Assembly: GCF_900109885.1 (NCBI RefSeq)
Contig: NZ_FOBS01000005.1
Coordinates: forward strand, 124,001-188,000
Reading direction: 5' to 3'
Length of the DNA stretch: 64,000 nt
DNA from: Syntrophus gentianae
Lineage (GTDB): Bacteria; Desulfobacterota; Syntrophia; Syntrophales; Syntrophaceae
The notes under the pieces are model-generated. The model did not search any database and was not told where the DNA came from. It saw only the letters and a program-made list of their open reading frames with translations. How positions within the stretch are numbered: position 1 is the stretch's first letter; each line of letters opens with the position of its first letter. Below, in pieces: positions 1-64,000 of the stretch. Both the position numbers and the translations under genes were made by a program.

Positions 1-654
1 GACAAAACCCGATGCCCCTTTCGTGGATCGGGCATAGGAGTTGACATTTTGTCCCAGCAGGGTGACTTCTTTTACGCCAATCCCTGCAAGATTCCTGATT
101 TCATTAAGAATATCTTCCTGGGTGCGACTTTCCTCCCGCCCACGAAGATACGGAACGACACAATAGGCGCAGAAATTATTGCACCCCTGCATGATCGTCA
201 CAAAGGCCGTTACCTGGCCAATCTGCGGTAAAGTTACAATCCCGAGGGATGGCGTTTCTTCGGAAAGCGACGTTTCTACGATTTTTGTTCCGGTTTTTTC
301 TATTTCCGCAATAAATTCCGGAAGTCGGTGGATATTATGCGTGCCGAGAACCAGATCGAGATCCGGCACTTTCATCAGGAGTCGGTCCCCCAGCTGTTGC
401 GCGACACAGCCGCTGACACCAATGATCAGGTTTGTCTTTTTTTCCTTCAGCCTCCGAAATCTCCCCAGCGAACTCATCACCTTCTGGGCCGCTTTTTCCC
501 GGATACTGCAGGTATTGAGGATAATCAGGTCCGCCTGGTTTACATCTTTCGTCCCGACATATCCTTCTTTTTCCATCAATGCAGCCATCTGCTCAGAATC
601 GTGAACATTCATCTGACAGCCGATCGTGGAGATATATAAATACTTCTTATCCAA
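1..654 (-). CDS. miaB: MiaB, tRNA-2-methylthio-N6-dimethylallyladenosine synthase (3' end outside window)
   Basis: Radical-SAM methylthiotransferase that converts i6A37 to ms2i6A37 in tRNAs reading UNN codons, using two [4Fe-4S] clusters. About 218 N-terminal codons are visible and the gene runs off the left edge. The N-terminal UPF0004 domain shows STIGCQMNVHDSEQM, with the first cluster cysteine in GCQMN, and NTCSIREKA. The radical-SAM motif reads GCNNFCAYCVVPYLRGRE, the CxxxCxxC signature typical of MiaB rather than RimO or MtaB. The likely start is TTG at 654, because an in-frame TGA lies directly upstream and AGGA sits about 10 nt before it. The family assignment is secure; the start codon is less so. 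Confidence 0.93.
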   Translation of the reverse strand, partial: MDKKYLYISTIGCQMNVHDSEQMAALMEKEGYVGTKDVNQADLIILNTCSIREKAAQKVMSSLGRFRRLKEKKTNLIIGVSGCVAQQLGDRLLMKVPDLDLVLGTHNIHRLPEFIAEIEKTGTKIVETSLSEETPSLGIVTLPQIGQVTAFVTIMQGCNNFCAYCVVPYLRGREESRTQEDILNEIRNLAGIGVKEVTLLGQNVNSYARSTKGASGFV

Positions 655-808
655 TAGAACTCAAGTTCCTGAAAATTTATTAATACTTTTAATTACTAAT
701 ATGCCCATTTAGGTTAGTCAACAAATATTTATCTGCGATGGATTTTAAGACCAGACCGTCTTGGAACGCTATTTCAAGGAAAAAGATTTTTCCGGCGGGG
801 AGAACGTA

Positions 809-885
809 TGGTACGCCCGGTAGGATTCGAACCTACGACCAACAGATTCGAAGTCTGCGACTCTATCCAGCTGAGCTACGGGCGC
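809..885 (-). tRNA. tRNA-Arg (anticodon TCG)
   Basis: A 77-nt cloverleaf reads on the minus strand. The acceptor stem GCGCCCG pairs with CGGGCGT, the D-arm is GCTCAGCTGGATAGAGT, the anticodon loop is CTTCGAA (anticodon TCG, reads CGA) and the T-arm is GTAGG-TTCGAAT-CCTAC. The 3' CCA is encoded in the DNA. The acceptor closes with a G-U pair at position 1:72. The anticodon was read by hand from the loop. Confidence 0.93.
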
Positions 886-1331
886 AAATCCAATTAAACC
901 ATACGTCTTTATCTGGGGATGAGTGGAGGAAGTTTCGTCCGGCACTCACAACCTATCTATCAGATCTTATTTAATGTCAAACGACCTTGACACGAAATGG
1001 ACACATGACAAACACGAAGATGGCGTATATCTGAGGTTGCTTTTGTTGTCAAGAATGAAAATAAGAAACAAAGAACCAAGAAAAATTTGTCTCTTGACTT
1101 TCCAACGAATTAAGGGCAAAAAATAAACCATAAGAGGTTGTCGATCGTATGTAAACCATTTTGAACCCTGGTTAAAAAAGGTGACGCCTTGAAAAGATTA
1201 TGAAAACCCTGTTTCTCGAAAAAAAAGAGGCAGGGTTTTTTTATGTAATAAATGGCTTATTGGATAGGACTATGGGCGTTTTTTTAACATCGTGCAAATT
1301 CATTATTGTTTCAACGTAAGGAGGTTACCCT
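886..1331. other. 446-bp non-coding gap upstream of the first flavoprotein gene
   Basis: No convincing protein gene is visible; the short open frames have no ribosome-binding site or recognisable composition. The region must hold the tRNA-Arg promoter (a TTGACA-like box reads on the minus strand near 973-978) and the promoter of the flavoprotein gene, which I could not identify. It contains a plus-strand terminator at 1203-1242, listed separately, with no obvious gene in front of it. Confidence 0.5.
1203..1242 (+). terminator. Rho-independent terminator or leader attenuator upstream of the flavoprotein gene
   Basis: The arms AAAACCCTG (1203-1211) and CAGGGTTTT (from 1231) enclose an A-rich loop in which CTC/GAG can pair, and a run of seven T follows. 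It lies 90 nt before the GTG start at 1332 on the same strand. A second copy of AACCCTG at 1164-1170 could compete for the 3' arm, so it may be either the end of a short RNA or a regulated leader. Confidence 0.6.
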
Positions 1332-2888
1332 GTGAAAAAAGAAAAGGATGAAATGACGAAGAAGGGTGTAAGTAGACGCTCAATACTCAAAGGGGCCGTT
1401 GTCATGGGGGCTGCGGCAATGGGTGGCGGTCTTGCGCTCAACATGGCTACACCGGGTACAGCGGAGGCCATGGTCAAAAAGCTCCCCTCAAAATGGGATG
1501 AAACCTGGGATGTCGTGGTCGTCGGCTCCGGGTTTGCGGGACTCGCAGCGGCAGCGGAAGCGGCGGGAGGCGGAGCAAAAGTTCTCATCCTGGAAAAAAT
1601 GCCGACTTATGGAGGAAACTCCATCATCAATGGTGGGGAATACAATTCCTGGGATGATGAACTACACCTCCGGGAAAAATTGAACTTGGGTAATGACAGT
1701 GTCGAGCTGCACAAAAGTGACACATTGAAAGGTGGAGATTTCTATGGCTTCCCGGATCTGGTGGATGTTTTTGTCCAGGGGGCGACGCCTGCCCTGAATT
1801 GGATGATTGATGAGGGAGGTTGTAAATTAAGGAATATCCTGAATCGCACGGGCGGTCATACCGCCTATCGAACCCACACCAACGTCGAGGGTGTCGGCCG
1901 GGGCTATACAGACCCTCTTAAAAAGATCGCCGAGGGTCGTGGGGCCAAAATCCGTCTCAATACCAAATTAACCTGGATTTGGAGAAAAGATGCCGACCCC
2001 AAGAGCCCGATTGAGGGGGTTGAGGTCCTGGCGGGAAGTAAAACGAAAAACATCAAGGTCACCAAGGCGCTGATCATGGCTTCCGGCGGGTTCAGCAGGG
2101 ACAAGAAGATGCTGCGGGAGTTCAACCCCGGCATTCTGGATGAGTACAACTGCACCAACCATCCAGGTGCAACAGGGGAGACCATACGGATGGCCCAGGC
2201 CATCTGCGCCGACTCCCTGCAACTGGCCTTCATTCAGCTATACCCCTACGCGGCGCCCGACACGGGAATTCTCGATGCGCCCGCCGTCTACCCCTTCCGG
2301 GGACCTGGCTATGGAATCGTGTACGTCAACAAGCTCGGCAAGCGTTTCGTCAATGAAATGGAACGCCGCGATGTGGTTGCCATGGCCCAGATCAAGACCA
2401 AGATGAAACCGACCTATTCCATCTTCTGTGAGGCCATGATTCCCAAGATGGGAACAAAGGAGGAAGTGGAAAAGGGAATCGCCAAGGGCCGTTTCGTCAA
2501 GGCCGATACGATTGGCGAACTGGCCGGCAAACTGGGCATTCCTGCAAAGGACCTTGAGGAAACCATCAACAACCACAACAAGTATATGGCCGAAGGAAAG
2601 GACCCCGAATTCGGCCGTCAGTTTACGAAAGTCATGATCCCCCTGACGCAGGGCCCCTTCTATGCCATAGCCCAGTGGCCGGCGGTGCATCACACCATGG
2701 GAGGAATACGGATCAACAAGAATGCCCAGGTCATCGATATCTGGGGTAACGTCATCCCCCGTCTCTATGCGGCCGGGGAGGTCACGGGCGGGGTGCACGG
2801 AGCGAATCGCCTGGGTGGCAATGCAACTCCGGATGCCATTGCCTTTGGACGGGTTGCCGGCATTAATGCGGCGAAAGAGAAAAGCTAA
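1332..2888 (+). CDS. Tat-exported FAD flavoprotein, fumarate/methacrylate-reductase-like
   Basis: A 518-residue periplasmic FAD-binding-2 family reductase, expected to reduce the C=C bond of an unsaturated carboxylic acid with electrons from a cytochrome. A twin-arginine signal (SRRSILKGAVV, Arg15-16) ends near AEA46. The Rossmann motif VVVGSGFAGLAAA is at 62-74. Catalytic positions known from Shewanella flavocytochrome c3 are recognisable: the Arg of NEMERRD (346), His in HHTMGG (453/454) and Arg of ANRLGGN (493). The heme domain of flavocytochrome c is absent; a separate multiheme cytochrome follows at 2963, as in the Geobacter methacrylate reductase/cytochrome pair. GTG start with AAGGAGG 7 nt upstream. 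The real substrate (fumarate, methacrylate, urocanate or other) cannot be read from sequence. Confidence 0.85.
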   Translation: MKKEKDEMTKKGVSRRSILKGAVVMGAAAMGGGLALNMATPGTAEAMVKKLPSKWDETWDVVVVGSGFAGLAAAAEAAGGGAKVLILEKMPTYGGNSIINGGEYNSWDDELHLREKLNLGNDSVELHKSDTLKGGDFYGFPDLVDVFVQGATPALNWMIDEGGCKLRNILNRTGGHTAYRTHTNVEGVGRGYTDPLKKIAEGRGAKIRLNTKLTWIWRKDADPKSPIEGVEVLAGSKTKNIKVTKALIMASGGFSRDKKMLREFNPGILDEYNCTNHPGATGETIRMAQAICADSLQLAFIQLYPYAAPDTGILDAPAVYPFRGPGYGIVYVNKLGKRFVNEMERRDVVAMAQIKTKMKPTYSIFCEAMIPKMGTKEEVEKGIAKGRFVKADTIGELAGKLGIPAKDLEETINNHNKYMAEGKDPEFGRQFTKVMIPLTQGPFYAIAQWPAVHHTMGGIRINKNAQVIDIWGNVIPRLYAAGEVTGGVHGANRLGGNATPDAIAFGRVAGINAAKEKS

Positions 2889-2900
2889 GCATAATCTTAG

Positions 2901-2932
2901 AAGGGGGGGTATGGTTTTCTGTACCCCCCCTT
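2901..2932 (+). terminator. Strong intercistronic hairpin between flavoprotein and cytochrome genes
   Basis: AAGGGGGGGTA at 2901-2911 pairs perfectly with TACCCCCCCTT at 2922-2932 around a 10-nt loop. The downstream tract is only moderately T-rich, so partial termination or an mRNA-stabilising role that sets the flavoprotein:cytochrome ratio is more likely than full termination. A different hairpin occupies the same position in the second flavoprotein locus (8107-8134). Confidence 0.6.
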
Positions 2933-2962
2933 CCTTATCTTTAATTTCAAGGAAGGGGGCTT

Positions 2963-3682
2963 ATGAGAAGAATCCTTTTGCCTGTGTTTCTCATCGTATC
3001 CCTGTTCTGCCTGACCTATGCCCTGATGGGCAATTTTACGGTCGAGGCGGCCAAACAAGCAGAGGCGTCCTGTCAGAGCTGCCATGCCGATTTTGCCTCT
3101 GTGCTCCCCAAGGGACATTCTCCGGTTTCAGGAACCAGCCTGGCTTCCTGCATTCCCTGCCATCAGAGTGATTTTGAAGGGAAAGCGGAGAAGAATGCCT
3201 TTTCAACACAAATGCACTTGGCGCATCTGCCGCCAAAAGGAGCGCAGGACTGTGAAGCGTGCCACGCCTGGACATCGGGTAAGAGCTTTGGACTGATCGG
3301 CCAGAAAGGTTCCTGGGGAGCACCGGATAAGAACGATATGGATCTGATGAGGACGATCTTCAAATCCTGGGCCGGCTCCGGTTACATGGACAATCTCCAT
3401 GCCGTGAAGGGGATCGGCTGTGCCCAATGTCATGGCAAGGGGCTGCCCAAAGCCGATGACACGGTGGAGAACAGCCGCTGCCTTGTCTGCCATGGCCCTC
3501 TGGATAAGCTTGCCCAAAAGACAGAGCCCAAGGAATTCAAGGACCGCAATCCCCACAAATCCCATCTGGGGAGCGACATTGCCTGCACGGTCTGCCATAA
3601 AGGACATGCGGAATCCAAAGTCTATTGTCTGGAATGCCACAAGTTCGATATGAAGATCAAGGGCGCCGCTCAAACCAAATAA
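2963..3682 (+). CDS. Periplasmic heptaheme c-type cytochrome, partner of the flavoprotein
   Basis: 239 residues with an uncleaved or cleavable N-terminal signal (hydrophobic residues 5-22) and seven CxxCH heme sites at 37-41, 63-67, 97-101, 153-157, 173-177, 208-212 and 222-226. It is expected to pass electrons between the quinone-pool side and the flavoprotein encoded 74 bp upstream, as the separate cytochrome does in the Geobacter methacrylate redox system. The ATG is preceded by AAGGAAGGGGG. Six of the seven heme segments align by eye, with conserved spacer residues, to the first six hemes of the giant cytochrome at 5214-7988; the CEACH site at 97-101 is the extra one. No membrane anchor other than the signal is seen. 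Confidence 0.88.
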   Translation: MRRILLPVFLIVSLFCLTYALMGNFTVEAAKQAEASCQSCHADFASVLPKGHSPVSGTSLASCIPCHQSDFEGKAEKNAFSTQMHLAHLPPKGAQDCEACHAWTSGKSFGLIGQKGSWGAPDKNDMDLMRTIFKSWAGSGYMDNLHAVKGIGCAQCHGKGLPKADDTVENSRCLVCHGPLDKLAQKTEPKEFKDRNPHKSHLGSDIACTVCHKGHAESKVYCLECHKFDMKIKGAAQTK

Positions 3683-3711
3683 TAAAGGGATTGCACGCAG
3701 GGGAAAACCTC

Positions 3712-3756
3712 TGAAAAAGGGGGTAAGGAGATAAGCTCTCTTTACCCCCTTTTTCA
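3712..3756 (+). terminator. Rho-independent terminator after the heptaheme cytochrome
   Basis: Near-perfect 15-bp stem TGAAAAAGGGGGTAA / TTACCCCCTTTTTCA with an inner GAG/CTC pair in the loop. The T-rich 3' arm serves as the U-tract. It closes the flavoprotein-cytochrome transcription unit and separates it from the gene at 3797. Its symmetry would allow function in both directions. Confidence 0.85.
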
Positions 3757-3796
3757 GCCAGGCTCTTCAAAATTTTTCTAGATCAAAGGAGCAACC

Positions 3797-4237
3797 ATGA
3801 AGCCGAATTTTTCCCTTTTACCGACCTTTTTTCTGATGATCCTCCTGCTTGCCAGCCCGGCAATTGGTTTTTCGGATTGGGTGGAATATGGAAGATCTGA
3901 TCATGGCGATATTTATCTTTATCATTCGGGAAGCATGAAACAAAAGACTAAGGATATCGTTCACGTATGGGTAAAAATCGTTTTCTCTGCTGAAGGGAGA
4001 AAGGATTACATGATTAAATTGAGAAACAGCGGCGAGTCGACAGAAGGATATGAAAAGCTGTCCCATTCTCTGTCTCTCGTTGAAATAGACCGGACGCGCC
4101 CGAGATTCAGGATTTTGTACGGGTCTGAATATGACACGGAGGATAAGGAATTATTCAGGGGTTCGCGGGAGGCACCGTGGAAGGAGATACTGCCCAATAC
4201 AACCCAGGAGATTTTAAAAAAGCAAGTCTGTAAATGA
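3797..4237 (+). CDS. Exported surface-adhesin-E-like small protein
   Basis: 146 residues. The signal peptide covers roughly residues 1-25 (hydrophobic FFLMILLLASPAIGF). The mature part begins WVEYGRSDHGDIYLYHSGSM and continues DIVHVWVKIVFS, resembling the surface-adhesin protein E fold seen in many small secreted proteobacterial proteins, which have a one-domain beta-sheet structure and no enzymatic motif. AAGGAG lies just upstream of the ATG. The stop TGA overlaps an ATG for a small frame that I do not consider a gene. The role is unknown; the family call is by pattern and moderate. Confidence 0.65.
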   Translation: MKPNFSLLPTFFLMILLLASPAIGFSDWVEYGRSDHGDIYLYHSGSMKQKTKDIVHVWVKIVFSAEGRKDYMIKLRNSGESTEGYEKLSHSLSLVEIDRTRPRFRILYGSEYDTEDKELFRGSREAPWKEILPNTTQEILKKQVCK

Positions 4238-4291
4238 GCAATATTCCTTATGAGGTAAAACTGGCTCCTGAAAACAAAAAAGAGGATAAGG

Positions 4292-5068
4292 ATGGCTTTC
4301 AAATCCATTTTTCCGCCACGCTCAAAGATGAGAAAGGCCGTTATGGCGATCCTTCTCATGGTACTTTGGCCGGCTGTTGCCCTTGCCGGAGTCAACCAGG
4401 ATTTGTACAACGCGGCAAAGCGCGGCGATCTGCCTGAGGTAAAACGGCTTCTCGTCGAGGGGGCCGATGTCAACGCCAAAGACCACAACGGAGACACGGC
4501 CTTGATGGTTGCCGCCTGGATGGGCCACCTGGAGACCGTGAAGGAGCTGCTGGGAAAAGGGGCTGAGGTCAACGCCAGGAATCATCGTGGTGGCACGGCA
4601 TTGATGTTTGCCGCCTGTAGCGGCTACGGGAAGATTGTTCGGGAACTCCTTGCCGGAAAGGCTGAGGTCAATGCCAAGGACAAGGACGACATAACCGCAT
4701 TGATGTTTGCCTCCTGGACGGGTTATCGTGAGATTGTGAAAGACCTGCTGGCAAAAGGGGCCGAGATCAACGCAAGGGACAAAAATGGAGACACGGCACT
4801 GACGGTCGCCTCCCTGAGGGGCTACCTTGAGATCGTCCAGGAGCTTCTCGCTGAAGGAGCAGCGGTCAACGCCAAGAATCATCACGGCGGCACGGCTCTG
4901 ATGGCCGCCTCCTGGATGGGTCGCTTGGAGATCGTGAAAGAGCTGCTGGCAAAGGGGGCCGATGTAAACGCCAGGAACAACAATGACAAAACCGCCTTGA
5001 TGATCGCCTCTGCGATGGGCTATCAGGAGGTTGTTGATCTCCTCATCAAGGCGGGTGCCGAGCAGTAA
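4292..5068 (+). CDS. Exported ankyrin-repeat protein
   Basis: 258 residues. A hydrophobic signal (AVMAILLMVLWPAVALA, about residues 16-33) is followed by seven consecutive ankyrin repeats of about 33 residues with the usual G-TAL-x-A-x-x-G and LL-x-x-GA-x-VNA pattern (for example NGDTALMVAAWMGHLETVK). Ankyrin repeats mediate protein-protein binding; an exported all-ankyrin protein probably acts in the periplasm or at the envelope. The ATG at 4292 has AGAGGA 5 nt upstream and is preferred; an internal Met 13 codons later (4328) would give a tighter signal peptide. The repeats are very similar to each other, which suggests recent internal duplication. Confidence 0.85.
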   Translation: MAFKSIFPPRSKMRKAVMAILLMVLWPAVALAGVNQDLYNAAKRGDLPEVKRLLVEGADVNAKDHNGDTALMVAAWMGHLETVKELLGKGAEVNARNHRGGTALMFAACSGYGKIVRELLAGKAEVNAKDKDDITALMFASWTGYREIVKDLLAKGAEINARDKNGDTALTVASLRGYLEIVQELLAEGAAVNAKNHHGGTALMAASWMGRLEIVKELLAKGADVNARNNNDKTALMIASAMGYQEVVDLLIKAGAEQ

Positions 5069-5213
5069 CGGTATCTAAGGACTTTGTCTTTACGAATCGA
5101 TTTTTCCTCTTCTCCTCGATCCTCTAAGTTGGAGAGTTTTCACCTCCGTCTGCGGTTCCGGCGGGAATTCCCCTCTTTTTAATTCATCGGGCCTGATATT
5201 CTTCCTCCTTCCG

Positions 5214-7988
5214 TCAGATCGTGAAGACGGCCCAGAAGATCAGGACCGTCAGGGCCAGTCCGAGCAGTACACAGGCGATTCCGAAGATCCCCGCAAAGAG
5301 CTGAATTCCCGTACCCGGTCCTTGGCACGCTATCTCCTCCAATCGGTTTTCCTTCAGGATACGTTCATATTCCTGCGGGCGTTCCCTCCTTAACGCCTCC
5401 AGCGTGTAACTCCCCGTGAAGATGTTCTTCTCCAGGGGAAATTTGTCCGGGATCAGGTGGTTGTTGAAAAAGTGGATCGTAAAGATGAACACCGCCGCCA
5501 GAAAAGCCTCCTCGGAATGGGCCAAGGACACGATATTGATCATCCACCCCGGCATGACATAGGACGACAGTTCCGGTATCCACATGACAATCCCGGAGAG
5601 TCCGATGAGGAACATTCCCCAGAAGACAGCCATGAAATCGAACTTTTCCCAATAAGTCCACCGGTCGAACTGCGGTTTTTCGCCCCGGTTAAAGAACCAT
5701 TTGAACATGCCCCAGATATCCTGGAGGTCTTTGATGCGCGGGAAGAGAGAGTCCGGTCCGAACAGTCTGCCCACCCAACCCGCGACTTTGAAGCCCGGGA
5801 AGAGGAATCGAAAAGACAACCAGCAGGTGTAAAGGAACAACAGCCACATGACGATGGCACTGACGCGATGCATTGTTCCGGCGTTTGCCACGCCACCCAA
5901 GAGGCTGACCAAGGCCCGGGCCCAGGAGGTATCCGGGTATTTCAGCGGAAATCCGGAGATGACGACACCGAAGAAAGAAAGAATCAGCAGGATGTGCATC
6001 AGACGATCCTGGACTGAAAACCTTCTCACATATTGCCGGCCCTCTTCTACGGGCAACGTGGACTCCAAGTTCAAGCCGCCCCGGATGAGACAGCTCTGTT
6101 CCGCATAGACCTTGCGCCACCAGAGAAGGGAATGCACCCAGAAGAAGGTAAAGACTGAAACCAGCAGGCCGATCATGAATTTTTTGGTCAGATAGAGAGA
6201 AAGAAACTTCTCCGGATTGTCGGGGTCCGGGTGAGGCACATACGAAACGAAACGCCGGTGGAACCCGGAATGGCACTTTCCGCACGTCCCGACCAGCGCC
6301 TGGGGATGCAGGGCGGAGGCTGGATTGTCAGCGGGAAGAATGTTGTGTCCGGAATGACAGTCCTGGCAACCGGCCACTTTTTCGAAACCTCCCAGTTGCC
6401 TCACTTTTCCATGATATGTCTCTCCATAGGCATTCACTGTCAGGGGAAAGGCCCCGTATTTACCGGCAATGCCGCCTTGCCTATGACAGGACACGCAGAG
6501 TTTCGTATAGTACTCTCTTCTATCGGCGATCCCCTTATTGGTTTCCGGAAAGACCGGGACGTCATGAAGACCGTGACAGTCGCTGCAAGAGGCGGCATCC
6601 CTGTTTCCGGCAAGGACTTTGGCCCCGTGCCCCTTGGTCATGTACTTGTTCTGATCATGGCATCCGGTGCAGGTCAGCATGGCCGCGGCCTTGTCCTTCT
6701 TTGCCGATACGGCTTTTGAAGGATGGATATCGCTATGGCACTTGAGGCAGGAAATCTTTCCCTTCAATGCGTGAGCGCTCTTGGCGTATTTTTCATCGAC
6801 GTCCCGGTGACAGACAGCGCAGGAGATCAACCCGGGTTTTTCCTGCCTGGACATATGACGGCTCAGGTCCTGGACGCCCTGATGACAGACCGTGCAGCTC
6901 AACGCCCCATGGGAGGTGGAAGCGAAATGCTCCTTGTATTTCGAAGCCGAATGGCAGGATGTGCAGTCCGTCAGCGGAAGGGCCGCCGGAGCTTCGATCT
7001 TGGCCTTCACCATCTTTTTCCCAGGTGCTTCCTTCGGATGAATCCCCGAATGGCACTGCTCACAGGAAAACTTCTTAACATTCGCGTGAAATCCGGCCTT
7101 GGAAATGTCCCGGTGACAGGAAGTGCAGGAGGCCGTCTCAACGGGCTCTTCTTTCTTCATATGTTTGGCAAAACTGGTTACCCCCCTGTGACAGGCCGTA
7201 CAGCCGAACTTTCCGTGCTTGGTTTGAGAAAAAAACTGACGATATTCCGGCTTGGAATGGCAGGTGGTGCAGGTCGGACCCGAAGCCTCTCCTGCCGGGG
7301 CGGCTTTTCCAGAGGCTGCCGGCGTCTTGGCCTTCAGGTCCTGTTTGTCGGGAGTTGGAGTTTTAACGGGGGCCATCTTCTTCTGGCTCTCCGCTGTCTT
7401 GTCTTCGCCGGGTTTTGAGGCAAAGCTCAAGGGGAGAAGCGGCGATGGGGTCACATTCTTGAAGCTATGGCACTGGGAGCACATAAACTCCGATTTTTTG
7501 TGCTGGAAGTGGCACAGGGAACAGTCCACTTCGGTGCCGTAGTGCGAGTTGTGAGGATTCGGAAGGGTAGGCCCTTTTGCCGGAACTTTTGCCAGGCCTT
7601 CCGTGCTGTGGCAGGCAACGCAAACCTCATACTCGATCTTTGTGAAAGGGGTTTTCTGTCCGTGACATTTTTCACAGGTAATGCCTGCAAGCGTATGGGC
7701 GTGGCTCGTGGGCATCTTGGATTTGATGGAAATCTTGTCCTTGGCGTGACAGGTCACGCAACTCTTGAGTTTCATGCCCTTGGTGTTCATGTGGTTCTCA
7801 GGAAGGACCTTTTTCCCGCCTTCATGGCAGGCCTGGCAGTCTCCAGGCTGAACATTGGCAAGGCGCTTCGGAGAATTGGCAGCGGCACCTGAAAAAGGAA
7901 AAAAGAGAAGAACGCCGATACAGGACAGGATGGTCAGACACAAGAATGTTTTGAAAATTCCGGACAGAGAGTGCCGATGTATTTTCAT
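5214..7988 (-). CDS. 19-heme c-type cytochrome fused to a b-type cytochrome membrane domain
   Basis: 924 residues from the ATG at 7988 (GAGG 6 nt upstream; an ATG 20 codons earlier lacks a ribosome site). An N-terminal anchor or signal spans 14-33. Nineteen CxxCH sites follow: hemes 1-6 at about 51-175, a Lys/Pro/Ala-rich linker, two similar tetraheme modules at about 240-315 and 342-420, and hemes 15-19 at about 440-575. From about 603 to the end there are several membrane helices with conserved histidines (RLMHIL, TMHRVS, LAHSEE, TIHFFNNH), resembling FdnI/HydC-type diheme cytochrome b that exchanges electrons with menaquinone. The plan recalls Geobacter CbcL but with about twice as many c hemes. 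It probably links the quinone pool to the flavoprotein encoded immediately upstream. Direction of flow is not determined. Confidence 0.9.
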   Translation of the reverse strand: MKIHRHSLSGIFKTFLCLTILSCIGVLLFFPFSGAAANSPKRLANVQPGDCQACHEGGKKVLPENHMNTKGMKLKSCVTCHAKDKISIKSKMPTSHAHTLAGITCEKCHGQKTPFTKIEYEVCVACHSTEGLAKVPAKGPTLPNPHNSHYGTEVDCSLCHFQHKKSEFMCSQCHSFKNVTPSPLLPLSFASKPGEDKTAESQKKMAPVKTPTPDKQDLKAKTPAASGKAAPAGEASGPTCTTCHSKPEYRQFFSQTKHGKFGCTACHRGVTSFAKHMKKEEPVETASCTSCHRDISKAGFHANVKKFSCEQCHSGIHPKEAPGKKMVKAKIEAPAALPLTDCTSCHSASKYKEHFASTSHGALSCTVCHQGVQDLSRHMSRQEKPGLISCAVCHRDVDEKYAKSAHALKGKISCLKCHSDIHPSKAVSAKKDKAAAMLTCTGCHDQNKYMTKGHGAKVLAGNRDAASCSDCHGLHDVPVFPETNKGIADRREYYTKLCVSCHRQGGIAGKYGAFPLTVNAYGETYHGKVRQLGGFEKVAGCQDCHSGHNILPADNPASALHPQALVGTCGKCHSGFHRRFVSYVPHPDPDNPEKFLSLYLTKKFMIGLLVSVFTFFWVHSLLWWRKVYAEQSCLIRGGLNLESTLPVEEGRQYVRRFSVQDRLMHILLILSFFGVVISGFPLKYPDTSWARALVSLLGGVANAGTMHRVSAIVMWLLFLYTCWLSFRFLFPGFKVAGWVGRLFGPDSLFPRIKDLQDIWGMFKWFFNRGEKPQFDRWTYWEKFDFMAVFWGMFLIGLSGIVMWIPELSSYVMPGWMINIVSLAHSEEAFLAAVFIFTIHFFNNHLIPDKFPLEKNIFTGSYTLEALRRERPQEYERILKENRLEEIACQGPGTGIQLFAGIFGIACVLLGLALTVLIFWAVFTI

Positions 7989-8106
7989 GGATGCCCTCTC
8001 CAAAGCAAGAATAAGCAGGCCAGTTTTTCTCCCTGCCCCCTGTTTCATTCCATTTCATGTCAGGGCAGGTGACGGAAAATTGTTTACCAAACCCATTGCA
8101 GGAAAT

Positions 8107-8134
8107 GGGGATGTGGCTCAGCAACCACATCCCC
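8107..8134 (-). terminator. Intercistronic hairpin between second flavoprotein and giant cytochrome
   Basis: On the minus strand GGGGATGTGG and CCACATCCCC form a perfect 10-bp stem with an 8-nt loop, followed by ATTTCC rather than a long T-run. It lies between the stop of the flavoprotein gene (8149) and the start of the cytochrome gene (7988). It probably causes partial termination or protects the upstream mRNA. Confidence 0.55.
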
Positions 8135-8148
8135 ACCACCCATCAACA

Positions 8149-9705
8149 TCAAACTTCTTTCGCTGCGTTCTTCCCGGCAATGCGCCCGAAAACGACACAA
8201 TCCGCCATCGCCACACTGCCGAGACGAACGGCCCCATGGACGCCGCCGGTCACCTCGCCAGCCGCATACAACCCTTTAATCGGTTTCATATTAAAGCCGA
8301 TGACCTGGGCATTTTTGTTAATGACCAGCCCACCCATGGTATGGTGAACTCTCGGCCAGAGCCTGCTGGCATAGAACGGTCCGGTGACCGTCGGTTTGGA
8401 GTCGGGGAAAATCATGCAACCGAAATCGGGGTCCTTCTTGTTTTCCACGTAGGAGTTCCACTTGGCGATCTCTTCCTTGAAGGGAGCGACCGGGATTTTG
8501 TAATTCTTGGCCAACTCTTCCAGGGTGTCGAACTTCTTGATGGCCCCGTTTGCCATGCCTTTCTCCAAGGCGCCGGGAAAGACCTGTTTATTTACGGCAT
8601 AGGAATCGCCGAGAATGATGACCGGCTCGCCGAGGAGAATAATCGCATCGGCACGTTCCTTCCGGTTTCCCGTTTCCTTGAAGAACCGCTTCCCCGTTTT
8701 GGGATAGATCATGGGGCCATAGCCGACGAGCCTTTCACAGAAGAGGGGTACGTAGCCGAAGCCTTTTTCATCGGGGCTTGTCCAGGGACCAAGTTGAATC
8801 CAGTCCATCTGGACGTCCATGGCCCCGGCTATGCAAGCTGCAAGCAAGGCCTCGCCCGTTGCTCCGGGCTGGTTTGTCGAATCGAATTTCTCATTGAGCC
8901 GGGGATCGTGCACCTGACGCAGGACAACATCATTGGAAAAACCGCCGGAACTCAGGACCACGGCCTTTCGGGCTCGAATGAAAGCGGTTTTTCCCGAGTT
9001 TTCGTTTGGAAAGGTGAAGTTGTTGCGAACTTCAATCCCGATAAACCGCTCATTCGAATCGACGACAAACCGGACCATCTTGGTGCGCGTTTTGAGTTTT
9101 ATCCCAAGTTCCTTGGATTTGCTCAGCATCTTGTTCAAGAGACCGGAGCCGGAGGCATTTTCGGTCTGATGGGCCCTTTTGACAGAATGGCCGCCATGGA
9201 AGTTGAGGCGTGGGAATTTAGCCCCCAGGTACGTTTCACTCCATTCGAGGGCGTCCTTGGACTGGTAGGCGACAGCCTTCGCCAGTTCGATATGATTCAG
9301 ATAGGCGCCCGCTTTCAGCATATCCTGAAGCATGAGTTCGGGTGAATCCTTAACCCCGTTCTCCTGCTGCAACTTCGTACCGGCAGCAGCGAAATCCCCG
9401 CCGTTAATGATCGAATTTCCTCCATGAAGGGGCATTTTTTCAATGATCACCACCTCAGCCCCGGCGTTCCGCGCCTCAATGGCGGCGGCAAAGCCCGCGA
9501 AACCGCTGCCGATGACCACCACGTCGTATGTTTCATCCCATGTCTTGGGAATGCTTCTATCTGCCGCTTCTGCCTTTCCTCCCATGAGGTTCAGGGCCAT
9601 GGTTCCTGTAGAGGCCATGATACCCGCACCAACTGCGCCCTTGAAAAGCTGTCGTCGAGTTATCTCTGTTTTCTTCTCGGAATCATCCTTTGCCCCATTG
9701 CTCAT
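8149..9705 (-). CDS. Second Tat-exported FAD flavoprotein, fumarate-reductase superfamily
   Basis: 518 residues from the ATG at 9705, which has AAGGAGG 6 nt upstream; a TTG two codons earlier is rejected. A Tat motif TRRQLFKG (Arg17-18) precedes a signal ending near AEA. The FAD motif VVIGSGFAGFAAA and EKMPLHGGNS are clear. HHTMGG (454/455) and the catalytic-type Arg in GAVRLGS (494) remain, but the usual RLGGN is RLGS and the segment around GKRFFKETGNRKER differs from the first flavoprotein. It therefore probably acts on a different unsaturated acid. The giant quinone-linked cytochrome follows in the same direction and is the likely electron partner. Confidence 0.85.
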   Translation of the reverse strand: MSNGAKDDSEKKTEITRRQLFKGAVGAGIMASTGTMALNLMGGKAEAADRSIPKTWDETYDVVVIGSGFAGFAAAIEARNAGAEVVIIEKMPLHGGNSIINGGDFAAAGTKLQQENGVKDSPELMLQDMLKAGAYLNHIELAKAVAYQSKDALEWSETYLGAKFPRLNFHGGHSVKRAHQTENASGSGLLNKMLSKSKELGIKLKTRTKMVRFVVDSNERFIGIEVRNNFTFPNENSGKTAFIRARKAVVLSSGGFSNDVVLRQVHDPRLNEKFDSTNQPGATGEALLAACIAGAMDVQMDWIQLGPWTSPDEKGFGYVPLFCERLVGYGPMIYPKTGKRFFKETGNRKERADAIILLGEPVIILGDSYAVNKQVFPGALEKGMANGAIKKFDTLEELAKNYKIPVAPFKEEIAKWNSYVENKKDPDFGCMIFPDSKPTVTGPFYASRLWPRVHHTMGGLVINKNAQVIGFNMKPIKGLYAAGEVTGGVHGAVRLGSVAMADCVVFGRIAGKNAAKEV

Positions 9706-9778
9706 AAACAACCTCCTTCACAATTATCCTGAGTTAATAGAAACGATATGGCCAAAATAGCACACTTATCCTCACTGG

Positions 9779-9807
9779 ACTATAAAGGCAGGGATTTCTT
9801 GTGTCAA
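9779..9807 (-). promoter_or_regulatory. Sigma-70-type promoter for the second flavoprotein/giant cytochrome operon
   Basis: TTGACA (9802-9807) and TATAGT (9779-9784) are separated by exactly 17 bp on the minus strand, matching the consensus at 6/6 and 5/6. Transcription would start about 65 nt before the ATG at 9705. The rest of the 9706-10027 gap shows no gene. Confidence 0.75.
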
Positions 9808-10027
9808 GCGTATTCTGCCCCTGCCATTGCTACAAGGGCCTAAAACGGGTCAACAGGAACTTTTATGATTTGTTCGGTTGGCGTGTCATTATGAGAGATA
9901 GAGTGTATCATCAGAGAAGGGAAAGGTTTTTGATTTCCAGAAAGCTGCAGACAACAGCCGGCAAAGAAGAAAAAAGGGATTTCAACCCTACCGCAATCTT
10001 AAATGCTCGATTTTTATTGAATATATA

Positions 10028-10105
10028 TGGGGTGAGTGAAGGGACTTGAACCCTCAACCTCCGGGGCCACAACCCGGCACTCTGACCATTTGAGCTACAC
10101 CCACC
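10028..10105 (-). tRNA. tRNA-His (anticodon GTG)
   Basis: The acceptor GTGGGTG pairs with CACTCAC (one G-U), the anticodon stem-loop is CCGGG-TTGTGGC-CCCGG with anticodon GTG, and the T-loop is TTCAAGT. The tRNA-His-specific extra 5' G (position -1, base 10105) faces C73, and CCA is encoded. It lies 8 bp downstream of tRNA-Arg(TCT) in the same direction, so the two are co-transcribed. Confidence 0.95.
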
Positions 10106-10113
10106 ATAAGATA

Positions 10114-10190
<77 letters not shown>

Positions 10191-10225
10191 ATGAAAGCAA
10201 GAAAGCCATTACTGAAGGAGCTGAG

Positions 10226-10254
10226 TATCTAAACTGCTTTTCTTTTTTTGTCAA
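10226..10254 (-). promoter_or_regulatory. Promoter of the tRNA-Arg/tRNA-His unit
   Basis: On the minus strand TTGACA (10249-10254) is followed after 17 bp by TAGATA (10226-10231), about 36 bp before the first tRNA base. The -35 is perfect and the -10 is weak. Between here and dprA (10523) the AT-rich DNA also holds a plus-strand TTGACA at 10304-10309 that could serve dprA, but no well-spaced -10 box; no gene is seen. Confidence 0.6.
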
Positions 10255-10522
10255 GTTCCAATATTCTAAGAGGTGTTTCCTATATTCTTTTTTGTAAAAA
10301 TGCTTGACACCATGATATTATTCTATAAAAGTACAACGCCTTTTATTCATGAATTTTCATATGTACGAATATTGCAGATGCGTTATCATCGATTCGTAAT
10401 GAGCAGCGATATTCAGGATCTCAATCTTATATTTCTGCGGTTCTTTCCTTATACTTATGCACTGAAGAGACTCTTTTCTTCCAAAACCGCATAAGGCAGG
10501 TACGCTCTTAAAGTCTGGAGTC

Positions 10523-11707
10523 ATGGATAACAACGAGCTGTTATATTGGTTGGCCTTGAGGTCCGTAAATGGCATCGGGAATCTTTCATTCAAGTCCCTT
10601 CTTGAATCCTTTGCATCCCCTTACCATGTATTCCGAGCCACTTATTCTGAACTCGTAAGGATTCCCGGCATCGGTCCCAAGACCGCGTCATCGATCAAGG
10701 CATTTCAAAACTGGCAAAAGCTTGAAAATGAGTTGAAGGAGCTGAAAAAATTTCAGATCCATCTGGTGACCTGCCATGACGAACAGTATCCGGTCATCCT
10801 GAAGAATACGTATGACTATCCGCCAATCCTTTATGTTAAAGGAAGCCTTGAAGAAAATGACCTGAATATTGCAATGGTCGGATCACGGATGGCCAGCACC
10901 TATGGGATCTATACGACGGAAAGACTTGCCAGAGAGCTTGCCTTAAAGGGAATGACCGTCGTCAGCGGAATGGCCAGAGGCATTGATTCAGCGGCGCATA
11001 GGGGAGCCCTAGCCGGGAGAGGAAGAACGATTGCTGTTTTGGGCTGCGGACTTGACGTCATCTATCCTCCTGAGAATAAGGAACTTTATACCAAAATTAC
11101 CGACAACGGCGCCGTTATTTCCGAGTTTGCCCTGGGAACACCCCCGAATGCTCCCAATTTTCCCATGCGCAATCGAATTATCAGCGGTCTTTCTCTGGGT
11201 GTCGTCGTGGTCGAAGCGAACGATCGCAGCGGTTCTTTGATCACTGCCCGGATCGCCATGGAGCAGGGACGGGAAGTTTTTGCCGTTCCGGGTAGTATCG
11301 ATTCATGCGGATCGCGTGGCAGCCACAGATTGATCAAGGAAGGGGCAAAATTGATCGAAAATGTCGATGATATTCTCGAGGAAATTCTGCCTCAGATAAA
11401 CCGAAACCAGGGGAATTCCTTCCCGGATAAACAGGGAGAAGGCAAAGACCGTCCAAAAATGGAACGGCCGGATCAGATAGCGCCCATTCCCGCCGCGTCG
11501 TCAAAGGTTTCGTTCAGCGAAAACGAAAAAATGATTTTAAATATCCTGACAACCAAAGCCGTTGACATCGACTCCATTATTGCCAAGTCAGGTCTGAGTG
11601 TTAATGAGACAATGAGTTGTCTTTTAAATCTGGAACTGTACGACACGATTCTGCAGTTGCCCGGAAAGCTTTATAAACTTAAGGAGGCTCCATGCCCGAT
11701 TCCCTGA
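10523..11707 (+). CDS. dprA: DprA/Smf, DNA-processing protein A
   Basis: 394 residues. DprA binds incoming single-stranded DNA and loads RecA during natural transformation; it is also found in bacteria not known to be competent. An N-terminal helix-hairpin-helix region (LVRIPGIGPKTASSI) is followed by the Rossmann-like DNA-processing domain with VGSRMASTYG, VVSGMARGIDSAAH, VLGCGLDVIYPPEN, SLGVVVVEANDRSGSLITA and VFAVPGSI, all hallmark DprA segments. A C-terminal winged-helix domain of about 60 residues follows (ILNILTTKAVDIDSI...). The gene overlaps topA by 16 bp, a common pairing in bacteria. Confidence 0.96.
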   Translation: MDNNELLYWLALRSVNGIGNLSFKSLLESFASPYHVFRATYSELVRIPGIGPKTASSIKAFQNWQKLENELKELKKFQIHLVTCHDEQYPVILKNTYDYPPILYVKGSLEENDLNIAMVGSRMASTYGIYTTERLARELALKGMTVVSGMARGIDSAAHRGALAGRGRTIAVLGCGLDVIYPPENKELYTKITDNGAVISEFALGTPPNAPNFPMRNRIISGLSLGVVVVEANDRSGSLITARIAMEQGREVFAVPGSIDSCGSRGSHRLIKEGAKLIENVDDILEEILPQINRNQGNSFPDKQGEGKDRPKMERPDQIAPIPAASSKVSFSENEKMILNILTTKAVDIDSIIAKSGLSVNETMSCLLNLELYDTILQLPGKLYKLKEAPCPIP

Positions 11708-13977
11708 TCATTGTCGAATCCCCGACAAAGGTAAAAACCATCAAAAAATATCTCGGAGCGGATTATGATGTCCTGGCTTCGAAAGGGCATATCAAAGACC
11801 TGCCTAAAAAGACGCTGGGGATTGATCCGCAGAATGAATTCCAGCCCACTTACAGCATTCTCGAAGACAAAAAAAAGATCATCTCCGATTTAAAGAAAGC
11901 AGCAAAAAATGTAACCCGGATCTTTCTTGCTCCTGATCCGGATCGCGAAGGGGAGGCGATTGCCTGGCACATTGCGGAAGAAATCAATCTTAAGAATAAG
12001 GAAGTTTACCGTGTCCTCTTCAATGACCTGACGAAAAACACGATCCTGGATGCACTCAGCCATCCCTGTGAGCTGGACTTCAATAAATACGAGGCCCAGC
12101 AGACAAGACGCATCCTCGACCGGTTGGTCGGCTATCAGATCAGTCCGCTTCTCTGGGAAAAGGTTAAAAGAGGGCTCAGCGCGGGTCGCGTCCAATCTGT
12201 GGCCGTGCGGATGATCTGCGAACGGGAAGAAGAAATCAATTCGTTCAAACCGGAAGAATACTGGAACATCGCCGTCCAGCTCAAAGGCGCCAATCCTCCG
12301 CCTTTCGAAGCCAAGCTGGTCAAGATTCACGGCAAGAAGGCAAAAGTAGCGAACGCGGCACAGGCCCAGGAAATTGTCAGCCGCTTGTCGGTCCCAATCC
12401 ATGGGGATACCGATGCTCTTTCAGGGCCTTCATTCATCGTCAGCAAGCTGGAAAAGAAAGAGGTCAAGAAGGCCTCCCTACCCCCTTTCACCACGAGCAA
12501 ACTGCAGCAGGAAGCATCCCGGTTGCTGCGCTTTTCGGCAAAAAAAACCATGATGACGGCCCAGAAGCTCTACGAGGGGATTGAACTGGGAGAAGAAGGG
12601 CCGGTCGGACTGATTACTTACATGAGGACGGACTCCGTACGTATTGCCGAAGATGCCCTGCAGGAGGTTCGCTCTTATATCCGGGGAAATTATGATCCTC
12701 CCTTTCTACCGTCAAAAGCACATATCTTCAAAAACAAAGGGAAAACTCAGGATGCCCATGAAGCGATCCGTCCTGCTTCAATGAATTACAAACCTCAGAA
12801 TGTTAAAAATTTTCTGACGGCCGATCAATTCCGCCTTTATTCGCTGATCTGGAATCGCTTCGTTGCCAGTCAGATGAATCCCGCGATTTACGATCAAACG
12901 ACCATCCATGTTTCGGCTGATCCGTATCTGTTCCGTGCTCAGGGGGCAATTCTGAAATTCGCCGGTTATACCATCGTCTATACTGAGGGGAAAGAAGACA
13001 AGGAACAACCGGATGAAATGGAATCCGGCAACATCCTTCCCGATGTCAAGGAGGACGAACTTCTGACCCTTTTGAAAGTCCAGTCCGATCAGAAATTTAC
13101 CCAACCGCCACCGAGATTTTCCGAAGCCTCCCTGGTTCGTGAGCTTGAAGAAAAAGGCATTGGACGCCCCAGCACCTATGCCACCATTTTGAGCACCATT
13201 CAGGATCGGAATTATGCGAGTCTGGAACAGGGCAAGTTTCATCCCACCGAATTGGGAATGATCGTCACGGAACTGCTCGTTAAAAACTTTCCCAAAGTGA
13301 TGGATGTGTCTTTCACGGCCTCGATGGAAAATCAGCTCGACCTGATTGAAGAAGGAAAACAGAAGCGCCTTGACACCCTGCAGGAATTTTACGCCCCATT
13401 TGAAGAAGATCTGAGCAAAGCCAAACTCGAAATGAGAAATATCAAGCGCGAAGAGACGCCTACCGATCTGATTTGCGATAAATGTTCGAGTCCCATGGTC
13501 ATTAAATGGGGAAGAAATGGGAAATTCCTTGCCTGTTCAAACTATCCCGAGTGCAAGAATACCAGAAACATCACCCCAGGCAACGGTAGTGAAAAGACGG
13601 CTCAGGGAGGTGAAATGACAGAGACCCTTTGTCCTCAATGCGGGAAGAACATGATGGTCAAACACGGCCGTTTCGGCCGCTTTCTGGGCTGTTCCGGCTA
13701 TCCCGACTGTAAGTTTACGATGCCGATCAGCCTTGGAGTGAAATGCCCGCAGGAAGGCTGTAACGGTCAAATCATTGAAAAGCGCACAAAAAGGGGGCGA
13801 AGTTTCTTCGGTTGCTCCAACTATCCTGATTGCACCTTTGCCCTCTGGGATAGACCGGTCCCGGAACCCTGTCCTCAGTGCAACTCCCCCTTTCTCGTTG
13901 AAAAGTACGCACGGAATGAAGGAAGCTACAAGGCCTGCCCCAACAAGGAATGCGGTTATCGGGACAAGAATGAATAG
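11692..13977 (+). CDS. topA: DNA topoisomerase I with four C-terminal zinc ribbons
   Basis: 761 residues; relaxes negative supercoils by single-strand cleavage. The TOPRIM domain has [10 protein letters not shown] and [16 protein letters not shown]. The catalytic tyrosine is Tyr310 in [10 protein letters not shown]. The [25 protein letters not shown] segment is typical. The C-terminus carries four Cys4 zinc ribbons (starting CDKC, CPQC, CPQEGC and CPQC) that bind single-stranded DNA. AAGGAGG sits inside the end of dprA, 4 nt before this ATG, so the two genes are translationally coupled. Confidence 0.98.
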
Positions 13978-14012
13978 TTTTTCCAAGACCGCGCCTTTTT
14001 AAAGGAAAGAAC

Positions 14013-15338
14013 TTGAGCAAAGATTCCCCCATCCTCATTGTCGGCGCCGGTCTGGCCGGTTGCGAAGCAGCATGGCAACTCCTCAATTTGGGACATTCCG
14101 TTGTCCTCTATGAGATGAAGCCTGTGAAATTTTCACCGGCCCATCGTTCCAACGCCCTGGCAGAGCTGGTCTGCAGCAATTCGCTCCGTTCCAACTTAAC
14201 GGATAACGCAGCGGGTCTTCTGAAAGAAGAAATGCGCCGGATGAATTCGCTGATCATGAAAGCGGCAGACGAAACTTCCGTTCCGGCCGGAAAGGCACTG
14301 GCCGTCGACCGCCATGCTTTTTCCCGATTTGTTGAAGATTCCCTCAAGGCCTTTCCTCGGCTGACCCTGATCCGCAGAGAAATTCTCGACATTCCGTCGG
14401 ATGGTATTGTGATTATCGCCACGGGACCTCTGACTTCGGATGGCTTATCTCAAAACATCGCCAGAATAACGGACAGTTCCTATCTCTATTTTTACGACGC
14501 GATTTCACCAATCATCGAGGGAGACTCGATTGATTACGAAAAAGTGTTTCGAGCTTCCAGGTATGACGCCCAGGATCCGGGCGACTACCTGAACTGCCCC
14601 ATGGATAAAGAGGAGTACGAAGAATTCTGGAAAACGCTGATCGAGGGGAAAACCGTTCCGCTTCGAGAATTTGAGGATCCAAAATATTTTGAAGGCTGCC
14701 TTCCCATTGAAGTGATCGCCAGCCGGGGAATTTCCACGCTGCTGTTCGGCCCCATGAAACCGGTGGGAATTCTCAATCCGAAAACGGGAAAAACCCCTTA
14801 TGCGGTGATACAGCTTCGCCAGGAAAACCGGGAGGCAACCCTTTTTAACATCGTCGGATTTCAAACCAAGCTGACCTGGCCTGAACAAGCCCGGATATTC
14901 CGAACAATTCCCGGGCTTGAAAAGGCGGAATTTTCCAGGTATGGAAGCATCCATCGGAACACCTTCATCAATGCCCCTGCTTTATTGAAAAACACCCTGC
15001 AATTGAAGAAAGACGAGCACATTTTTTTCGCGGGACAGATCTCCGGCGTCGAAGGTTATATCGAATCAACAGCCATGGGATTGATCGCTGGATTGAGCGC
15101 CTCCGCCTTGTATACCGGCAAGCCGTTCCTTCCGCCGCCACCGGTCACTGCCATGGGTGCGCTTTTAAACCATATCACCTCTACGGAGAGCCGGCATTTT
15201 CAACCGATGAACATCAACTGGGGCTTATTTCCACCCCTGCCTCAAAAGGTAAAAAAAAGAGAGCGCGGAGCCTGTCATGCCCTTCGCGCCCTTGAATCCC
15301 TGGAACGATGGAAATCGGAAAACTTCATGGAAAGCTGA
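14013..15338 (+). CDS. trmFO: TrmFO, folate/FAD-dependent tRNA (uracil-5-)-methyltransferase
   Basis: 441 residues. It methylates U54 of tRNA using 5,10-methylenetetrahydrofolate and FADH2. The N-terminus has the GidA-like FAD motif [14 protein letters not shown], then [14 protein letters not shown] and [11 protein letters not shown], which are TrmFO signatures. The C-terminal part has [17 protein letters not shown] and [10 protein letters not shown]. The start is TTG at 14013 with AAAGGAAAG upstream, 35 bp after topA, so it belongs to the dprA-topA-trmFO unit. Confidence 0.96.
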
Positions 15339-15344
15339 AAGTTC

Positions 15345-15471
15345 TCTTACACCGAGTTACGTTCAAAAGGATGACAAGGCGGCAAGGAGGAGGCGACGCA
15401 GTCGTATAAATGATACGTCGAGGAGCCGACGACAAAGCCAACACAGTTAGCCAAATGAAGGCAACTTGGTA
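15345..15471. repeat. Structured intergenic element between convergent genes
   Basis: The gap between trmFO and the convergent lytic transglycosylase holds GC-rich interleaved palindromes: CGTAT/ATACG at 403-417 of the 15000s with a 5-nt loop, and CGTCG/CGACG at 15416-15431, sharing arms so that only one forms at a time. It looks like a dispersed extragenic palindromic element or a bidirectional terminator rather than coding DNA. I saw no second copy in this window, so repeat status is inferred from form only. Confidence 0.35.
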
Positions 15472-16263
15472 TTACACCTCTGTTGCTTTGGAATAGTGTG
15501 CCGTAACTCTGGAAACATAATTTCTTGTCTCCACGGGCATTTTCTCAGGATTTTTCTCCACATTGCCCATTCCCCAATTATAGGCGGCCAGGGCGAGGTT
15601 CACGTTTCCATGGTAACGGTTCAGCAGTCCCTTAAGGTATCGCGTGCCGGCCATAATGTTTTCTTCCGGATTATAGGAATTTTTGACTCCCAGATCCTTT
15701 GCCGTGGCCGGCATTAACTGCATTAACCCCATGGCGCCTTTGGGTGAGGTGCTGCTCGCCTTGAAATTACTTTCCACTTTGATGACGCTTTTAATCAATT
15801 GAGCATCCACACCATACGTTTGAGATGCCTTTTGGATCAGATCATCGTAATTCCCACCTGAAGAAGAGGTGTCAGGCACTTCGTCCTTGGGAGAAGGCAT
15901 TGACTCTTCTTGATCTACGGTTCTTTTTGAAGCATAGGCGGAAAACAGGCCATACATCCCGTCAAAGATTTCTGCGGTACTATCTTTCTCCGTTTCCCCT
16001 GACATCATCCTCAGTAACTGGCTGTTCATTCTAAGTTCGATCCGCTTCAGCATGAATTCAATTTGTGTTTTATCCGGTAATGCTGAATCTTCTGAAGGCA
16101 GTGGACAACTTGATGAAGAATTTACAGCGTCCTGAAGCAATTCACTAAACTTGGAACCGGAATCGGAATCACTCCGATTCAAGCTCTCAGCTTTTTTTCG
16201 AAAATCACCGGGAAGGATTCGATTCTCTTCACGGTTACTTATTATGGAATATGGTGTCGACAT
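15472..16263 (-). CDS. Soluble lytic transglycosylase (SLT domain)
   Basis: 263 residues. The C-terminal SLT/goose-lysozyme-like domain (about 150-258) cleaves peptidoglycan glycosidic bonds: the catalytic Glu is in VIKVESNFKASSTSPKGAMGLMQLMPATA, followed by NPEENIMAGTRYLKGLLNRY and ALAAYNWG. The N-terminal 140 residues are polar and low in structure, with no clear signal peptide. Together with an unanchored N-terminus and a neighbouring HD-GYP regulator, this allows a specialised role such as local wall opening for a flagellum or another envelope machine. That role is inference. The ribosome site is weak. Confidence 0.88.
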   Translation of the reverse strand: MSTPYSIISNREENRILPGDFRKKAESLNRSDSDSGSKFSELLQDAVNSSSSCPLPSEDSALPDKTQIEFMLKRIELRMNSQLLRMMSGETEKDSTAEIFDGMYGLFSAYASKRTVDQEESMPSPKDEVPDTSSSGGNYDDLIQKASQTYGVDAQLIKSVIKVESNFKASSTSPKGAMGLMQLMPATAKDLGVKNSYNPEENIMAGTRYLKGLLNRYHGNVNLALAAYNWGMGNVEKNPEKMPVETRNYVSRVTAHYSKATEV

Positions 16264-16310
16264 GGCCTATTAAACGACATATCATGAATTTTCATGATGA
16301 ATTTTTTATT

Positions 16311-17837
16311 TTAGATGCTTTGCAAAAAGCATTCAACAAGGTGAGAATCGAATTGTGTATTCCCGTTTTTCCGGAGCTCACGGATTGCAGAATTTATAGA
16401 CATTGAATTTCGATAAGGGCGGTTGGTGGTCATTGCATCAAATGAATCGGCAATGGCCAGTATCCTGGATAAGAAGGGGATATCGTCCCCGGAAAGCCCG
16501 CTGGGATATCCTTTCCCATCGTAACGTTCGTGATGGTGCAGGATGATTTCCCGTTCCCTGTCCAGAAGCATGACCGATTTCAGGATATTTTCGCCAATCC
16601 CGGGGTGACTTTTGATGACCTTATATTCATAATCAGTGAGTTTGTCCGGCTTGAGCAATATTCTATCCGGTATGGCAATCTTGCCTATATCATGCAACAT
16701 GCCGGCGATTCGGACACTTTCAATCTCCTCCGTCGAACACCCCATGTTTTTCGCCATGTTGATGACTTTCTCCATGACTCGATAGGAGTGTTCCTCTGTA
16801 TAAGAGTCACGGACCTGAATCGATGCAACAAGGGATTTAAACGTATCAATCAGATTGCGATAAAGGCTTTCGTATAAAACCTTGTTTTCAACATTCAGGG
16901 ATGCCCGCCTGGTCAGAGTCTGGATATAATCCAGTTCTTTCTTTGAGAACTGGATGCCGCATTCTTTTTTCCGAACCGTCAATACGCCGAAAACCTGGTT
17001 CCGGATCATTAACGGCGCACATATCACAGAGGGAAATATCTCAGGGAGTTCAGCCGAGTTGATAATAACGGACTCATGGCTATGGGCCACTTTCTCCAGC
17101 ATGGGTTTAATCTGCGGAAGGATCTTTACACAATACGTCTCAGAATCTATCCCCTTGATGATATGCGGTACAAATTGACGTCCCTCCGCATCATAAAGCA
17201 GCAGTTCGCAATCCCGCCCCCCAACAACTTTCAAGGCCAGTTCAACAACATCTTTAAAGATATAATCATTATCGCCAAAAGAGTTTTCAATGGCATCATA
17301 AATGTAATTTCGAAGGGATAAATCCTCACACTCATCCTGCAAGCGAAGGTTTTTTACATTCTTCGCCAATTCCTCTTCGGACAAAGCCTGCCTTTTTCTC
17401 AAGGATAAATTGACCTTAAAGAGCAGTTCGTCGAGATTGAAAGGTTTTCGAATGAAATCAACTGCACCTTTTTTCATTGCGGAAACAGAGGTTTCAACTT
17501 CCGGGTACGCGGTCATCATGATGGTGACGACAGTAGGCTGAACTTCTTTGATGCTTTCCAATAAATCAAGCCCGCCCATGATCGGCATCATTACATCACT
17601 GATCACGATATCATAAGTCCTTTTTTTCAGGAGTTTTAAAGCCTCCATCCCGTTTTCAGCTTCAGTTACCTCATAATTTCCCTCACTCTCCAGGGCTTCT
17701 CGAATAAGATTTCTAATTTGTGGATAATCATCAACAACCAGGATTCTTTTTTGATCCATTAAGGAATTTTGCATTTGAACGGCACTGTCCATATCCATAG
17801 CAACCATTTCCGCTATCGTATCAACGTGATAGTTCAT
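16311..17837 (-). CDS. Response regulator with GAF and HD-GYP domains (cyclic-di-GMP phosphodiesterase)
   Basis: 508 residues. A receiver domain is at about 30-145 (RILVVDDY, phospho-acceptor Asp81 in VISDVMMP, KPF), then a GAF-like sensor at about 180-325, then HD-GYP at about 335-505. The HD pair GMLHDIGKIAIPD and the HHERYDGKGYPSGL motif are intact, indicating an active c-di-GMP phosphodiesterase controlled by phosphorylation. The start is uncertain: Met at 17837 has no good ribosome site and an internal Met at 17759 directly precedes the receiver. It lies 47 bp upstream of the transglycosylase in the same direction. No cognate kinase is adjacent. Confidence 0.9.
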   Translation of the reverse strand: MNYHVDTIAEMVAMDMDSAVQMQNSLMDQKRILVVDDYPQIRNLIREALESEGNYEVTEAENGMEALKLLKKRTYDIVISDVMMPIMGGLDLLESIKEVQPTVVTIMMTAYPEVETSVSAMKKGAVDFIRKPFNLDELLFKVNLSLRKRQALSEEELAKNVKNLRLQDECEDLSLRNYIYDAIENSFGDNDYIFKDVVELALKVVGGRDCELLLYDAEGRQFVPHIIKGIDSETYCVKILPQIKPMLEKVAHSHESVIINSAELPEIFPSVICAPLMIRNQVFGVLTVRKKECGIQFSKKELDYIQTLTRRASLNVENKVLYESLYRNLIDTFKSLVASIQVRDSYTEEHSYRVMEKVINMAKNMGCSTEEIESVRIAGMLHDIGKIAIPDRILLKPDKLTDYEYKVIKSHPGIGENILKSVMLLDREREIILHHHERYDGKGYPSGLSGDDIPFLSRILAIADSFDAMTTNRPYRNSMSINSAIRELRKNGNTQFDSHLVECFLQSI

Positions 17838-17870
17838 TAAAAAAAGACAGTCAAAAAGCTCATGATCGCA

Positions 17871-18095
17871 TCATACCTCTACTGCGCTTCTAACAATAAT
17901 ATCGCGAATATTATAGGATATTTTTTCAAAGGTTGCGGCTTTATGAACTGGTGAACGAGAGAGTGTTACACAATCACGATAGCATGAATTATCAGCATCA
18001 TCGACTGCAGTAGCATTTTTGCTGTCTGCTTTCGTTTTTATATGCTTATTGTATGCCTTAATTACGCTATCAACTTGATAAACAGATATCGTCAT
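17871..18095 (-). CDS. Small conserved-looking protein, 74 residues
   Basis: Begins MTISVYQVDSVIKAYNKHI and is polar in the middle. AAGAGGG 6 nt before the ATG supports translation, and the gene leads the HD-GYP/transglycosylase unit. The opening resembles short deltaproteobacterial proteins found near flagellar and FlgM-type genes (VxxVIKAYxKQ pattern), but I cannot assign a function. No membrane segment or cofactor motif is visible. Confidence 0.55.
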   Translation of the reverse strand: MTISVYQVDSVIKAYNKHIKTKADSKNATAVDDADNSCYRDCVTLSRSPVHKAATFEKISYNIRDIIVRSAVEV

Positions 18096-18307
18096 AGCGA
18101 ACCCTCTTCTTTTGATTTACTGTTAACCCATTTACTGAATCGGTAGAAATCTAAAAATCTTTAGGCGTAATTTTTCGTGTAAAAAGAACCCGAGTTTTCC
18201 GTAAAAGAACATTTTTTTTATTTCTGGAATTTTTCTTGCTATTACCCATACATAAAGATTAACCACCTTGCTTTTTAACATCAGGACTGTCTCTTGGGGG
18301 ATTAAAG

Positions 18308-19066
18308 ATGAAAGATACCATTAATCGGGAAGAAGTTGGTCGAATAGAAAAAAAATTGAATGAAGCCAGATTACTTCTTCAGCAGAACAAATTGCACTCC
18401 TCTCTGATCAAATTTAAAGATGCTCTGGAAAGTTTGCTGAGGACAAAAATGCTGCCCTCCGATGCTAAGGATCTAAAAGAAAAATTTAATATTTTTCAGG
18501 ATCTTATGTCGAATACCCCGAGTTTTATAGAAACGTATGGCCCTGTGAAATTCCGTGATAATGACGCCGGCACAACGTTGGAATTCGTCAACCAGCTGCT
18601 CATTGTTAAAGATCAGGAGATCAAGGGATATATGGAAGAAAAGGCCGCTCTGTCGGAAGAAAATGCTCAAGAAACAGATCTGCCAGCGGAGACGGAAGAT
18701 TCCAAGATTGAGATTCGCGCAAAGGAAGCAAAAAGCTATCTTGATAATGATAATTTTGAAGCTGCAAAGGAAATAATAGGCAAGAACGATGAAATACTCT
18801 GGTGGCTTCTCCAGTCGTATAACACTTCAGGCATTGAACACCGCCGACAGGGAAATTTCCGTGAGGCCCTTTCCGACTTTAAAAAAGCCCTTTCCCTTCA
18901 ACCAGACGATGAGGGATTGTACTACAACATCGCCCGCATCCATATCGAAATGAATGAGTGGAAAGAAGCATTACAGGCTATTTCGGAGGCTTTGAAAATC
19001 AACCCCGAGTTTATTGAGGGGAAAAATCTGGAATCCTTTATCCGCAAGACTTCAAATAAGGTTTAA
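18308..19066 (+). CDS. Cytoplasmic TPR-repeat protein
   Basis: 252 residues, no signal or membrane helix. The N-terminal half is helical and charged (RLLLQQNKLHSSLIKFKDAL), the C-terminal half has at least two tetratricopeptide repeats (GIEHRRQGNFREALSDFKKA; YNIARIHIEMNEWKEALQAI). TPRs are protein-binding scaffolds. GGGGG lies upstream of the ATG. It is divergent from the HD-GYP cluster and convergent with tyrA; no specific partner can be named. Confidence 0.75.
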   Translation: MKDTINREEVGRIEKKLNEARLLLQQNKLHSSLIKFKDALESLLRTKMLPSDAKDLKEKFNIFQDLMSNTPSFIETYGPVKFRDNDAGTTLEFVNQLLIVKDQEIKGYMEEKAALSEENAQETDLPAETEDSKIEIRAKEAKSYLDNDNFEAAKEIIGKNDEILWWLLQSYNTSGIEHRRQGNFREALSDFKKALSLQPDDEGLYYNIARIHIEMNEWKEALQAISEALKINPEFIEGKNLESFIRKTSNKV

Positions 19067-19120
19067 CGATCCTCTTTGATCCGGGACGGGCAAGAACCCC
19101 GCAGACAGTCAGGAAGGATC

Positions 19121-19903
19121 CTATTTGAACATTTCCGGAAAGCGGTTTCCGGCATCCTGAAGCTGCTTCTCAAGGGTTTTGGCGTCACGAATATCAATAA
19201 GATTCTTCAGTTCCTTCACCGTTTGTTCATACGACTCCAGAATGACAGGCAGATAGGGATTCCGGGTGAGGATTTCCGAATACATGCGGGCGTTGTGACT
19301 GAACACTTCCTTGATGATCCGGATTTTCTCCTCAAAAATCGGCGTCATATAGGGTTTAAGTGCCTCGATATCCGTCCCCAGCGCAGTCATGGCAAGTCCG
19401 AAGGTCATGGTGTTGAAGTGGTTCAACCCCTGGATGATGCCCATGAATCGATCATGCTCCTCCGGAGAAGTCTCCACGAGTCGCGCCCCATTCTTTTTTA
19501 AAATCCTCAGCAGCCAGGCAAGCCATTTGCCGCTGCCCGGCCGGACCGGGCAGAGAACGAAGGAATAGCCATCCATTGAAGGCACTTCCGGACCGAAGAG
19601 AGGGTGCGTTCCAATCACGTCGCACTCGGCACAACGCAGCATGGCATCTACCGGCTCCACCTTGAGGGAGGTGATGTCCATCAGCAGGGCATCTTTCCCC
19701 ATGACAGGTCCGATTCGTTCGATCACCTCCGTCGTAACGCTGACGGGCACACTCACGAGAACGACGGAACATCGCTTCCCCATCTCTTCCAGACTCATTC
19801 CTTCGTCTTTATCTGCAATATGAACCGAATATCCCTGGTTCTCGAAAAATCTTCCGAACCACCGGCCCATATCCCCTTTGCCGCCGATAATGCCAACTTC
19901 CAT
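19121..19903 (-). CDS. tyrA: Prephenate dehydrogenase
   Basis: 260 residues, short TyrA without a fused chorismate mutase or ACT domain. It oxidatively decarboxylates prephenate to 4-hydroxyphenylpyruvate, the Tyr precursor. The N-terminal nucleotide-binding motif is VGIIGGKGDMGRWFG; IGTHPLFGPEVPSMDG carries the catalytic His in the usual THPLFGP context. It is the last gene of the aro operon, 35 bp after aroC, and ties the pathway directly to Tyr output, which fits the Tyr-rich leader peptide at the operon start. Confidence 0.93.
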   Translation of the reverse strand: MEVGIIGGKGDMGRWFGRFFENQGYSVHIADKDEGMSLEEMGKRCSVVLVSVPVSVTTEVIERIGPVMGKDALLMDITSLKVEPVDAMLRCAECDVIGTHPLFGPEVPSMDGYSFVLCPVRPGSGKWLAWLLRILKKNGARLVETSPEEHDRFMGIIQGLNHFNTMTFGLAMTALGTDIEALKPYMTPIFEEKIRIIKEVFSHNARMYSEILTRNPYLPVILESYEQTVKELKNLIDIRDAKTLEKQLQDAGNRFPEMFK

Positions 19904-19938
19904 AGTATCTGTCGCCTTCCTTCTTTACCTCTTTCCGG

Positions 19939-21003
19939 TCATAAAGTGCCGGCCTTCTGCCGCAGCAGATGATCGGCCAGGACAATCTGCACCATTGCCT
20001 CACAGACGGGGACGATTCGCGGGATAACACAGATATCGTGTCTGCCGCCGATGGAGAGCGTCGTTGAATGCCCCTCCGTATCGACTGTCTCCTGAGTCCG
20101 GGAAATGGAGGGAATCGGCTTACAGGCAACCCTTAGAACGATTTCTTCTCCGTTGGTGATCCCGGCCAGAATCCCGCCGGCGGAGTTGGACAGGAATCCG
20201 CCGGGACTCAAAGGGTCATTGCTTTCCGATCCCAACAGGTCCGCCACGGCGAAACCCGCCCCGATCTCCACGCCTTTGACGGTGCCTATGCTCATGAGCG
20301 CCCCGGCCAGATCGGCATCCATCTTGTCGAAGACCGGCTCTCCCAGCCCGGTGGGACAGCCGCGTACAACGATTTCCACGATCCCTCCCAGGGTATCTCC
20401 CTGCTGTCGGACTTCTGCCAGCCGCTCCGTCATCCTGCGCACGGCGTCGGGATCGGGACAGAACAAATCGTTCTCCAGGGACTCCTTATGGATCCCCTCC
20501 CCGCTCCGGGAAATGTGGATCCCCCCCAGGGCTACCGTATAGGCCAGAACCTCAATCCCCGCAGTGCCTGTCACCTGGGCGGCCACGGCCCCTGCCGCCA
20601 CACGGGCCGCCGTTTCCCGTCCCGATGCCCGCCCTCCCCCTCGATGGTCTCGAAGGCCGTATTTCCTGTAATAGGTAAAATCTCCGTGTCCCGGACGAAA
20701 AACCGTTCGCAGATGCTCATAGGCACTACTGTCCGCATCACGATTGCGGATGAGCAGCGCAATCGGCGTCCCCATTGTTTTTCCCTCAAAGACACCGGAG
20801 AGAATTTCCACGTGGTCCGCCTCCTGCCGGGGAGAGGCAAAGCGCTGCTCTCCCGGCTTTCTTTTGTCCAGGGCGGTTTGGATCTGCCCCTCGGAGAGCA
20901 GAAGCCCCGGCGGACAGCCATCAATAACGGCGCCGAGCGCGCTGCCGTGAGATTCGCCCCAGGTGGTCACCCGAAAGACGGTTCCTATGGTACTCCCTGA
21001 CAT
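19939..21003 (-). CDS. aroC: Chorismate synthase
   Basis: 354 residues from the ATG at 21003, which has GGAGGG 5 nt upstream; the frame stays open for 37 more codons but that extension lacks a ribosome site. It converts EPSP to chorismate with reduced FMN. Signatures present: TTWGESHGSALG at the N-terminus, RPGHGDFTYYRKYG and GGGRASGRETAARVAAGAVA in the middle, and SISRTQETVD with the C-terminal GRHD. It is the last shared step before the Trp and Tyr/Phe branches. Confidence 0.97.
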   Translation of the reverse strand: MSGSTIGTVFRVTTWGESHGSALGAVIDGCPPGLLLSEGQIQTALDKRKPGEQRFASPRQEADHVEILSGVFEGKTMGTPIALLIRNRDADSSAYEHLRTVFRPGHGDFTYYRKYGLRDHRGGGRASGRETAARVAAGAVAAQVTGTAGIEVLAYTVALGGIHISRSGEGIHKESLENDLFCPDPDAVRRMTERLAEVRQQGDTLGGIVEIVVRGCPTGLGEPVFDKMDADLAGALMSIGTVKGVEIGAGFAVADLLGSESNDPLSPGGFLSNSAGGILAGITNGEEIVLRVACKPIPSISRTQETVDTEGHSTTLSIGGRHDICVIPRIVPVCEAMVQIVLADHLLRQKAGTL

Positions 21004-21061
21004 CCCTACCCTCCCTTCTCCACAGAATCTGACCCGGTATACCGACCGATATCGCCTCTTC

Positions 21062-21667
21062 TTACCCCCCTCGAGACCCCGATCCATCCGAAGCGGCAGC
21101 TTCTTTTGAACCATTCAGAGAGAAACGGCAAAGGATCTCCTCGACAATCTCCTCCAGAGTTGCCGAAGAAGTGTCGATAACCAGATCGGCCAGGCGTCGA
21201 TAGATCGGCATGCGCTGCGTCAAAATCTCCGTTGTTTCCCTGATTGCGTCCTGTTCTGAAAGTTCCGCGGTATCCTTTGCCGAAAAAGACGGCCTCTGCC
21301 CGTGACTTGCCGGGTCATTCCTCATCCGTCGGACAAGGATCCCTTCCTCGGCGGTCAGCAAGACGATCCAGCCCATCGCTTTCAGCACCCCGGCATTTTC
21401 CGGATCCAGGACGGCTCCGCCCCCGGTGGCCACGACACAGCGGTGGATCGTCTCCAGGGAACGAAGGGCCGCCTTTTCCCTTTCCCGGAAAAAGGCCCAT
21501 CCCTCCTGATCCACCATGTCCCGAATGGACCGGCCCTCGCGGGCTTCGACGAGGACATCGGTATCATGAAAGGGGCGGTTCAGCCGTCGGGCCAGTTCCC
21601 GGCCGACAGAAGTCTTTCCCGTTCCGCGATATCCGATGAGGATGATGTTCCGGTCATTTGGAAGCAT
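21062..21667 (-). CDS. aroK: Shikimate kinase
   Basis: 201 residues from the Met at 21667, 11 bp after aroA. It phosphorylates shikimate at the 3-hydroxyl. The P-loop IGYRGTGKTSVG (residues 11-22), the shikimate-binding HDTD, and VVATGGGAV are all in place, as is an R-rich lid (RRMRNDPASHGQRPSF). The C-terminal tail of about 15 residues is Gly/Ser-rich. Upstream codons open in the same frame overlap aroA and are not expected to be used. Confidence 0.95.
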   Translation of the reverse strand: MLPNDRNIILIGYRGTGKTSVGRELARRLNRPFHDTDVLVEAREGRSIRDMVDQEGWAFFREREKAALRSLETIHRCVVATGGGAVLDPENAGVLKAMGWIVLLTAEEGILVRRMRNDPASHGQRPSFSAKDTAELSEQDAIRETTEILTQRMPIYRRLADLVIDTSSATLEEIVEEILCRFSLNGSKEAAASDGSGSRGG

Positions 21668-21678
21668 TCTTTTATGCC

Positions 21679-22950
21679 CTATCGTGTGCCTGGCTCCAGT
21701 TTCTTCAACTCTTCCCAGAATCCGGGAAAGGATTTCCTGACGCATCCCCGGTCCGCAATCCTTATCCCCGGAATCGCCAGACCGGCGATGGCAAAACTCA
21801 TGGCAATCCGATGGTCGTCATAGCTTTCGATATCCCCTCCATGGGGGTCGCCGCCATCGATGATCAAACCATCCGCTGTTTCCCGGGCGGCAATACCGAT
21901 TCGCCCCAGTTCAGCTGCAAGGGCTGCCAGACGGTTGCTTTCCTTGATGCGCAGATGGGACGCCCCCGTGATAACGGTGCGTCCCGAGCGGAATACCGCC
22001 AGGACCGCCAGCGACGGGACCATATCGGGGATATCCCCCATGGCGAGTTCCACGTCTCCGGGATTCAGTTTTCCCCCCGCTACTTCAACACCCCCATCTC
22101 TCCAGGTCACCGTACATCCCAGGTCCTCTATAATCCTTAAAAAACGTGCATCTCCCTGTACGCTCTCTCCCGTAAGATTCGGCACGCAGACTCGCGCCAG
22201 CCCCAGGGCTGCCGCCAGAAAGAAGTAGGAAGCGCTGGAATAATCCCCCTCGATCACAAAGGAGCGTGCCGTATAGGATTGACCGGCCGGGACAAAAAAA
22301 ATGTTGTCCTTCTGCCTTTCAACAGCAACCCCGAACTGCTCCATCACCTGGAGCGTCATGTTGATATAAGGTTCGGAAACGGTGCGACCGGCAAGTCGAA
22401 TCTTCACATCGCGAGCCGCGTATGGACTGCTGAGAAGCAGGGAGGAAACATACTGGCTGCTGTCCAGATCCGTGAAAACGGTGCGCCCTCCGGGAAGCCC
22501 GCGTGCTTTGATCATAAGGGGGGGACATCCTGAATTTTCGGGAGTTTCGATCGTTACCCCCATGCAGCGCAGAACCTGCAGCAGCGGTAAAACAGGCCGC
22601 TCGCGAAGGCGGGGAGTGCCATCCAGGAGAAAGATTCCTTCTCCCAGACAAACCAGAGTCGTCAGAAAACGCAGTGCCGTTCCGTTGTTTCCCAGGAAAA
22701 TCTTCTCCACGGGTGCTTGAATCCAGCCTCCCGTTCCCGCAATCCGGATTTCCTTTTCCTCGATGGAAATTTTTGCGCCGAGAAGTTCCAGGGCCTTCAT
22801 GAGATAATGGGTATCTTCCGCGAGCAGGGCATTCTGCAACCGTGATTCCCCTTTCGCCAGGGCGGCAGCGATTAAAGCCCGCTGTGTGATGCTCTTCGAA
22901 CCTGGGACCTCAAGGGTCACCCTTCGGATGGATCGGCCATCAGAACTCAT
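21679..22950 (-). CDS. aroA: 5-enolpyruvylshikimate-3-phosphate synthase
   Basis: 423 residues from the ATG at 22950 (AAAGGAG 5 nt upstream); 47 additional upstream codons overlap aroE and are rejected. It transfers the enolpyruvyl group of PEP to shikimate-3-phosphate. PGSKSITQRALIAAALAKG gives the conserved Lys and Ser, GNNGTALRFL is the PEP-binding loop equivalent to the glyphosate-target region, and SYDDHRIAMSFAIAG is the C-terminal signature. The aroE stop and aroA start share one base (TGATG), indicating translational coupling. Confidence 0.97.
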   Translation of the reverse strand: MSSDGRSIRRVTLEVPGSKSITQRALIAAALAKGESRLQNALLAEDTHYLMKALELLGAKISIEEKEIRIAGTGGWIQAPVEKIFLGNNGTALRFLTTLVCLGEGIFLLDGTPRLRERPVLPLLQVLRCMGVTIETPENSGCPPLMIKARGLPGGRTVFTDLDSSQYVSSLLLSSPYAARDVKIRLAGRTVSEPYINMTLQVMEQFGVAVERQKDNIFFVPAGQSYTARSFVIEGDYSSASYFFLAAALGLARVCVPNLTGESVQGDARFLRIIEDLGCTVTWRDGGVEVAGGKLNPGDVELAMGDIPDMVPSLAVLAVFRSGRTVITGASHLRIKESNRLAALAAELGRIGIAARETADGLIIDGGDPHGGDIESYDDHRIAMSFAIAGLAIPGIRIADRGCVRKSFPGFWEELKKLEPGTR

Positions 22951-23825
22951 CAGCGCTCCTTTTCCCTTCTTTCCAGTTCCTCTCGCACAACCTGCCGCAT
23001 TCGATCCACCGGAGCCTCCATTGCGGTCCACAGGCGAAACTGTGCCGCGCCCTGTTCCACAAACATCTCCACCCCGGATAACACCGCACATCCGGCCTGC
23101 TCAGCTTCCCGCAACAGCCGCGTCTGCAGGGGATTGTAAATCACATCGGCGACAAGGCGAAAATGGTGGAGTACTTGGGCGGGAACGGGAGAGGCGTCCG
23201 TATTCGGCATCATCCCGACAGGGGTTGTGTTGATCAGGACGTCGCCTTTCAGCTCCCCGATGGCTGTCAAGGGATAAAAGGGGCAGCCGAACTCCGCGGC
23301 AAGAACCCGGCCCTGTTCTTCTGTCCGGTTGACCACCACCGGATTCCCTCCTTCAGAGATCAGGCCATAGAGGGCGGCCCGTGCGGTCCCACCGGCGCCG
23401 AGGACAACGACCTGCTTTCCTTTAATCTCCGTCACCCTCCGCAGCGCCCGGAAGAGCCCTTCCCAGTCGGTGTTTGTTCCCATCAACCGCACCCCTTGAC
23501 GGATCAGCGTATTCACGGCTCCGATGGCACGGGCCTGATCATCGAGATCATCGAGCAAGGCCATCACCTCTCTTTTGAACGGTATCGTCACGCTGGCTCC
23601 CCGGTATCCTTCCTTTCTGAGCTTTTCCACTGCCTCTTTCAGATCGGACACGTCCCAGGCTTCATAAGAGCCGGCGAGGTTGAGAAATTTCAGGGCGGCC
23701 GCATGCATGAGGGGAGAAAGGCTGTGCCCTACGGGATGGCCGAGGAGGGCCAGGCGAAACGGTTCACGGAAGTTCGTCGGCGACGGGATTGGATTAAGGG
23801 AATCACTCTCCTTAGAAAAGGTCAT
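22950..23825 (-). CDS. aroE: Shikimate dehydrogenase
   Basis: 291 residues; NADPH-dependent reduction of 3-dehydroshikimate. The shikimate-binding GHPVGHSLSPLMHAA, the catalytic Lys in VTIPFKREV, the catalytic Asp in GTNTDWEGL, and the nucleotide-binding VLGAGGTARAALYGL with NRTEEQ are all recognisable. It overlaps the upstream fusion gene by 4 bp (ATGA) and aroA by 1 bp. The 20-residue N-terminal extension before FRLALLGHP is unusual in length but starts at the coupled ATG. Confidence 0.96.
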   Translation of the reverse strand: MTFSKESDSLNPIPSPTNFREPFRLALLGHPVGHSLSPLMHAAALKFLNLAGSYEAWDVSDLKEAVEKLRKEGYRGASVTIPFKREVMALLDDLDDQARAIGAVNTLIRQGVRLMGTNTDWEGLFRALRRVTEIKGKQVVVLGAGGTARAALYGLISEGGNPVVVNRTEEQGRVLAAEFGCPFYPLTAIGELKGDVLINTTPVGMMPNTDASPVPAQVLHHFRLVADVIYNPLQTRLLREAEQAGCAVLSGVEMFVEQGAAQFRLWTAMEAPVDRMRQVVREELERREKER

Positions 23826-24922
23826 TTTCCCGTTTTCCCTCTTTCGGCAGAAAGGCCTTCTGCTGACCCCTCGGATTTCTTTCCCTTCTCCGATCCGCTT
23901 CCACCCAGGATTTCCAGAATTCTGAAAAGCTCCGCAGCGGTCAGTTGACCGGGCGCCGTAGCCGTCTCCTTTTCCAGGGAAGCAAAGGTAAAATGGGCTC
24001 CGAGTAGAGGGGCCAGAATCCGGCTTATTTTTCCCAATTCCCCCATGGAGAAGGCGACAATCTCCTGCCCTTTCCCCAAGGACCAGGGGATGAGCCGCAA
24101 CACCCGCAGGTTATCCGCCATGGTGCGGGCAAAGGTCACGATCTTGATGACCCGGGCGCCGGCTTCCCGGCAGGCCCTCCAGAGATCCTCAAGGGCGGCG
24201 TCAGAGGGGGTCGAAGAAAAGTCGTGGCAGGACACAATGAGCTGCGTCCGCCCAAGATGTTCACCGATGAGACTTTTCAATGTCTCCCGCAGGGCAACCG
24301 GCGAGCTGAGTTCAATATCCACATAATCGACCCCCAGGAGGATGGCTTCCTGCAGAACGGCGATCCGTTCCCCTTCCCTCTCCGAATTTTCGGCGACCGG
24401 CGAAAGCCCGCTTTCTTCCCCCTTTCGATGGGTTACCACAATCTTAACGGGAAAGGGATTCCTGCGGATTTCCCCAACCAGATCCTTCAGATTCCCGCCG
24501 CTGATCAAATCCATTCTCAATTCCAACAGATCCGCCAAGGGAGAAGCCGCTGAAATCTGCTTAAGCGCCTCGTCACTCCCCGGCCCCACCACCGGAATGC
24601 AGACTTTAACCCTACCCAGTCCCTCCCAGTCTTGACCGGGCAGAAGGGCCGTCATCAGGGTATTCTGCAGATAGCGGGAGGCGGCGACCACCTGGCCGAA
24701 TATGGCGGAGAGGATTGAAACCGGCATGGGCCCGTTATTGAACTGTGCCAGACGGCCATAAACCTGCTCCTCCTGCACCGGGTCATAAATTTCCATCCCC
24801 AGGTCTGCTTTTTTCCTGCCGATTTCCAGGGCAAGGGCCGCCCTTTCATTGAGCAGATCAACGATCCGGGTATCGGTGTTCTGAATGGATTCTCTCAGTT
24901 CTTCCAGCGATTGTCCGCTCAC
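23822..24922 (-). CDS. aroD: Chorismate mutase / type I 3-dehydroquinate dehydratase fusion
   Basis: 366 residues with two domains. Residues 1-90 are an AroQ-type chorismate mutase: LEELRESIQNTDTRIVDLLNER followed by EIGRKKAD and YDPVQEE, with Arg10, Arg27 and Lys37/38 at expected places. Residues 104-345 are class I dehydroquinate dehydratase: Glu134 in LELRMD, His233 in SCHDFSS and the Schiff-base Lys260 in RVIKIVTFA. One protein therefore catalyses step 3 of the shikimate pathway and the first step of the Tyr/Phe branch. AroQ is more often fused to DAHP synthase, prephenate dehydratase or prephenate dehydrogenase. The C-terminus (about 25 residues) is polar and disordered-looking. Overlaps aroB and aroE by 4 bp each. 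Confidence 0.93.
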   Translation of the reverse strand: MSGQSLEELRESIQNTDTRIVDLLNERAALALEIGRKKADLGMEIYDPVQEEQVYGRLAQFNNGPMPVSILSAIFGQVVAASRYLQNTLMTALLPGQDWEGLGRVKVCIPVVGPGSDEALKQISAASPLADLLELRMDLISGGNLKDLVGEIRRNPFPVKIVVTHRKGEESGLSPVAENSEREGERIAVLQEAILLGVDYVDIELSSPVALRETLKSLIGEHLGRTQLIVSCHDFSSTPSDAALEDLWRACREAGARVIKIVTFARTMADNLRVLRLIPWSLGKGQEIVAFSMGELGKISRILAPLLGAHFTFASLEKETATAPGQLTAAELFRILEILGGSGSEKGKKSEGSAEGLSAERGKTGK

Positions 24923-26013
24923 GATGTCATTTCCCCCAGTATCTTCTCCAGAAGGGACGTCTCGACTTCCTTACTGATAAAGGGTATGCCGATTTTTTTC
25001 AACAGGATAAAGGGCAGTTCACTCCCTTCCTTCTTCTTGTCCATCGCGAGCCTTTCCAGAGCATCCGGCAGGGAAAGACCCTCCGGAATCCGGACAGGCA
25101 GGCCAAGTTCCCCGATCAGGGCCTCGATCCGGTCTCTTTCCTCCGGAGAGAGGAAGCCCGCGTAGACGGAAATCCGCGACGCGGCGATCATCCCCAGGGC
25201 AACCGCCTTTCCGTGAGCCAGGGTAAAATTCGAAGCGGCTTCCAGGGCGTGGCCGAGCGTATGACCAAAATTCAAGATGCGCCGGAACCCCGATTCCTGT
25301 TCATCGATCTCCACGACCCCTTTTTTGATCCGGCAGGATCGTTCAATGACCGTCTCCAGGATCTCCCGATTTCTGGCGCGGAGGGCCGGGACTTCCCTTT
25401 CAAGCTGCTCAAAAAATCCCGGTTCGTCAATCAGTCCGTATTTGACAATCTCCGCCAGGCCGTTGAGATATTCCTCATCGGAAAGGGTTTCCAGAAATTT
25501 GAGATCGGTGAAAATCCGTTTCGGCTGATAGAAGGTCCCCAGGAGGTTTTTCCCCTGGGGAAGGTTGACGGCCGTTTTCCCGCCGATGCTGCTGTCCACC
25601 TGAGCCATCAGCGTTGTGGGAATCTGGATGAACGGGACGGAACGCATGTAAATGGACGCCACAAAACCCGTCATATCCCCCACCACGCCGCCTCCCAGGG
25701 CAATCAGCAGGGAATGGCGATCCAGGCCCAGTTTCAGCAGCCGCGAGGTCAGTTCCAGGGTGGTCTCCATGGTCTTTGATCCCTCCCCTGCGAAAAATTC
25801 CAGAAGATCGACGGTCAGTCCCAGTTCCCGGAGGATTTCGAGGAAAGCCTTCCCGTAAAGCCGGGAAACATTGGAATCGGTCACGATGACATAGCGGTTT
25901 GCTGGAAAATCCTTCGCGATGAGGAGACCGATTCGATCCTGGAAATCATAGCCGATGCAGATTTCATGGGATTCCGAGAGACGCTTGTCGAGGTGGATTT
26001 TGATCCGGTTCAT
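24919..26013 (-). CDS. aroB: 3-dehydroquinate synthase
   Basis: 364 residues; converts DAHP to 3-dehydroquinate using NAD and a divalent metal. Seen: [64 protein letters not shown] split over the NAD-binding and active-site loops, and metal ligands in [12 protein letters not shown]. It overlaps aroF by 4 bp (ATGA) and the next gene by 4 bp, so the first four aro genes are tightly coupled. Confidence 0.97.
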
Positions 26014-27038
26014 ACCAGCACCCTTTCCGTAGCTCTCAGGAGATATTCCATCCGTTTCAGTTCTTCCATCAATTCGTAAAACGTCTCCGGTTTCAGGGAC
26101 TGCGCCCCGTCGCAGAAAGCCTTCTCCGGCTGGGGATGCATCTCCACGATGATTCCATCGGCGCCGACGGCCAGGGCCGCCCGGCTCAGGGGGATGACAT
26201 ATTTCCAGTGACCCGTCGCGTGACTGGGATCGATAACGACGGGCAGGTGGGTCAATTCTTTCAGGACGGGCACGGCACTGATATCCAGGGTATTGCGGGT
26301 GGCCGTTTCGAACGTTCTTATCCCCCGCTCGCAGAGGATCACCTGCTCATTTCCCGCTGACAGGATGTACTCCGCGGACATGAGCAGTTCTTCGATGGTG
26401 GTCATCATCCCCCGTTTCAGAAGAACGGGTTTGCGCGACTGGCCGATTTTCTTCAGGAGGGCGAAGTTCTGGACATTCCGGGCTCCCACCTGGAGGATGT
26501 CGGCATAGGCCTCGACTAGATCCACGTCCGCAGGATTCACCACCTCCGTAACCACGGGCATCCCCGTTTTTTCCCTGGCTTTTGCCAGCAGTTTCAGACC
26601 ATCCTCTTCCATCCCCTGAAAACTGTATGGTGAAGTTCTCGGTTTGAATGCCCCTCCGCGCAGGATCTGGGCTCCGCCCTTCTTGGCGATGTAGGCGCTT
26701 TCCAGCAGCTGTTCCTCGCTTTCTATGGAACAGGGACCGGCCATAACGGTGAATGTTCCGTCCCCAACTCTCACATCGCCGATACGAACGATGGTATCCT
26801 CGGCCTTGGCCTCCCGGCTGGTCAGCTTGTAGGGTTTGCGGATGGGAACAACCTTCTCCACGCCGGACAATGCCGCCAGATATTTGAGTTCCTCACCGCC
26901 CCGCTCTCCTCCGATAGCCTTGACAACGGTCTGTTCCGTACCCTTGGAGTGGTAGGCCTTGTAGCCGATGGACTCCACCCAGTGAACGACATGGTCTATC
27001 TGAACTTCCGTTGCGTTTCTTTTCATGACGATAATCAT
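26010..27038 (-). CDS. aroF: DAHP synthase, type I-beta with N-terminal regulatory domain
   Basis: 342 residues from the ATG at 27038, which has AAAGGAG and AAGG just upstream; a longer frame to 27128 would translate through the attenuator hairpin and is rejected. It condenses PEP and erythrose-4-phosphate, the committed step. Residues 1-70 form the ferredoxin-like domain ([18 protein letters not shown]), which in Thermotoga maritima DAHP synthase mediates Tyr/Phe feedback inhibition. The catalytic barrel shows [43 protein letters not shown] and [10 protein letters not shown]. It is the first structural gene after the Tyr-rich leader and terminator. Confidence 0.96.
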
Positions 27039-27089
27039 GAGATCCTTCTCCTTTACCTGCCTTTTCCGCTGCATACGGAATCCGGCATC

Positions 27090-27128
27090 AACAAAAATGG
27101 CCATGGTGTCTGCTGCCACCATGGCCAT
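27090..27128 (-). terminator. Attenuator terminator of the aro operon
   Basis: On the minus strand ATGGCCATGGTG (27128-27117) and CACCATGGCCAT (27108-27097) make a perfect 12-bp stem with an 8-nt loop, followed immediately by TTTTTGTT. It stands 52 nt before the aroF start and downstream of the Tyr-rich leader ORF, the classic place for an amino-acid attenuator. Its 5' arm can alternatively pair with the 3' arm of the hairpin at 27138-27174. Confidence 0.9.
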
Positions 27129-27137
27129 AAAAGAAGA

Positions 27138-27174
27138 AAGCCATGGGCGGCGCTTTCTGATCTGCCCATGGCTT
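27138..27174 (-). promoter_or_regulatory. Anti-antiterminator hairpin (arms 1:2) of the aro leader
   Basis: AAGCCATGGGC (27174-27164) pairs with GCCCATGGCTT (27148-27138), 11 perfect bp around a 15-nt loop. The 3' arm contains CCATGGC, complementary to GCCATGG in the 5' arm of the terminator. The 5' arm plus loop (ATGGGCAGATC, 27169-27159) is complementary over 11 bp (one G-U) to GATCTGTCCAT at 27221-27211 inside the leader ORF. The pairings are mutually exclusive. Confidence 0.75.
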
Positions 27175-27193
27175 GGTGTTTTAATCCGTTAGT

Positions 27194-27268
27194 TCAACCC
27201 ACCCGAAGCAATGGACAGATCTTCAGAAAATAATAATACCAATAATAGCTAAAATATTTGGCGTTCAT
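27194..27268 (-). CDS. Tyr/Phe/Trp-rich leader peptide of the aro operon
   Basis: A 24-codon ORF, ATG at 27268 and TGA at 27196-27194. Residues 5-14 read YFSYYWYYYF: six Tyr (all TAT), two Phe and one Trp. The remainder is LKICPLLRVG. Such a run is characteristic of attenuator leader peptides, in which a ribosome stalls when the charged tRNA is scarce. A promoter lies about 60 nt upstream and the hairpins described at 27138-27174 and 27090-27128 follow. The ribosome-binding site is weak (a GGACGGA stretch upstream). The ORF is too short for routine gene callers. Translation is inferred, not shown; the match of composition, position and downstream structure makes chance unlikely. Confidence 0.88.
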   Translation of the reverse strand: MNAKYFSYYWYYYFLKICPLLRVG

Positions 27269-27334
27269 ATTTCTGTTTTTTCCGTCCATTTCTTCTTTCT
27301 ATAAAAATCAACCTTTTAATTCAAGTTGACGAGG

Positions 27335-27363
27335 ATAAAAACACAAAGCCGGCATTCTGTCAA
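27335..27363 (-). promoter_or_regulatory. Promoter of the aro operon leader
   Basis: TTGACA (27358-27363, minus strand) is followed after 17 bp by TTTTAT (27335-27340). The -35 is perfect and the -10 matches 4 of 6. It sits directly after the trpA stop, so the aro half can be transcribed independently of the trp half as well as by read-through. Confidence 0.7.
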
Positions 27364-27376
27364 GAAGAATGTGTTT

Positions 27377-28180
27377 TCACTCTTCCATCGCCTCCTTGAT
27401 CTTCCTGGCAAGGGCCGATACCTGCGGCACCAGATCAGGGCTCTCCGCAAATTCGGCAATCAACCGCACAAAGGCGCTGCCGATGACGATCCCATCCGCC
27501 AGAAAGGAAAAGGCCCTTGCCTGCTCCGGCGTCGAGATGCCGAAGCCGACAACGAGGGGAAGATCCGTAAAGGACTGAATCCTTGCCAGATCCTTCTTCA
27601 CGCTTTCCGTATCGGGCTTTGCCGTTCCCGTCACCCCGGTAATAGAGATGTAATAGAGAAATCCCTGACCCTGGCGGGCAATCTGGCGCATCCGCTCCTC
27701 CGAAGTCGTCGGTGCGATCAGAGAAATGAAATCGAGCCCTTTTGCGTCGGTTTCCCTGCGGAGTTCCCCGGCTTCTTCAGGGGGTAGATCGACCACGAGC
27801 AGTCCGTCGACGCCGGCAGCCTTCGCCCGCTGGGCAAAACGCTCGATTCCGTATGCATAGATGGGATTGTAATAGCCGAAGAGGACCACCGGCGGCAGAT
27901 CGATTGTCTTCCGGAGGCCTTCGATCATATCGAGAATTTTCGCCAGCGTCGCCCCCTTTTTCAGGGCCCGCTGGGCTGCCTCCTGAATGACGGGGCCATC
28001 GGCGGTGGGGTCGGAAAAGGGCACCCCGATCTCCAGGATGTCCACCCCTGCATCCTTCAGTCCGACGAGAATCTGCCGGGTCTTTTCGAGGTCGGGGTCG
28101 CCGGCCGTCACATAGGCCACCAGGGCCTTTTCTCCCCTGCTTTTCAACAACTGGAAGGTTTGTGCAATCCTGCTCGTCAC
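27377..28180 (-). CDS. trpA: Tryptophan synthase alpha chain
   Basis: 267 residues from GTG at 28180, with GGAGG inside the end of trpB 9 nt upstream. It cleaves indole-3-glycerol phosphate and channels indole to the beta chain. Catalytic Glu and Asp lie in [18 protein letters not shown] and YVTAGDPD respectively; [25 protein letters not shown] and [10 protein letters not shown] are typical. The start is one base after the trpB stop. Last gene of the trp half. Confidence 0.95.
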
Positions 28181-28181
28181 T

Positions 28182-29375
28182 TTACGATACCTCCATCCGC
28201 TTGGCGATTTCTTCCGCATCCTTGTCTCCCCTGCCGGAGAGATTGACCACGACGATCTGCTCCCGTTTCAGCGTGGGCGCCACCTTCAGGGCGTACGCCA
28301 CGGCATGGGCGCTCTCCATGGCGGGAATGATCCCTTCATAGCGGGAAAGGGTGTGGAAGGCTTCCACCGCTTCCTCGTCTGTCACCGTGACGTAGGACGC
28401 CCGGCCGATATCGGAAAAATAGCTGTGCTCCGGACCGACGCCGGGATAATCCAGACCGGCGGCGATGGAATAGGCGTCCCGGATCTGTCCGTGCTCATCC
28501 TGAAGCAGGAAGGTCCGGTTTCCATGGAGTACCCCCACACGGCCGCCGCTGATGCTTGCTGAGTGGAGCGCCGTATCCATCCCCTTGCCTGCAGCCTCGA
28601 CGCCGAACATGGCCACGTTCGAATCCTTCCGGAAAGGATAGAACAGCCCCATGGCATTGCTCCCTCCCCCAACGCAGGCGATCAGGATATCGGGCAGCCT
28701 TCCCTCCTTCTTGAGGATCTGGCGCTTGGCCTCCCGACCGATCACGCTCTGGAAATCCCGGACCATCATGGGATAGGGATGCGGTCCGGCTGTCGTTCCA
28801 ATCACATAAAAGGTGTCCCGGACCGCGGAAACCCAGTACCGCATGGCCTCGTTCATGGCGTCCTTGAGGGTCGCCGTCCCGGAAGAAACGGGGATCACCT
28901 CCGCACCCAGGATCTTCATGCGGAAGACATTGGGCGCCTGCCTGCGGATATCTTCTTCCCCCATGAAGATCCGGCATTCCATTCCGAAAAGCGCCGCCAC
29001 CGTTGCTGTGGCCACTCCATGCTGACCCGCCCCCGTCTCCGCAATGACCTTCCTTTTGCCAAGCCGACGGGACAGGAGTGCCTGCCCAAGGGTATTATTG
29101 ATCTTGTGGGAACCGGTGTGATTCAGATCCTCCCGCTTCAGGTAGATTTTCGCTCCCCCCAGGGCCTCTGTCAATCGCTGCGCAAAGTAGAGAGGGGTGG
29201 CCCTGCCTGAATAATCCTCCAAGTAACGGGCATATTCCTCTCGAAAGGTCCTGTCCCGCCGAGCCTGGCGGTAGGCCGCTTCCAGTTCGATCAGAGCCGG
29301 CATCAGCGTCTCGGCGGCATACCGCCCGCCGAAGATCCCGAAATGCCCTCGTTTATCCGGTAATGCACCCTTCAT
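28182..29375 (-). CDS. trpB: Tryptophan synthase beta chain
   Basis: 397 residues from the ATG at 29375 (AAAGGTGA upstream); a longer open frame overlaps trpF and is rejected. PLP enzyme joining indole and serine. The PLP lysine is Lys91 in HTGSHKINN, the substrate loop is [10 protein letters not shown], and the phosphate loop is [10 protein letters not shown]. This is the common TrpB1 type that pairs with TrpA, encoded immediately downstream. Confidence 0.97.
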
Positions 29376-29394
29376 GTCTTCACCTTTTTCACCT

Positions 29395-30096
29395 TTAAAA
29401 AATATCGTGCTGCCGCATCCGCGAAAAGATCCGGAATGTCTCCGGTTCTTTTCCTGGCACATCCTCTGATCCTGTGATTGCCGAAATCCTGCGGACCTCG
29501 GCAATCGCGGAACGGATTTTATCCGGGTCCTTGATCCCGGGGGCGGATTCCACGCCGCTGTTGATGTCCACGGCATGGGGAGAGACTGTCTTGATCGCTT
29601 CCCCGATGTTGCCGGGATTCAAACCGCCGGCGAGGATCAGAGGGAAGCGCTTTCGGATCCGGACCCCCAGATCCCAGTTGGAAAGCCGACCCGTCCCGCC
29701 ATAGAGGGCCTCTTCCCGCCTGTCCAGCAGAATCGCCCGGCAGGGGTACGCCTCAAGAAGGGTCAGGTCCTCTTCGCTCCGGGGGGAAACCGCCCGGATC
29801 AGCCCGGAGGAGGGAAACTGCCGGCAATAGTCCGGAGATTCATCCCCATGAAGCTGGAGGAGATCCAAAGCACAGAAGTCCTGGATTTCCTTTACCGTCC
29901 CAACGGATTCATTGACAAAAACCCCCACCCGGATCACTTCCGGCGGCAGCTGGCGAATCAGTTCTCTGGCCTTCTCCGGGCAAAGATAGCGGGGGCTTCC
30001 TGGATAAAAGATAAAGCCAAGGGCATCCGCGCCGTTCTCCGCCGCCACCAGGGCATCGGCCAGGCGGGTCATCCCGCAGAATTTGATCTCCGTCAT
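29395..30096 (-). CDS. trpF: Phosphoribosylanthranilate isomerase
   Basis: 233 residues, a TIM barrel performing the Amadori rearrangement in Trp synthesis. KFCGMTR carries the catalytic Cys7; [26 protein letters not shown] and VDINSGVE with the catalytic-type Asp are present. The C-terminal tail of roughly 25 residues after the last barrel helix is longer than usual. It overlaps trpC by 4 bp; it is not fused to TrpC. Confidence 0.95.
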
Positions 30097-30899
30097 GATG
30101 CCGGAACCTCTTTTCCCAGCAGCTCCCGTAATTTCTGCCCGATATCCGGGGCCGTCATCAGGGTTTCGCCGATGAGAAAGGCGGAAATGCCGGCCGACAT
30201 CAGCCGCTGGATATCTTCCCAGGTGCGGATTCCGCTCTCCGCCACGACGATTCGGTCCCGCGGGACGGCTTCGCTCAGTTCCAGGCTGGTGTTCAGATCC
30301 GTGACGAAGGTCTTCAGGTTCCGGTTGTTGATCCCGATAATCTCCGCCCCGGCCGCCAGGGCCCGCTCCAGTTCCTCCCGGTCGTGCACTTCCACCAGGG
30401 CCGCCAGCCCCAGCGTTCCGGTCAGTTCCAGATACTCCTTGAGCTGATTCTCTTCAAGCATTGCAACAATCAGGAGGATTGCGTCAGCCCCCAGCATTCG
30501 AGATTCATAGATCTGCCAGGGATCCAGGATGAAATCCTTGCGCAAGAGGGGCAGGCCGACGGCACGGCGGATAATGTTGAGATAGAGCTTTTCGCCCCCG
30601 AAGAAGTTTCGATCCGTCAACACCGAGATCGCCGACGCCCCGTTTTCCTCATAGCATTCCGCTATAAAGACGGGATCAAGATCCGTCCGTAATTGCCCCT
30701 TGGAGGGAGAACGGAATTTAACCTCTGCAATCACGGCGCATTCCCGCTCGGCCAGGGCGGCTTTGAAATCCCTGCACGACGGTGCATCCTTCACCATTTT
30801 TCGAAGTTCGTCAATAGGAAGCGATGCCTTGAGCTGATCGACATCCGCCTTCTTCGACTCAAAGATCTGATCAAATATCGTTGCCATCCTGTTTTTCAT
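30093..30899 (-). CDS. trpC: Indole-3-glycerol-phosphate synthase
   Basis: 268 residues; closes the indole ring by decarboxylative cyclisation. AVIAEVKFRSPSKG carries the catalytic Glu/Lys region, LLRKDFILDPWQIYES the general-acid Lys, and LIVAMLEE, VEVHDREELERAL, IGINNRNLKTF and VVAESGI complete the barrel signature. The start may be 30899 or the Met four codons in (30887); neither has a strong ribosome site. It follows trpD after 20 bp. Confidence 0.96.
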   Translation of the reverse strand: MKNRMATIFDQIFESKKADVDQLKASLPIDELRKMVKDAPSCRDFKAALAERECAVIAEVKFRSPSKGQLRTDLDPVFIAECYEENGASAISVLTDRNFFGGEKLYLNIIRRAVGLPLLRKDFILDPWQIYESRMLGADAILLIVAMLEENQLKEYLELTGTLGLAALVEVHDREELERALAAGAEIIGINNRNLKTFVTDLNTSLELSEAVPRDRIVVAESGIRTWEDIQRLMSAGISAFLIGETLMTAPDIGQKLRELLGKEVPAS

Positions 30900-30919
30900 T
30901 TTTTTTATTCCGTTTATTG

Positions 30920-31930
30920 CTAACTGTTGCTCAACTCGATGAGTTCCTGCAGTTTCTTCGCCGCTTTCCCACTATCAATGCACTCTGCGGCAACCGCCAG
31001 CCCCTCTGAAATCGTTCCCGCTTTTTCACCGGCCATGATGGCCAGCGCAGCGTTGAGGAGAACGATGCTGCGGCAGGCCCCATCCTTGCCTGTCAGGACA
31101 TCCCGTGTAATCCGGGCGTTGGTGGAGGCATCTCCTCCTGCCAGTTCCTTGCCGTCATAGGTCTGGCCGAAGAGGTCCAGCGGATCGATGTTGTAGGTGG
31201 AGATCAGTCCCTCCTTGAGTTCGGAAACCCTTGTCGGACCTGTAACCGTTGCTTCATCGAGGCCATCGGAACCGTGAACGACGAAAGCCCGCCGCGCCCC
31301 CAGATTTTTCAGCACGCCGGCAAACATCTCCGTCAGCTTAGCATCATAAACCCCGATGAGCTGGGCATTGGCGCCGGCCGGATTGGTCAGGGGCCCCAGC
31401 ATGTTGAAAATGGTTCGGATCCCGATCTCCCGTCGGGGACCGATGGCGTATTTCATGGCGCCGTGCAGCTTCGGGGCAAAGAGAAAACCGATTCCGAGCT
31501 GCTGGACACATTCTTCCACAATCTCCACCCCGGCGCTGATATTTATCCCCAGGGCCTCCAGCACATCGGCGCTGCCGCAGGCGCTGGACACCGCCCGGTT
31601 GCCGTGCTTGGCCACGGTTATCCCGGCCGCTGCCACAACAAAGGCCGCCGTTGTCGAAATGTTAAAGGTATTCATCTTATCGCCGCCCGTCCCGCAGGTA
31701 TCCACGATGACCGGCGCCCGGGCGTCAATGCGCGTCGCTTTCTGGCGCATGCTCCGCGCCGCTCCGGTGACTTCCTCCACGGTCTCCCCCTTCATCCGGA
31801 GTGCCGTCATGAAGGATCCGATCTGCGCCTCCGTCGCGCCGCCTTCCATGATTTCGTTCATCGTCGCCGTCATCTCCGCTTCGCTCAGATTGACGCCTTC
31901 AACCACCTTTGCAATGGATTCCCTGATCAT
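30920..31930 (-). CDS. trpD: Anthranilate phosphoribosyltransferase
   Basis: 336 residues; attaches phosphoribose from PRPP to anthranilate. The PRPP site DTCGTGGDKMNTFNIST, the anthranilate loop KHGNRAVSSACGSADVLEALG, and GPLTNPAGANAQLIGVY are intact. GGAGGA stands 8 nt before the ATG. It is a separate gene, not fused with TrpG as in enteric bacteria. Confidence 0.97.
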   Translation of the reverse strand: MIRESIAKVVEGVNLSEAEMTATMNEIMEGGATEAQIGSFMTALRMKGETVEEVTGAARSMRQKATRIDARAPVIVDTCGTGGDKMNTFNISTTAAFVVAAAGITVAKHGNRAVSSACGSADVLEALGINISAGVEIVEECVQQLGIGFLFAPKLHGAMKYAIGPRREIGIRTIFNMLGPLTNPAGANAQLIGVYDAKLTEMFAGVLKNLGARRAFVVHGSDGLDEATVTGPTRVSELKEGLISTYNIDPLDLFGQTYDGKELAGGDASTNARITRDVLTGKDGACRSIVLLNAALAIMAGEKAGTISEGLAVAAECIDSGKAAKKLQELIELSNS

Positions 31931-32001
31931 ATAAAATCTCCTCCCTTTTTTAGGATCTGTTGAAATTCTTATAATTTTATTGTTTTCCGGTCACCGGATT
32001 C

Positions 32002-32628
32002 TTAAACACAGGCGGCTGAAGGCAGCAGAGTTTCAGAAGGGTTTTCCGTCTTCTCTCCAGAAGCTACTCGATTGAGGAAATTTCTCAGAATCCGCTTGCC
32101 GTTGGGCGTGAGGATCGATTCAGGATGAAACTGAATGCCCTCCACGGGAAATTCCAGATGTCGAATCCCCATGATTTCACCATCTTCCGCTTCCGCCGTT
32201 ATCTGAAAACAATCCGGCAGGGAATCCCTTTTTATTATCAGGGAATGATACCGGCCGGCCGTGAAGGGGTTCGGCACGCCCTTGAAGATCGTCTGGCCGT
32301 CATGAAAAACCTGTGAGGTCTTGCCATGCATGAGCTGCTCGGCCCGGACAACCTCGGCGCCGAAGGCATAACCGATGGACTGATGTCCGAGACAGACGCC
32401 CATGATGGGAATCTTTCGATAAAATGCCCGGATGACATCCACCGTAATCCCCGCTTCTTTCGGGGTGCAGGGTCCGGGGGACAGAAAAATGGCCGCCGGC
32501 TTCATCTCTTCGATTTCCTCCAGGGAAATCTCATCGTTCCGATACACCCGCACCTCTTCGCCAAGTTGTTTCAGATACTGGACCAGATTAAATGTAAAAG
32601 AATCGTAATTATCGATCATTAAAATCAT
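32002..32628 (-). CDS. trpG: Anthranilate synthase component II (glutamine amidotransferase)
   Basis: 208 residues; supplies ammonia from glutamine to TrpE. Class I amidotransferase triad: Cys79 in MGVCLGHQ, His168 and Glu170 in IQFHPES. LIDNYDS-type opening is [16 protein letters not shown]. In some bacteria the same protein also serves 4-amino-4-deoxychorismate synthase; no pabB is nearby to test that. It lies 33 bp after trpE. Confidence 0.95.
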
Positions 32629-32661
32629 TGTCTCTACCTCGTCTTTTGAATTCTGGTTTGG

Positions 32662-34176
<1,515 letters not shown>

Positions 34177-34197
34177 GATCCTTTTTCCCCTTTATCA

Positions 34198-34232
34198 AAT
34201 GAAAAAGGCCGTGAATTCCTTCACGGCCTTTT
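34198..34232 (-). terminator. Attenuator terminator of the trp operon
   Basis: On the minus strand AAAAGGCCGTGAA (34232-34220) and TTCACGGCCTTTT (34215-34203) form a perfect 13-bp stem with a 4-nt loop, and the T-tract continues TTTTTC. It lies directly upstream of trpE. Its 5' arm can instead pair, with one bulge, with the 3' arm of the preceding hairpin at 34258-34293. Confidence 0.9.
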
Positions 34233-34257
34233 CTTCTGCCTGATCCTTCAAATTAAA

Positions 34258-34293
34258 AAGCCGCGGAGGTCTCTGGGAGCTTCTCCACGGCTT
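34258..34293 (-). promoter_or_regulatory. First hairpin of the trp leader (also terminator-like)
   Basis: AAGCCGTGGAG (34293-34283) pairs over 11 bp (one G-U) with CTCCGCGGCTT (34268-34258), followed by TTTTAATTTG. It could act as the protector hairpin in a classical trp attenuator or as a first terminator on its own. GCGGCTTTT of its 3' arm can pair with AAAAGGCCGTG of the second hairpin with one bulged G. Confidence 0.75.
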
Positions 34294-34314
34294 CAGTTTT
34301 TTATTCTATAACTC

Positions 34315-34386
34315 TCACCGGCGGTCAACCCCCTGTTTTGAAGGCTGCCACCACCAGTTATTAGTCGATAATTGTATTTTCAACAT
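34315..34386 (-). CDS. trpL: trp operon leader peptide with three consecutive Trp codons
   Basis: A 23-codon ORF, ATG at 34386 and TGA at 34317-34315. Residues 9-15 read NNWWWQP; the Trp codons are TGG-TGG-TGG at 34356-34348. The start of the peptide is MLKIQLST and its end QGVDRR. A promoter lies about 50 nt upstream, and two hairpins and trpE follow, matching the established architecture of ribosome-mediated trp attenuation. Too short for ordinary gene calling. The ribosome site is only a GAGG about 12 nt upstream. Confidence 0.9.
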   Translation of the reverse strand: MLKIQLSTNNWWWQPSKQGVDRR

Positions 34387-34436
34387 TTCTCTTTATGCCT
34401 CGTAATCGAAACCACAACTTCCTTAAAGTTTCAAAC

Positions 34437-34466
34437 TTTGTAGCAGGAGAGAAGAACTCTTGTCAA
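34437..34466 (-). promoter_or_regulatory. Promoter of the trp operon
   Basis: TTGACA (34461-34466, minus strand) and TACAAA (34437-34442) with an 18-bp spacer. Transcription would begin about 45 nt before the leader-peptide ATG. The 34177-34638 gap otherwise contains the leader and the divergent promoter of the next gene. Confidence 0.7.
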
Positions 34467-34552
34467 GAATATTTTCTGACTTCCCGGAAAATTATTTTTA
34501 TTGCCCCGTCTATGCAGCTCTCGAACAATTCTTTCGATAATTCAGTATGTTC

Positions 34553-34580
34553 TTGACACGGTCAGCTTTTCATATAAGAT
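34553..34580 (+). promoter_or_regulatory. Promoter of the diadenylate cyclase gene
   Basis: TTGACA (34553-34558) and TAAGAT (34575-34580) with a 16-bp spacer on the plus strand, about 60 bp before the ATG at 34639. Divergent from the trp promoter. Confidence 0.55.
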
Positions 34581-34638
34581 ACCCGGAAGATCAGATCCGG
34601 CATTTTTCAGAAACATTCAAGATTCAAAGAAGATTATT

Positions 34639-36144
34639 ATGCTGCCTCGCATCCTTTCAATGCTCAAAAGTTTCCAGGTTCAGGATATCTTCGATATCGC
34701 CATCATTGCCGTCATGATCTCAGCCCTTCTTGTCTGGTTCAAAGACCGGGCCTCTCGATTCGTTCTCTTCGGCATCGGCGTCCTTGGTCTCATCTATATG
34801 CTGGCCCGCCTTTTCCAGCTTTATCTCACCACCCTCGTTCTTCAGGGATTTTTCGCCAGCCTGCTCTTCGTCCTTGTCGTTATTTTTCAGGAAGACCTCC
34901 GACGTTTCTTTGAACGGCTTGCCCTCTGGGGACGTTTTAAAATAAAACTCCGTGATGCAACCTCTTCAACCTCCTCGGCAGAGATTCTTGCCCATACCGC
35001 AGACAATCTCGCCCGGCAGCGTATTGGCGCCCTGATGGTCCTTGCCGGCAAGGATCCCCTGGACCGGCATCTCACGGGAGGCGTCCGGCTGGATGGCCTG
35101 CTGAGTGAATCTCTCCTGGAGAGCATTTTTGACCCCCATTCCAGGGGGCATGACGGGGCTGTCATTATTCGCGATAACCGCATCGAACAGTTTGGCTGCC
35201 ATCTTCCCCTGACCAGCAATATCCACCCCAAGCGCCGCTACGGACTGCGTCACACCGCCGCACTGGGCCTGTCTGAACGTTCCGATGCCCTGTGCATCGT
35301 CGTTTCGGAAGAGAGGGGCGCTGTGTCCGTCGCCCGAAAGGAAAAATTAAACGCGGTTGCCAATGCGGCCGAGTTGAGAAATATTCTGGAAAAATTTTTC
35401 GCTCAAACGGTGCCGGCCCGACCTCATCATCCCATCCTGGCCTGGCTGAAGAAGAATCCCAAGGAAAAAGCCCTTGCCCTTCTTCTCGCCTTCATTTTCT
35501 GGATAACCTTCGGATATCAGCGTGACTCGGTTCGCAGGGATTTTACCGTCCCCATTGAATATGTAAATCTCGCCCCTGACCGCGTTCTGGAGGGCTCCCG
35601 GGCCACGGAAGCCATGGTCACTCTGACGGGACCGTCCCAGGCGTTCCAGCTCCTGAGCCCGCATAAACTTCGCGTTTCCATTGATCTGGAAAAGGTTGAA
35701 ACAGGAAAGCAGGACATCCCTCTAACGGGCAGCATGGTCACCCTGCCGGTCGGTCTGACGGTGAACAGCATCAAACCGGAGCACATATCGATATCGGTAT
35801 CCAAGGTTATTTCTGCAGATCTTTTCATCGAGGCCGTCATAGACTCTCCGCCTTCCGGTTGGACCGTGCAGCAGACCTTGATTTCACCTCCTTTCATAAG
35901 GATCCTTTTTCCCGATAGATTGCGATCCAAGCGGCTTCACATCAAGACGGAACCGATCCAGGTGCGGCCCACAGAGGAACTGCAGGTCCATAACGCCAAA
36001 CTTGTTTTACCGGCAGATGTCCGGGTGGAAGACGGCAAAATCCCCACGGTCACGGTCACGGTGAAACTTCAAAAGAAAGTATGGAAATCTTCCTCCCATT
36101 CTCGGAAATCATCTCCGGAGGCTTCCCAAAATGCCTCGAACTAA
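34639..36144 (+). CDS. Membrane diadenylate cyclase (CdaA type) fused to YbbR/CdaR-like domains
   Basis: 501 residues from the ATG at 34639; an open extension upstream covers the promoter and is rejected. Three N-terminal membrane helices lie at about 15-85, followed by a DisA_N/DAC domain with the catalytic DGA (172-174, SRGHDGAVII) and RHTAALGLSERSDA (from Arg204), which synthesises cyclic di-AMP from two ATP. A further membrane helix at about 277-294 leads to a roughly 200-residue beta-rich region with YbbR-like repeats (DFTVPIEYVNLAPD, EAMVTLTGPSQAFQLL, HISISVSKVI). In Firmicutes CdaA and its regulator CdaR (YbbR) are separate neighbouring genes; here they are one chain. Overlaps the corA gene by 14 bp. 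Confidence 0.88.
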   Translation: MLPRILSMLKSFQVQDIFDIAIIAVMISALLVWFKDRASRFVLFGIGVLGLIYMLARLFQLYLTTLVLQGFFASLLFVLVVIFQEDLRRFFERLALWGRFKIKLRDATSSTSSAEILAHTADNLARQRIGALMVLAGKDPLDRHLTGGVRLDGLLSESLLESIFDPHSRGHDGAVIIRDNRIEQFGCHLPLTSNIHPKRRYGLRHTAALGLSERSDALCIVVSEERGAVSVARKEKLNAVANAAELRNILEKFFAQTVPARPHHPILAWLKKNPKEKALALLLAFIFWITFGYQRDSVRRDFTVPIEYVNLAPDRVLEGSRATEAMVTLTGPSQAFQLLSPHKLRVSIDLEKVETGKQDIPLTGSMVTLPVGLTVNSIKPEHISISVSKVISADLFIEAVIDSPPSGWTVQQTLISPPFIRILFPDRLRSKRLHIKTEPIQVRPTEELQVHNAKLVLPADVRVEDGKIPTVTVTVKLQKKVWKSSSHSRKSSPEASQNASN

Positions 36145-37198
36145 GAAAACCCGTTCGGCAAAAGTGGGTCTGCCGCCGGGTTCCCTGGTTCATGTCGGGG
36201 AAAAATTATCAGAAAAGTCAAAAATCTCGCTGATCCACTATGACGAACTGTCCCTTCAGGAAATGGAGATCCAACAGATTTCCGGTTGCGCTTCTTTTCT
36301 GAAGAAAACCGGCGTAAATTGGATCAGCTTTCAAGGCCTGCCGGAAATTCCCGTCCTGGAAGAACTCGGCTTGTCTTTCGGCCTCCATCCCCTGACCCTC
36401 GAAGACATTCTCAATACGGACCAGCGCCCCAAGATGGAGGATTACGGGGATTACCTCTATATTGTCCTGAGAATGTTTCATCCTGAGAGCCCGGATCGGG
36501 GCGAACTCAAATCGGAGCAGATCAGCATCCTTTTCGGCGCCAATTTTGTCCTTTCTTTTGAGGAAAAAGACACCGGCACATTTGAAACCATCCGGGAGCG
36601 AATCCGCAATACCAAAGGGAGGCTGCGGAAGAGTGGCCCGGACAGCCTGGCGCACGCCCTCATGGACGCCGTTGTGGATCACTATTTCCTTCTTCTCGAA
36701 AATCTTGAGGAAAGAATCGAAGGGATGGAAGAGGACCTGGTTAAAGCCCCCTCGGCCGGATTTCTCAACACCCTCCAGGGATTAAAAAAGAAGATGATTC
36801 TGCTGCGAAAATCCCTCTGGCCACTCCGGGAGATGATCACCAGCCTGGAGCGCTCCGAATCCCCGCTGATCAACAAGTCAACTCTGCTCTATGTCCGGGA
36901 CATTTATGATCACACCATCCATATCATCGATACCCTGGAAACCTTCCGGGACATGCTGTCCGGCATGCTGGACATTTATCTCTCCACCATCAGCAACCGG
37001 ATGAACGAGGTCATGAAAGTCCTGACCGTCATTGCGACGCTCTTTATGCCTCTGACCTTCGTTGCCGGAATTTACGGGATGAACTTCAAATACATGCCCG
37101 AACTGGAGTGGCGTTGGGGTTACGCCATGGCGTGGGTTCTTATGCTGGCCATTGCGGGAGGGATGCTGCTGTACTTCCGCAAAAAGAATTGGTGGTAA
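36131..37198 (+). CDS. corA: CorA family Mg2+/Co2+ transporter
   Basis: 355 residues. The large cytoplasmic domain is followed by two C-terminal membrane helices; the selectivity signature YGMN is at 315-318 (GIYGMNFKYMPELEW) and the C-terminus is basic (RKKNWW). It forms a pentameric ion channel in the inner membrane. The 14-bp overlap with the diadenylate cyclase gene indicates co-expression; cyclic di-AMP controls ion and osmolyte transport in other bacteria, so a functional link is plausible but not shown. Confidence 0.95.
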   Translation: MPRTKKTRSAKVGLPPGSLVHVGEKLSEKSKISLIHYDELSLQEMEIQQISGCASFLKKTGVNWISFQGLPEIPVLEELGLSFGLHPLTLEDILNTDQRPKMEDYGDYLYIVLRMFHPESPDRGELKSEQISILFGANFVLSFEEKDTGTFETIRERIRNTKGRLRKSGPDSLAHALMDAVVDHYFLLLENLEERIEGMEEDLVKAPSAGFLNTLQGLKKKMILLRKSLWPLREMITSLERSESPLINKSTLLYVRDIYDHTIHIIDTLETFRDMLSGMLDIYLSTISNRMNEVMKVLTVIATLFMPLTFVAGIYGMNFKYMPELEWRWGYAMAWVLMLAIAGGMLLYFRKKNWW

Positions 37199-37281
37199 AG
37201 AAATAAGCAGGGACGTTGTCCGGAGAAAAAGAGCTCCCCCGGCCCAGGACGGGGGATTATCGAGGCGAAGTCAATCCGGCA

Positions 37282-37539
37282 TCAGGATTCAAAAACCATC
37301 TTCTGGACTTGAAGTCCCTGGATCGCCCTCAGATTCCCTTCGAGATCTCCACAGGCCTTTTCTTCCCCGAAAAGTTCCAGGATAAGCAGTCCGGAGGTCG
37401 AACACATATTTTCGTCCACTTCATGGAGACCGAGTCTTGTCTTGATGCTGCAGCCATATTCGGTGAGCACCTTCTGAACCTGCTGGGCGTTCTCAACACG
37501 ATTTGTAACGAGAATTCCGATTACCGTTCTTGTTGCCAT
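37282..37539 (-). CDS. Small ACT-like protein, iron-only-hydrogenase regulator (TM1266) type
   Basis: 85 residues: TRTVIGILVTNRVENAQQVQ, then EYGCSIKTRLGLHEVDEN and a C-terminal GNLRAIQGLQVQKMVF. The beta-alpha-beta-beta-alpha-beta layout and the IKTRLGLHE segment resemble the TM1266/NikR-C-like small proteins linked to iron-only hydrogenase systems. AAGGAGG stands 5 nt before the ATG, strongly supporting expression. It is upstream of nothing on its strand until the window's trp genes and sits 48 bp downstream of the aldehyde dehydrogenase, so it may be co-transcribed. No hydrogenase gene is in the window. Confidence 0.6.
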   Translation of the reverse strand: MATRTVIGILVTNRVENAQQVQKVLTEYGCSIKTRLGLHEVDENMCSTSGLLILELFGEEKACGDLEGNLRAIQGLQVQKMVFES

Positions 37540-37587
37540 GATAACCTCCTTCAGTAAAATATTTACACCTTTCCGGCGCTTATGAAT

Positions 37588-39021
37588 TTAGGGAATATAG
37601 CCAAGCAGGGCCTTGGGCTCAAGGAATGCCTCGAAGCCGAAGTCGCCACATTCACGGCCGTTTCCTGACCGCTTGAAACCGCCGAAGGGCGCCGTCAGAT
37701 CAATCAGATCCAGCCCTGAGCCGTTCAGGTTGATCTGGCCGGCTGGAATGCGGTCGGCAAGGGCGCGCAGTTCTTCGATGTCCCCTCCCTGGAGATAGGC
37801 GGCAAGACCGTATTCCGTGTCATTGGCCAGTTCGACAGCCTGCTCGATCGTGTCGTACCCCTGAATGACCAGAACCGGCCCGAAAATCTCCTCACGCACG
37901 ATGGTCATCTCCGGTGCGGTGTCGGCAAAAACGGTCGGCTTCACAAAGTAACCCCTGTCGAAGCCTTCGGCCCGTCCAGGACCGCCAACCACGACAGTCG
38001 CCCCTTCGGCAATGCCTTTCTCGATATACGCCTGGATCCGGTCATACTGATTTCTGTTGACCACCGGCCCCATGAAGGCCCTGCTGTCCGGAAGACCGGG
38101 CTGAAGCTTACCCACCGCCTCCCGGGCGGCCGCTTTCACCTCTTCCAGGCGGTCATTCGGCACGATCATGCGCGATGGGGCACAGCAGGTCTGGCCGGCA
38201 TTGAACATCAGCCCTTTCACGCCGCGCTCGACCGCACCGGGAAAGTCCGCTGACGGCAGGAGGATATTCGGACTCTTGCCGCCGAGTTCCTGATGCACCC
38301 GCTTGACTGTTGCGGCCGCATTGCGCGCCACGTCGATGCCGGCCCGGGTCGATCCGGTGATGGATATCATGTCTATGCCGGGATGACTGGAGAGAGCCGT
38401 TCCAACCGTCGGACCATCGCCGTAAATCATGTTGAACACTCCTGGGGGAGCCCCTGCATCGTGCAGCAGTTCGGCGATAATCTGTGCGGAGAAGGGTGAA
38501 TATTCCGACGGCTTCAATATGACGGCACAGCCCGTGGCCAGGGCCGACAGCACTTTTGTCAAAACCGTTACAGCCGGCCAGTTCCACGGGGTGATCAGAC
38601 CGCAGACCCCGATCGGACTCAGGCGCACCAGGGTATTGCCCCGCAGCTTATCGAATTCAAAGGTCTTCAGCGTTTCCAGGGCGACCCGGGCGTGGTGAAG
38701 AGCCCCGGTGACGTGCGCACGGCGTGATACCCATTCCGGGGCGCCCATCTCCTCGGTGATCGCTACGCTCAATTCATCGCAACGCTGCTGGATGCCGGCA
38801 GCAATCCGCTCCAGCAGGGCCATCCGTTCTTCCCGCGAGGTGCGGGAAAAACTCTGAAAGGCCTTCCGGGCGGCAAGAACCGCACGATCCACGTCCTCCT
38901 TCCCGCCAAGACAAATCCGACCGGCAAGCTCTTCGGTTGCCGGGTTGATGACGTCGAAGGTGCGATTTCCACTCGGTTCGACCCACTGGCCGCCGATGTA
39001 AAACGTGCGGTGGTTTCTCAT
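37588..39021 (-). CDS. NAD(P)-dependent aldehyde dehydrogenase
   Basis: 477 residues from the ATG at 39021 (GGGAGGAG 7 nt upstream). Family signatures: SPIGVCGLITPWNWPA, ILKPSEYSPFSA, ITGSTRAG, the catalytic Glu in HQELGGKSPN, the catalytic Cys in NAGQTCCAPSRM, and EEIFGPVL. Full-length for the class. It oxidises an aldehyde to the acid; the substrate cannot be inferred, and the isolated context gives no clue beyond its small downstream neighbour. Confidence 0.92.
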   Translation of the reverse strand: MRNHRTFYIGGQWVEPSGNRTFDVINPATEELAGRICLGGKEDVDRAVLAARKAFQSFSRTSREERMALLERIAAGIQQRCDELSVAITEEMGAPEWVSRRAHVTGALHHARVALETLKTFEFDKLRGNTLVRLSPIGVCGLITPWNWPAVTVLTKVLSALATGCAVILKPSEYSPFSAQIIAELLHDAGAPPGVFNMIYGDGPTVGTALSSHPGIDMISITGSTRAGIDVARNAAATVKRVHQELGGKSPNILLPSADFPGAVERGVKGLMFNAGQTCCAPSRMIVPNDRLEEVKAAAREAVGKLQPGLPDSRAFMGPVVNRNQYDRIQAYIEKGIAEGATVVVGGPGRAEGFDRGYFVKPTVFADTAPEMTIVREEIFGPVLVIQGYDTIEQAVELANDTEYGLAAYLQGGDIEELRALADRIPAGQINLNGSGLDLIDLTAPFGGFKRSGNGRECGDFGFEAFLEPKALLGYIP

Positions 39022-39467
39022 GAGGCAACTCCTCCCTGGGAAAATCAACGTGGGAAATTTGGACAGGTTTTCAGAATCTGATGAAAGTATATGAACCCGG
39101 CGTTGGATGTCAATAACTAAGATCTCAGAGAATTGGATACATCCGGCCAGCTTAAAATGCTTAAATGTGCCTAATCACAACTAACCCGGATGTTTGTTTC
39201 TGGAATCTTGCGTCGAACAAGCGTTACCCTTGGGGAGAATTTAAAAAAGTACGCTTTTGCCGGATGGCCCTTTTTATTACAGGGCATTTTTATGTTTTGT
39301 AATTTATTTTTACAATTTTTTAATTCAGGAATTATTTCGAGATAACATAAGGTTATTGCTTTCGTACATTCAAATCCCTTAATAACTGTCGGCATACTTA
39401 ACATTTTAATTCTATTCTTTTAACTTTACAGAAGTAAATAATACATAATTTCAATTAGTTATTATTT
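39022..39467. other. AT-rich non-coding gap
   Basis: About 450 bp with base composition clearly richer in A+T than the neighbouring genes. I find no gene with a ribosome site. A weak GCCC/GGGC hairpin near 39270-39290 is flanked by T-runs. The aldehyde dehydrogenase promoter must lie at the left side, and the right side ends in the sigma-54-like site at 39468. Confidence 0.4.
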
Positions 39468-39483
39468 ATGCACGGAATTTGCT
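39468..39483 (+). promoter_or_regulatory. Sigma-54 (RpoN) promoter candidate for a PEP-CTERM gene
   Basis: ATGCACGGAATTTGCT matches the -24/-12 consensus TGGCACG-N4-TTGCW at every position except the two before the invariant -24 G. Spacing of the -24 G and the -12 GC is exact. Expected start is near 39495, about 32 nt before the ATG at 39527. Sigma-54 promoters are known in front of PEP-CTERM genes in several species. Confidence 0.6.
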
Positions 39484-39526
39484 CCATAGCAATCGTTCAG
39501 CGAAAAAAGAGGGGAGAATTTTAACC

Positions 39527-40129
39527 ATGAAAAAATATAATATTTTCCTGATCGTATGCGTGTTGTTTATGTCATCGGCAAGAATCGCTGTTGCTACACC
39601 ATACACATACAAAATGGGCGATGGTTCATGGATTGATACTAGCGCAACCATTTCGGCATTGGAAATGACAGCATCGATCAAGTCTGGCGTAAGCGGACTC
39701 ATTTATAACCTAGATGTTGGCGAGTCTAAAACTTTTGGTTTTGCCATCATCGGTACAAAGGAGAGCTGGATCAATGAAGATGACTTGCTAGCATCTACAG
39801 TTACGGCCTATGTCGATTTTGCCAACCCTGATATTATGGCTTCTGTTAACGGGACATCTGTTGGTTTTAAGGGTTGCTTTGAATTTGAGCAAGGATGGAC
39901 TCTTGTCTGGAGTGACCCGGTTTATGTAGATTTTGCCAATGGTGGAAAGTTCATGATTGAACTGAGTGATGCCAGCTATGAAAATGGTTGGTGGAAAGGA
40001 CCCAATGGTGACGATTGTGTTACAGTTACGGTTACCCATCTTGCAAACCCAACCACGGTACCCGAGCCTGCCACTTTGCTACTATTGGGTCTGGGACTAG
40101 TTGGATTGACAAGATTAAAAAAATTCTAG
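39527..40129 (+). CDS. PEP-CTERM exported protein
   Basis: 200 residues from the ATG at 39527 (GAGGGGAG upstream). A signal peptide (residues 1-24) leads a beta-rich, Asn/Asp/Tyr-rich mature part with no recognisable enzyme motif. The C-terminus TVPEPATLLLLGLGLVGL followed by TRLKKF is a canonical PEP-CTERM sorting signal: VPEP, hydrophobic helix, basic tail. Such proteins are processed by exosortase and delivered to the cell surface or exopolysaccharide matrix. No exosortase gene is in the window. One Cys pair (GCFEFEQ and GDDCV) may form a disulfide. Confidence 0.88.
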   Translation: MKKYNIFLIVCVLFMSSARIAVATPYTYKMGDGSWIDTSATISALEMTASIKSGVSGLIYNLDVGESKTFGFAIIGTKESWINEDDLLASTVTAYVDFANPDIMASVNGTSVGFKGCFEFEQGWTLVWSDPVYVDFANGGKFMIELSDASYENGWWKGPNGDDCVTVTVTHLANPTTVPEPATLLLLGLGLVGLTRLKKF

Positions 40130-40156
40130 GATTTATTGTCCCGGAATACTGATGCC

Positions 40157-41632
40157 TCATGCCTGACGTTCTTCGCCAAGCTTGAGGACATGCTGAATAC
40201 AGGGGATCATCTCCGTTTCATGATGCGTGACATAGATCATCCCCGTTGAGGACTGGCGGCCGATCTCCTCCATCAGGGCCAGGACCATTTCCCGGTTTGA
40301 TCGGTCCAGGCCCTGACAGGGTTCGTCAAGGATCAGGAGTTCCGGTGATTTGATCATGGCCCGGGCGATGAGGACCAGGCGCTTTTCCCCGTAGGAAAGC
40401 AGGTTGAATGGCCTTTCAGAACGGTCCTTCATGCCGATGCAGGCAAGCCACGAGTCGGCAAGGGCTTTCTGATCCGCACTGACGTTGCGATACAGGCCGA
40501 TGGAGTCAAAGAGTCCGGAAAGGACAACCTCTCGGACGGAGACGGGTTTGCGATAGCGAAGCTGCAGCTCCGGGGAAACAAGACCGATCCTCTGGCGGAT
40601 TTCCCAGATGCTTTCCCCGCCGCCTCTTTTATGACCGAAGAGACGGACATCATTGGCATAGACCTGCAGATTGTCGCCGGTGATCAGGGCCAGCAGGGTT
40701 GTCTTTCCCGAACCATTGGGTCCGACAACGGCCCAGTTCTCCCCTCGTCGGACACTCCAGGTCAACCGGTCCAGGACGGTCACCTTGCCAAAGGCGACAT
40801 GAACATTCTTCATTTCAACCAGAAGATCGGCGGTCTGTCTCGCCTTCGGTAATGATTCGGGAATCGGCCGGGGAAGGGGCGGGAGGGAGATCCCGCTTCC
40901 GGAAAAGGGTTTCAAGATGTCCGCCTTCATGACCTCTTCCCGACTTCCCGCTTTGGCGACACGCCCCTCCCTGATAATGAGGACATGGGAGATGCCGGGC
41001 AGAATTTCCTCCAAACGCTGCGTAATGAGGATGATCTGTGTTCCCTTGGCCATCAGTACGGAGATCGCCTGAGCCAGGGATTCCCGGCTTGCGGTGTCGA
41101 GGCCCGCAAAAGGCTCATCCAGAATCAGAAGTTTCGGACGGGAGAGCAGGGCGCGGGTGATCAAAACCTTTCGGATCTCCCCGTTGGACAGAACCCGGAT
41201 GCTCCGGTCCAGCAGGGGTCGGATGCCCAGGATGTCGTCGAAGGAATCCATGCAGGCGCCGTTTTCAGCCCCGATTTCCAGCATCTCTCCTGTGGTAAGG
41301 GTACGCCCCCAGCCGCTGAAGGCATGGGCGTCCTCGAAGCGGTCTTCGCGCAGCAGGATCTCTTCCAGGAGTTCAAAAGAGAGATAGCCGATCCCCCCTA
41401 CTGCCGCTTCAGGCACATGGCGAATCAGTTCTCCCCGAACAATCGGCACATCCCCTTTAAGGGACCTCGCCAGAACGGATTTCCCCGATCCGTTCTCCCC
41501 CAGGATTGCCCAGTTCTGCCCGGTGCGAATTTTCCAGAACGTTCCGGGCAGGAGAAAGGCATCCCTCTTGCGAAGCGTCACGTCCTTCAGGGTGATGAAG
41601 CGTGTTTCCGTTCTTTTTCTTTTCTGTTTCAT
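40157..41632 (-). CDS. ModF-like tandem ABC ATPase
   Basis: 491 residues with two complete ABC ATPase domains and no membrane segment. Walker A motifs GENGSGKSVL and GPNGSGKTTLL; signature motifs VLSNGEIRK (degenerate) and LLSYGEKRL; Walker B LLILDEPFAGLD and LLILDEPCQGLD. This architecture and the ENWAVVGPNGSGKTTLLALITGDN stretch match ModF/PhrA (molybdenum-associated or putative ribosome-associated ATPases). The true role of the family is uncertain. No mod transport genes are present. Confidence 0.85.
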   Translation of the reverse strand: MKQKRKRTETRFITLKDVTLRKRDAFLLPGTFWKIRTGQNWAILGENGSGKSVLARSLKGDVPIVRGELIRHVPEAAVGGIGYLSFELLEEILLREDRFEDAHAFSGWGRTLTTGEMLEIGAENGACMDSFDDILGIRPLLDRSIRVLSNGEIRKVLITRALLSRPKLLILDEPFAGLDTASRESLAQAISVLMAKGTQIILITQRLEEILPGISHVLIIREGRVAKAGSREEVMKADILKPFSGSGISLPPLPRPIPESLPKARQTADLLVEMKNVHVAFGKVTVLDRLTWSVRRGENWAVVGPNGSGKTTLLALITGDNLQVYANDVRLFGHKRGGGESIWEIRQRIGLVSPELQLRYRKPVSVREVVLSGLFDSIGLYRNVSADQKALADSWLACIGMKDRSERPFNLLSYGEKRLVLIARAMIKSPELLILDEPCQGLDRSNREMVLALMEEIGRQSSTGMIYVTHHETEMIPCIQHVLKLGEERQA

Positions 41633-41746
41633 AGAACGACATGTCTCTGAAGGCGGATGGGACGATGTGCTCCTTCTTACACCTCCGATCTCTCAGGTGC
41701 GATTTTAAAATGGGGCAAGATCCCTCGAAGTCCGATTATACGTCAC

Positions 41747-43120
41747 TCAGGACTTCAAACCGTATTTCTTCAGTTTATACCGCAGCATCCGTTCGCTCAG
41801 GCCAAGCATTTCGGCGGCCCGGGTCTGATGGTAGCCCGTTTTCTCCATGGCATCCTGGATCATCTGCTTTTCAAGATGCTCCATGGCGCTGCGAAGCTTC
41901 CCTTCTCCTTCTTCCGGGATTCCGCCGCCGGAAGAGGCAGCCATGACCTCCTCGCGGAAGGGAAGGTCCTCCAGGGAAAGGACTTCATTCCGGGCAATGA
42001 CCACGGCCCGCTCGATAATGTTCTCCAACTCCCGGACGTTGCCCGGATAGTCGTATTTCATGAGAAGGTCCCGGGCCTCACTGCTGATTCCCGCAATGTC
42101 CTTGCTGTTTTCCGCGGCAAAACGCTTCAGGAAAAAATCGATCAGGATGGGGATATCTTCCCGGCGTTCCCGGAGGGGCGGAATAGACATGACCACCACA
42201 TTCAACCGGTAAAAAAGGTCTTCCCGGAATCTGCCCTCCTTGACCATCCTTTCCAGATCGCGGTTGGTGGCGCTGATAATCCGGACATCGGCGCGGATGC
42301 TCGTGTTTCCCCCGACCCGCTGGAATTCCCGTTCCTGGAGAAAGCGGAGAAGCTTGACCTGAACCGGCATCGTCAATTCCCCGATTTCATCAAGGAAGAG
42401 CGTCCCGCCGTCCGCCTCTTCAAACCGTCCGATCCGTCGGGCCGACGCCCCGGTGAAGGCCCCCTTTTCATGACCGAAGAGCTCGCTTTCGATGAGGCTT
42501 TCGGGCAGGGCGCCGCAATTAACCGTAACGATGGGCTTCGATGACCGGGGACTGAGCTGGTGGATCAGGCGGGCGAGAAGTTCCTTTCCCGTACCGCTCT
42601 CGCCGTTCAGCAGAACCGTGGCCCGGCTGGAGGCGACACGGGCGGCCATGCTGGTGAGGCCCGCCATTTTCTGGCTGCCGTAAATGATCGAATCGGTCGT
42701 GACTCCCTGGTCTTTCAGTTGTCTTCGGAGGATCTCATTTTCCCGAAGGAGGGTCCGCCGCTCCGCAACCCGGTCGATCAGGAGAAGCAGCTCATCAAAC
42801 TCAAGGGGTTTGGTGATGTAGTCCACCGCACCGGCTTTCATGGCATCCACGGCGGTTTCAATCGTCCCGTAGGCGGTGATGATCACCACATCCGTTTCCG
42901 GGTTGAGCCGTTTGACCTCCTGGAGGACCTGCATGCCGTCCATTCCCGGCATTTTGTAATCCAGCAGGACCAGATCAAAGGCCCCGTTCATGACGGATTG
43001 CACCGCCTCTTCTCCGCTGGCCGCTTCCGCAACGGTATGGCCTTCCTTGCGGAGAAAATCGCGGAGCATTTCCCGCTGCGACTGGCCGTCTTCTACGACG
43101 AGGATATTCAGATTCTTCAT
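41747..43120 (-). CDS. NtrC-family sigma-54-dependent response regulator
   Basis: 457 residues: receiver domain (phospho-acceptor Asp54 in LLDYKMPG), AAA+ domain with Walker A GESGTGKE (173-180) and the sigma-54-contacting GAFTGA (220-225), and a Fis-type helix-turn-helix at the C-terminus (QTRAAEMLGLSERMLRYKLKK). It activates RpoN promoters when phosphorylated. It lies 22 bp downstream of its likely kinase. Sigma-54-like sites at 39468 and 48380 flank this pair, making it a candidate activator. Confidence 0.95.
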   Translation of the reverse strand: MKNLNILVVEDGQSQREMLRDFLRKEGHTVAEAASGEEAVQSVMNGAFDLVLLDYKMPGMDGMQVLQEVKRLNPETDVVIITAYGTIETAVDAMKAGAVDYITKPLEFDELLLLIDRVAERRTLLRENEILRRQLKDQGVTTDSIIYGSQKMAGLTSMAARVASSRATVLLNGESGTGKELLARLIHQLSPRSSKPIVTVNCGALPESLIESELFGHEKGAFTGASARRIGRFEEADGGTLFLDEIGELTMPVQVKLLRFLQEREFQRVGGNTSIRADVRIISATNRDLERMVKEGRFREDLFYRLNVVVMSIPPLRERREDIPILIDFFLKRFAAENSKDIAGISSEARDLLMKYDYPGNVRELENIIERAVVIARNEVLSLEDLPFREEVMAASSGGGIPEEGEGKLRSAMEHLEKQMIQDAMEKTGYHQTRAAEMLGLSERMLRYKLKKYGLKS

Positions 43121-43142
43121 GGCGCTCTAAGCAGATCTTATT

Positions 43143-44933
43143 TTATGCTCTGGGATTTGCCGGATTCTCGTTCTTTCGCTCTGCAGGGAGGATCACTTCA
43201 AAAGTTGTACCCTCGTTTTCCCGGCTCAAAACACGAATTTCTCCACCATGCCCCCGGATGATCTCATGGGCAAGAGACAGTCCAAGCCCCAGTCCTTTCT
43301 GTTTTGTTGTATATTCCGGGTTGAAGATTTTATCCAGCTCTTCCGCCGTTATTCCGCAACCGGTATCGGATATCCGAATGACCCGGGAATTGCGGTCATT
43401 GGCCTTAAGGGAAATCGTAATGGACCCTTCCCCGGATATGGACTCCATGGCATTTTTTACGAGGTTGAACAGGGCCTGCTGAAGCTTATCCACATCCATG
43501 GGAATAATTTCGGGATTATCGCCCCACTGTGTATTCAGGGTAATCCCCCGGGAGGAGGCCTCCTCCCGGATCAGATCCGTCATTTTCCGCAGGACCTCGG
43601 TAATGGAGTAATCGCGCATCTCGAGGCGACGGCTCTTGGAAAAAGTGAGAAACTCCTCGATAATCCCGTTCAGTCGACGGATCTCATCCCGGATGACGCC
43701 GGCCATGTTCTGGAATTCCGCCGCCTTTTCAGGATCAGCCGGCATGAATTCTCTCTTGAGCCGCTGACTGGCCATGCTGATGGCATTGAGGGGATTGCGG
43801 ATTTCATGGGCCACCCCGGCAGCCAACTGGCCAAGGGAGGACAGCCGCTCCGCCTTTTCCAGACGGCGCTCCATTTCAATAATCCCTGCCAGATGCCGGT
43901 TCTGATTCTGATAGAGGAGCCACATGGCAAGGATCGCAACGATAAAGGTAAAGAGCAGAGAAACAAACATGTTCCGCCGGTTTTCAGAAAGGATTCTTTC
44001 CGCGCTTTCCCGCTTCAAGCCGATCCGGGCAATGCCTCCCACCCGGTCACTGAATTGGAAGGGGGCGGTCACATCGAGAATCGGCTGTTTTTCAAAAGTC
44101 ATCTTCCGGGTTTCTATGTTTTTACGGCCCGATAATACGGAGTAGAAGGCGGAATCAAGCTTTTTCCAGGGTCCGGGAAGTTTTCCCGCCTGCCCCAGTA
44201 TTTTTCCCTCCTTATCCAGAATGATCAGGTAAAGGTGTTCCTGTCTCTCTCCGAGTTTTTCCATGGCCTTCACAACAGAGACCCTCATGGCCCAATAGCG
44301 GAGGGCATCCTTCTTCATGGCGATCACAACCGTGCCACTGCCGTCTTTTCGTTGAAGGGCGACAAAATTGATGTCCTGTTGCTGAAGGAAAGAGATCAGA
44401 TTGGCACCGTTGGATACAGGAGGGGATAGATCTTCTGCGTTTTTCCCCTCAACCGGAGACTGGACGGGTCGGCCGGAAAAGACAATTTCCCCCCCTTTGT
44501 CTATAACCGCGATAAGCCAGAGATTTTCACGCAGAGCAATCTTCTGTAGATACTCATTGCTGATCTGCTTTGATTGCCATTTTTCATCCACGTCCCGACC
44601 GATCACAGCCAGGGCGGAGGTCAGCCAGTTCTGGGGGGAAAAGGATTCTTCCTTCAGAGGGGTAAAAGAGGGGGCATTTTCACGCTGGGAGGCCTGAATC
44701 AGATTTTTCAGGTTGTCCTCCGCCATCTTCCGCACAACGCTGATCGTCGCCAATCCCTGATTCTCCATGAGCCCGGTCAGTGCCCGGTCGCTTCGCCGGA
44801 TGTCCATGATACCCATGAAGAGGAACAAAGCGACAAAAACCACGCACGCAATGGCTACGGAAAGAGGTTGCAGAAAAGAACGGTCATGGCTGGACACGGA
44901 GTCCTGCCAGATAATTTTTTCTTCATGTTTCAT
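43143..44933 (-). CDS. Membrane sensor histidine kinase, partner of the NtrC-type regulator
   Basis: 596 residues. Membrane helices at 22-44 and 322-341 enclose a periplasmic sensor of about 275 residues with Cache-like sequence (LIAVIDKGGEIVFSGRPV; LIILDKEGKILG). The HisKA domain has His376 in GVAHEIRNPLNA and the ATPase domain has NLVKNAMES, ISDTGCGI and GLGLGLSLAHEI. The layout resembles ZraS/HydH-type kinases. Ligand unknown. Followed after 22 bp by the response regulator. Confidence 0.93.
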   Translation of the reverse strand: MKHEEKIIWQDSVSSHDRSFLQPLSVAIACVVFVALFLFMGIMDIRRSDRALTGLMENQGLATISVVRKMAEDNLKNLIQASQRENAPSFTPLKEESFSPQNWLTSALAVIGRDVDEKWQSKQISNEYLQKIALRENLWLIAVIDKGGEIVFSGRPVQSPVEGKNAEDLSPPVSNGANLISFLQQQDINFVALQRKDGSGTVVIAMKKDALRYWAMRVSVVKAMEKLGERQEHLYLIILDKEGKILGQAGKLPGPWKKLDSAFYSVLSGRKNIETRKMTFEKQPILDVTAPFQFSDRVGGIARIGLKRESAERILSENRRNMFVSLLFTFIVAILAMWLLYQNQNRHLAGIIEMERRLEKAERLSSLGQLAAGVAHEIRNPLNAISMASQRLKREFMPADPEKAAEFQNMAGVIRDEIRRLNGIIEEFLTFSKSRRLEMRDYSITEVLRKMTDLIREEASSRGITLNTQWGDNPEIIPMDVDKLQQALFNLVKNAMESISGEGSITISLKANDRNSRVIRISDTGCGITAEELDKIFNPEYTTKQKGLGLGLSLAHEIIRGHGGEIRVLSRENEGTTFEVILPAERKNENPANPRA

Positions 44934-45039
44934 TTTGGGTTCCCGCTGACGTTTTTCACAAGGAAGCCTTTTTGGCTTCTCAACTCGATTCCGAACGACA
45001 TCTTAGGTTGATCCATAAAAAAGTCAACCCCTTAAATTC

Positions 45040-45666
45040 CGACGGTCTGCAACGGGATTATGAAACGGTGTCAGTCAATCGACGCATGAAAATGCTCTAC
45101 GACTCGAAGAGCCTGGCGCCGAACGATTGTCAGAAATTCAAGTCCGCCTGGAAATCCGCCGGGAAACAGTACCGGCAGGCTCTGGCGTCTGAAAAAATAT
45201 CCGGGAAGCACCTTGCCTATGCAAGGCTCTCCTCGCCGGTAAATGGATTCATTTCAAAACGCTTCATTGAGCCGGGGGAAATGGCAAGTCCGGGGCAAGC
45301 TGTTTTCGAAATCGTTCAACTCGATCCCGCCGAGGTCAGTGTCGGCATCCCCGAAATTGATGTTCCGCTCGTTCATACCTGGCAGGAGAGGCTTCGGGAC
45401 GGCGCCGCCGTTTCCATGACGATGACCGATGCTCAGGGTAAGAAGGCAACAGCGCCTGAGAAAGGTTCGCGGCAAGGGATATCGTGGCTAAGTCCAGTCA
45501 TGCAGTCAACGCCGCCCTTGATGAGTACATTTGGACTTCAGTCTCTTTGGCCGCCGGGACCATTACGTATGTCCGCTATGCCGAATCGGTTGCCGCGGTC
45601 AAGAAGGCTGAATTGGACGAACTCCAGGCCGACCTTGACCGGCTCGTCGGAACATTGCACCCCTGA
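45040..45666 (+). pseudogene. Decayed RND-type membrane fusion protein fragment
   Basis: The frame from about 45040 to 45460 encodes a piece that looks like a periplasmic adaptor of an efflux pump: LQRDYETVSVNRRMKMLYDS, KHLAYARLSSPVNGFISKRF, EPGEMASPGQAVFEIVQL and VSVGIPEIDVPLV. The lipoyl half, signal peptide and C-terminus are missing, and the frame then degenerates into an arginine/serine/proline-rich read. A second frame from 45460 to 45666 (ERFAARDIVAKSSHAVNAAL...) may be another broken piece. No ribosome site or promoter is evident. The 44934-45756 gap otherwise holds only a GAAGCC/GGCTTC palindrome near 44962. Confidence 0.55.
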
Positions 45667-45756
45667 AAAGACGAAGGACAACAAGGACTCAATACTCATT
45701 GCCTGAAGGATACTTATTGACGTATTATATTACCATTATCAATTAAGGAGTAATCA

Positions 45757-47013
45757 ATGGAGTGGGTGAGTCAGGCGAGGACATACCTTACGGAGCTGTT
45801 AAAGAAACTTCCTGAGGATGCATGGCAGGCATGTAAAGAAACAACCATTGAAGTCATTTGTGACGAGCTGAAGAAGATGCCGGTTCCAATCGTGGGAACC
45901 CTGCTATCAAATACATTCAAGAAAGCAATATCCGGAAAATCCCCCAATCCCTTACCGCCAGGAGAGATCCTCTATGCCTTATTACGGATGCAGGAGTCCG
46001 ATGATGATTTTTTGCAAGGCTTAGAAAGCCTTGGCGAAAATGTTGATTATCTCACTGGCCTCGTCGAAGGAATTACCCATGATCTTGCGGTCATCAAAGA
46101 AGACCTCACCCTCCCCCATGTTCATATCAGTGATCCCGTTCTTACCCTTAATTACCCTGTATCCGATAACGAGTTGCAATTCGGGCTTATGAACCGTGGG
46201 GCTGGCGTGGTAAAGGTGCCTGAAATTGAATTGATTGTTGAATCTTACACCCCGGAAGTTGATGTAGATTACTCTGTCCCAATGGCCCCCCCACAGTATC
46301 TAAAACTCAAAGTCCGCCTGTCGCCGACCACGACATTGTATCCTTTGTTGAAATTGAACAACGAACCCTTTCGGCGTTTTGGTCAGAAGGGTGAAGGGGC
46401 AGAGGAAGTCTGCATTCAAATGTCATCCACTGCGAACGTAAGGTATCGTTTGCGAGTCCGCATTCCTTTCATCGATGAAATCTCGGGGCAGCATGGTTCA
46501 ATCACTTACCCATCAGAAAAAGAGGGGGCCCTCGAAGTGCCTTTTCGGTATGCGCCAGGGTGGACGAAAGATATTACGCCCGAATCAATGCTTGATCGTT
46601 CGAGAGTCCTTTCCGAGATATTGCGTACCTTGACGACTGCGACTTCAATATTAGAAAAAAGAGCAGAAGATGATCCGGATCAGATTGATGAGGCATTGTG
46701 GAAGAAGGGCGTATGCCTTGGTCTGCACCGATATCCGTATATAGATAGCATGCTGCGCGCCTTTGTCGGTCCGATAGCGGAATTGGCTCGAATCGAAAAA
46801 AGGTCCGACGCATTAGGAAGTGTTCTAAACCTTGTACATCAGTTGCTGCGCTTCCAGTCCCTTCTTCGTCCGGAATGGCTGCCTCCAACGGGAGCATTTT
46901 TAGAACTGACCGATACTCCGGAATTAAAACCTTTGATCGCGGCTTTTATTGGAGAACAGGACGAAATCCGCAGGAAGGCCATCCTTGGGCAGGTCATTCT
47001 GGCTGCGCGTTAA
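45757..47013 (+). CDS. Protein of unknown function, 418 residues
   Basis: Unrecognised. The ATG has AAGGAG 6 nt upstream. No signal peptide. The N-terminus (KKLPEDAWQACKETTIEVICDELKK style) is helical with an LPPGEILYALL segment, then a helical linker (VDYLTGLVEGITHDLAVIKEDL), a beta-rich middle (about 125-270, PVLTLNYPV...RYRLRVRIPF) and a helical C-terminal third. The two-part helix/beta plan and solitary position suggest an accessory gene. Codon use looks more A+T-rich than the neighbouring kinases. It follows a decayed gene region, in keeping with a recombination spot. No catalytic motif is visible. Confidence 0.7.
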   Translation: MEWVSQARTYLTELLKKLPEDAWQACKETTIEVICDELKKMPVPIVGTLLSNTFKKAISGKSPNPLPPGEILYALLRMQESDDDFLQGLESLGENVDYLTGLVEGITHDLAVIKEDLTLPHVHISDPVLTLNYPVSDNELQFGLMNRGAGVVKVPEIELIVESYTPEVDVDYSVPMAPPQYLKLKVRLSPTTTLYPLLKLNNEPFRRFGQKGEGAEEVCIQMSSTANVRYRLRVRIPFIDEISGQHGSITYPSEKEGALEVPFRYAPGWTKDITPESMLDRSRVLSEILRTLTTATSILEKRAEDDPDQIDEALWKKGVCLGLHRYPYIDSMLRAFVGPIAELARIEKRSDALGSVLNLVHQLLRFQSLLRPEWLPPTGAFLELTDTPELKPLIAAFIGEQDEIRRKAILGQVILAAR

Positions 47014-47273
47014 GGAGGAGAGCGGTGCATGTCAAAGATGGATTAAGCCGTACGATGATTGATATCTACTGGAATGCGTCCGGTAATAAACATATTTCGA
47101 AAAGGATTACGGCCATTCCGGTAAAAAAATCAGAAATATCCTATTTCAGAATCAGGGCCTTACCCGATTGCCAAGGGAGATAAATTTTATATAATGTTCA
47201 AAAGTGCCGGTATGTTTTAAATTGAAATTTGGTGAAGTGAAGTAGGGGTCAAATTATTAAACTCAGGAGCAAC

Positions 47274-47978
47274 ATGATGATTAAGGGGGGAATTATGAGT
47301 GCTTGGATAAAAAGAATAATTTTGATGTCAGTCGTTTTAGTCTGGGCATTTGTCCCCGCGGGCGCCATGGCCGGTGTGATTGCCCAAAGCACTTTTGATG
47401 CGGGAGACGAAGGCTGGACCGTCGGAGATCTTTTTGCGGCAACCGGTGCATCAACGCCTACCTATGTGGCAACCGGCGGCAATCCGGGTGGTTTTATCCG
47501 TGCAAACGACTGGTACGGCTGGAATGGTTTCCATGCCCCGACAGCTTTCCTGGGGGATAAATCAGCCGCTTATGGCGGTGTTCTTCATGTTGAGCAGAGA
47601 ATATTGTCGTCCGACGGCGCCGCCTATCCCATGGTTGTGATTTCCGATGGCATTACATCGCTTCAGTATCGCACAACCCCTCCAGGCACAGGGTGGACCT
47701 CTTATGATATCGCTTTGGCGGCTTCAGCAGGATGGGAGATCATGAACACCAGTGGCAATCCGGGAGCTCCGGCATCGGAGGCACAGCTTCAGACGGTTTT
47801 GTCAAATCTGGTCTTCATGAATTTTGAAGCGGACTGGCAGACAGGCTCAGATCAGGTCGACCTCGACAATGTTCGACTTGAGTCTCCAGGAGCCCCGGTT
47901 CCTTTGCCTCCTACCCTTCTCCTTCTTGCCCCGGGTCTTGCCGGCTTCGCTGTTATGAGAAGAAGATTTAAAAAATAG
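47274..47978 (+). CDS. Exported protein with VPLPP-type C-terminal sorting signal and laminin-B-like domain
   Basis: 234 residues; Met at 47274 (CAGGAG upstream) or at 47295 (GGGGGG upstream) are both plausible. A signal peptide ends near AGAMA. The mature region (FDAGDEGWTVGD ... GGFIRANDWYGW ... MVVISDGITSLQYR ... VDLDNVRLES) resembles the laminin B / domain IV beta sandwich found in secreted PEP-CTERM proteins. The C-terminus VPLPPTLLLLAPGLAGFAVM then MRRRFKK is a PEP-CTERM-like anchor with VPLPP instead of VPEP. Probably sorted by an exosortase. A terminator follows at 48001. Confidence 0.82.
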   Translation: MMIKGGIMSAWIKRIILMSVVLVWAFVPAGAMAGVIAQSTFDAGDEGWTVGDLFAATGASTPTYVATGGNPGGFIRANDWYGWNGFHAPTAFLGDKSAAYGGVLHVEQRILSSDGAAYPMVVISDGITSLQYRTTPPGTGWTSYDIALAASAGWEIMNTSGNPGAPASEAQLQTVLSNLVFMNFEADWQTGSDQVDLDNVRLESPGAPVPLPPTLLLLAPGLAGFAVMRRRFKK

Positions 47979-48000
47979 CTTTGTTTATTTCTTTATTTAC

Positions 48001-48033
48001 GGGCAGGATCAGAAAAGGTCCTGCCCTTTTTTG
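48001..48033 (+). terminator. Rho-independent terminator after the VPLPP-CTERM gene
   Basis: GGGCAGGA and TCCTGCCC form an 8-bp stem with an A-rich loop, followed by TTTTTTG. It is 22 bp after the stop codon. Confidence 0.88.
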
Positions 48034-48379
48034 TTGTGCGAACATTCAAAAACGACCCTTCAAATATGATACTGAAATTAAGAAGGCCGATTTGCTCTGT
48101 TACCGGAAAATACTTTTTCCAAAAATATGCTTTAAATGGATAAACAACCTCAAAATATTTTGCTGTACACGAAGACGAACCGCCATCTTCGACAATATTG
48201 TCGAAGGGCGACAATAAGATACAACGTGGCATCTAATTGTTTATATTCACTATTTTTTAAAATGTTTTTATTCGCTCTCGACATTTATTGCCTTTGAAAA
48301 ATGGCTTTTTTAAACAGCATTTGAATTCTTCTCCAATAATATTCTTATAATATCCTATACTTATACAGTATCAATCCCA
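48034..48379. other. AT-rich non-coding stretch
   Basis: About 345 bp without a supportable gene. A short palindrome CGACAATATTGTCG near 48188-48201 is the only structured element I see. It precedes the sigma-54-like site at 48380. Confidence 0.4.
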
Positions 48380-48396
48380 TTGGCACAATCAATGCT
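48380..48396 (+). promoter_or_regulatory. Sigma-54 (RpoN) promoter candidate of a small RNA
   Basis: TTGGCACAATCAATGCT matches the -24/-12 consensus TGGCACG-N4-TTGCW with G-24/G-25 and G-13/C-12 at exact spacing; the deviations are A for the G after CAC and A for the first T of TTGC. Expected transcription start is near 48407. Confidence 0.65.
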
Positions 48397-48406
48397 TGGA
48401 ATAGAG

Positions 48407-48537
48407 ACAAAAGACGAAATTCCGGCGAATTCAAACGGGCAGAAGGAGCCGGATCCCATACAGAGAAAATCAATCCCAAGATCGTCTTATCCTCCTGGAC
48501 TGAAGGGGAGTCAAAACGGCTCCCCTTCAGTCTTTTT
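48407..48537 (+). ncRNA. Candidate sigma-54-dependent small RNA, about 130 nt
   Basis: Bounded on the left by the sigma-54-like site at 48380-48396 and on the right by a strong Rho-independent terminator at 48499-48537. It contains no ORF with a ribosome site. Just before the terminator stem is a single-stranded-looking TTATCCTCCTGG segment; CCTCC is complementary to Shine-Dalgarno sequences, a common feature of trans-acting small RNAs. The next gene starts about 150 bp downstream of the terminator. The RNA is inferred from its signals only; the 5' end is approximate. Confidence 0.55.
48499..48537 (+). terminator. Rho-independent terminator of the candidate small RNA
   Basis: ACTGAAGGGGAG and CTCCCCTTCAGT form a perfect 12-bp stem with a 9-nt loop, followed by CTTTTTG. 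No protein gene ends near it, so it must terminate a non-coding transcript or act as a leader terminator for the gene at 48686. Confidence 0.88.
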
Positions 48538-48685
48538 GTATCTCCTCGAAACAATGCACCCTATTTTACCCTTCCCGGAAAGTTTCTCCGGCGCCTTTAT
48601 ATCCCCTTGAAGAAAGACTCTTTCCTATGCTAAATTCCCGCCATGATTGGAAGAGCTTTTGCGGCTCTTTCCTGGAGGTTCCACC

Positions 48686-50023
48686 ATGATTGAAACCGAC
48701 CTTGATCTGCTCATATACGGAAGCCTCCTGTTGACGATGTCGAAGGAGGAAACCGTTATCGAAAACCCCGTCCTGGGCATCCGGGACGGGAAAATCGTCT
48801 TCGTCATGAAGGACGAGGCCTTCCCGGAAGACGCCTATCGCGCAAAAAAAATCCTGAACAGGCGCAATACCCTGATCATGCCGGGGCTGGTGAATACCCA
48901 TACGCACCTGGCCATGACGTGCTTTCGCGGCATGGCGGACGATCTCCCCCTGATGACCTGGCTCAATGAGCATATCTTTCCCGCTGAAGCGCAGCATGTC
49001 AACCCGGAGATGGTGTATGCGGGATCGCTCCTGGCCATGGCGGAAATGATCCTGTCCGGAACGACCACCTTCAGCGATGGTTACTTCTTCGTCGACTCGG
49101 TTACCCGGGCGGCGAAAGAGGCCGGCATGCGGGCTGTCATTTCTCAAGGGTTCATTGATTTCCCCACTCCAGACACCCCGGACACCTCCCGTCAGATGGA
49201 TGCCGTGAGGCGGCTGCTTTCTGAACAGAAATTCGCTTCGCCTTTGATTCAGCCTGCGCTCTTCTGCCATTCTCCTTATACCTGTTCCCCGGAGACCCTG
49301 GTCCGGATCAAAGAGGCGGCACGGGAGGCTGACATCCTCTACATTCTGCACCTTTCGGAAACCCGTGAGGAAGTGTCCCTGATTCAAGACCGTTACGGCA
49401 AGCGGCCGGCTTTGCATCTCCGTGACCTGGATGTCCTGGATTCGAAGACCCTTGTCGTGCACTGCGCCTGGCTTGACGAAGAAGAGCAGGATATCCTTGC
49501 CAAATGGAATGTCAGAGTTTCCCATGCGCCTCAGAGCAACATGAAACTGGCTGCTGGAATTGCACCCATTCCGGCAATGCAGGCGCGGGGAATCACGATT
49601 GGCCTTGGGACGGACGGCTCCGCGAGCAACAACGATCTGGACCTTTTTCTGGAAATGGATACCGCCGCGAAAATTCACAAAGTCGCTGCGCTGGATCCGA
49701 CCGTCATGAACGCCCGGCAGGTCGTCCGAATGGCGACTCTTGACGGGGCCAGGGCCTTAGGGATGGAGGACCGAGTCGGTTCAATCGAAGTCGGCAAAGC
49801 CGCGGACCTCATTATTCTTGACCTGAATCAGCCTCACCTGACGCCGATGTACAATCCCTACTCTCACCTCGTCTATGCCGTTTCCGGCGCGGATGTGCTC
49901 ACTTCTATCATCAATGGAAAGGTGGTTATGGAAGACCGGAAACTCTGTCATCTTGATCTGGAGGCGATCATGAAGGAAGTCAACAAAATCGCGAAAAGGA
50001 TAAGAAACAGCCGCCTGAAATGA
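48686..50023 (+). CDS. Amidohydrolase, 5'-methylthioadenosine/S-adenosylhomocysteine deaminase-like
   Basis: 445 residues from the ATG at 48686 (GGAGG 7 nt upstream). Metal-dependent hydrolase fold: His72 and His74 in VNTHTHLAM, a third His in LHLSETREE, a further His in VVHCAWL, and the metal Asp in [20 protein letters not shown] with [20 protein letters not shown] and [16 protein letters not shown] are characteristic of the SAH/MTA deaminase (MtaD) and TrzA/AtzA group. It most likely deaminates SAH or 5'-MTA to the inosyl form; the exact substrate is uncertain. The gene stands alone. Confidence 0.88.
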
Positions 50024-50066
50024 AATCTTTCTCCTCGCGAATAAAGACTCCCATCAGCCCTTACGT

Positions 50067-50252
50067 TTACATCATTGATATTCCCGGCTGATGGAATTTA
50101 TCCACAAATCCTTTGAGGTACTCCGTAATTGCATCCAAGTGGTCTCTCTCTATATCTCCACTTGTCTCCAATTGCCGATATACCTGCCCCACGATATCAA
50201 ACATGAGATTGATGTCTTCATGCTCAGTCATCAGCGAGTGAGTTGCTTTCAT
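50067..50252 (-). pseudogene. Truncated hemerythrin-like (HHE) protein
   Basis: 61 residues from the ATG at 50252, which has AAGGAAGAGG upstream. MKATHSLMTEHEDINLMFDI and EYLKGFVDKFHQ correspond to the first two helices of a hemerythrin-HHE domain with iron-ligand-type His and Glu, but the gene stops after KFHQPGISMM, where complete proteins continue with HxKEE and two more helices. None of the three frames downstream restores them. It is either a decayed gene or a half-domain; iron binding as a monomer is doubtful. Confidence 0.6.
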
Positions 50253-50492
50253 ATTCCTCTTCCTTCCTGATTCGATCCCGTCATCGCAATAAAATTCAGT
50301 CTTCAAAGCAGGTCACAGATTTGCATCCAGCCCATGGCATTGATGAAAATGCATCCGTAAATTCAGCAGGCGTTCATGATCTCGTTAAGTGAAAGATATA
50401 ATAAATATTAAGTTTTTTCACTACCGGCTGATTACGGATTGTCTCCCAGTAAAAACCTGTGATTGTTTTATGAGCGATTCCAGTACCTCCAA

Positions 50493-50521
50493 TTGACAGG
50501 AATTCGGAATAAAGTTAATAT
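50493..50521 (+). promoter_or_regulatory. Promoter of the first PAS hybrid kinase
   Basis: TTGACA (50493-50498) and TAATAT (50516-50521) with a 17-bp spacer, about 50 bp upstream of the ATG at 50573. The rest of the 50253-50572 gap is AT-rich and shows no gene. Confidence 0.6.
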
Positions 50522-50572
50522 ATTTAAAAATGTTGACATGTTGCTGAACCCTTAATCAAGACAGGGAACCCC

Positions 50573-53482
50573 ATGAGCAACTCTCTCAGAACAAATCAGG
50601 AACTCCTTCAAGAAAATAGCGCCCTGAAGCAGAAAATCCGGGAACTGGAACAATCGGCAGCTCTGCAGAAACAGGTGGAGGAAGAGCTGAGATACTCATG
50701 GCAGCAATTACGGCTGCTCATCGACGCCGGTCCGGATTTTTTCTTTCTGAAAGACCTTCAATTCCGCTATCAACTGGTCAATTCCGCCAATGCCCGATTC
50801 TTCGGATGCGATGAAACGGCCATCCTGGGACTGACAGACTTCGAACTCATGCCCGAGGAGGCCGCCCTCGCCTGCCGGGAGAGTGATGAACAGGCGATTC
50901 GCGACAGAGCGCTCGTGATTACCATCGAGCCCGTCGGGGACCGATTCTATGAGACCCATAAATTCCCCCTGCTCGTGGACGGCGAAGTTGTCGGTGTCGC
51001 CGGAATCGTCCGCGACATCACCGGCCACAGACAGGCCGAAGAGGCGCTGAGGAAGAGCGAGGAGCTCCAGGCCACGATTCTAAACCATGTCGGCGCTCAT
51101 ATTTTTCTCAAGGACAAACAGCACCGTTATACCTATGTCAACAATAACGTATGCGAACTCTTCGGCATGAAAGTGGATGAAATTATCGGCAAAGACGATA
51201 CCAACTTTTTCTCCGCAGCCTCCATTGAAGAAATCAGGAAGAGTGACCGTAGGGTGATCGAATATGGTGAAACCATTACCCGCGAAGAGATCGATCTTAC
51301 CTCAGCGGATAAGGTTCCACACTCTTACTGGGTTGTAAAGATGCCGCTCAAGGACAGTAACGGAACCATCTACGGCCTGTGCGGCATATCCACCGACATC
51401 ACCGAACTCAAGCGCGCCGGGGAGGCCATGAAACTGAATGCCGAGCGAACGGAAATATTGCTGCAGCTGAATCAAATGTCTATGGCTTCACTCCAGGAAA
51501 TCATGGACTTTGCCCTGGAAAAGGCCGTCCAGATGACGAGGAGCACGATTGGTTACCTGGCGTTTACGAATGAGGATGAGAGCGTCTTGACGATACATTC
51601 GTGGTCCCGAACCGCCATGCGTGAATGTGCAATCTCACAAAAGCCGGTCCATTTTCCCATGGTGAGCACGGGACTCTGGGGAGAAGCCGTCCGGCAGCGC
51701 AAACCGATCATTACAAACGATTATTCCCTGCCTGATCCTTGTAAGAAAGGTTACCCGGAGGGTCATGTCCCGATTTTCCGGCACATGAATATCCCTGTTT
51801 TCTCAGAATCTCACATTGTACTGGTCGCCGGGGTAGGAAACAAAGCGGATGACTATAACGAGACGGATGTGCAGCAGCTGACTCTCTTAATGGAGGGGAT
51901 ATGGCGAATCATCGAACGAAAGAAAGCAGAGGAGGAGTTGAAATCGTCGCAAAGTCGCCTTGCCAGCATTATCGAGTTCCTTCCCGACGCCACCTTTGCC
52001 ATCGACCTGGAGGGGAAAGTCATTTCCTGGAACAGGGCCCTCGAAGAGCTTACCGGCTATGCCGGCAAAGAGATGCTCGGCAGGGGAAACTATGAATATG
52101 CCATCCCCTTCTATGGAGAAAGACGCCCTCTCTTCGTGGACCTGCTGCTTTCGTGGGATGATGAGATTGCCAGGAAATATTCCTTTATCAAAAAGGAAGG
52201 CGACACAGTCTATGCCGAAGGGGAAGTGCCCTTCGTGCGCAGGCCGAGCAGGATGATGTGGGGCAAGGCGAGCCTCCTTCGCAATGAAAGAGGAGAGGTC
52301 ATTGGAGCCATCGAAACCATGCGCGATGTTACCGACCGCAAGTTTCTCGAATCCCAGCTTTTTCAGGCCCAGAAAATGGAAGCGATCGGCACCCTTGCCG
52401 GAGGCGTCGCTCACGACTTCAACAACATCCTCATGGGAATAGAAGGGTATGTCTCTCTGATGCTGCAGGAGATCGACCCGTACCATCCCCATCATGAACG
52501 GTTGAAGTATATTGAAGAACAGGTTCACAGCGCATCGGACCTTACCCGGCAGCTCCTGGGTTTTGCCCGCGTCGGCAGATATGAAATACAGCCGACAGAC
52601 CTGAACCAGCTCATCAGGAAAAGTTCCTCCATGTTCAGCAGGACGAAGAAAGAACTCACCATAACCAGAAAATACGAGAAGAATCTCTGGACCGTGGAGG
52701 TTGACCGGGGTCAAATCGAACAGGTCCTCCTCAATCTTTACGTGAACGCCTGGCACGCCATGCCGGCGGGAGGAAAAATCTCTCTCGAAACCAAAAACTT
52801 GACCCTTGAGGAGAGTTTCACGACATTACATGCCGTTCCTCCCGGAAAATATGTCATGGTCCGAGTCTCCGACACCGGCACCGGTATGAACGAAGAAACA
52901 AGGGAGCGGATATTTGATCCCTTCTTTACCACGAAGAAGATGGGGAGAGGAACAGGATTGGGACTGGCCATCGTTTACGGGATTATCCGGGGGCATGGCG
53001 GCTTCATTTCCGTCGAAAGCGAACCCGGACGCGGTACGGCATTCACCATCTATCTCCCTGCATCGGAGAAAGAAGTCCTTCAAGAGAAGACGACTGAAGC
53101 GGAAACCCTCAGAGGTACTGAAACCATCCTGATTGTAGATGATGAACCGACGATTCTTGCCGTGAGCAAAGCAATGCTCGAGTTTCTGGGATATACGGTC
53201 CATGAGGCAACCAGCGGGCCGGAGGCGATCGCCCTCTACAGGGAAAAGAAAGGCGACATTGACCTCGTCATTCTGGATATGATCATGCCGGAGTTATCGG
53301 GTGGTGAAACCTTCGACCGTATCCGGGGACTGAATCCTTCGGCAAAAGTAATGCTCAGCAGCGGCTACAGCCTCGACGGGCAAGCACAGCAGATTATGAA
53401 CCGGGGATGCCGCGGATTCATCCAGAAGCCGTTCAACATCGACAGCCTTTCCAGAAAGGTCCGGGAGGTGCTGGGGAAATAA
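50573..53482 (+). CDS. Hybrid sensor histidine kinase, PAS-PAS-GAF-PAS-HisKA-HATPase-receiver
   Basis: 969 residues, soluble. An N-terminal coiled coil (10-40) is followed by two PAS domains (about 45-155 and 165-285), a GAF_2-type domain (about 295-445; HFPMVSTGLWGEAVRQRKPI), a third PAS (about 455-590), a NtrB-like HisKA with [17 protein letters not shown], an HATPase with LNLYVNAWHAMP, SDTGTGMNEETRERIFDPF and GTGLGLAIVYGI, and a C-terminal receiver (ILIVDDEP, LVILDMIMPELSG, QKPF). It has no DNA-binding or enzymatic output, so it must act through phosphorelay to another protein. The HPt partner is not in the window. Confidence 0.95.
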   Translation: MSNSLRTNQELLQENSALKQKIRELEQSAALQKQVEEELRYSWQQLRLLIDAGPDFFFLKDLQFRYQLVNSANARFFGCDETAILGLTDFELMPEEAALACRESDEQAIRDRALVITIEPVGDRFYETHKFPLLVDGEVVGVAGIVRDITGHRQAEEALRKSEELQATILNHVGAHIFLKDKQHRYTYVNNNVCELFGMKVDEIIGKDDTNFFSAASIEEIRKSDRRVIEYGETITREEIDLTSADKVPHSYWVVKMPLKDSNGTIYGLCGISTDITELKRAGEAMKLNAERTEILLQLNQMSMASLQEIMDFALEKAVQMTRSTIGYLAFTNEDESVLTIHSWSRTAMRECAISQKPVHFPMVSTGLWGEAVRQRKPIITNDYSLPDPCKKGYPEGHVPIFRHMNIPVFSESHIVLVAGVGNKADDYNETDVQQLTLLMEGIWRIIERKKAEEELKSSQSRLASIIEFLPDATFAIDLEGKVISWNRALEELTGYAGKEMLGRGNYEYAIPFYGERRPLFVDLLLSWDDEIARKYSFIKKEGDTVYAEGEVPFVRRPSRMMWGKASLLRNERGEVIGAIETMRDVTDRKFLESQLFQAQKMEAIGTLAGGVAHDFNNILMGIEGYVSLMLQEIDPYHPHHERLKYIEEQVHSASDLTRQLLGFARVGRYEIQPTDLNQLIRKSSSMFSRTKKELTITRKYEKNLWTVEVDRGQIEQVLLNLYVNAWHAMPAGGKISLETKNLTLEESFTTLHAVPPGKYVMVRVSDTGTGMNEETRERIFDPFFTTKKMGRGTGLGLAIVYGIIRGHGGFISVESEPGRGTAFTIYLPASEKEVLQEKTTEAETLRGTETILIVDDEPTILAVSKAMLEFLGYTVHEATSGPEAIALYREKKGDIDLVILDMIMPELSGGETFDRIRGLNPSAKVMLSSGYSLDGQAQQIMNRGCRGFIQKPFNIDSLSRKVREVLGK

Positions 53483-53538
53483 GCTGCATCAAGGGGCATC
53501 AAGATTATCTTTCCTCCGATATCCCTGCAGGACCAATC

Positions 53539-54732
53539 TCAATAGAACAGATCTTGAGGCGGCACGTTGTGAAGCCTGCGAATGTGGGAAAAAAGGGTAT
53601 CGGGAAGATATCGGCCCCAGAGGTGAATGGGAATGGGGGATACTTCAATGCTCGGGCTGAAGCCCACGGCGAAAAGATACTCCACCAGAAATTCGATGTT
53701 GAGAGGGATGTTCCCTTTGTAATCCTTATTGTCCCGCTGGGTGATGATCCGTTTTTCGTGAATGGAATTGCCCAGCTCCGATTCAACCAGATCGGGAAAG
53801 GTGGTCAGGATGACTTCCAGCCTGATGGTGTCTGCGGCATCCCCGAGCAGAAATTCCAGGCCGCGGCTCAGATACGCCTCCGAAAGCCCCCGATATCCGA
53901 CATGCTTCCACCATTTTTTCTCTTCGTACCGTTTACAGACCTGTTCACGATTCCACGGGACTTCCACGATGAGGTTCACGGCGTTGTAAAGCCCTTGAAG
54001 GCATTCTCTTTCCACAACTTCACAATTCTCACACCGGGAGAGCAAATCCTCGATTCTCGCCAGTTCGTCCGGTGAACCGACAATCTTGATGCCGCCGACA
54101 TCGTTTATGGTAAGGGGACCCGGTTCGAAGGAGATTTCACCAGAGATGAACTTGTGGGAGATGATCTCTTCAGCCCGGGCGAATTCCTGCACCATTTCCT
54201 CTTCAGGGGTCAGCAGAAGGCTCAGGGGAACTCCCATCCGTCTGGCCCGTTTTTTTGCCAGCTTCTTGGCCTCGGACTGCACGATGCTGAAGAGCCATGA
54301 TGCAATTCTACGATTGGCCTTCTCAGCCACGCGGCGGGGGCGCTTGATCCGGAAAACGGCAAGCAATTCCCCGGCATCACTCAAATACATGACGCCGTTT
54401 ATGGGGGCGTCCTGGTAGAAATAATCAGGATTCCGGGAATATGCCGAAAGCAGTTCCCGAATGCGGGGGGTAAGGTTTTTCCGGGATTTGAGGAGCGTGT
54501 TTCGGAGCTCGCCCTTGAGCGTAATGCGTTGTGCCTTATAGGCGCCAGGTTGCTGATGAAGATCGCCAACCAGAAAATCGGTAAGGTCTTCCAGCGTCTC
54601 CCCCAGAATGAAGCCGTCGGTAATAAGGATTTCCGTCAGGCGCCGGGCGTCGGTGGACTCCGGCTGCCCCCGGAACCACCGCTCGGCAATCTGAAACAGC
54701 TCTTTCCGATGCACAAACCCGGTGAGATACAT
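53539..54732 (-). CDS. Protein of unknown function, 397 residues, possible RelA/SpoT-like remote homologue
   Basis: Start ATG at 54732 has GGAG 6 nt upstream; a GTG six codons earlier lacks one. No signal or membrane helix. A basic helical stretch (SEAKKLAKKRARRMGVPLSLL) precedes INDVGGIKIVGSPDELARIEDLL and GLYNAVNLIVEVPWNREQV, then IRLEVILTTFPDLVESELGNSIHEK. Order and spacing recall the (p)ppGpp synthetase fold (DxxGxRI ... YxxxHL ... EIQxRT), but key residues are not conserved, so this is only a hint. It sits alone between two large kinases and is convergent with the first. Confidence 0.6.
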   Translation of the reverse strand: MYLTGFVHRKELFQIAERWFRGQPESTDARRLTEILITDGFILGETLEDLTDFLVGDLHQQPGAYKAQRITLKGELRNTLLKSRKNLTPRIRELLSAYSRNPDYFYQDAPINGVMYLSDAGELLAVFRIKRPRRVAEKANRRIASWLFSIVQSEAKKLAKKRARRMGVPLSLLLTPEEEMVQEFARAEEIISHKFISGEISFEPGPLTINDVGGIKIVGSPDELARIEDLLSRCENCEVVERECLQGLYNAVNLIVEVPWNREQVCKRYEEKKWWKHVGYRGLSEAYLSRGLEFLLGDAADTIRLEVILTTFPDLVESELGNSIHEKRIITQRDNKDYKGNIPLNIEFLVEYLFAVGFSPSIEVSPIPIHLWGRYLPDTLFSHIRRLHNVPPQDLFY

Positions 54733-54934
54733 GGCGATCTCCGCCTCCACTCCGTAATTTGATCAGTCCTCCCGCACAAACCGCTCCACAACGGCTCGAC
54801 GATACTTGAAGTCTGTTCATATGCTGGTAAAGATGATAATATAAATCCGCTTAATTTAAAATGAGGGTTTTTCTTTCTTTTTAACGGTTCCCTGTTTTTC
54901 ATCCGGCACAGGGAAAACCGGCAAGGTGGGGCAT

Positions 54935-57691
54935 ATGGACGCACAGGACAAGGGGCATCAGGAATTTCTCGAAGAGATCTCCCTGTTGAAAAAGCAGATT
55001 TCTGAGCTGGAGCAGTTCAAGGCGGAGCATCAGCGTCTGGACGAAGCTCTTCTGGAAATCGAAACGAAGTATCGTTTTATTACGGAAAATACTGCGGACA
55101 TCATCCGCATCCTGGATATGAATCAGCGCTGCATCTATGTGAGCCCCTCAATATCGAGAATACGCGGCTTTACCGTCGAGGAGGCGTTAAACCTGACTCT
55201 CGACCAGGATTTACCTCCGGAATCCCTGCGACAGATCCGATCGATGACCGAGGAAGAGATGAAGCTGGAAGCTTCCGGAACGGCCGATCCGAACAGGACC
55301 CGGACCCTGGAACTGGAAGTATACAAAAAAGACGGCTCTCTGCTCTGGATGGAAATCAAGTTTACCTTTTCGCACAATCGGGAAGGAGAGCTCACCGGGA
55401 TACTGATCGTGTCCCGGGATATCAACGAACGAAAGAAGGCGGAACAGGCATTGAGGGAATCGGAACAGGCTCTCCGTACGATGTTTGACAACACCTACGA
55501 CGCAATTTTCGTTCATGACCTCGAGGGACGGGTCCTGGATTGCAACCAGAAACTGCAGGAGATCTACGGCGTCACCCGGGAGCAGGCGCTTTCTTCAACC
55601 ATTATCGACGATTTTTCGGCCCCGGACAATCCGCTGGACTCCCTGGCCGGATGGTGGAACCGGGTGCTGGAAGGGGAAGTGATCACCTTCGAATGGAAGG
55701 CGAAACGGCCCAACGATGGCTCCTTCTTCGACGTGGAGGTCGCACTCAAAAGAATCGTCCTGGGCAGCCGCGAGGTGGTGCTTGCCAATGTCCGGGATAT
55801 CACCCGGCGCAAGGCCGCAGAGGCCGCCCTCATGGAAAGCGAAGAGAAGTTCCGCACCCTGGTGGAGAACAGTTTCGACGCCATCTTCCGCATTGACCGA
55901 GACCACCGCTACCTTTATGCCAACCCTGTCGTTCAAAAACAATCCGGAATCCCTCCCGAGGCATTTATCGGCAAGACCTTCGAAGATATGGGCTTTCCCG
56001 AGGCGCTTTGCTCCGAGTGGCATGAATCCATCGAGCAGATTTTTACCTCCGGAAAGATGAGCCGCAGTGAATTCCAGCTTCCCAATGGCACATGGATCGA
56101 TCTGTTCCGGATTCCGGAAAAAGACGACACCGGCAAGGTCAAGGCCATCATTGCCACGGGGCGCGATATTACGGAACATAAGCAGATCGAATCCCTCTGG
56201 AAAATCCTCTTCCAGGCCGCCCCCCTCGCCATGTGTGTTGTCGATGGGGACAGGGTCATGATAAGGGTCAACGATTACAATCTTCCGATCTTCGGTTATC
56301 GTCCGGAAGAGTTGATCGGTCGTTCGGCCCGTTTGCTCTATTTCAGCGATGAAGAATACCGGGCGGCCGGTGAGGCCCTTTATGCACCGGACTTCACGCC
56401 AAGAGAGTTCCGGTTGAAGCGGAAGGACGGGGAATCTGTCTGGGTGCTGATGGGCCGATCCTATCTGAACGGCACGGACCCTTCCGGCGGATCGATTATC
56501 GTTTCACAGGATATCACGGCCCGCAAGACCCTTGAAGAGCAACTGCGCCAGGCCCAGAAGATGGAGGCCATCGGCCAGCTGGCCGGGGGGGTGGCCCATG
56601 ACTTCAATAACATTTTACAGGCCATTCTTGGCTATACCAATATCGTCCTTTGTTCAGTCGATCCGGACGACAGGCATTACGGCAAGTTGAAGGAAGTGGA
56701 AAAGGCCGGGGAAAAGGCGGCGGCGCTGACCCGTCAGCTGCTCGCTTTCAGCAGGCGTCAGGTGCTTCAGCTCGGTCCGGTGGACTTGAATTCTACCATA
56801 GAGGACCTGATGAAAATGCTCCGTCGCCTTCTCGGTGAAAACATCGAGTTGAGCATCCTTCCCGGCGCTGCACTATGGAAGGTGAACGCCGACCGGAGCC
56901 AGATGGACCAGGTGATTCTCAATCTCTGCGTCAATGCCCGGGACGCCATGCCGGACGGAGGGCGGCTGTCCATCGAAACCCAGAACATCCGGCTCGATTA
57001 TGACTATTGCGCGAATCATGACTGGGCAAAACCGGGCAGGTACGTCCGGATGAGCATTACGGATTCAGGCTGCGGCATGGACCCGGAAACGATGGATAAA
57101 ATTTTCGAACCCTTTTTTACCACAAAGGAGAAGTGGCGCGGAACGGGCCTCGGCCTGGCCACCGTCTATGGGATCGTGCGGCAGCACGAGGGGATGATCC
57201 AGGTTTACAGCGAAATCGGAAAAGGCTCCCGCTTTCATGTCTACCTGCCGGTCAACGAAAGCACGGAGGAAGAAATCCTTACGGAAGAACAGGTCCCACC
57301 ACCGGGAGGTCATGAGACCATACTCATGGCGGAAGACGATGAACCGCTCCGTTTTCTTACCGAGGAAATTCTCAAGATGGCCGGCTACCGCGTTCTTGCC
57401 GCCGTCGATGGCGAAGACGCCCTGCGGGTGTACAGGGATCATGCCCGGGAGGTCGATCTGTTGCTCCTGGATGTCATCATGCCCAAAAAGGGCGGCCGCT
57501 CTGTCTACGATGAGATTCGCGTCGTTCATCCCGACATCCGCTGTCTCTTCATGAGCGGATACAGCGAAGATGCCGTTCATACCAATTTTGTCCTCGAAGA
57601 GGGACTCAAACTCATCCAGAAACCGTTCAAGAGTATGGATTTACTTAGCATGCTGCGCCAGGAACTGGATCGTCCCCAGCGAAATCAATAA
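54935..57691 (+). CDS. Hybrid sensor histidine kinase with four PAS domains
   Basis: 918 residues from the ATG at 54935 (AAGGTGGGG upstream; a GTG three codons earlier is also possible). A coiled coil is followed by four PAS/PAC units at about 40-165, 170-295, 300-420 and 425-540, then HisKA with [17 protein letters not shown], HATPase with [34 protein letters not shown] and [12 protein letters not shown], and a receiver ([25 protein letters not shown]). Soluble. It is 24 bp upstream of the third hybrid kinase, so these two form an operon. Confidence 0.95.
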
Positions 57692-57715
57692 CAACCATAA
57701 ACAAGAGAGACACCT

Positions 57716-60214
57716 ATGGCGAAAGATCAAAATAAGAATCGCGATAACAGAACAGGCAAGCAGGGCCTGCTCTTTGTGGATCAGGAGCTATCGGAAGGAA
57801 ATCAGGGCGAGAAGGAGCCATGGGATTCCAATAGAATATTTCATGACATCATTGATTTTCTTCCCGATGCCACCTTCATGATTGATCGGAACGGAAAGGT
57901 CATCGCCTGGAACAAGGCCATGGAACAGATGACGAAAGTTCCCAAAGAGGACATGATCGGCAAGGGGGAATATGAATATGCTGTTCCCTTTTACGGAAAG
58001 GCCAGACCGCTTCTTGCGGATCTTACTTTGCTTCCTGATGAGGAATTTGAGAAGATTCATTATGAAGGGGTTTATCGGCAGCAGGGCGATACGCTGTACG
58101 CCGCGGCCTATGTGCCAAAGACATATGGGGGAAAAGGCGCCTATTTGTCAGCCACCGCTTCAAGATTGCGGGATGCTTCCGGCAGGATCATCGGCGCCAT
58201 AGAATCCATTCGCGACATCACCGAGCGCAAGCGCGCGGAAGAGGCTCTCCGGAACAGCGAAAAGCTGTTGAGGGATATTCTCGATGGGTCGCCGATTCCT
58301 CAGTTTGTAATCGGCACCGATCACAGGATTATCCTATGGAACAAGGCCATTGAGAAATATACCGGCGTCAAGGCCACGGAGATCGTGGGCACGGATCAGC
58401 AGTCGGTTCCTTTTTACAAGGAAAAGAGACGCACGATGGCGGATTTTCTGGTGGATGGATCGGTCGAGAAGATTCCCCAGTGGTATGCCGGAAAGTATGC
58501 CAAATCCCAGCTGGTGGAGGAAGCTTACGAAGGGACGGACTTTTTTCCTGCCCTCGGAAAAGACGGAAAATGGCTCTATTTTACGGCAGCAGCGATCAAG
58601 GATTCCACCGGCACTACCATTGGCGCCGTCGAGACCCTGGAAGACATCACGGAACATAAGCGGACGGATGAGCTGCTCATGGAAAGGGAAGAGTTCCTGT
58701 CCTCCATCATTGAGAATATTCCCGATATGATCTTTATCAAAGATGCCAAGGACCTGAGGTTTATCCGGTTTAACCGGGCCGGAGAAAACCTCCTGGGATT
58801 TAAGAGAGAGGAGCTGATCGGCAAGAGCGATTACGATTTCTTCCCCAGGGAGCAGGCGGACTTTTTCACTAAGAACGACAGGGAAGTCCTGGATAGCGGA
58901 CAGCCATGTGATATCCCTGAGGAGCCCATAGCGTCGAGGTCAGGGAAACGGATATTGCATACACAGAAGATACCCATTCCGGATAAAGACGGGAATCCGG
59001 CATACCTTCTGGGGATATCGGAAGACATCACGGAGCGCAAACGGGCTGAAGAGGAACAGGAGATGCTACAGGCGCAGTTTTCCCAGGCCCAGAAGATGGA
59101 ATCCATAGGAAGGCTGGCCGGCGGTGTCGCCCACGATTTCAATAACATGCTGGGAGTCATCATCGGCTATACGGAGATGGCTTTTCGCCAGGTGGATCCG
59201 TCCCATCCGGTCTTTGCAAAATTACAACAAATCGGGAAAGCCGCCGAACGATCCGCCGATTTGACCCGGCAACTGCTCGCTTTTGCCCGCAAACAAACCA
59301 TCATCCCCAAGGTGCTCGACCTGAACGAAACCCTGGAAGGCATGCTCAAGATTCTGCGCCGCCTGATCGGTGAAGACATTGATCTCACCTGGCAGCCGGG
59401 AAAGGGCCTCTGGCCGGTCAACGTGGACCCCTCCCAGATCGACCAGATATTGGCCAACCTATGCGTCAACGCCAGCGACGCCATCGCCGGTGTAGGGAAA
59501 ATCATCATCGAAACGGGAAACACTTCCTTTCAAGAAGCCTATTGCACCCACCATCCGGACTGCGTTCCCGGCGACTATGTGCTGCTGGCTGTGAGCGACG
59601 ACGGTTGCGGCATGGAAAAGAAGGTCCTGGATAACTTGTTTGAACCGTTTTTTACCACCAAAGAAACGGGGAAAGGAACCGGCCTGGGCCTTGCCACCGT
59701 CTACGGCATCGTAAAGCAGAACAACGGCTTCATTAGCGTGTACAGTGAGGAGGGCATTGGATCTACCTTCAAGATCTACCTGCCCCGTTATCAAGGCGAG
59801 ATTGAAGAGATCCAGGAGGAAGGCCTCGCAGAACCGGCCCGGGGGAATGAGACGATCCTGGTGGTGGAGGACGATCCACTCATCCTGAATATGACCATCA
59901 TCATGCTCCAGGGACTGGGTTATACCGTGCTGTCTGCCTCCAGGCCGGACGATGCCATCCGGATTGCCGGCGAGCATGCCGGCGAGATTCATCTGCTCCT
60001 GACCGACGTCATCATGCCCCAGATGAACGGCCGTGACCTGGCCAAAAGCCTGACTTCCCTTTTCCCGCAACTGAAATGCCTTTTCATGTCGGGCTATACG
60101 GCCGATTTGATTGCACATCACGGCGTGCTGGACGATAACGTCGATTTCGTTCAGAAACCCTTTTCGATGCACGCCCTGGCCGCCAAATTGCGCGAGACGC
60201 TGGATAAAAAATAA
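57716..60214 (+). CDS. Hybrid sensor histidine kinase with three PAS domains
   Basis: 832 residues. Three PAS/PAC units at about 40-175, 180-320 and 325-450; then HisKA with [19 protein letters not shown], HATPase with NLCVNASDAIAG, SDDGCGMEKKVLDNLFEPFF and [12 protein letters not shown], and a receiver (LVVEDDP, LLLTDVIMPQMNG, QKPF). The first PAS (IIDFLPDATFMIDRNGKV ... EYAVPFYG ... RPLLADL) is closely similar to the third PAS of the kinase at 50573, indicating domain exchange between these neighbours. Start ATG; the spacing to the upstream kinase supports co-transcription. Confidence 0.95.
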   Translation: MAKDQNKNRDNRTGKQGLLFVDQELSEGNQGEKEPWDSNRIFHDIIDFLPDATFMIDRNGKVIAWNKAMEQMTKVPKEDMIGKGEYEYAVPFYGKARPLLADLTLLPDEEFEKIHYEGVYRQQGDTLYAAAYVPKTYGGKGAYLSATASRLRDASGRIIGAIESIRDITERKRAEEALRNSEKLLRDILDGSPIPQFVIGTDHRIILWNKAIEKYTGVKATEIVGTDQQSVPFYKEKRRTMADFLVDGSVEKIPQWYAGKYAKSQLVEEAYEGTDFFPALGKDGKWLYFTAAAIKDSTGTTIGAVETLEDITEHKRTDELLMEREEFLSSIIENIPDMIFIKDAKDLRFIRFNRAGENLLGFKREELIGKSDYDFFPREQADFFTKNDREVLDSGQPCDIPEEPIASRSGKRILHTQKIPIPDKDGNPAYLLGISEDITERKRAEEEQEMLQAQFSQAQKMESIGRLAGGVAHDFNNMLGVIIGYTEMAFRQVDPSHPVFAKLQQIGKAAERSADLTRQLLAFARKQTIIPKVLDLNETLEGMLKILRRLIGEDIDLTWQPGKGLWPVNVDPSQIDQILANLCVNASDAIAGVGKIIIETGNTSFQEAYCTHHPDCVPGDYVLLAVSDDGCGMEKKVLDNLFEPFFTTKETGKGTGLGLATVYGIVKQNNGFISVYSEEGIGSTFKIYLPRYQGEIEEIQEEGLAEPARGNETILVVEDDPLILNMTIIMLQGLGYTVLSASRPDDAIRIAGEHAGEIHLLLTDVIMPQMNGRDLAKSLTSLFPQLKCLFMSGYTADLIAHHGVLDDNVDFVQKPFSMHALAAKLRETLDKK

Positions 60215-60239
60215 GGGAAATGAAATAACGCCAACCGTT

Positions 60240-61400
60240 TTACCTGGCTTCAGAGGGGTTTACCGTCGCCACATTCCGACCTGATACCGGGATAACCGCA
60301 CATCCTGATCTGATTTGACGCCAAGAATTGCCTGTAGATAGCTTCGCATAAACGCGGTGGCCTGTATCCAATGAAGAGATAAGGGTCTTCATGCGGAAAA
60401 TACGTTGATCAAGATCCGGATGGGTAGAGAGATATTGAGGAATTTTCAACCCTCGATTTTTTTCTTTCATCATCATAAAAAATCGGATCGCCGCTTCCGG
60501 ATCGAGATTTGCCGCCATCAACATTTTCAACCCCTCGGCGTCAGCCTCATCTTCCTCATGCCGGCCGTAACGGAGCATGGCAAGATTGCGGGCGATTTTC
60601 ATTCCGTAGAGCATTGAACCGGTGACATCACCGGAGAGCGCGGAGATCATAATCCCCGTGGAAGAATCCTCAATGATCCTCCGGGTTACATGCCGCTTTC
60701 TGATATGCTGCATTTCGTGAGCAAGAACAGCAGCGAGAGATTCCGGCGAATCCATTTTTTCCAAAAGCCCGCTGAATACAATAATATTCCCGCCGGGAAG
60801 GGCGATGGCGTTTACGATGGGAGATTTTACAACGACGACCTTGAAGTCAGAGGGACTTGAGCCGTGAGGATGGAGTCTGACAACAATCTCATCGATTGCC
60901 TCCTGCAATGCCTTATCCCTGCAGCGGCTCTTTTCCGGCGCCAGAACGCCGAGTGCGGACCGTCCCATGCCTTGCTCCCATGCAAGGGGAATATGTGGTG
61001 CAAGGACTTCAGCCGCAAGGGGAATACCCCATAGATAGACAAAAATGCCGACAGCCATGAGTCCGATGGTCGCATATAAAATGACGCGCAACCGGAAACC
61101 GCGTAAGGCCGGATTATGAAACCGCTTTGCCGCTCCGGGTAGAAACTGGTGCAGGCTCGTTAAGAATTCCTGATCTGAAAGAATGAGGATTTCCGGAATG
61201 ATTTTTCCCCGTTCCAGTTTGACGGGCTCATTTTTATAGAAACCCTGTGTTTGCGTGATTTCCTGATATGCCCATAAAAAGATGTCGCCGGATTGCGTCG
61301 AAATCCTCAATCCTTCCTTGAGCAGTTCTATCTCCACAGGTTGTTTGTCGGCAGTCTTTCCATTCAGATAGGACCCCTTCCAGCTTGTTTGAATCGACAA
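60240..61400 (-). CDS. M48-family membrane-associated metalloprotease
   Basis: 386 residues. The catalytic zinc motif HEMQH is at 228-232 (VLAHEMQHIRKRH) with the third ligand likely in the EEDEADAEGLKML segment. The N-terminal 100 residues are a cytoplasmic-looking domain ahead of a single membrane helix (about 105-127), so the peptidase domain probably faces the periplasm. It lies 11 bp downstream of the DUF898 gene; M48 peptidases and DUF898/YjgN membrane proteins are frequent neighbours, suggesting joint membrane-protein quality control. The substrate is unknown. Confidence 0.88.
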   Translation of the reverse strand: MSIQTSWKGSYLNGKTADKQPVEIELLKEGLRISTQSGDIFLWAYQEITQTQGFYKNEPVKLERGKIIPEILILSDQEFLTSLHQFLPGAAKRFHNPALRGFRLRVILYATIGLMAVGIFVYLWGIPLAAEVLAPHIPLAWEQGMGRSALGVLAPEKSRCRDKALQEAIDEIVVRLHPHGSSPSDFKVVVVKSPIVNAIALPGGNIIVFSGLLEKMDSPESLAAVLAHEMQHIRKRHVTRRIIEDSSTGIMISALSGDVTGSMLYGMKIARNLAMLRYGRHEEDEADAEGLKMLMAANLDPEAAIRFFMMMKEKNRGLKIPQYLSTHPDLDQRIFRMKTLISSLDTGHRVYAKLSTGNSWRQIRSGCAVIPVSGRNVATVNPSEAR

Positions 61401-61411
61401 ACACCCCCCTT

Positions 61412-62416
61412 TTACCCCAGATCAAATTCCAGGGCAAAGAAATCCCCAACTTCCTCCCCAAAGGCCGATGATTCACGGGCTTCCTGAACAATGTCCATCA
61501 AATTGACCCGCCCTTCCAGGGTAAGATGTTCCAGGTAATAACGCAATGTGCGGACTTTTGCCCAGGGAGCGCCAAATCCAAGCGTACAAATCAATATCAG
61601 GCCATTGACCAGATACAATCCGACAATGCCTCCGAAAGTAATTGTGGATTGAAACAATGCCGACTCGAAGGATATATGGTTCCAGATGTACTTCTTTTTC
61701 TTATAGCCATACCAGACAAAAGAAAGCAGCAATGTCGGGACGGCTAGAAGTACGGCAATCACATAGCTGCCTAAAAGGTCTTTCCCTTCCCCGTAAAAGC
61801 TGAATTTTTTGTTCCCGAAGTAGCCTTTTTCGATAAGGAAATCCTGACAGCGTATTTCAAAATAAGGCCGATAGAATCCAAGGGTTAAAAGCATCCAGGG
61901 GAGGCAGCCGAAGAAAATTTTTGCGAATTCCTGCCATTTACCACGAAACGAAAACCGAATGCCGCGCAGAGAGGTTCTGCTCAGTCGATAACGGCGTGCG
62001 CCGACCGTGGCAACGGGAATAAAAATCATGACGAGCAAAGAAGAGGCAAGAGCGCCTGCTATGATCACCGGCTCTGACATTCCGGTGATGATGGGAATTT
62101 TTTTTAAGGCGAGGAAGGGAATTCCCAGAAAAAGGGCGGCTTTAAGCCAGCCGATTAAAACCTCTTTGCCCGTGCCATGGTAAGCGAATCGATCTCCACA
62201 GAAATCGACCTGACTCCAGGTGTAGCTGCGCACCCTTGTCTTTGCCCAGAAATAATAAACCCCCAGTGTAACGATGATGAGCAAAAAATTAACAATCTGA
62301 ATGCCGAAGAGCGTTCCTCCGTTACCCTGGAAACAAAACCGATAGGTCTTCCGTTCATTGACATCTGTGACCGCATGGCCATCGGTGTTCGATCCGTCTT
62401 GTACAGGAAAATCCAC
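61412..62416 (-). CDS. DUF898 (YjgN family) polytopic membrane protein
   Basis: 334 residues with about six to eight membrane helices. The family hallmark is FxGxGGxLFxIxxxNxLLxxxTLGxYxFWAKxRVRxY, visible as GNGGTLFGIQIVNFLL and TLGVYYFWAKTRVRSYTW, and repeated near the C-terminus as VNGLILICTLGFGAPWAKVRTLRY. Function unknown; first gene of a two-gene unit with the M48 peptidase. The short N-terminal lead before KTYRFCFQGNG is polar. Confidence 0.85.
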   Translation of the reverse strand: MDFPVQDGSNTDGHAVTDVNERKTYRFCFQGNGGTLFGIQIVNFLLIIVTLGVYYFWAKTRVRSYTWSQVDFCGDRFAYHGTGKEVLIGWLKAALFLGIPFLALKKIPIITGMSEPVIIAGALASSLLVMIFIPVATVGARRYRLSRTSLRGIRFSFRGKWQEFAKIFFGCLPWMLLTLGFYRPYFEIRCQDFLIEKGYFGNKKFSFYGEGKDLLGSYVIAVLLAVPTLLLSFVWYGYKKKKYIWNHISFESALFQSTITFGGIVGLYLVNGLILICTLGFGAPWAKVRTLRYYLEHLTLEGRVNLMDIVQEARESSAFGEEVGDFFALEFDLG

Positions 62417-62654
62417 AGCCGTTCATCCCCTTTCCTCAAATTGAAGGCATCTTGGCATGAGACCTTCTCGGCGCCATGCTTTTTATGCAACGTTTACACC
62501 TGCGTTGAGGAGCCGATCCCCCGGCGGATGAAGAACGCTCTTTGATAGGAAAATGGAATAAGGGTTAACTCATTTTGGGAGGGGGAACAGGAAGAACGAT
62601 CCTGTTCAGGAAATCAGTGGGACAAGGGTGTCTTGCAGGCATCTCCGCGATGCC

Positions 62655-64000
62655 TTACTTTTTTGAAATACCCGGTTCCCGCTGTCTCGTCTTTTCCAGA
62701 TATTTGCGCCACTTTTCGAGGCGATCACGAATCGTCCGCTCGTAACCGCGGTCCGTGGGACGGTAGAAAGGCGGCGTTTTTCCAGAGAGGGCTTCGGGAA
62801 GGTAATCCTGAGGAACCAGGGCGTCTTCATAATCGTGGGCATAGCGGTAATTTCGACCATACCCGAGATCCTTCATCAGACGCGTCGGGGCATTGCGGAT
62901 GTGCAGGGGGACGGCAAGTGTTCCGGTGGAAGCGATGGTTTCCTTCACCCGGCCGTATCCGGTATAAAGGGCGTTGCTCTTCGGCGCCGTCGCCAGATAG
63001 ACGGCCGCCTGTGCCAGGGCCAGTTCGCCCTCGGGCAGTCCGATGAAATGAAAGGCCTGCATGGCAGTCACGGCGATGTTCAACGCCATGGGATCGGCAT
63101 TGCCCACATCTTCCGAGGCGAACCGGACCATCCGCCGAACGATATAGAGGGGGTCTTCTCCCGCGGAAAGCATCCGTCCCAGCCAATACAGAGCGGCATC
63201 GGGATCGCTGCCCCGGAGACTCTTGTGAAAGGCGGAGATGAGGTTGTAATGTTCCTCTCCGGCCTTGTCATACTGCAGGGCCTTTCTCTGCAGGGCTTCC
63301 TCCACCTGATGGCGGGAAATCCGCTTCGGCTCCCCTTCTCCGGAAGCCAGCAGAGAAGCGAAGGCCTCCAGGCTGTTCAGCGCGGTCCGGGCATCTCCAT
63401 CGGCAATGTGGACGAGGTGCTCCAGGGCATCCGGATCAAGGGTCAGCCCGAGGGCTCCCAGCCCCCGTTCGCAATCACTCAAGGCGCGGTTCAGAATGCT
63501 GGCAAGGGCTTCGTCCGAAAAGGGCTTAAGGACCAGAACCCGGCAGCGGGACAGAAGCGGGGCAATGACTTCGAAGGAGGGGTTCTCCGTCGTCGCCCCG
63601 ATAAGGGTGATCAGACCGCTCTCCACATGGGGGAGAAAGGCGTCCTGCTGGGCCTTGTTGAACCGGTGGATTTCGTCGACGAAGAGGATCGTTTTCTGCC
63701 GGGAATTCCGCCACAGGCTTTCCGCTTCCTCCACGACCTTCCGGAGTTCCTTGACCCCCGAAAGCACGGCGGAAAAGGAGGTGAACCAGGCCTTGGTCTC
63801 CTTGGCCACAATCCGGGCCAGGGTGGTCTTTCCGGAACCCGGCGGTCCCCAGAAGATGACGGAAAAGAGCCTGTCTTCCTCAATCGCCCGCCGCAGCAGA
63901 CTTCCCTTCTTCAGAAGATGTTCCTGGCCGAAATACTCATCCAGAGTCTCCGGCCTCATTCGATCGGCAAGAGGCCGGCGGCCCTGCTCCGCCGTCCGTT
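62655..64000 (-). CDS. rarA: RarA/MgsA, replication-associated recombination AAA+ ATPase (5' end outside window)
   Basis: The visible 448 codons include most of the protein; the frame stays open to the right edge and reads PLADRMRPETLDEYFGQEHLL, the family N-terminus, split across the Met at 63959, so the true start lies beyond the window. Walker A GPPGSGKTTLA, Walker B/DExH ILFVDEIHRFNKAQQDAFLP, sensor IGATTENPSFEV, and the C-terminal tetramerisation part (EDVGNADPMAL, LATAPKSNA, RYAHDYEDA, and ERTIRDRLEKWR) are all typical. RarA acts at stalled replication forks. Confidence 0.96.
   Translation of the reverse strand, partial: RTAEQGRRPLADRMRPETLDEYFGQEHLLKKGSLLRRAIEEDRLFSVIFWGPPGSGKTTLARIVAKETKAWFTSFSAVLSGVKELRKVVEEAESLWRNSRQKTILFVDEIHRFNKAQQDAFLPHVESGLITLIGATTENPSFEVIAPLLSRCRVLVLKPFSDEALASILNRALSDCERGLGALGLTLDPDALEHLVHIADGDARTALNSLEAFASLLASGEGEPKRISRHQVEEALQRKALQYDKAGEEHYNLISAFHKSLRGSDPDAALYWLGRMLSAGEDPLYIVRRMVRFASEDVGNADPMALNIAVTAMQAFHFIGLPEGELALAQAAVYLATAPKSNALYTGYGRVKETIASTGTLAVPLHIRNAPTRLMKDLGYGRNYRYAHDYEDALVPQDYLPEALSGKTPPFYRPTDRGYERTIRDRLEKWRKYLEKTRQREPGISKK

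Follow-up and report, generated by a model that had tools for sequence, protein, structure and literature searches.

Attenuation is usually taught as a device that couples one amino acid to one biosynthetic operon. In the his attenuator of E. coli and Salmonella, the arms pair either as A:B, C:D and E:F or as B:C and D:E, so that an untranslated leader terminates. A main comparative study of proteobacterial attenuators is that of Vitreschak et al. from 2004. For DAHP synthase operons, a precedent is aroR-aroF of C. glutamicum, where attenuation has been described (Neshat et al. 2014, via PMC11802643; also PMC4046766). In Acholeplasma, the uORFC-13-1 motif, with 24 representatives, lies before aroF and has been proposed to act by attenuation (PMC8632094). 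The D. vulgaris aroA'-aroB'-pheA-aroF-tyrA-trp supraoperon carries a putative attenuator listed from a computational database (PMC1173090, Table 7), and a Shewanella screen annotates aroF as an "Attenuator sensing tyr-tRNA" (PMC2659441).

Here we examined a stretch of Syntrophus DNA of 64,000 nucleotides (the window) in which a leader located between trpA (stop codon at 27377) and aroF (start codon at 27038) very probably serves, judging from its sequence, as a ribosome-mediated (leader-peptide) transcription attenuator of aroF-aroB-aroQD-aroE-aroA-aroK-aroC-tyrA. The promoter, the leader ORF and the genes are as follows.

27335 to 27363, minus strand: sigma-70-like promoter, TTGACA (27363-27358), a 17-bp spacer and TTTTAT (27340-27335)
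27194 to 27289, minus strand: probable leader ORF of 31 codons, MDGKNRNMNAKYFSYYWYYYFLKICPLLRVG, in which 27268 is an internal ATG, as judged from the start column of relatives
27227 to 27256, minus strand: YFSYYWYYYF, the run of aromatic codons at which the ribosome is proposed to stall, from the ORF translation and relatives
26010 to 27038, minus strand: aroF, type I-beta DAHP synthase with an N-terminal ferredoxin-like regulatory domain, the putative first controlled gene
19121 to 26013, minus strand: rest of the operon, namely aroB, a chorismate mutase-3-dehydroquinase fusion, aroE, aroA, aroK, aroC and tyrA

The initial annotation had described a minus-strand ORF of 24 codons (27268-27194) with YFSYYWYYYF at residues 5-14, comprising six Tyr, two Phe and one Trp, and exact translation (MNAKYFSYYWYYYFLKICPLLRVG) agrees with it in each respect. 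The TTGACA-17-TTTTAT promoter that it had reported is likewise present, at 27363-27335, directly 3' of the trpA stop codon. Nine aromatic residues in ten is the highest ten-residue count in all six frames of the window; the maximum in 60 Markov-1 sequences of 64 kb was seven, and only 1 of 3,000 Markov-1 copies of the intergenic region reached nine. The reading frame thus described stands, but its start at 27268 is probably not the one used. Relatives commonly begin their leaders with ATGGACAG or ATGGGCAG, and the equivalent position in the window is the in-frame ATG at 27289, not 27268. Because an ATG occupies this column in 39 of 49 leaders and loci L002 and L003 lack the internal ATG, the leader more likely starts at 27289 and the peptide is probably the 31-codon MDGKNRNMNAKYFSYYWYYYFLKICPLLRVG. 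The Shine-Dalgarno sequence of the window leader is weak.

Pfam matches bear out the earlier claim that the downstream genes encode a chorismate mutase domain and prephenate dehydrogenase in addition to the seven shikimate steps: DAHP synthase, DHQ synthase, the chorismate mutase-dehydroquinase fusion, shikimate dehydrogenase, EPSP synthase, shikimate kinase, chorismate synthase and prephenate dehydrogenase were all recognized, the DAHP synthase with its ferredoxin-like regulatory domain. The nearest named relatives of this AroF are from Syntrophus sp. (88-92% identity). The fusion joins a type II chorismate mutase to a type I 3-dehydroquinase in one protein of 366 aa (24922-23822, minus strand). 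The aroF frame is open further upstream, from an ATG at 27128 inside arm 5 (27128-27038, minus strand); similarity among relatives begins at the ATG at 27038, so the longer start is probably unused.

Between the leader ORF and aroF lie two hairpins with U tracts, 3:4 at 27174-27138 and 5:6 at 27128-27097. Two hairpins, the second with a 12-bp stem and a T run and followed by aroF, had been noted before, and both are there; since the first has a U tract as well, they are better described as two tandem terminator-like hairpins. The 216-nt leader folds with a z score of -6.95 (0 of 200 shuffles were equally good), and its six arms can alternate between 1:2, 3:4 and 5:6, with 3:4 and 5:6 both terminator-like, and 2:3 and 4:5. 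The arms, predicted from folding and comparison, are listed here.

27281 to 27293, minus strand: arm 1, in the leader start region, expected to pair with arm 2 if the leader is untranslated (folding, covariation, arm swaps)
27205 to 27222, minus strand: arm 2, GATCTGTCCATTGCTT, inside the ORF right after the aromatic run; partners are arm 1 or arm 3
27157 to 27175, minus strand: arm 3, AAGCCATGGGCAGATC; partners are arm 2, for antitermination, or arm 4, in terminator I
27128 to 27151, minus strand: arm 4 (27151-27138) and a U-rich tract, the 3' half of terminator I; arm 5 is the antiterminated partner
27115 to 27130, minus strand: arm 5, the 5' half of terminator II; arm 4 is the antiterminated partner
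27093 to 27108, minus strand: arm 6 and a U tract, the 3' half of terminator II

The calculated helix energies in the window are -23.3 kcal/mol for 2:3, -22.2 for 3:4, -20.1 for 4:5, -23.3 for 5:6 and -14.2 for 1:2. When arm 2 is left free, the window RNA folds into 2:3 in place of 3:4. Helix 5:6 still beats 4:5 in equilibrium folding, which did not yield the 4:5 antiterminator, and antitermination at terminator II would therefore have to be kinetic, taking place during RNA synthesis, which is when classical attenuators are generally assumed to act.

We sought AroF in 60 genomes and read the sequence upstream of aroF at 50 loci of the same order. The initial annotation had proposed aligning these regions among relatives, and the comparison revealed hairpins and an aromatic-rich leader ORF at 49 of the 50 loci, the ORF usually of 22-45 codons and ending in a motif like VCPSLRR, along with strongly covarying terminator stems. 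It had also held that relatives keeping hairpins without the ORF would speak against its reading; this arrangement occurs at one locus of 50, L043, where the leader ORF before aroF is lost and one hairpin is kept. In L043 (255-175, minus strand) a natural deletion joins the promoter directly to a single terminator hairpin, and L024, from the same genus group, retains the ORF with a single hairpin. A clear second hairpin is absent from five loci (L024, L042, L044, L048 and L050). In most relatives an exact TTGACA with a fair -10 element lies about 50-70 nt upstream of the leader, and with a longer search window TTGACA-N17-TTT[TG]AT was located following trpA in each of the four Syntrophus genomes.

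These comparisons bear on whether the region might be a plain terminator closing off the trp genes and the ORF a frame that arose by chance. That trpA is directly upstream in Syntrophus and that both hairpins have U tracts would suit such an arrangement, but Syntrophus and two further named loci alone have trpA ahead of the leader, which would therefore normally begin a transcription unit of its own, and the region is conserved before aroF even where trpA is absent. The ORF moreover retains its aromatic codons and a constant spacing from arm 2, and arms 2 and 3 are complementary in every genome compared. We consider a plain terminator scarcely credible; the rarity of trpA upstream of the leader led us to reject the idea that the hairpins merely close the trp operon.

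Covariation, computed on an alignment of 49 sequences (A1), was strongest in the terminator stems, where 92.1% of cells are paired, 18 of 25 pairs have double changes and 86 double-change cells were counted against 24.7 in shuffles. The antiterminator stems are paired in 89.5% of cells and have 27 double-change cells, a number that none of 500 shuffles reached (15.8 in shuffles); two of the five measures computed for them, double-change pairs and further pair types, did not clearly exceed shuffles (50/500 and 24/500, respectively). Weaker covariation in 2:3 and 4:5 is to be expected from the need for each arm to fit two partners. Helix 1:2 is the weakest, with 80.6% paired and 13 double-change cells against 6.5 in shuffles. 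Swapping arms between species weakened all of helices 1:2, 2:3, 3:4, 4:5 and 5:6, and none of 5,000 permutations was as good; the value for 5:6 was computed without empty arms.

Strong conserved RNA structure could also belong to a metabolite-binding riboswitch, a T-box or a protein-binding leader with an incidental ORF, and the peptide might itself act, as the peTrpL leader peptide of Sinorhizobium does in trans (PMC7298713). We judge all of these very improbable. An Rfam search with the leader and eight related loci found nothing relevant, the T-box covariance model included, and no conserved aptamer-like core exists beyond the arms. The residues of the peptide change freely as long as they stay aromatic, and its C-terminal motif tracks the RNA arm and not the protein: in locus L042 the arm 2 motif GGTCTGCCCATTGC falls in a different reading frame, so it is the RNA rather than the peptide that is conserved there.

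The position of the aromatic codons relative to the arms fits stalling by a ribosome. Nearly all of them fall 6-48 nt 5' of arm 2 and hardly any within it, and in 39 of the 49 leaders the stop codon lies 25 nt from where arm 2 begins. Given the usual ribosome footprint, a ribosome stalled in the run would leave arm 2 largely free, and one at the stop codon would cover its 3' half. In 17 of 49 genomes, a perfect Shine-Dalgarno-like AGGAGG occurs late in the leader ORF (A1, approximately columns 197-203), between arm 2 and the leader stop codon and with no start codon at the right distance; it might keep ribosomes near the stop codon, arm 2 staying covered.

As to the amino acids sensed, the 49 leaders contain 370 aromatic codons, of which 182 are Tyr, 137 Phe and 51 Trp; Phe occurs in all 49 and Trp in 43, and 43 have all three. 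The description of the leader as Tyr-rich holds in the window, where six of the nine aromatic codons are Tyr, but does not hold as a claim for a tyrosine sensor, as the runs of relatives are mixed and the Syntrophus leaders are Tyr-heavy members of an order that mixes all three. From this mixture, the leader probably responds to a shortage of any aromatic amino acid and thus reads all three. A narrower alternative is that only the Tyr codons matter and that the Phe and Trp codons represent drift in an aromatic-looking run. Tyr is the commonest codon both in the window and in the order, the operon ends in tyrA, and the Phe-Tyr-Phe leader of C. glutamicum aroR responds to Phe and not to Tyr (PMC11802643), so that a single-amino-acid response from a mixed leader is possible. 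The Phe and Trp codons, however, are typically confined to a constant zone 5' of arm 2, Phe codons equal Tyr codons in number in several genomes, and some aroF leaders at the phylum level are Trp runs (L233, L234 and L242). We find control by Tyr only unlikely and set it aside on the codon tally.

Our preferred reading remains attenuation by a multivalent leader peptide. The locus combines a short ORF with a codon run for the end product of the operon, an intrinsic terminator between this ORF and the first structural gene, and an antiterminator pairing, mutually exclusive with the terminator, that a stalled ribosome would permit; as in his-type attenuators with six arms, 1:2, 3:4 and 5:6 alternate with 2:3 and 4:5. 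The ORF, the promoter and the arms, with their conservation, covariation and geometry, are documented at the sequence level, and on this basis we infer transcription from the promoter, stalling, the amino acids sensed and increased readthrough upon starvation. The transcript would begin at the promoter after trpA, and a ribosome would translate the 31-codon leader. Poor charging of Tyr-tRNA, and probably also of Phe- or Trp-tRNA, would stall the ribosome in the aromatic run, where it would cover arm 1; the free arm 2 would pair with arm 3, and arm 4 would then pair with arm 5. With 2:3 and 4:5 formed, neither terminator could form and RNA polymerase would read into aroF. When the aromatic tRNAs are charged, the ribosome would reach the stop codon and cover arm 2, hairpins 3:4 and 5:6 would form in tandem, and transcription would stop. 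If the leader were untranslated, 1:2 would form, and so would the terminators. Leader-peptide attenuation of the shikimate operon, as first proposed, is thus strongly supported by the conserved ORF, the hairpins, the alternative pairings and, in most relatives, the promoter, while the Tyr specificity attached to it is not.

The aroF leader shares the six-arm logic of the E. coli and Salmonella his attenuator, but it appears to sense aromatic amino acids rather than His, and its middle hairpin, 3:4, also has a U tract. As in the E. coli pheA, pheST and trpE leaders (Phe_leader and Trp_leader in Rfam), the ribosome would stall at codons for pathway products; those leaders each sense one amino acid, whereas the aroF leader targets the common pathway and has no Rfam match. 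The covariance models of the Rfam leader families (Trp_leader, Phe_leader and others) did not match the leader, and the Trp_leader model matched nowhere in the genome carrying this leader. With C. glutamicum aroR-aroF it shares an aromatic leader peptide and transcription attenuation of a DAHP synthase operon, although aroR has only Phe-Tyr-Phe, responds to Phe and belongs to a phylum unrelated to that of Syntrophus; Syntrophales leaders, compared with it by function only, usually have 7-9 aromatic codons of all three kinds and tandem terminators. The Acholeplasma motif similarly places an uORF and a terminator before DAHP synthase, but with at least one Phe codon only and in a different phylum. 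D. vulgaris, also of the former Deltaproteobacteria, has its putative attenuator in the same pathway, but as a hairpin prediction only, with no specificity given and the word "leader" absent from the text (PMC1173090). Literature searches for a Tyr or aromatic leader, which reached few subscription papers, gave no direct match. The claim that the arrangement is not a standard described example thus stands for this order and for Rfam, but not for DAHP synthase attenuation as such, which is documented in C. glutamicum, proposed in Acholeplasma and predicted in D. vulgaris. The mechanism is classical; novelty would lie in a leader with multivalent sensing, in the two terminators in tandem and in the family of re-coded switches described below. 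A single leader seems to read three aromatic amino acids and to gate the entire common pathway, which is a logical place for multivalent sensing.

A second leader of this type precedes trpE in the window.

34315 to 34386, minus strand: Trp leader ORF MLKIQLSTNNWWWQPSKQGVDRR (WWW) before trpE, followed by two U-tract hairpins (44.9 bits, E 7e-6)

This leader region (34386-34200, minus strand) offers the same pairing options as the aroF leader, so the trp and aro units each carry their own attenuator. The two gene clusters form two attenuated units in series.

To look beyond the order, we built a covariance model (R1) from arms 2-6, leaving the aromatic run out. Its E-values are rough; R1 matched in 149 of 155 genomes of the class and, at E <= 0.001, in 171 of 395 sampled genomes of the phylum, which we take to be Desulfobacterota. 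For an independent test of the matches, a leader was counted when an ORF with at least three Trp or at least six aromatic residues in 12 codons lay at the expected position. Such an ORF accompanied 69 of 77 inspected matches outside the class, compared with 3.4% for positions drawn at random from those loci; 69 of 77 is no estimate for all matches because those inspected were mainly the stronger ones. Among the weak matches, L240, L249, L251, L260 and L261 lack a persuasive aromatic leader; they are probably spurious, or concerned with other amino acids. The genes downstream of matches include type I-beta and I-alpha DAHP synthases, aminotransferases, chorismate mutase AroH and ADTH synthase (TIGR01949), the entry enzyme of an alternative route to dehydroquinate, so that R1 finds attenuators before the same gene (aroA') that heads the D. 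vulgaris supraoperon. Trp-run leaders precede trpE, trpD and trpB2 and, as WWW or WWWW, an outer-membrane Phenol_MetA_deg protein, while Phe or Tyr runs precede periplasmic binding proteins and Phe runs a PaaK-like ligase. The trp genes outside the window, the aminotransferases and the PaaK-like ligase were named by reading their sequences and not with Pfam/NCBIfam.

We lean toward the view that these loci belong to a modular six-arm attenuator family found throughout Desulfobacterota, with a common RNA switch and interchangeable stall codons, giving a general control of aromatic amino acids that includes uptake and breakdown genes. DAHP and ADTH synthases and aminotransferases would be preceded by mixtures of Tyr, Phe and Trp codons, trpE, trpD, trpB2 and a SphA-like outer-membrane protein by Trp runs, and LivK-like transporters and a PaaK-like CoA ligase by Phe or Tyr runs. 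A re-coded switch for transporters and other genes appears across a large group of poorly studied anaerobes and offers a map of regulons where genetic tools are scarce; the codons of a leader indicate which amino acid goes with an uncharacterized transporter or porin, an aid to assigning its function.

At L204-L211, from several genomes of the class, WWW or WWWW leaders stand before the SphA-like outer-membrane protein (Phenol_MetA_deg tested for L204), except at L208, where the gene is chorismate mutase AroH; the Trp leaders hint at a role of this protein in tryptophan or indole-related uptake. Phe-rich leaders precede LivK-like periplasmic binding proteins at L212-L223 within the class (Peripla_BP_6 confirmed for L212; L221 is a CoA ligase instead), and Tyr-rich leaders do so outside it, at L237, L241, L253, L259, L267 and L274, which suggests ligands for these proteins. 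At L252 and L273, Phe-rich leaders (RFFRFRFFGF) precede a gene that reads like a phenylacetate-CoA ligase, an odd target for an attenuator induced by starvation.
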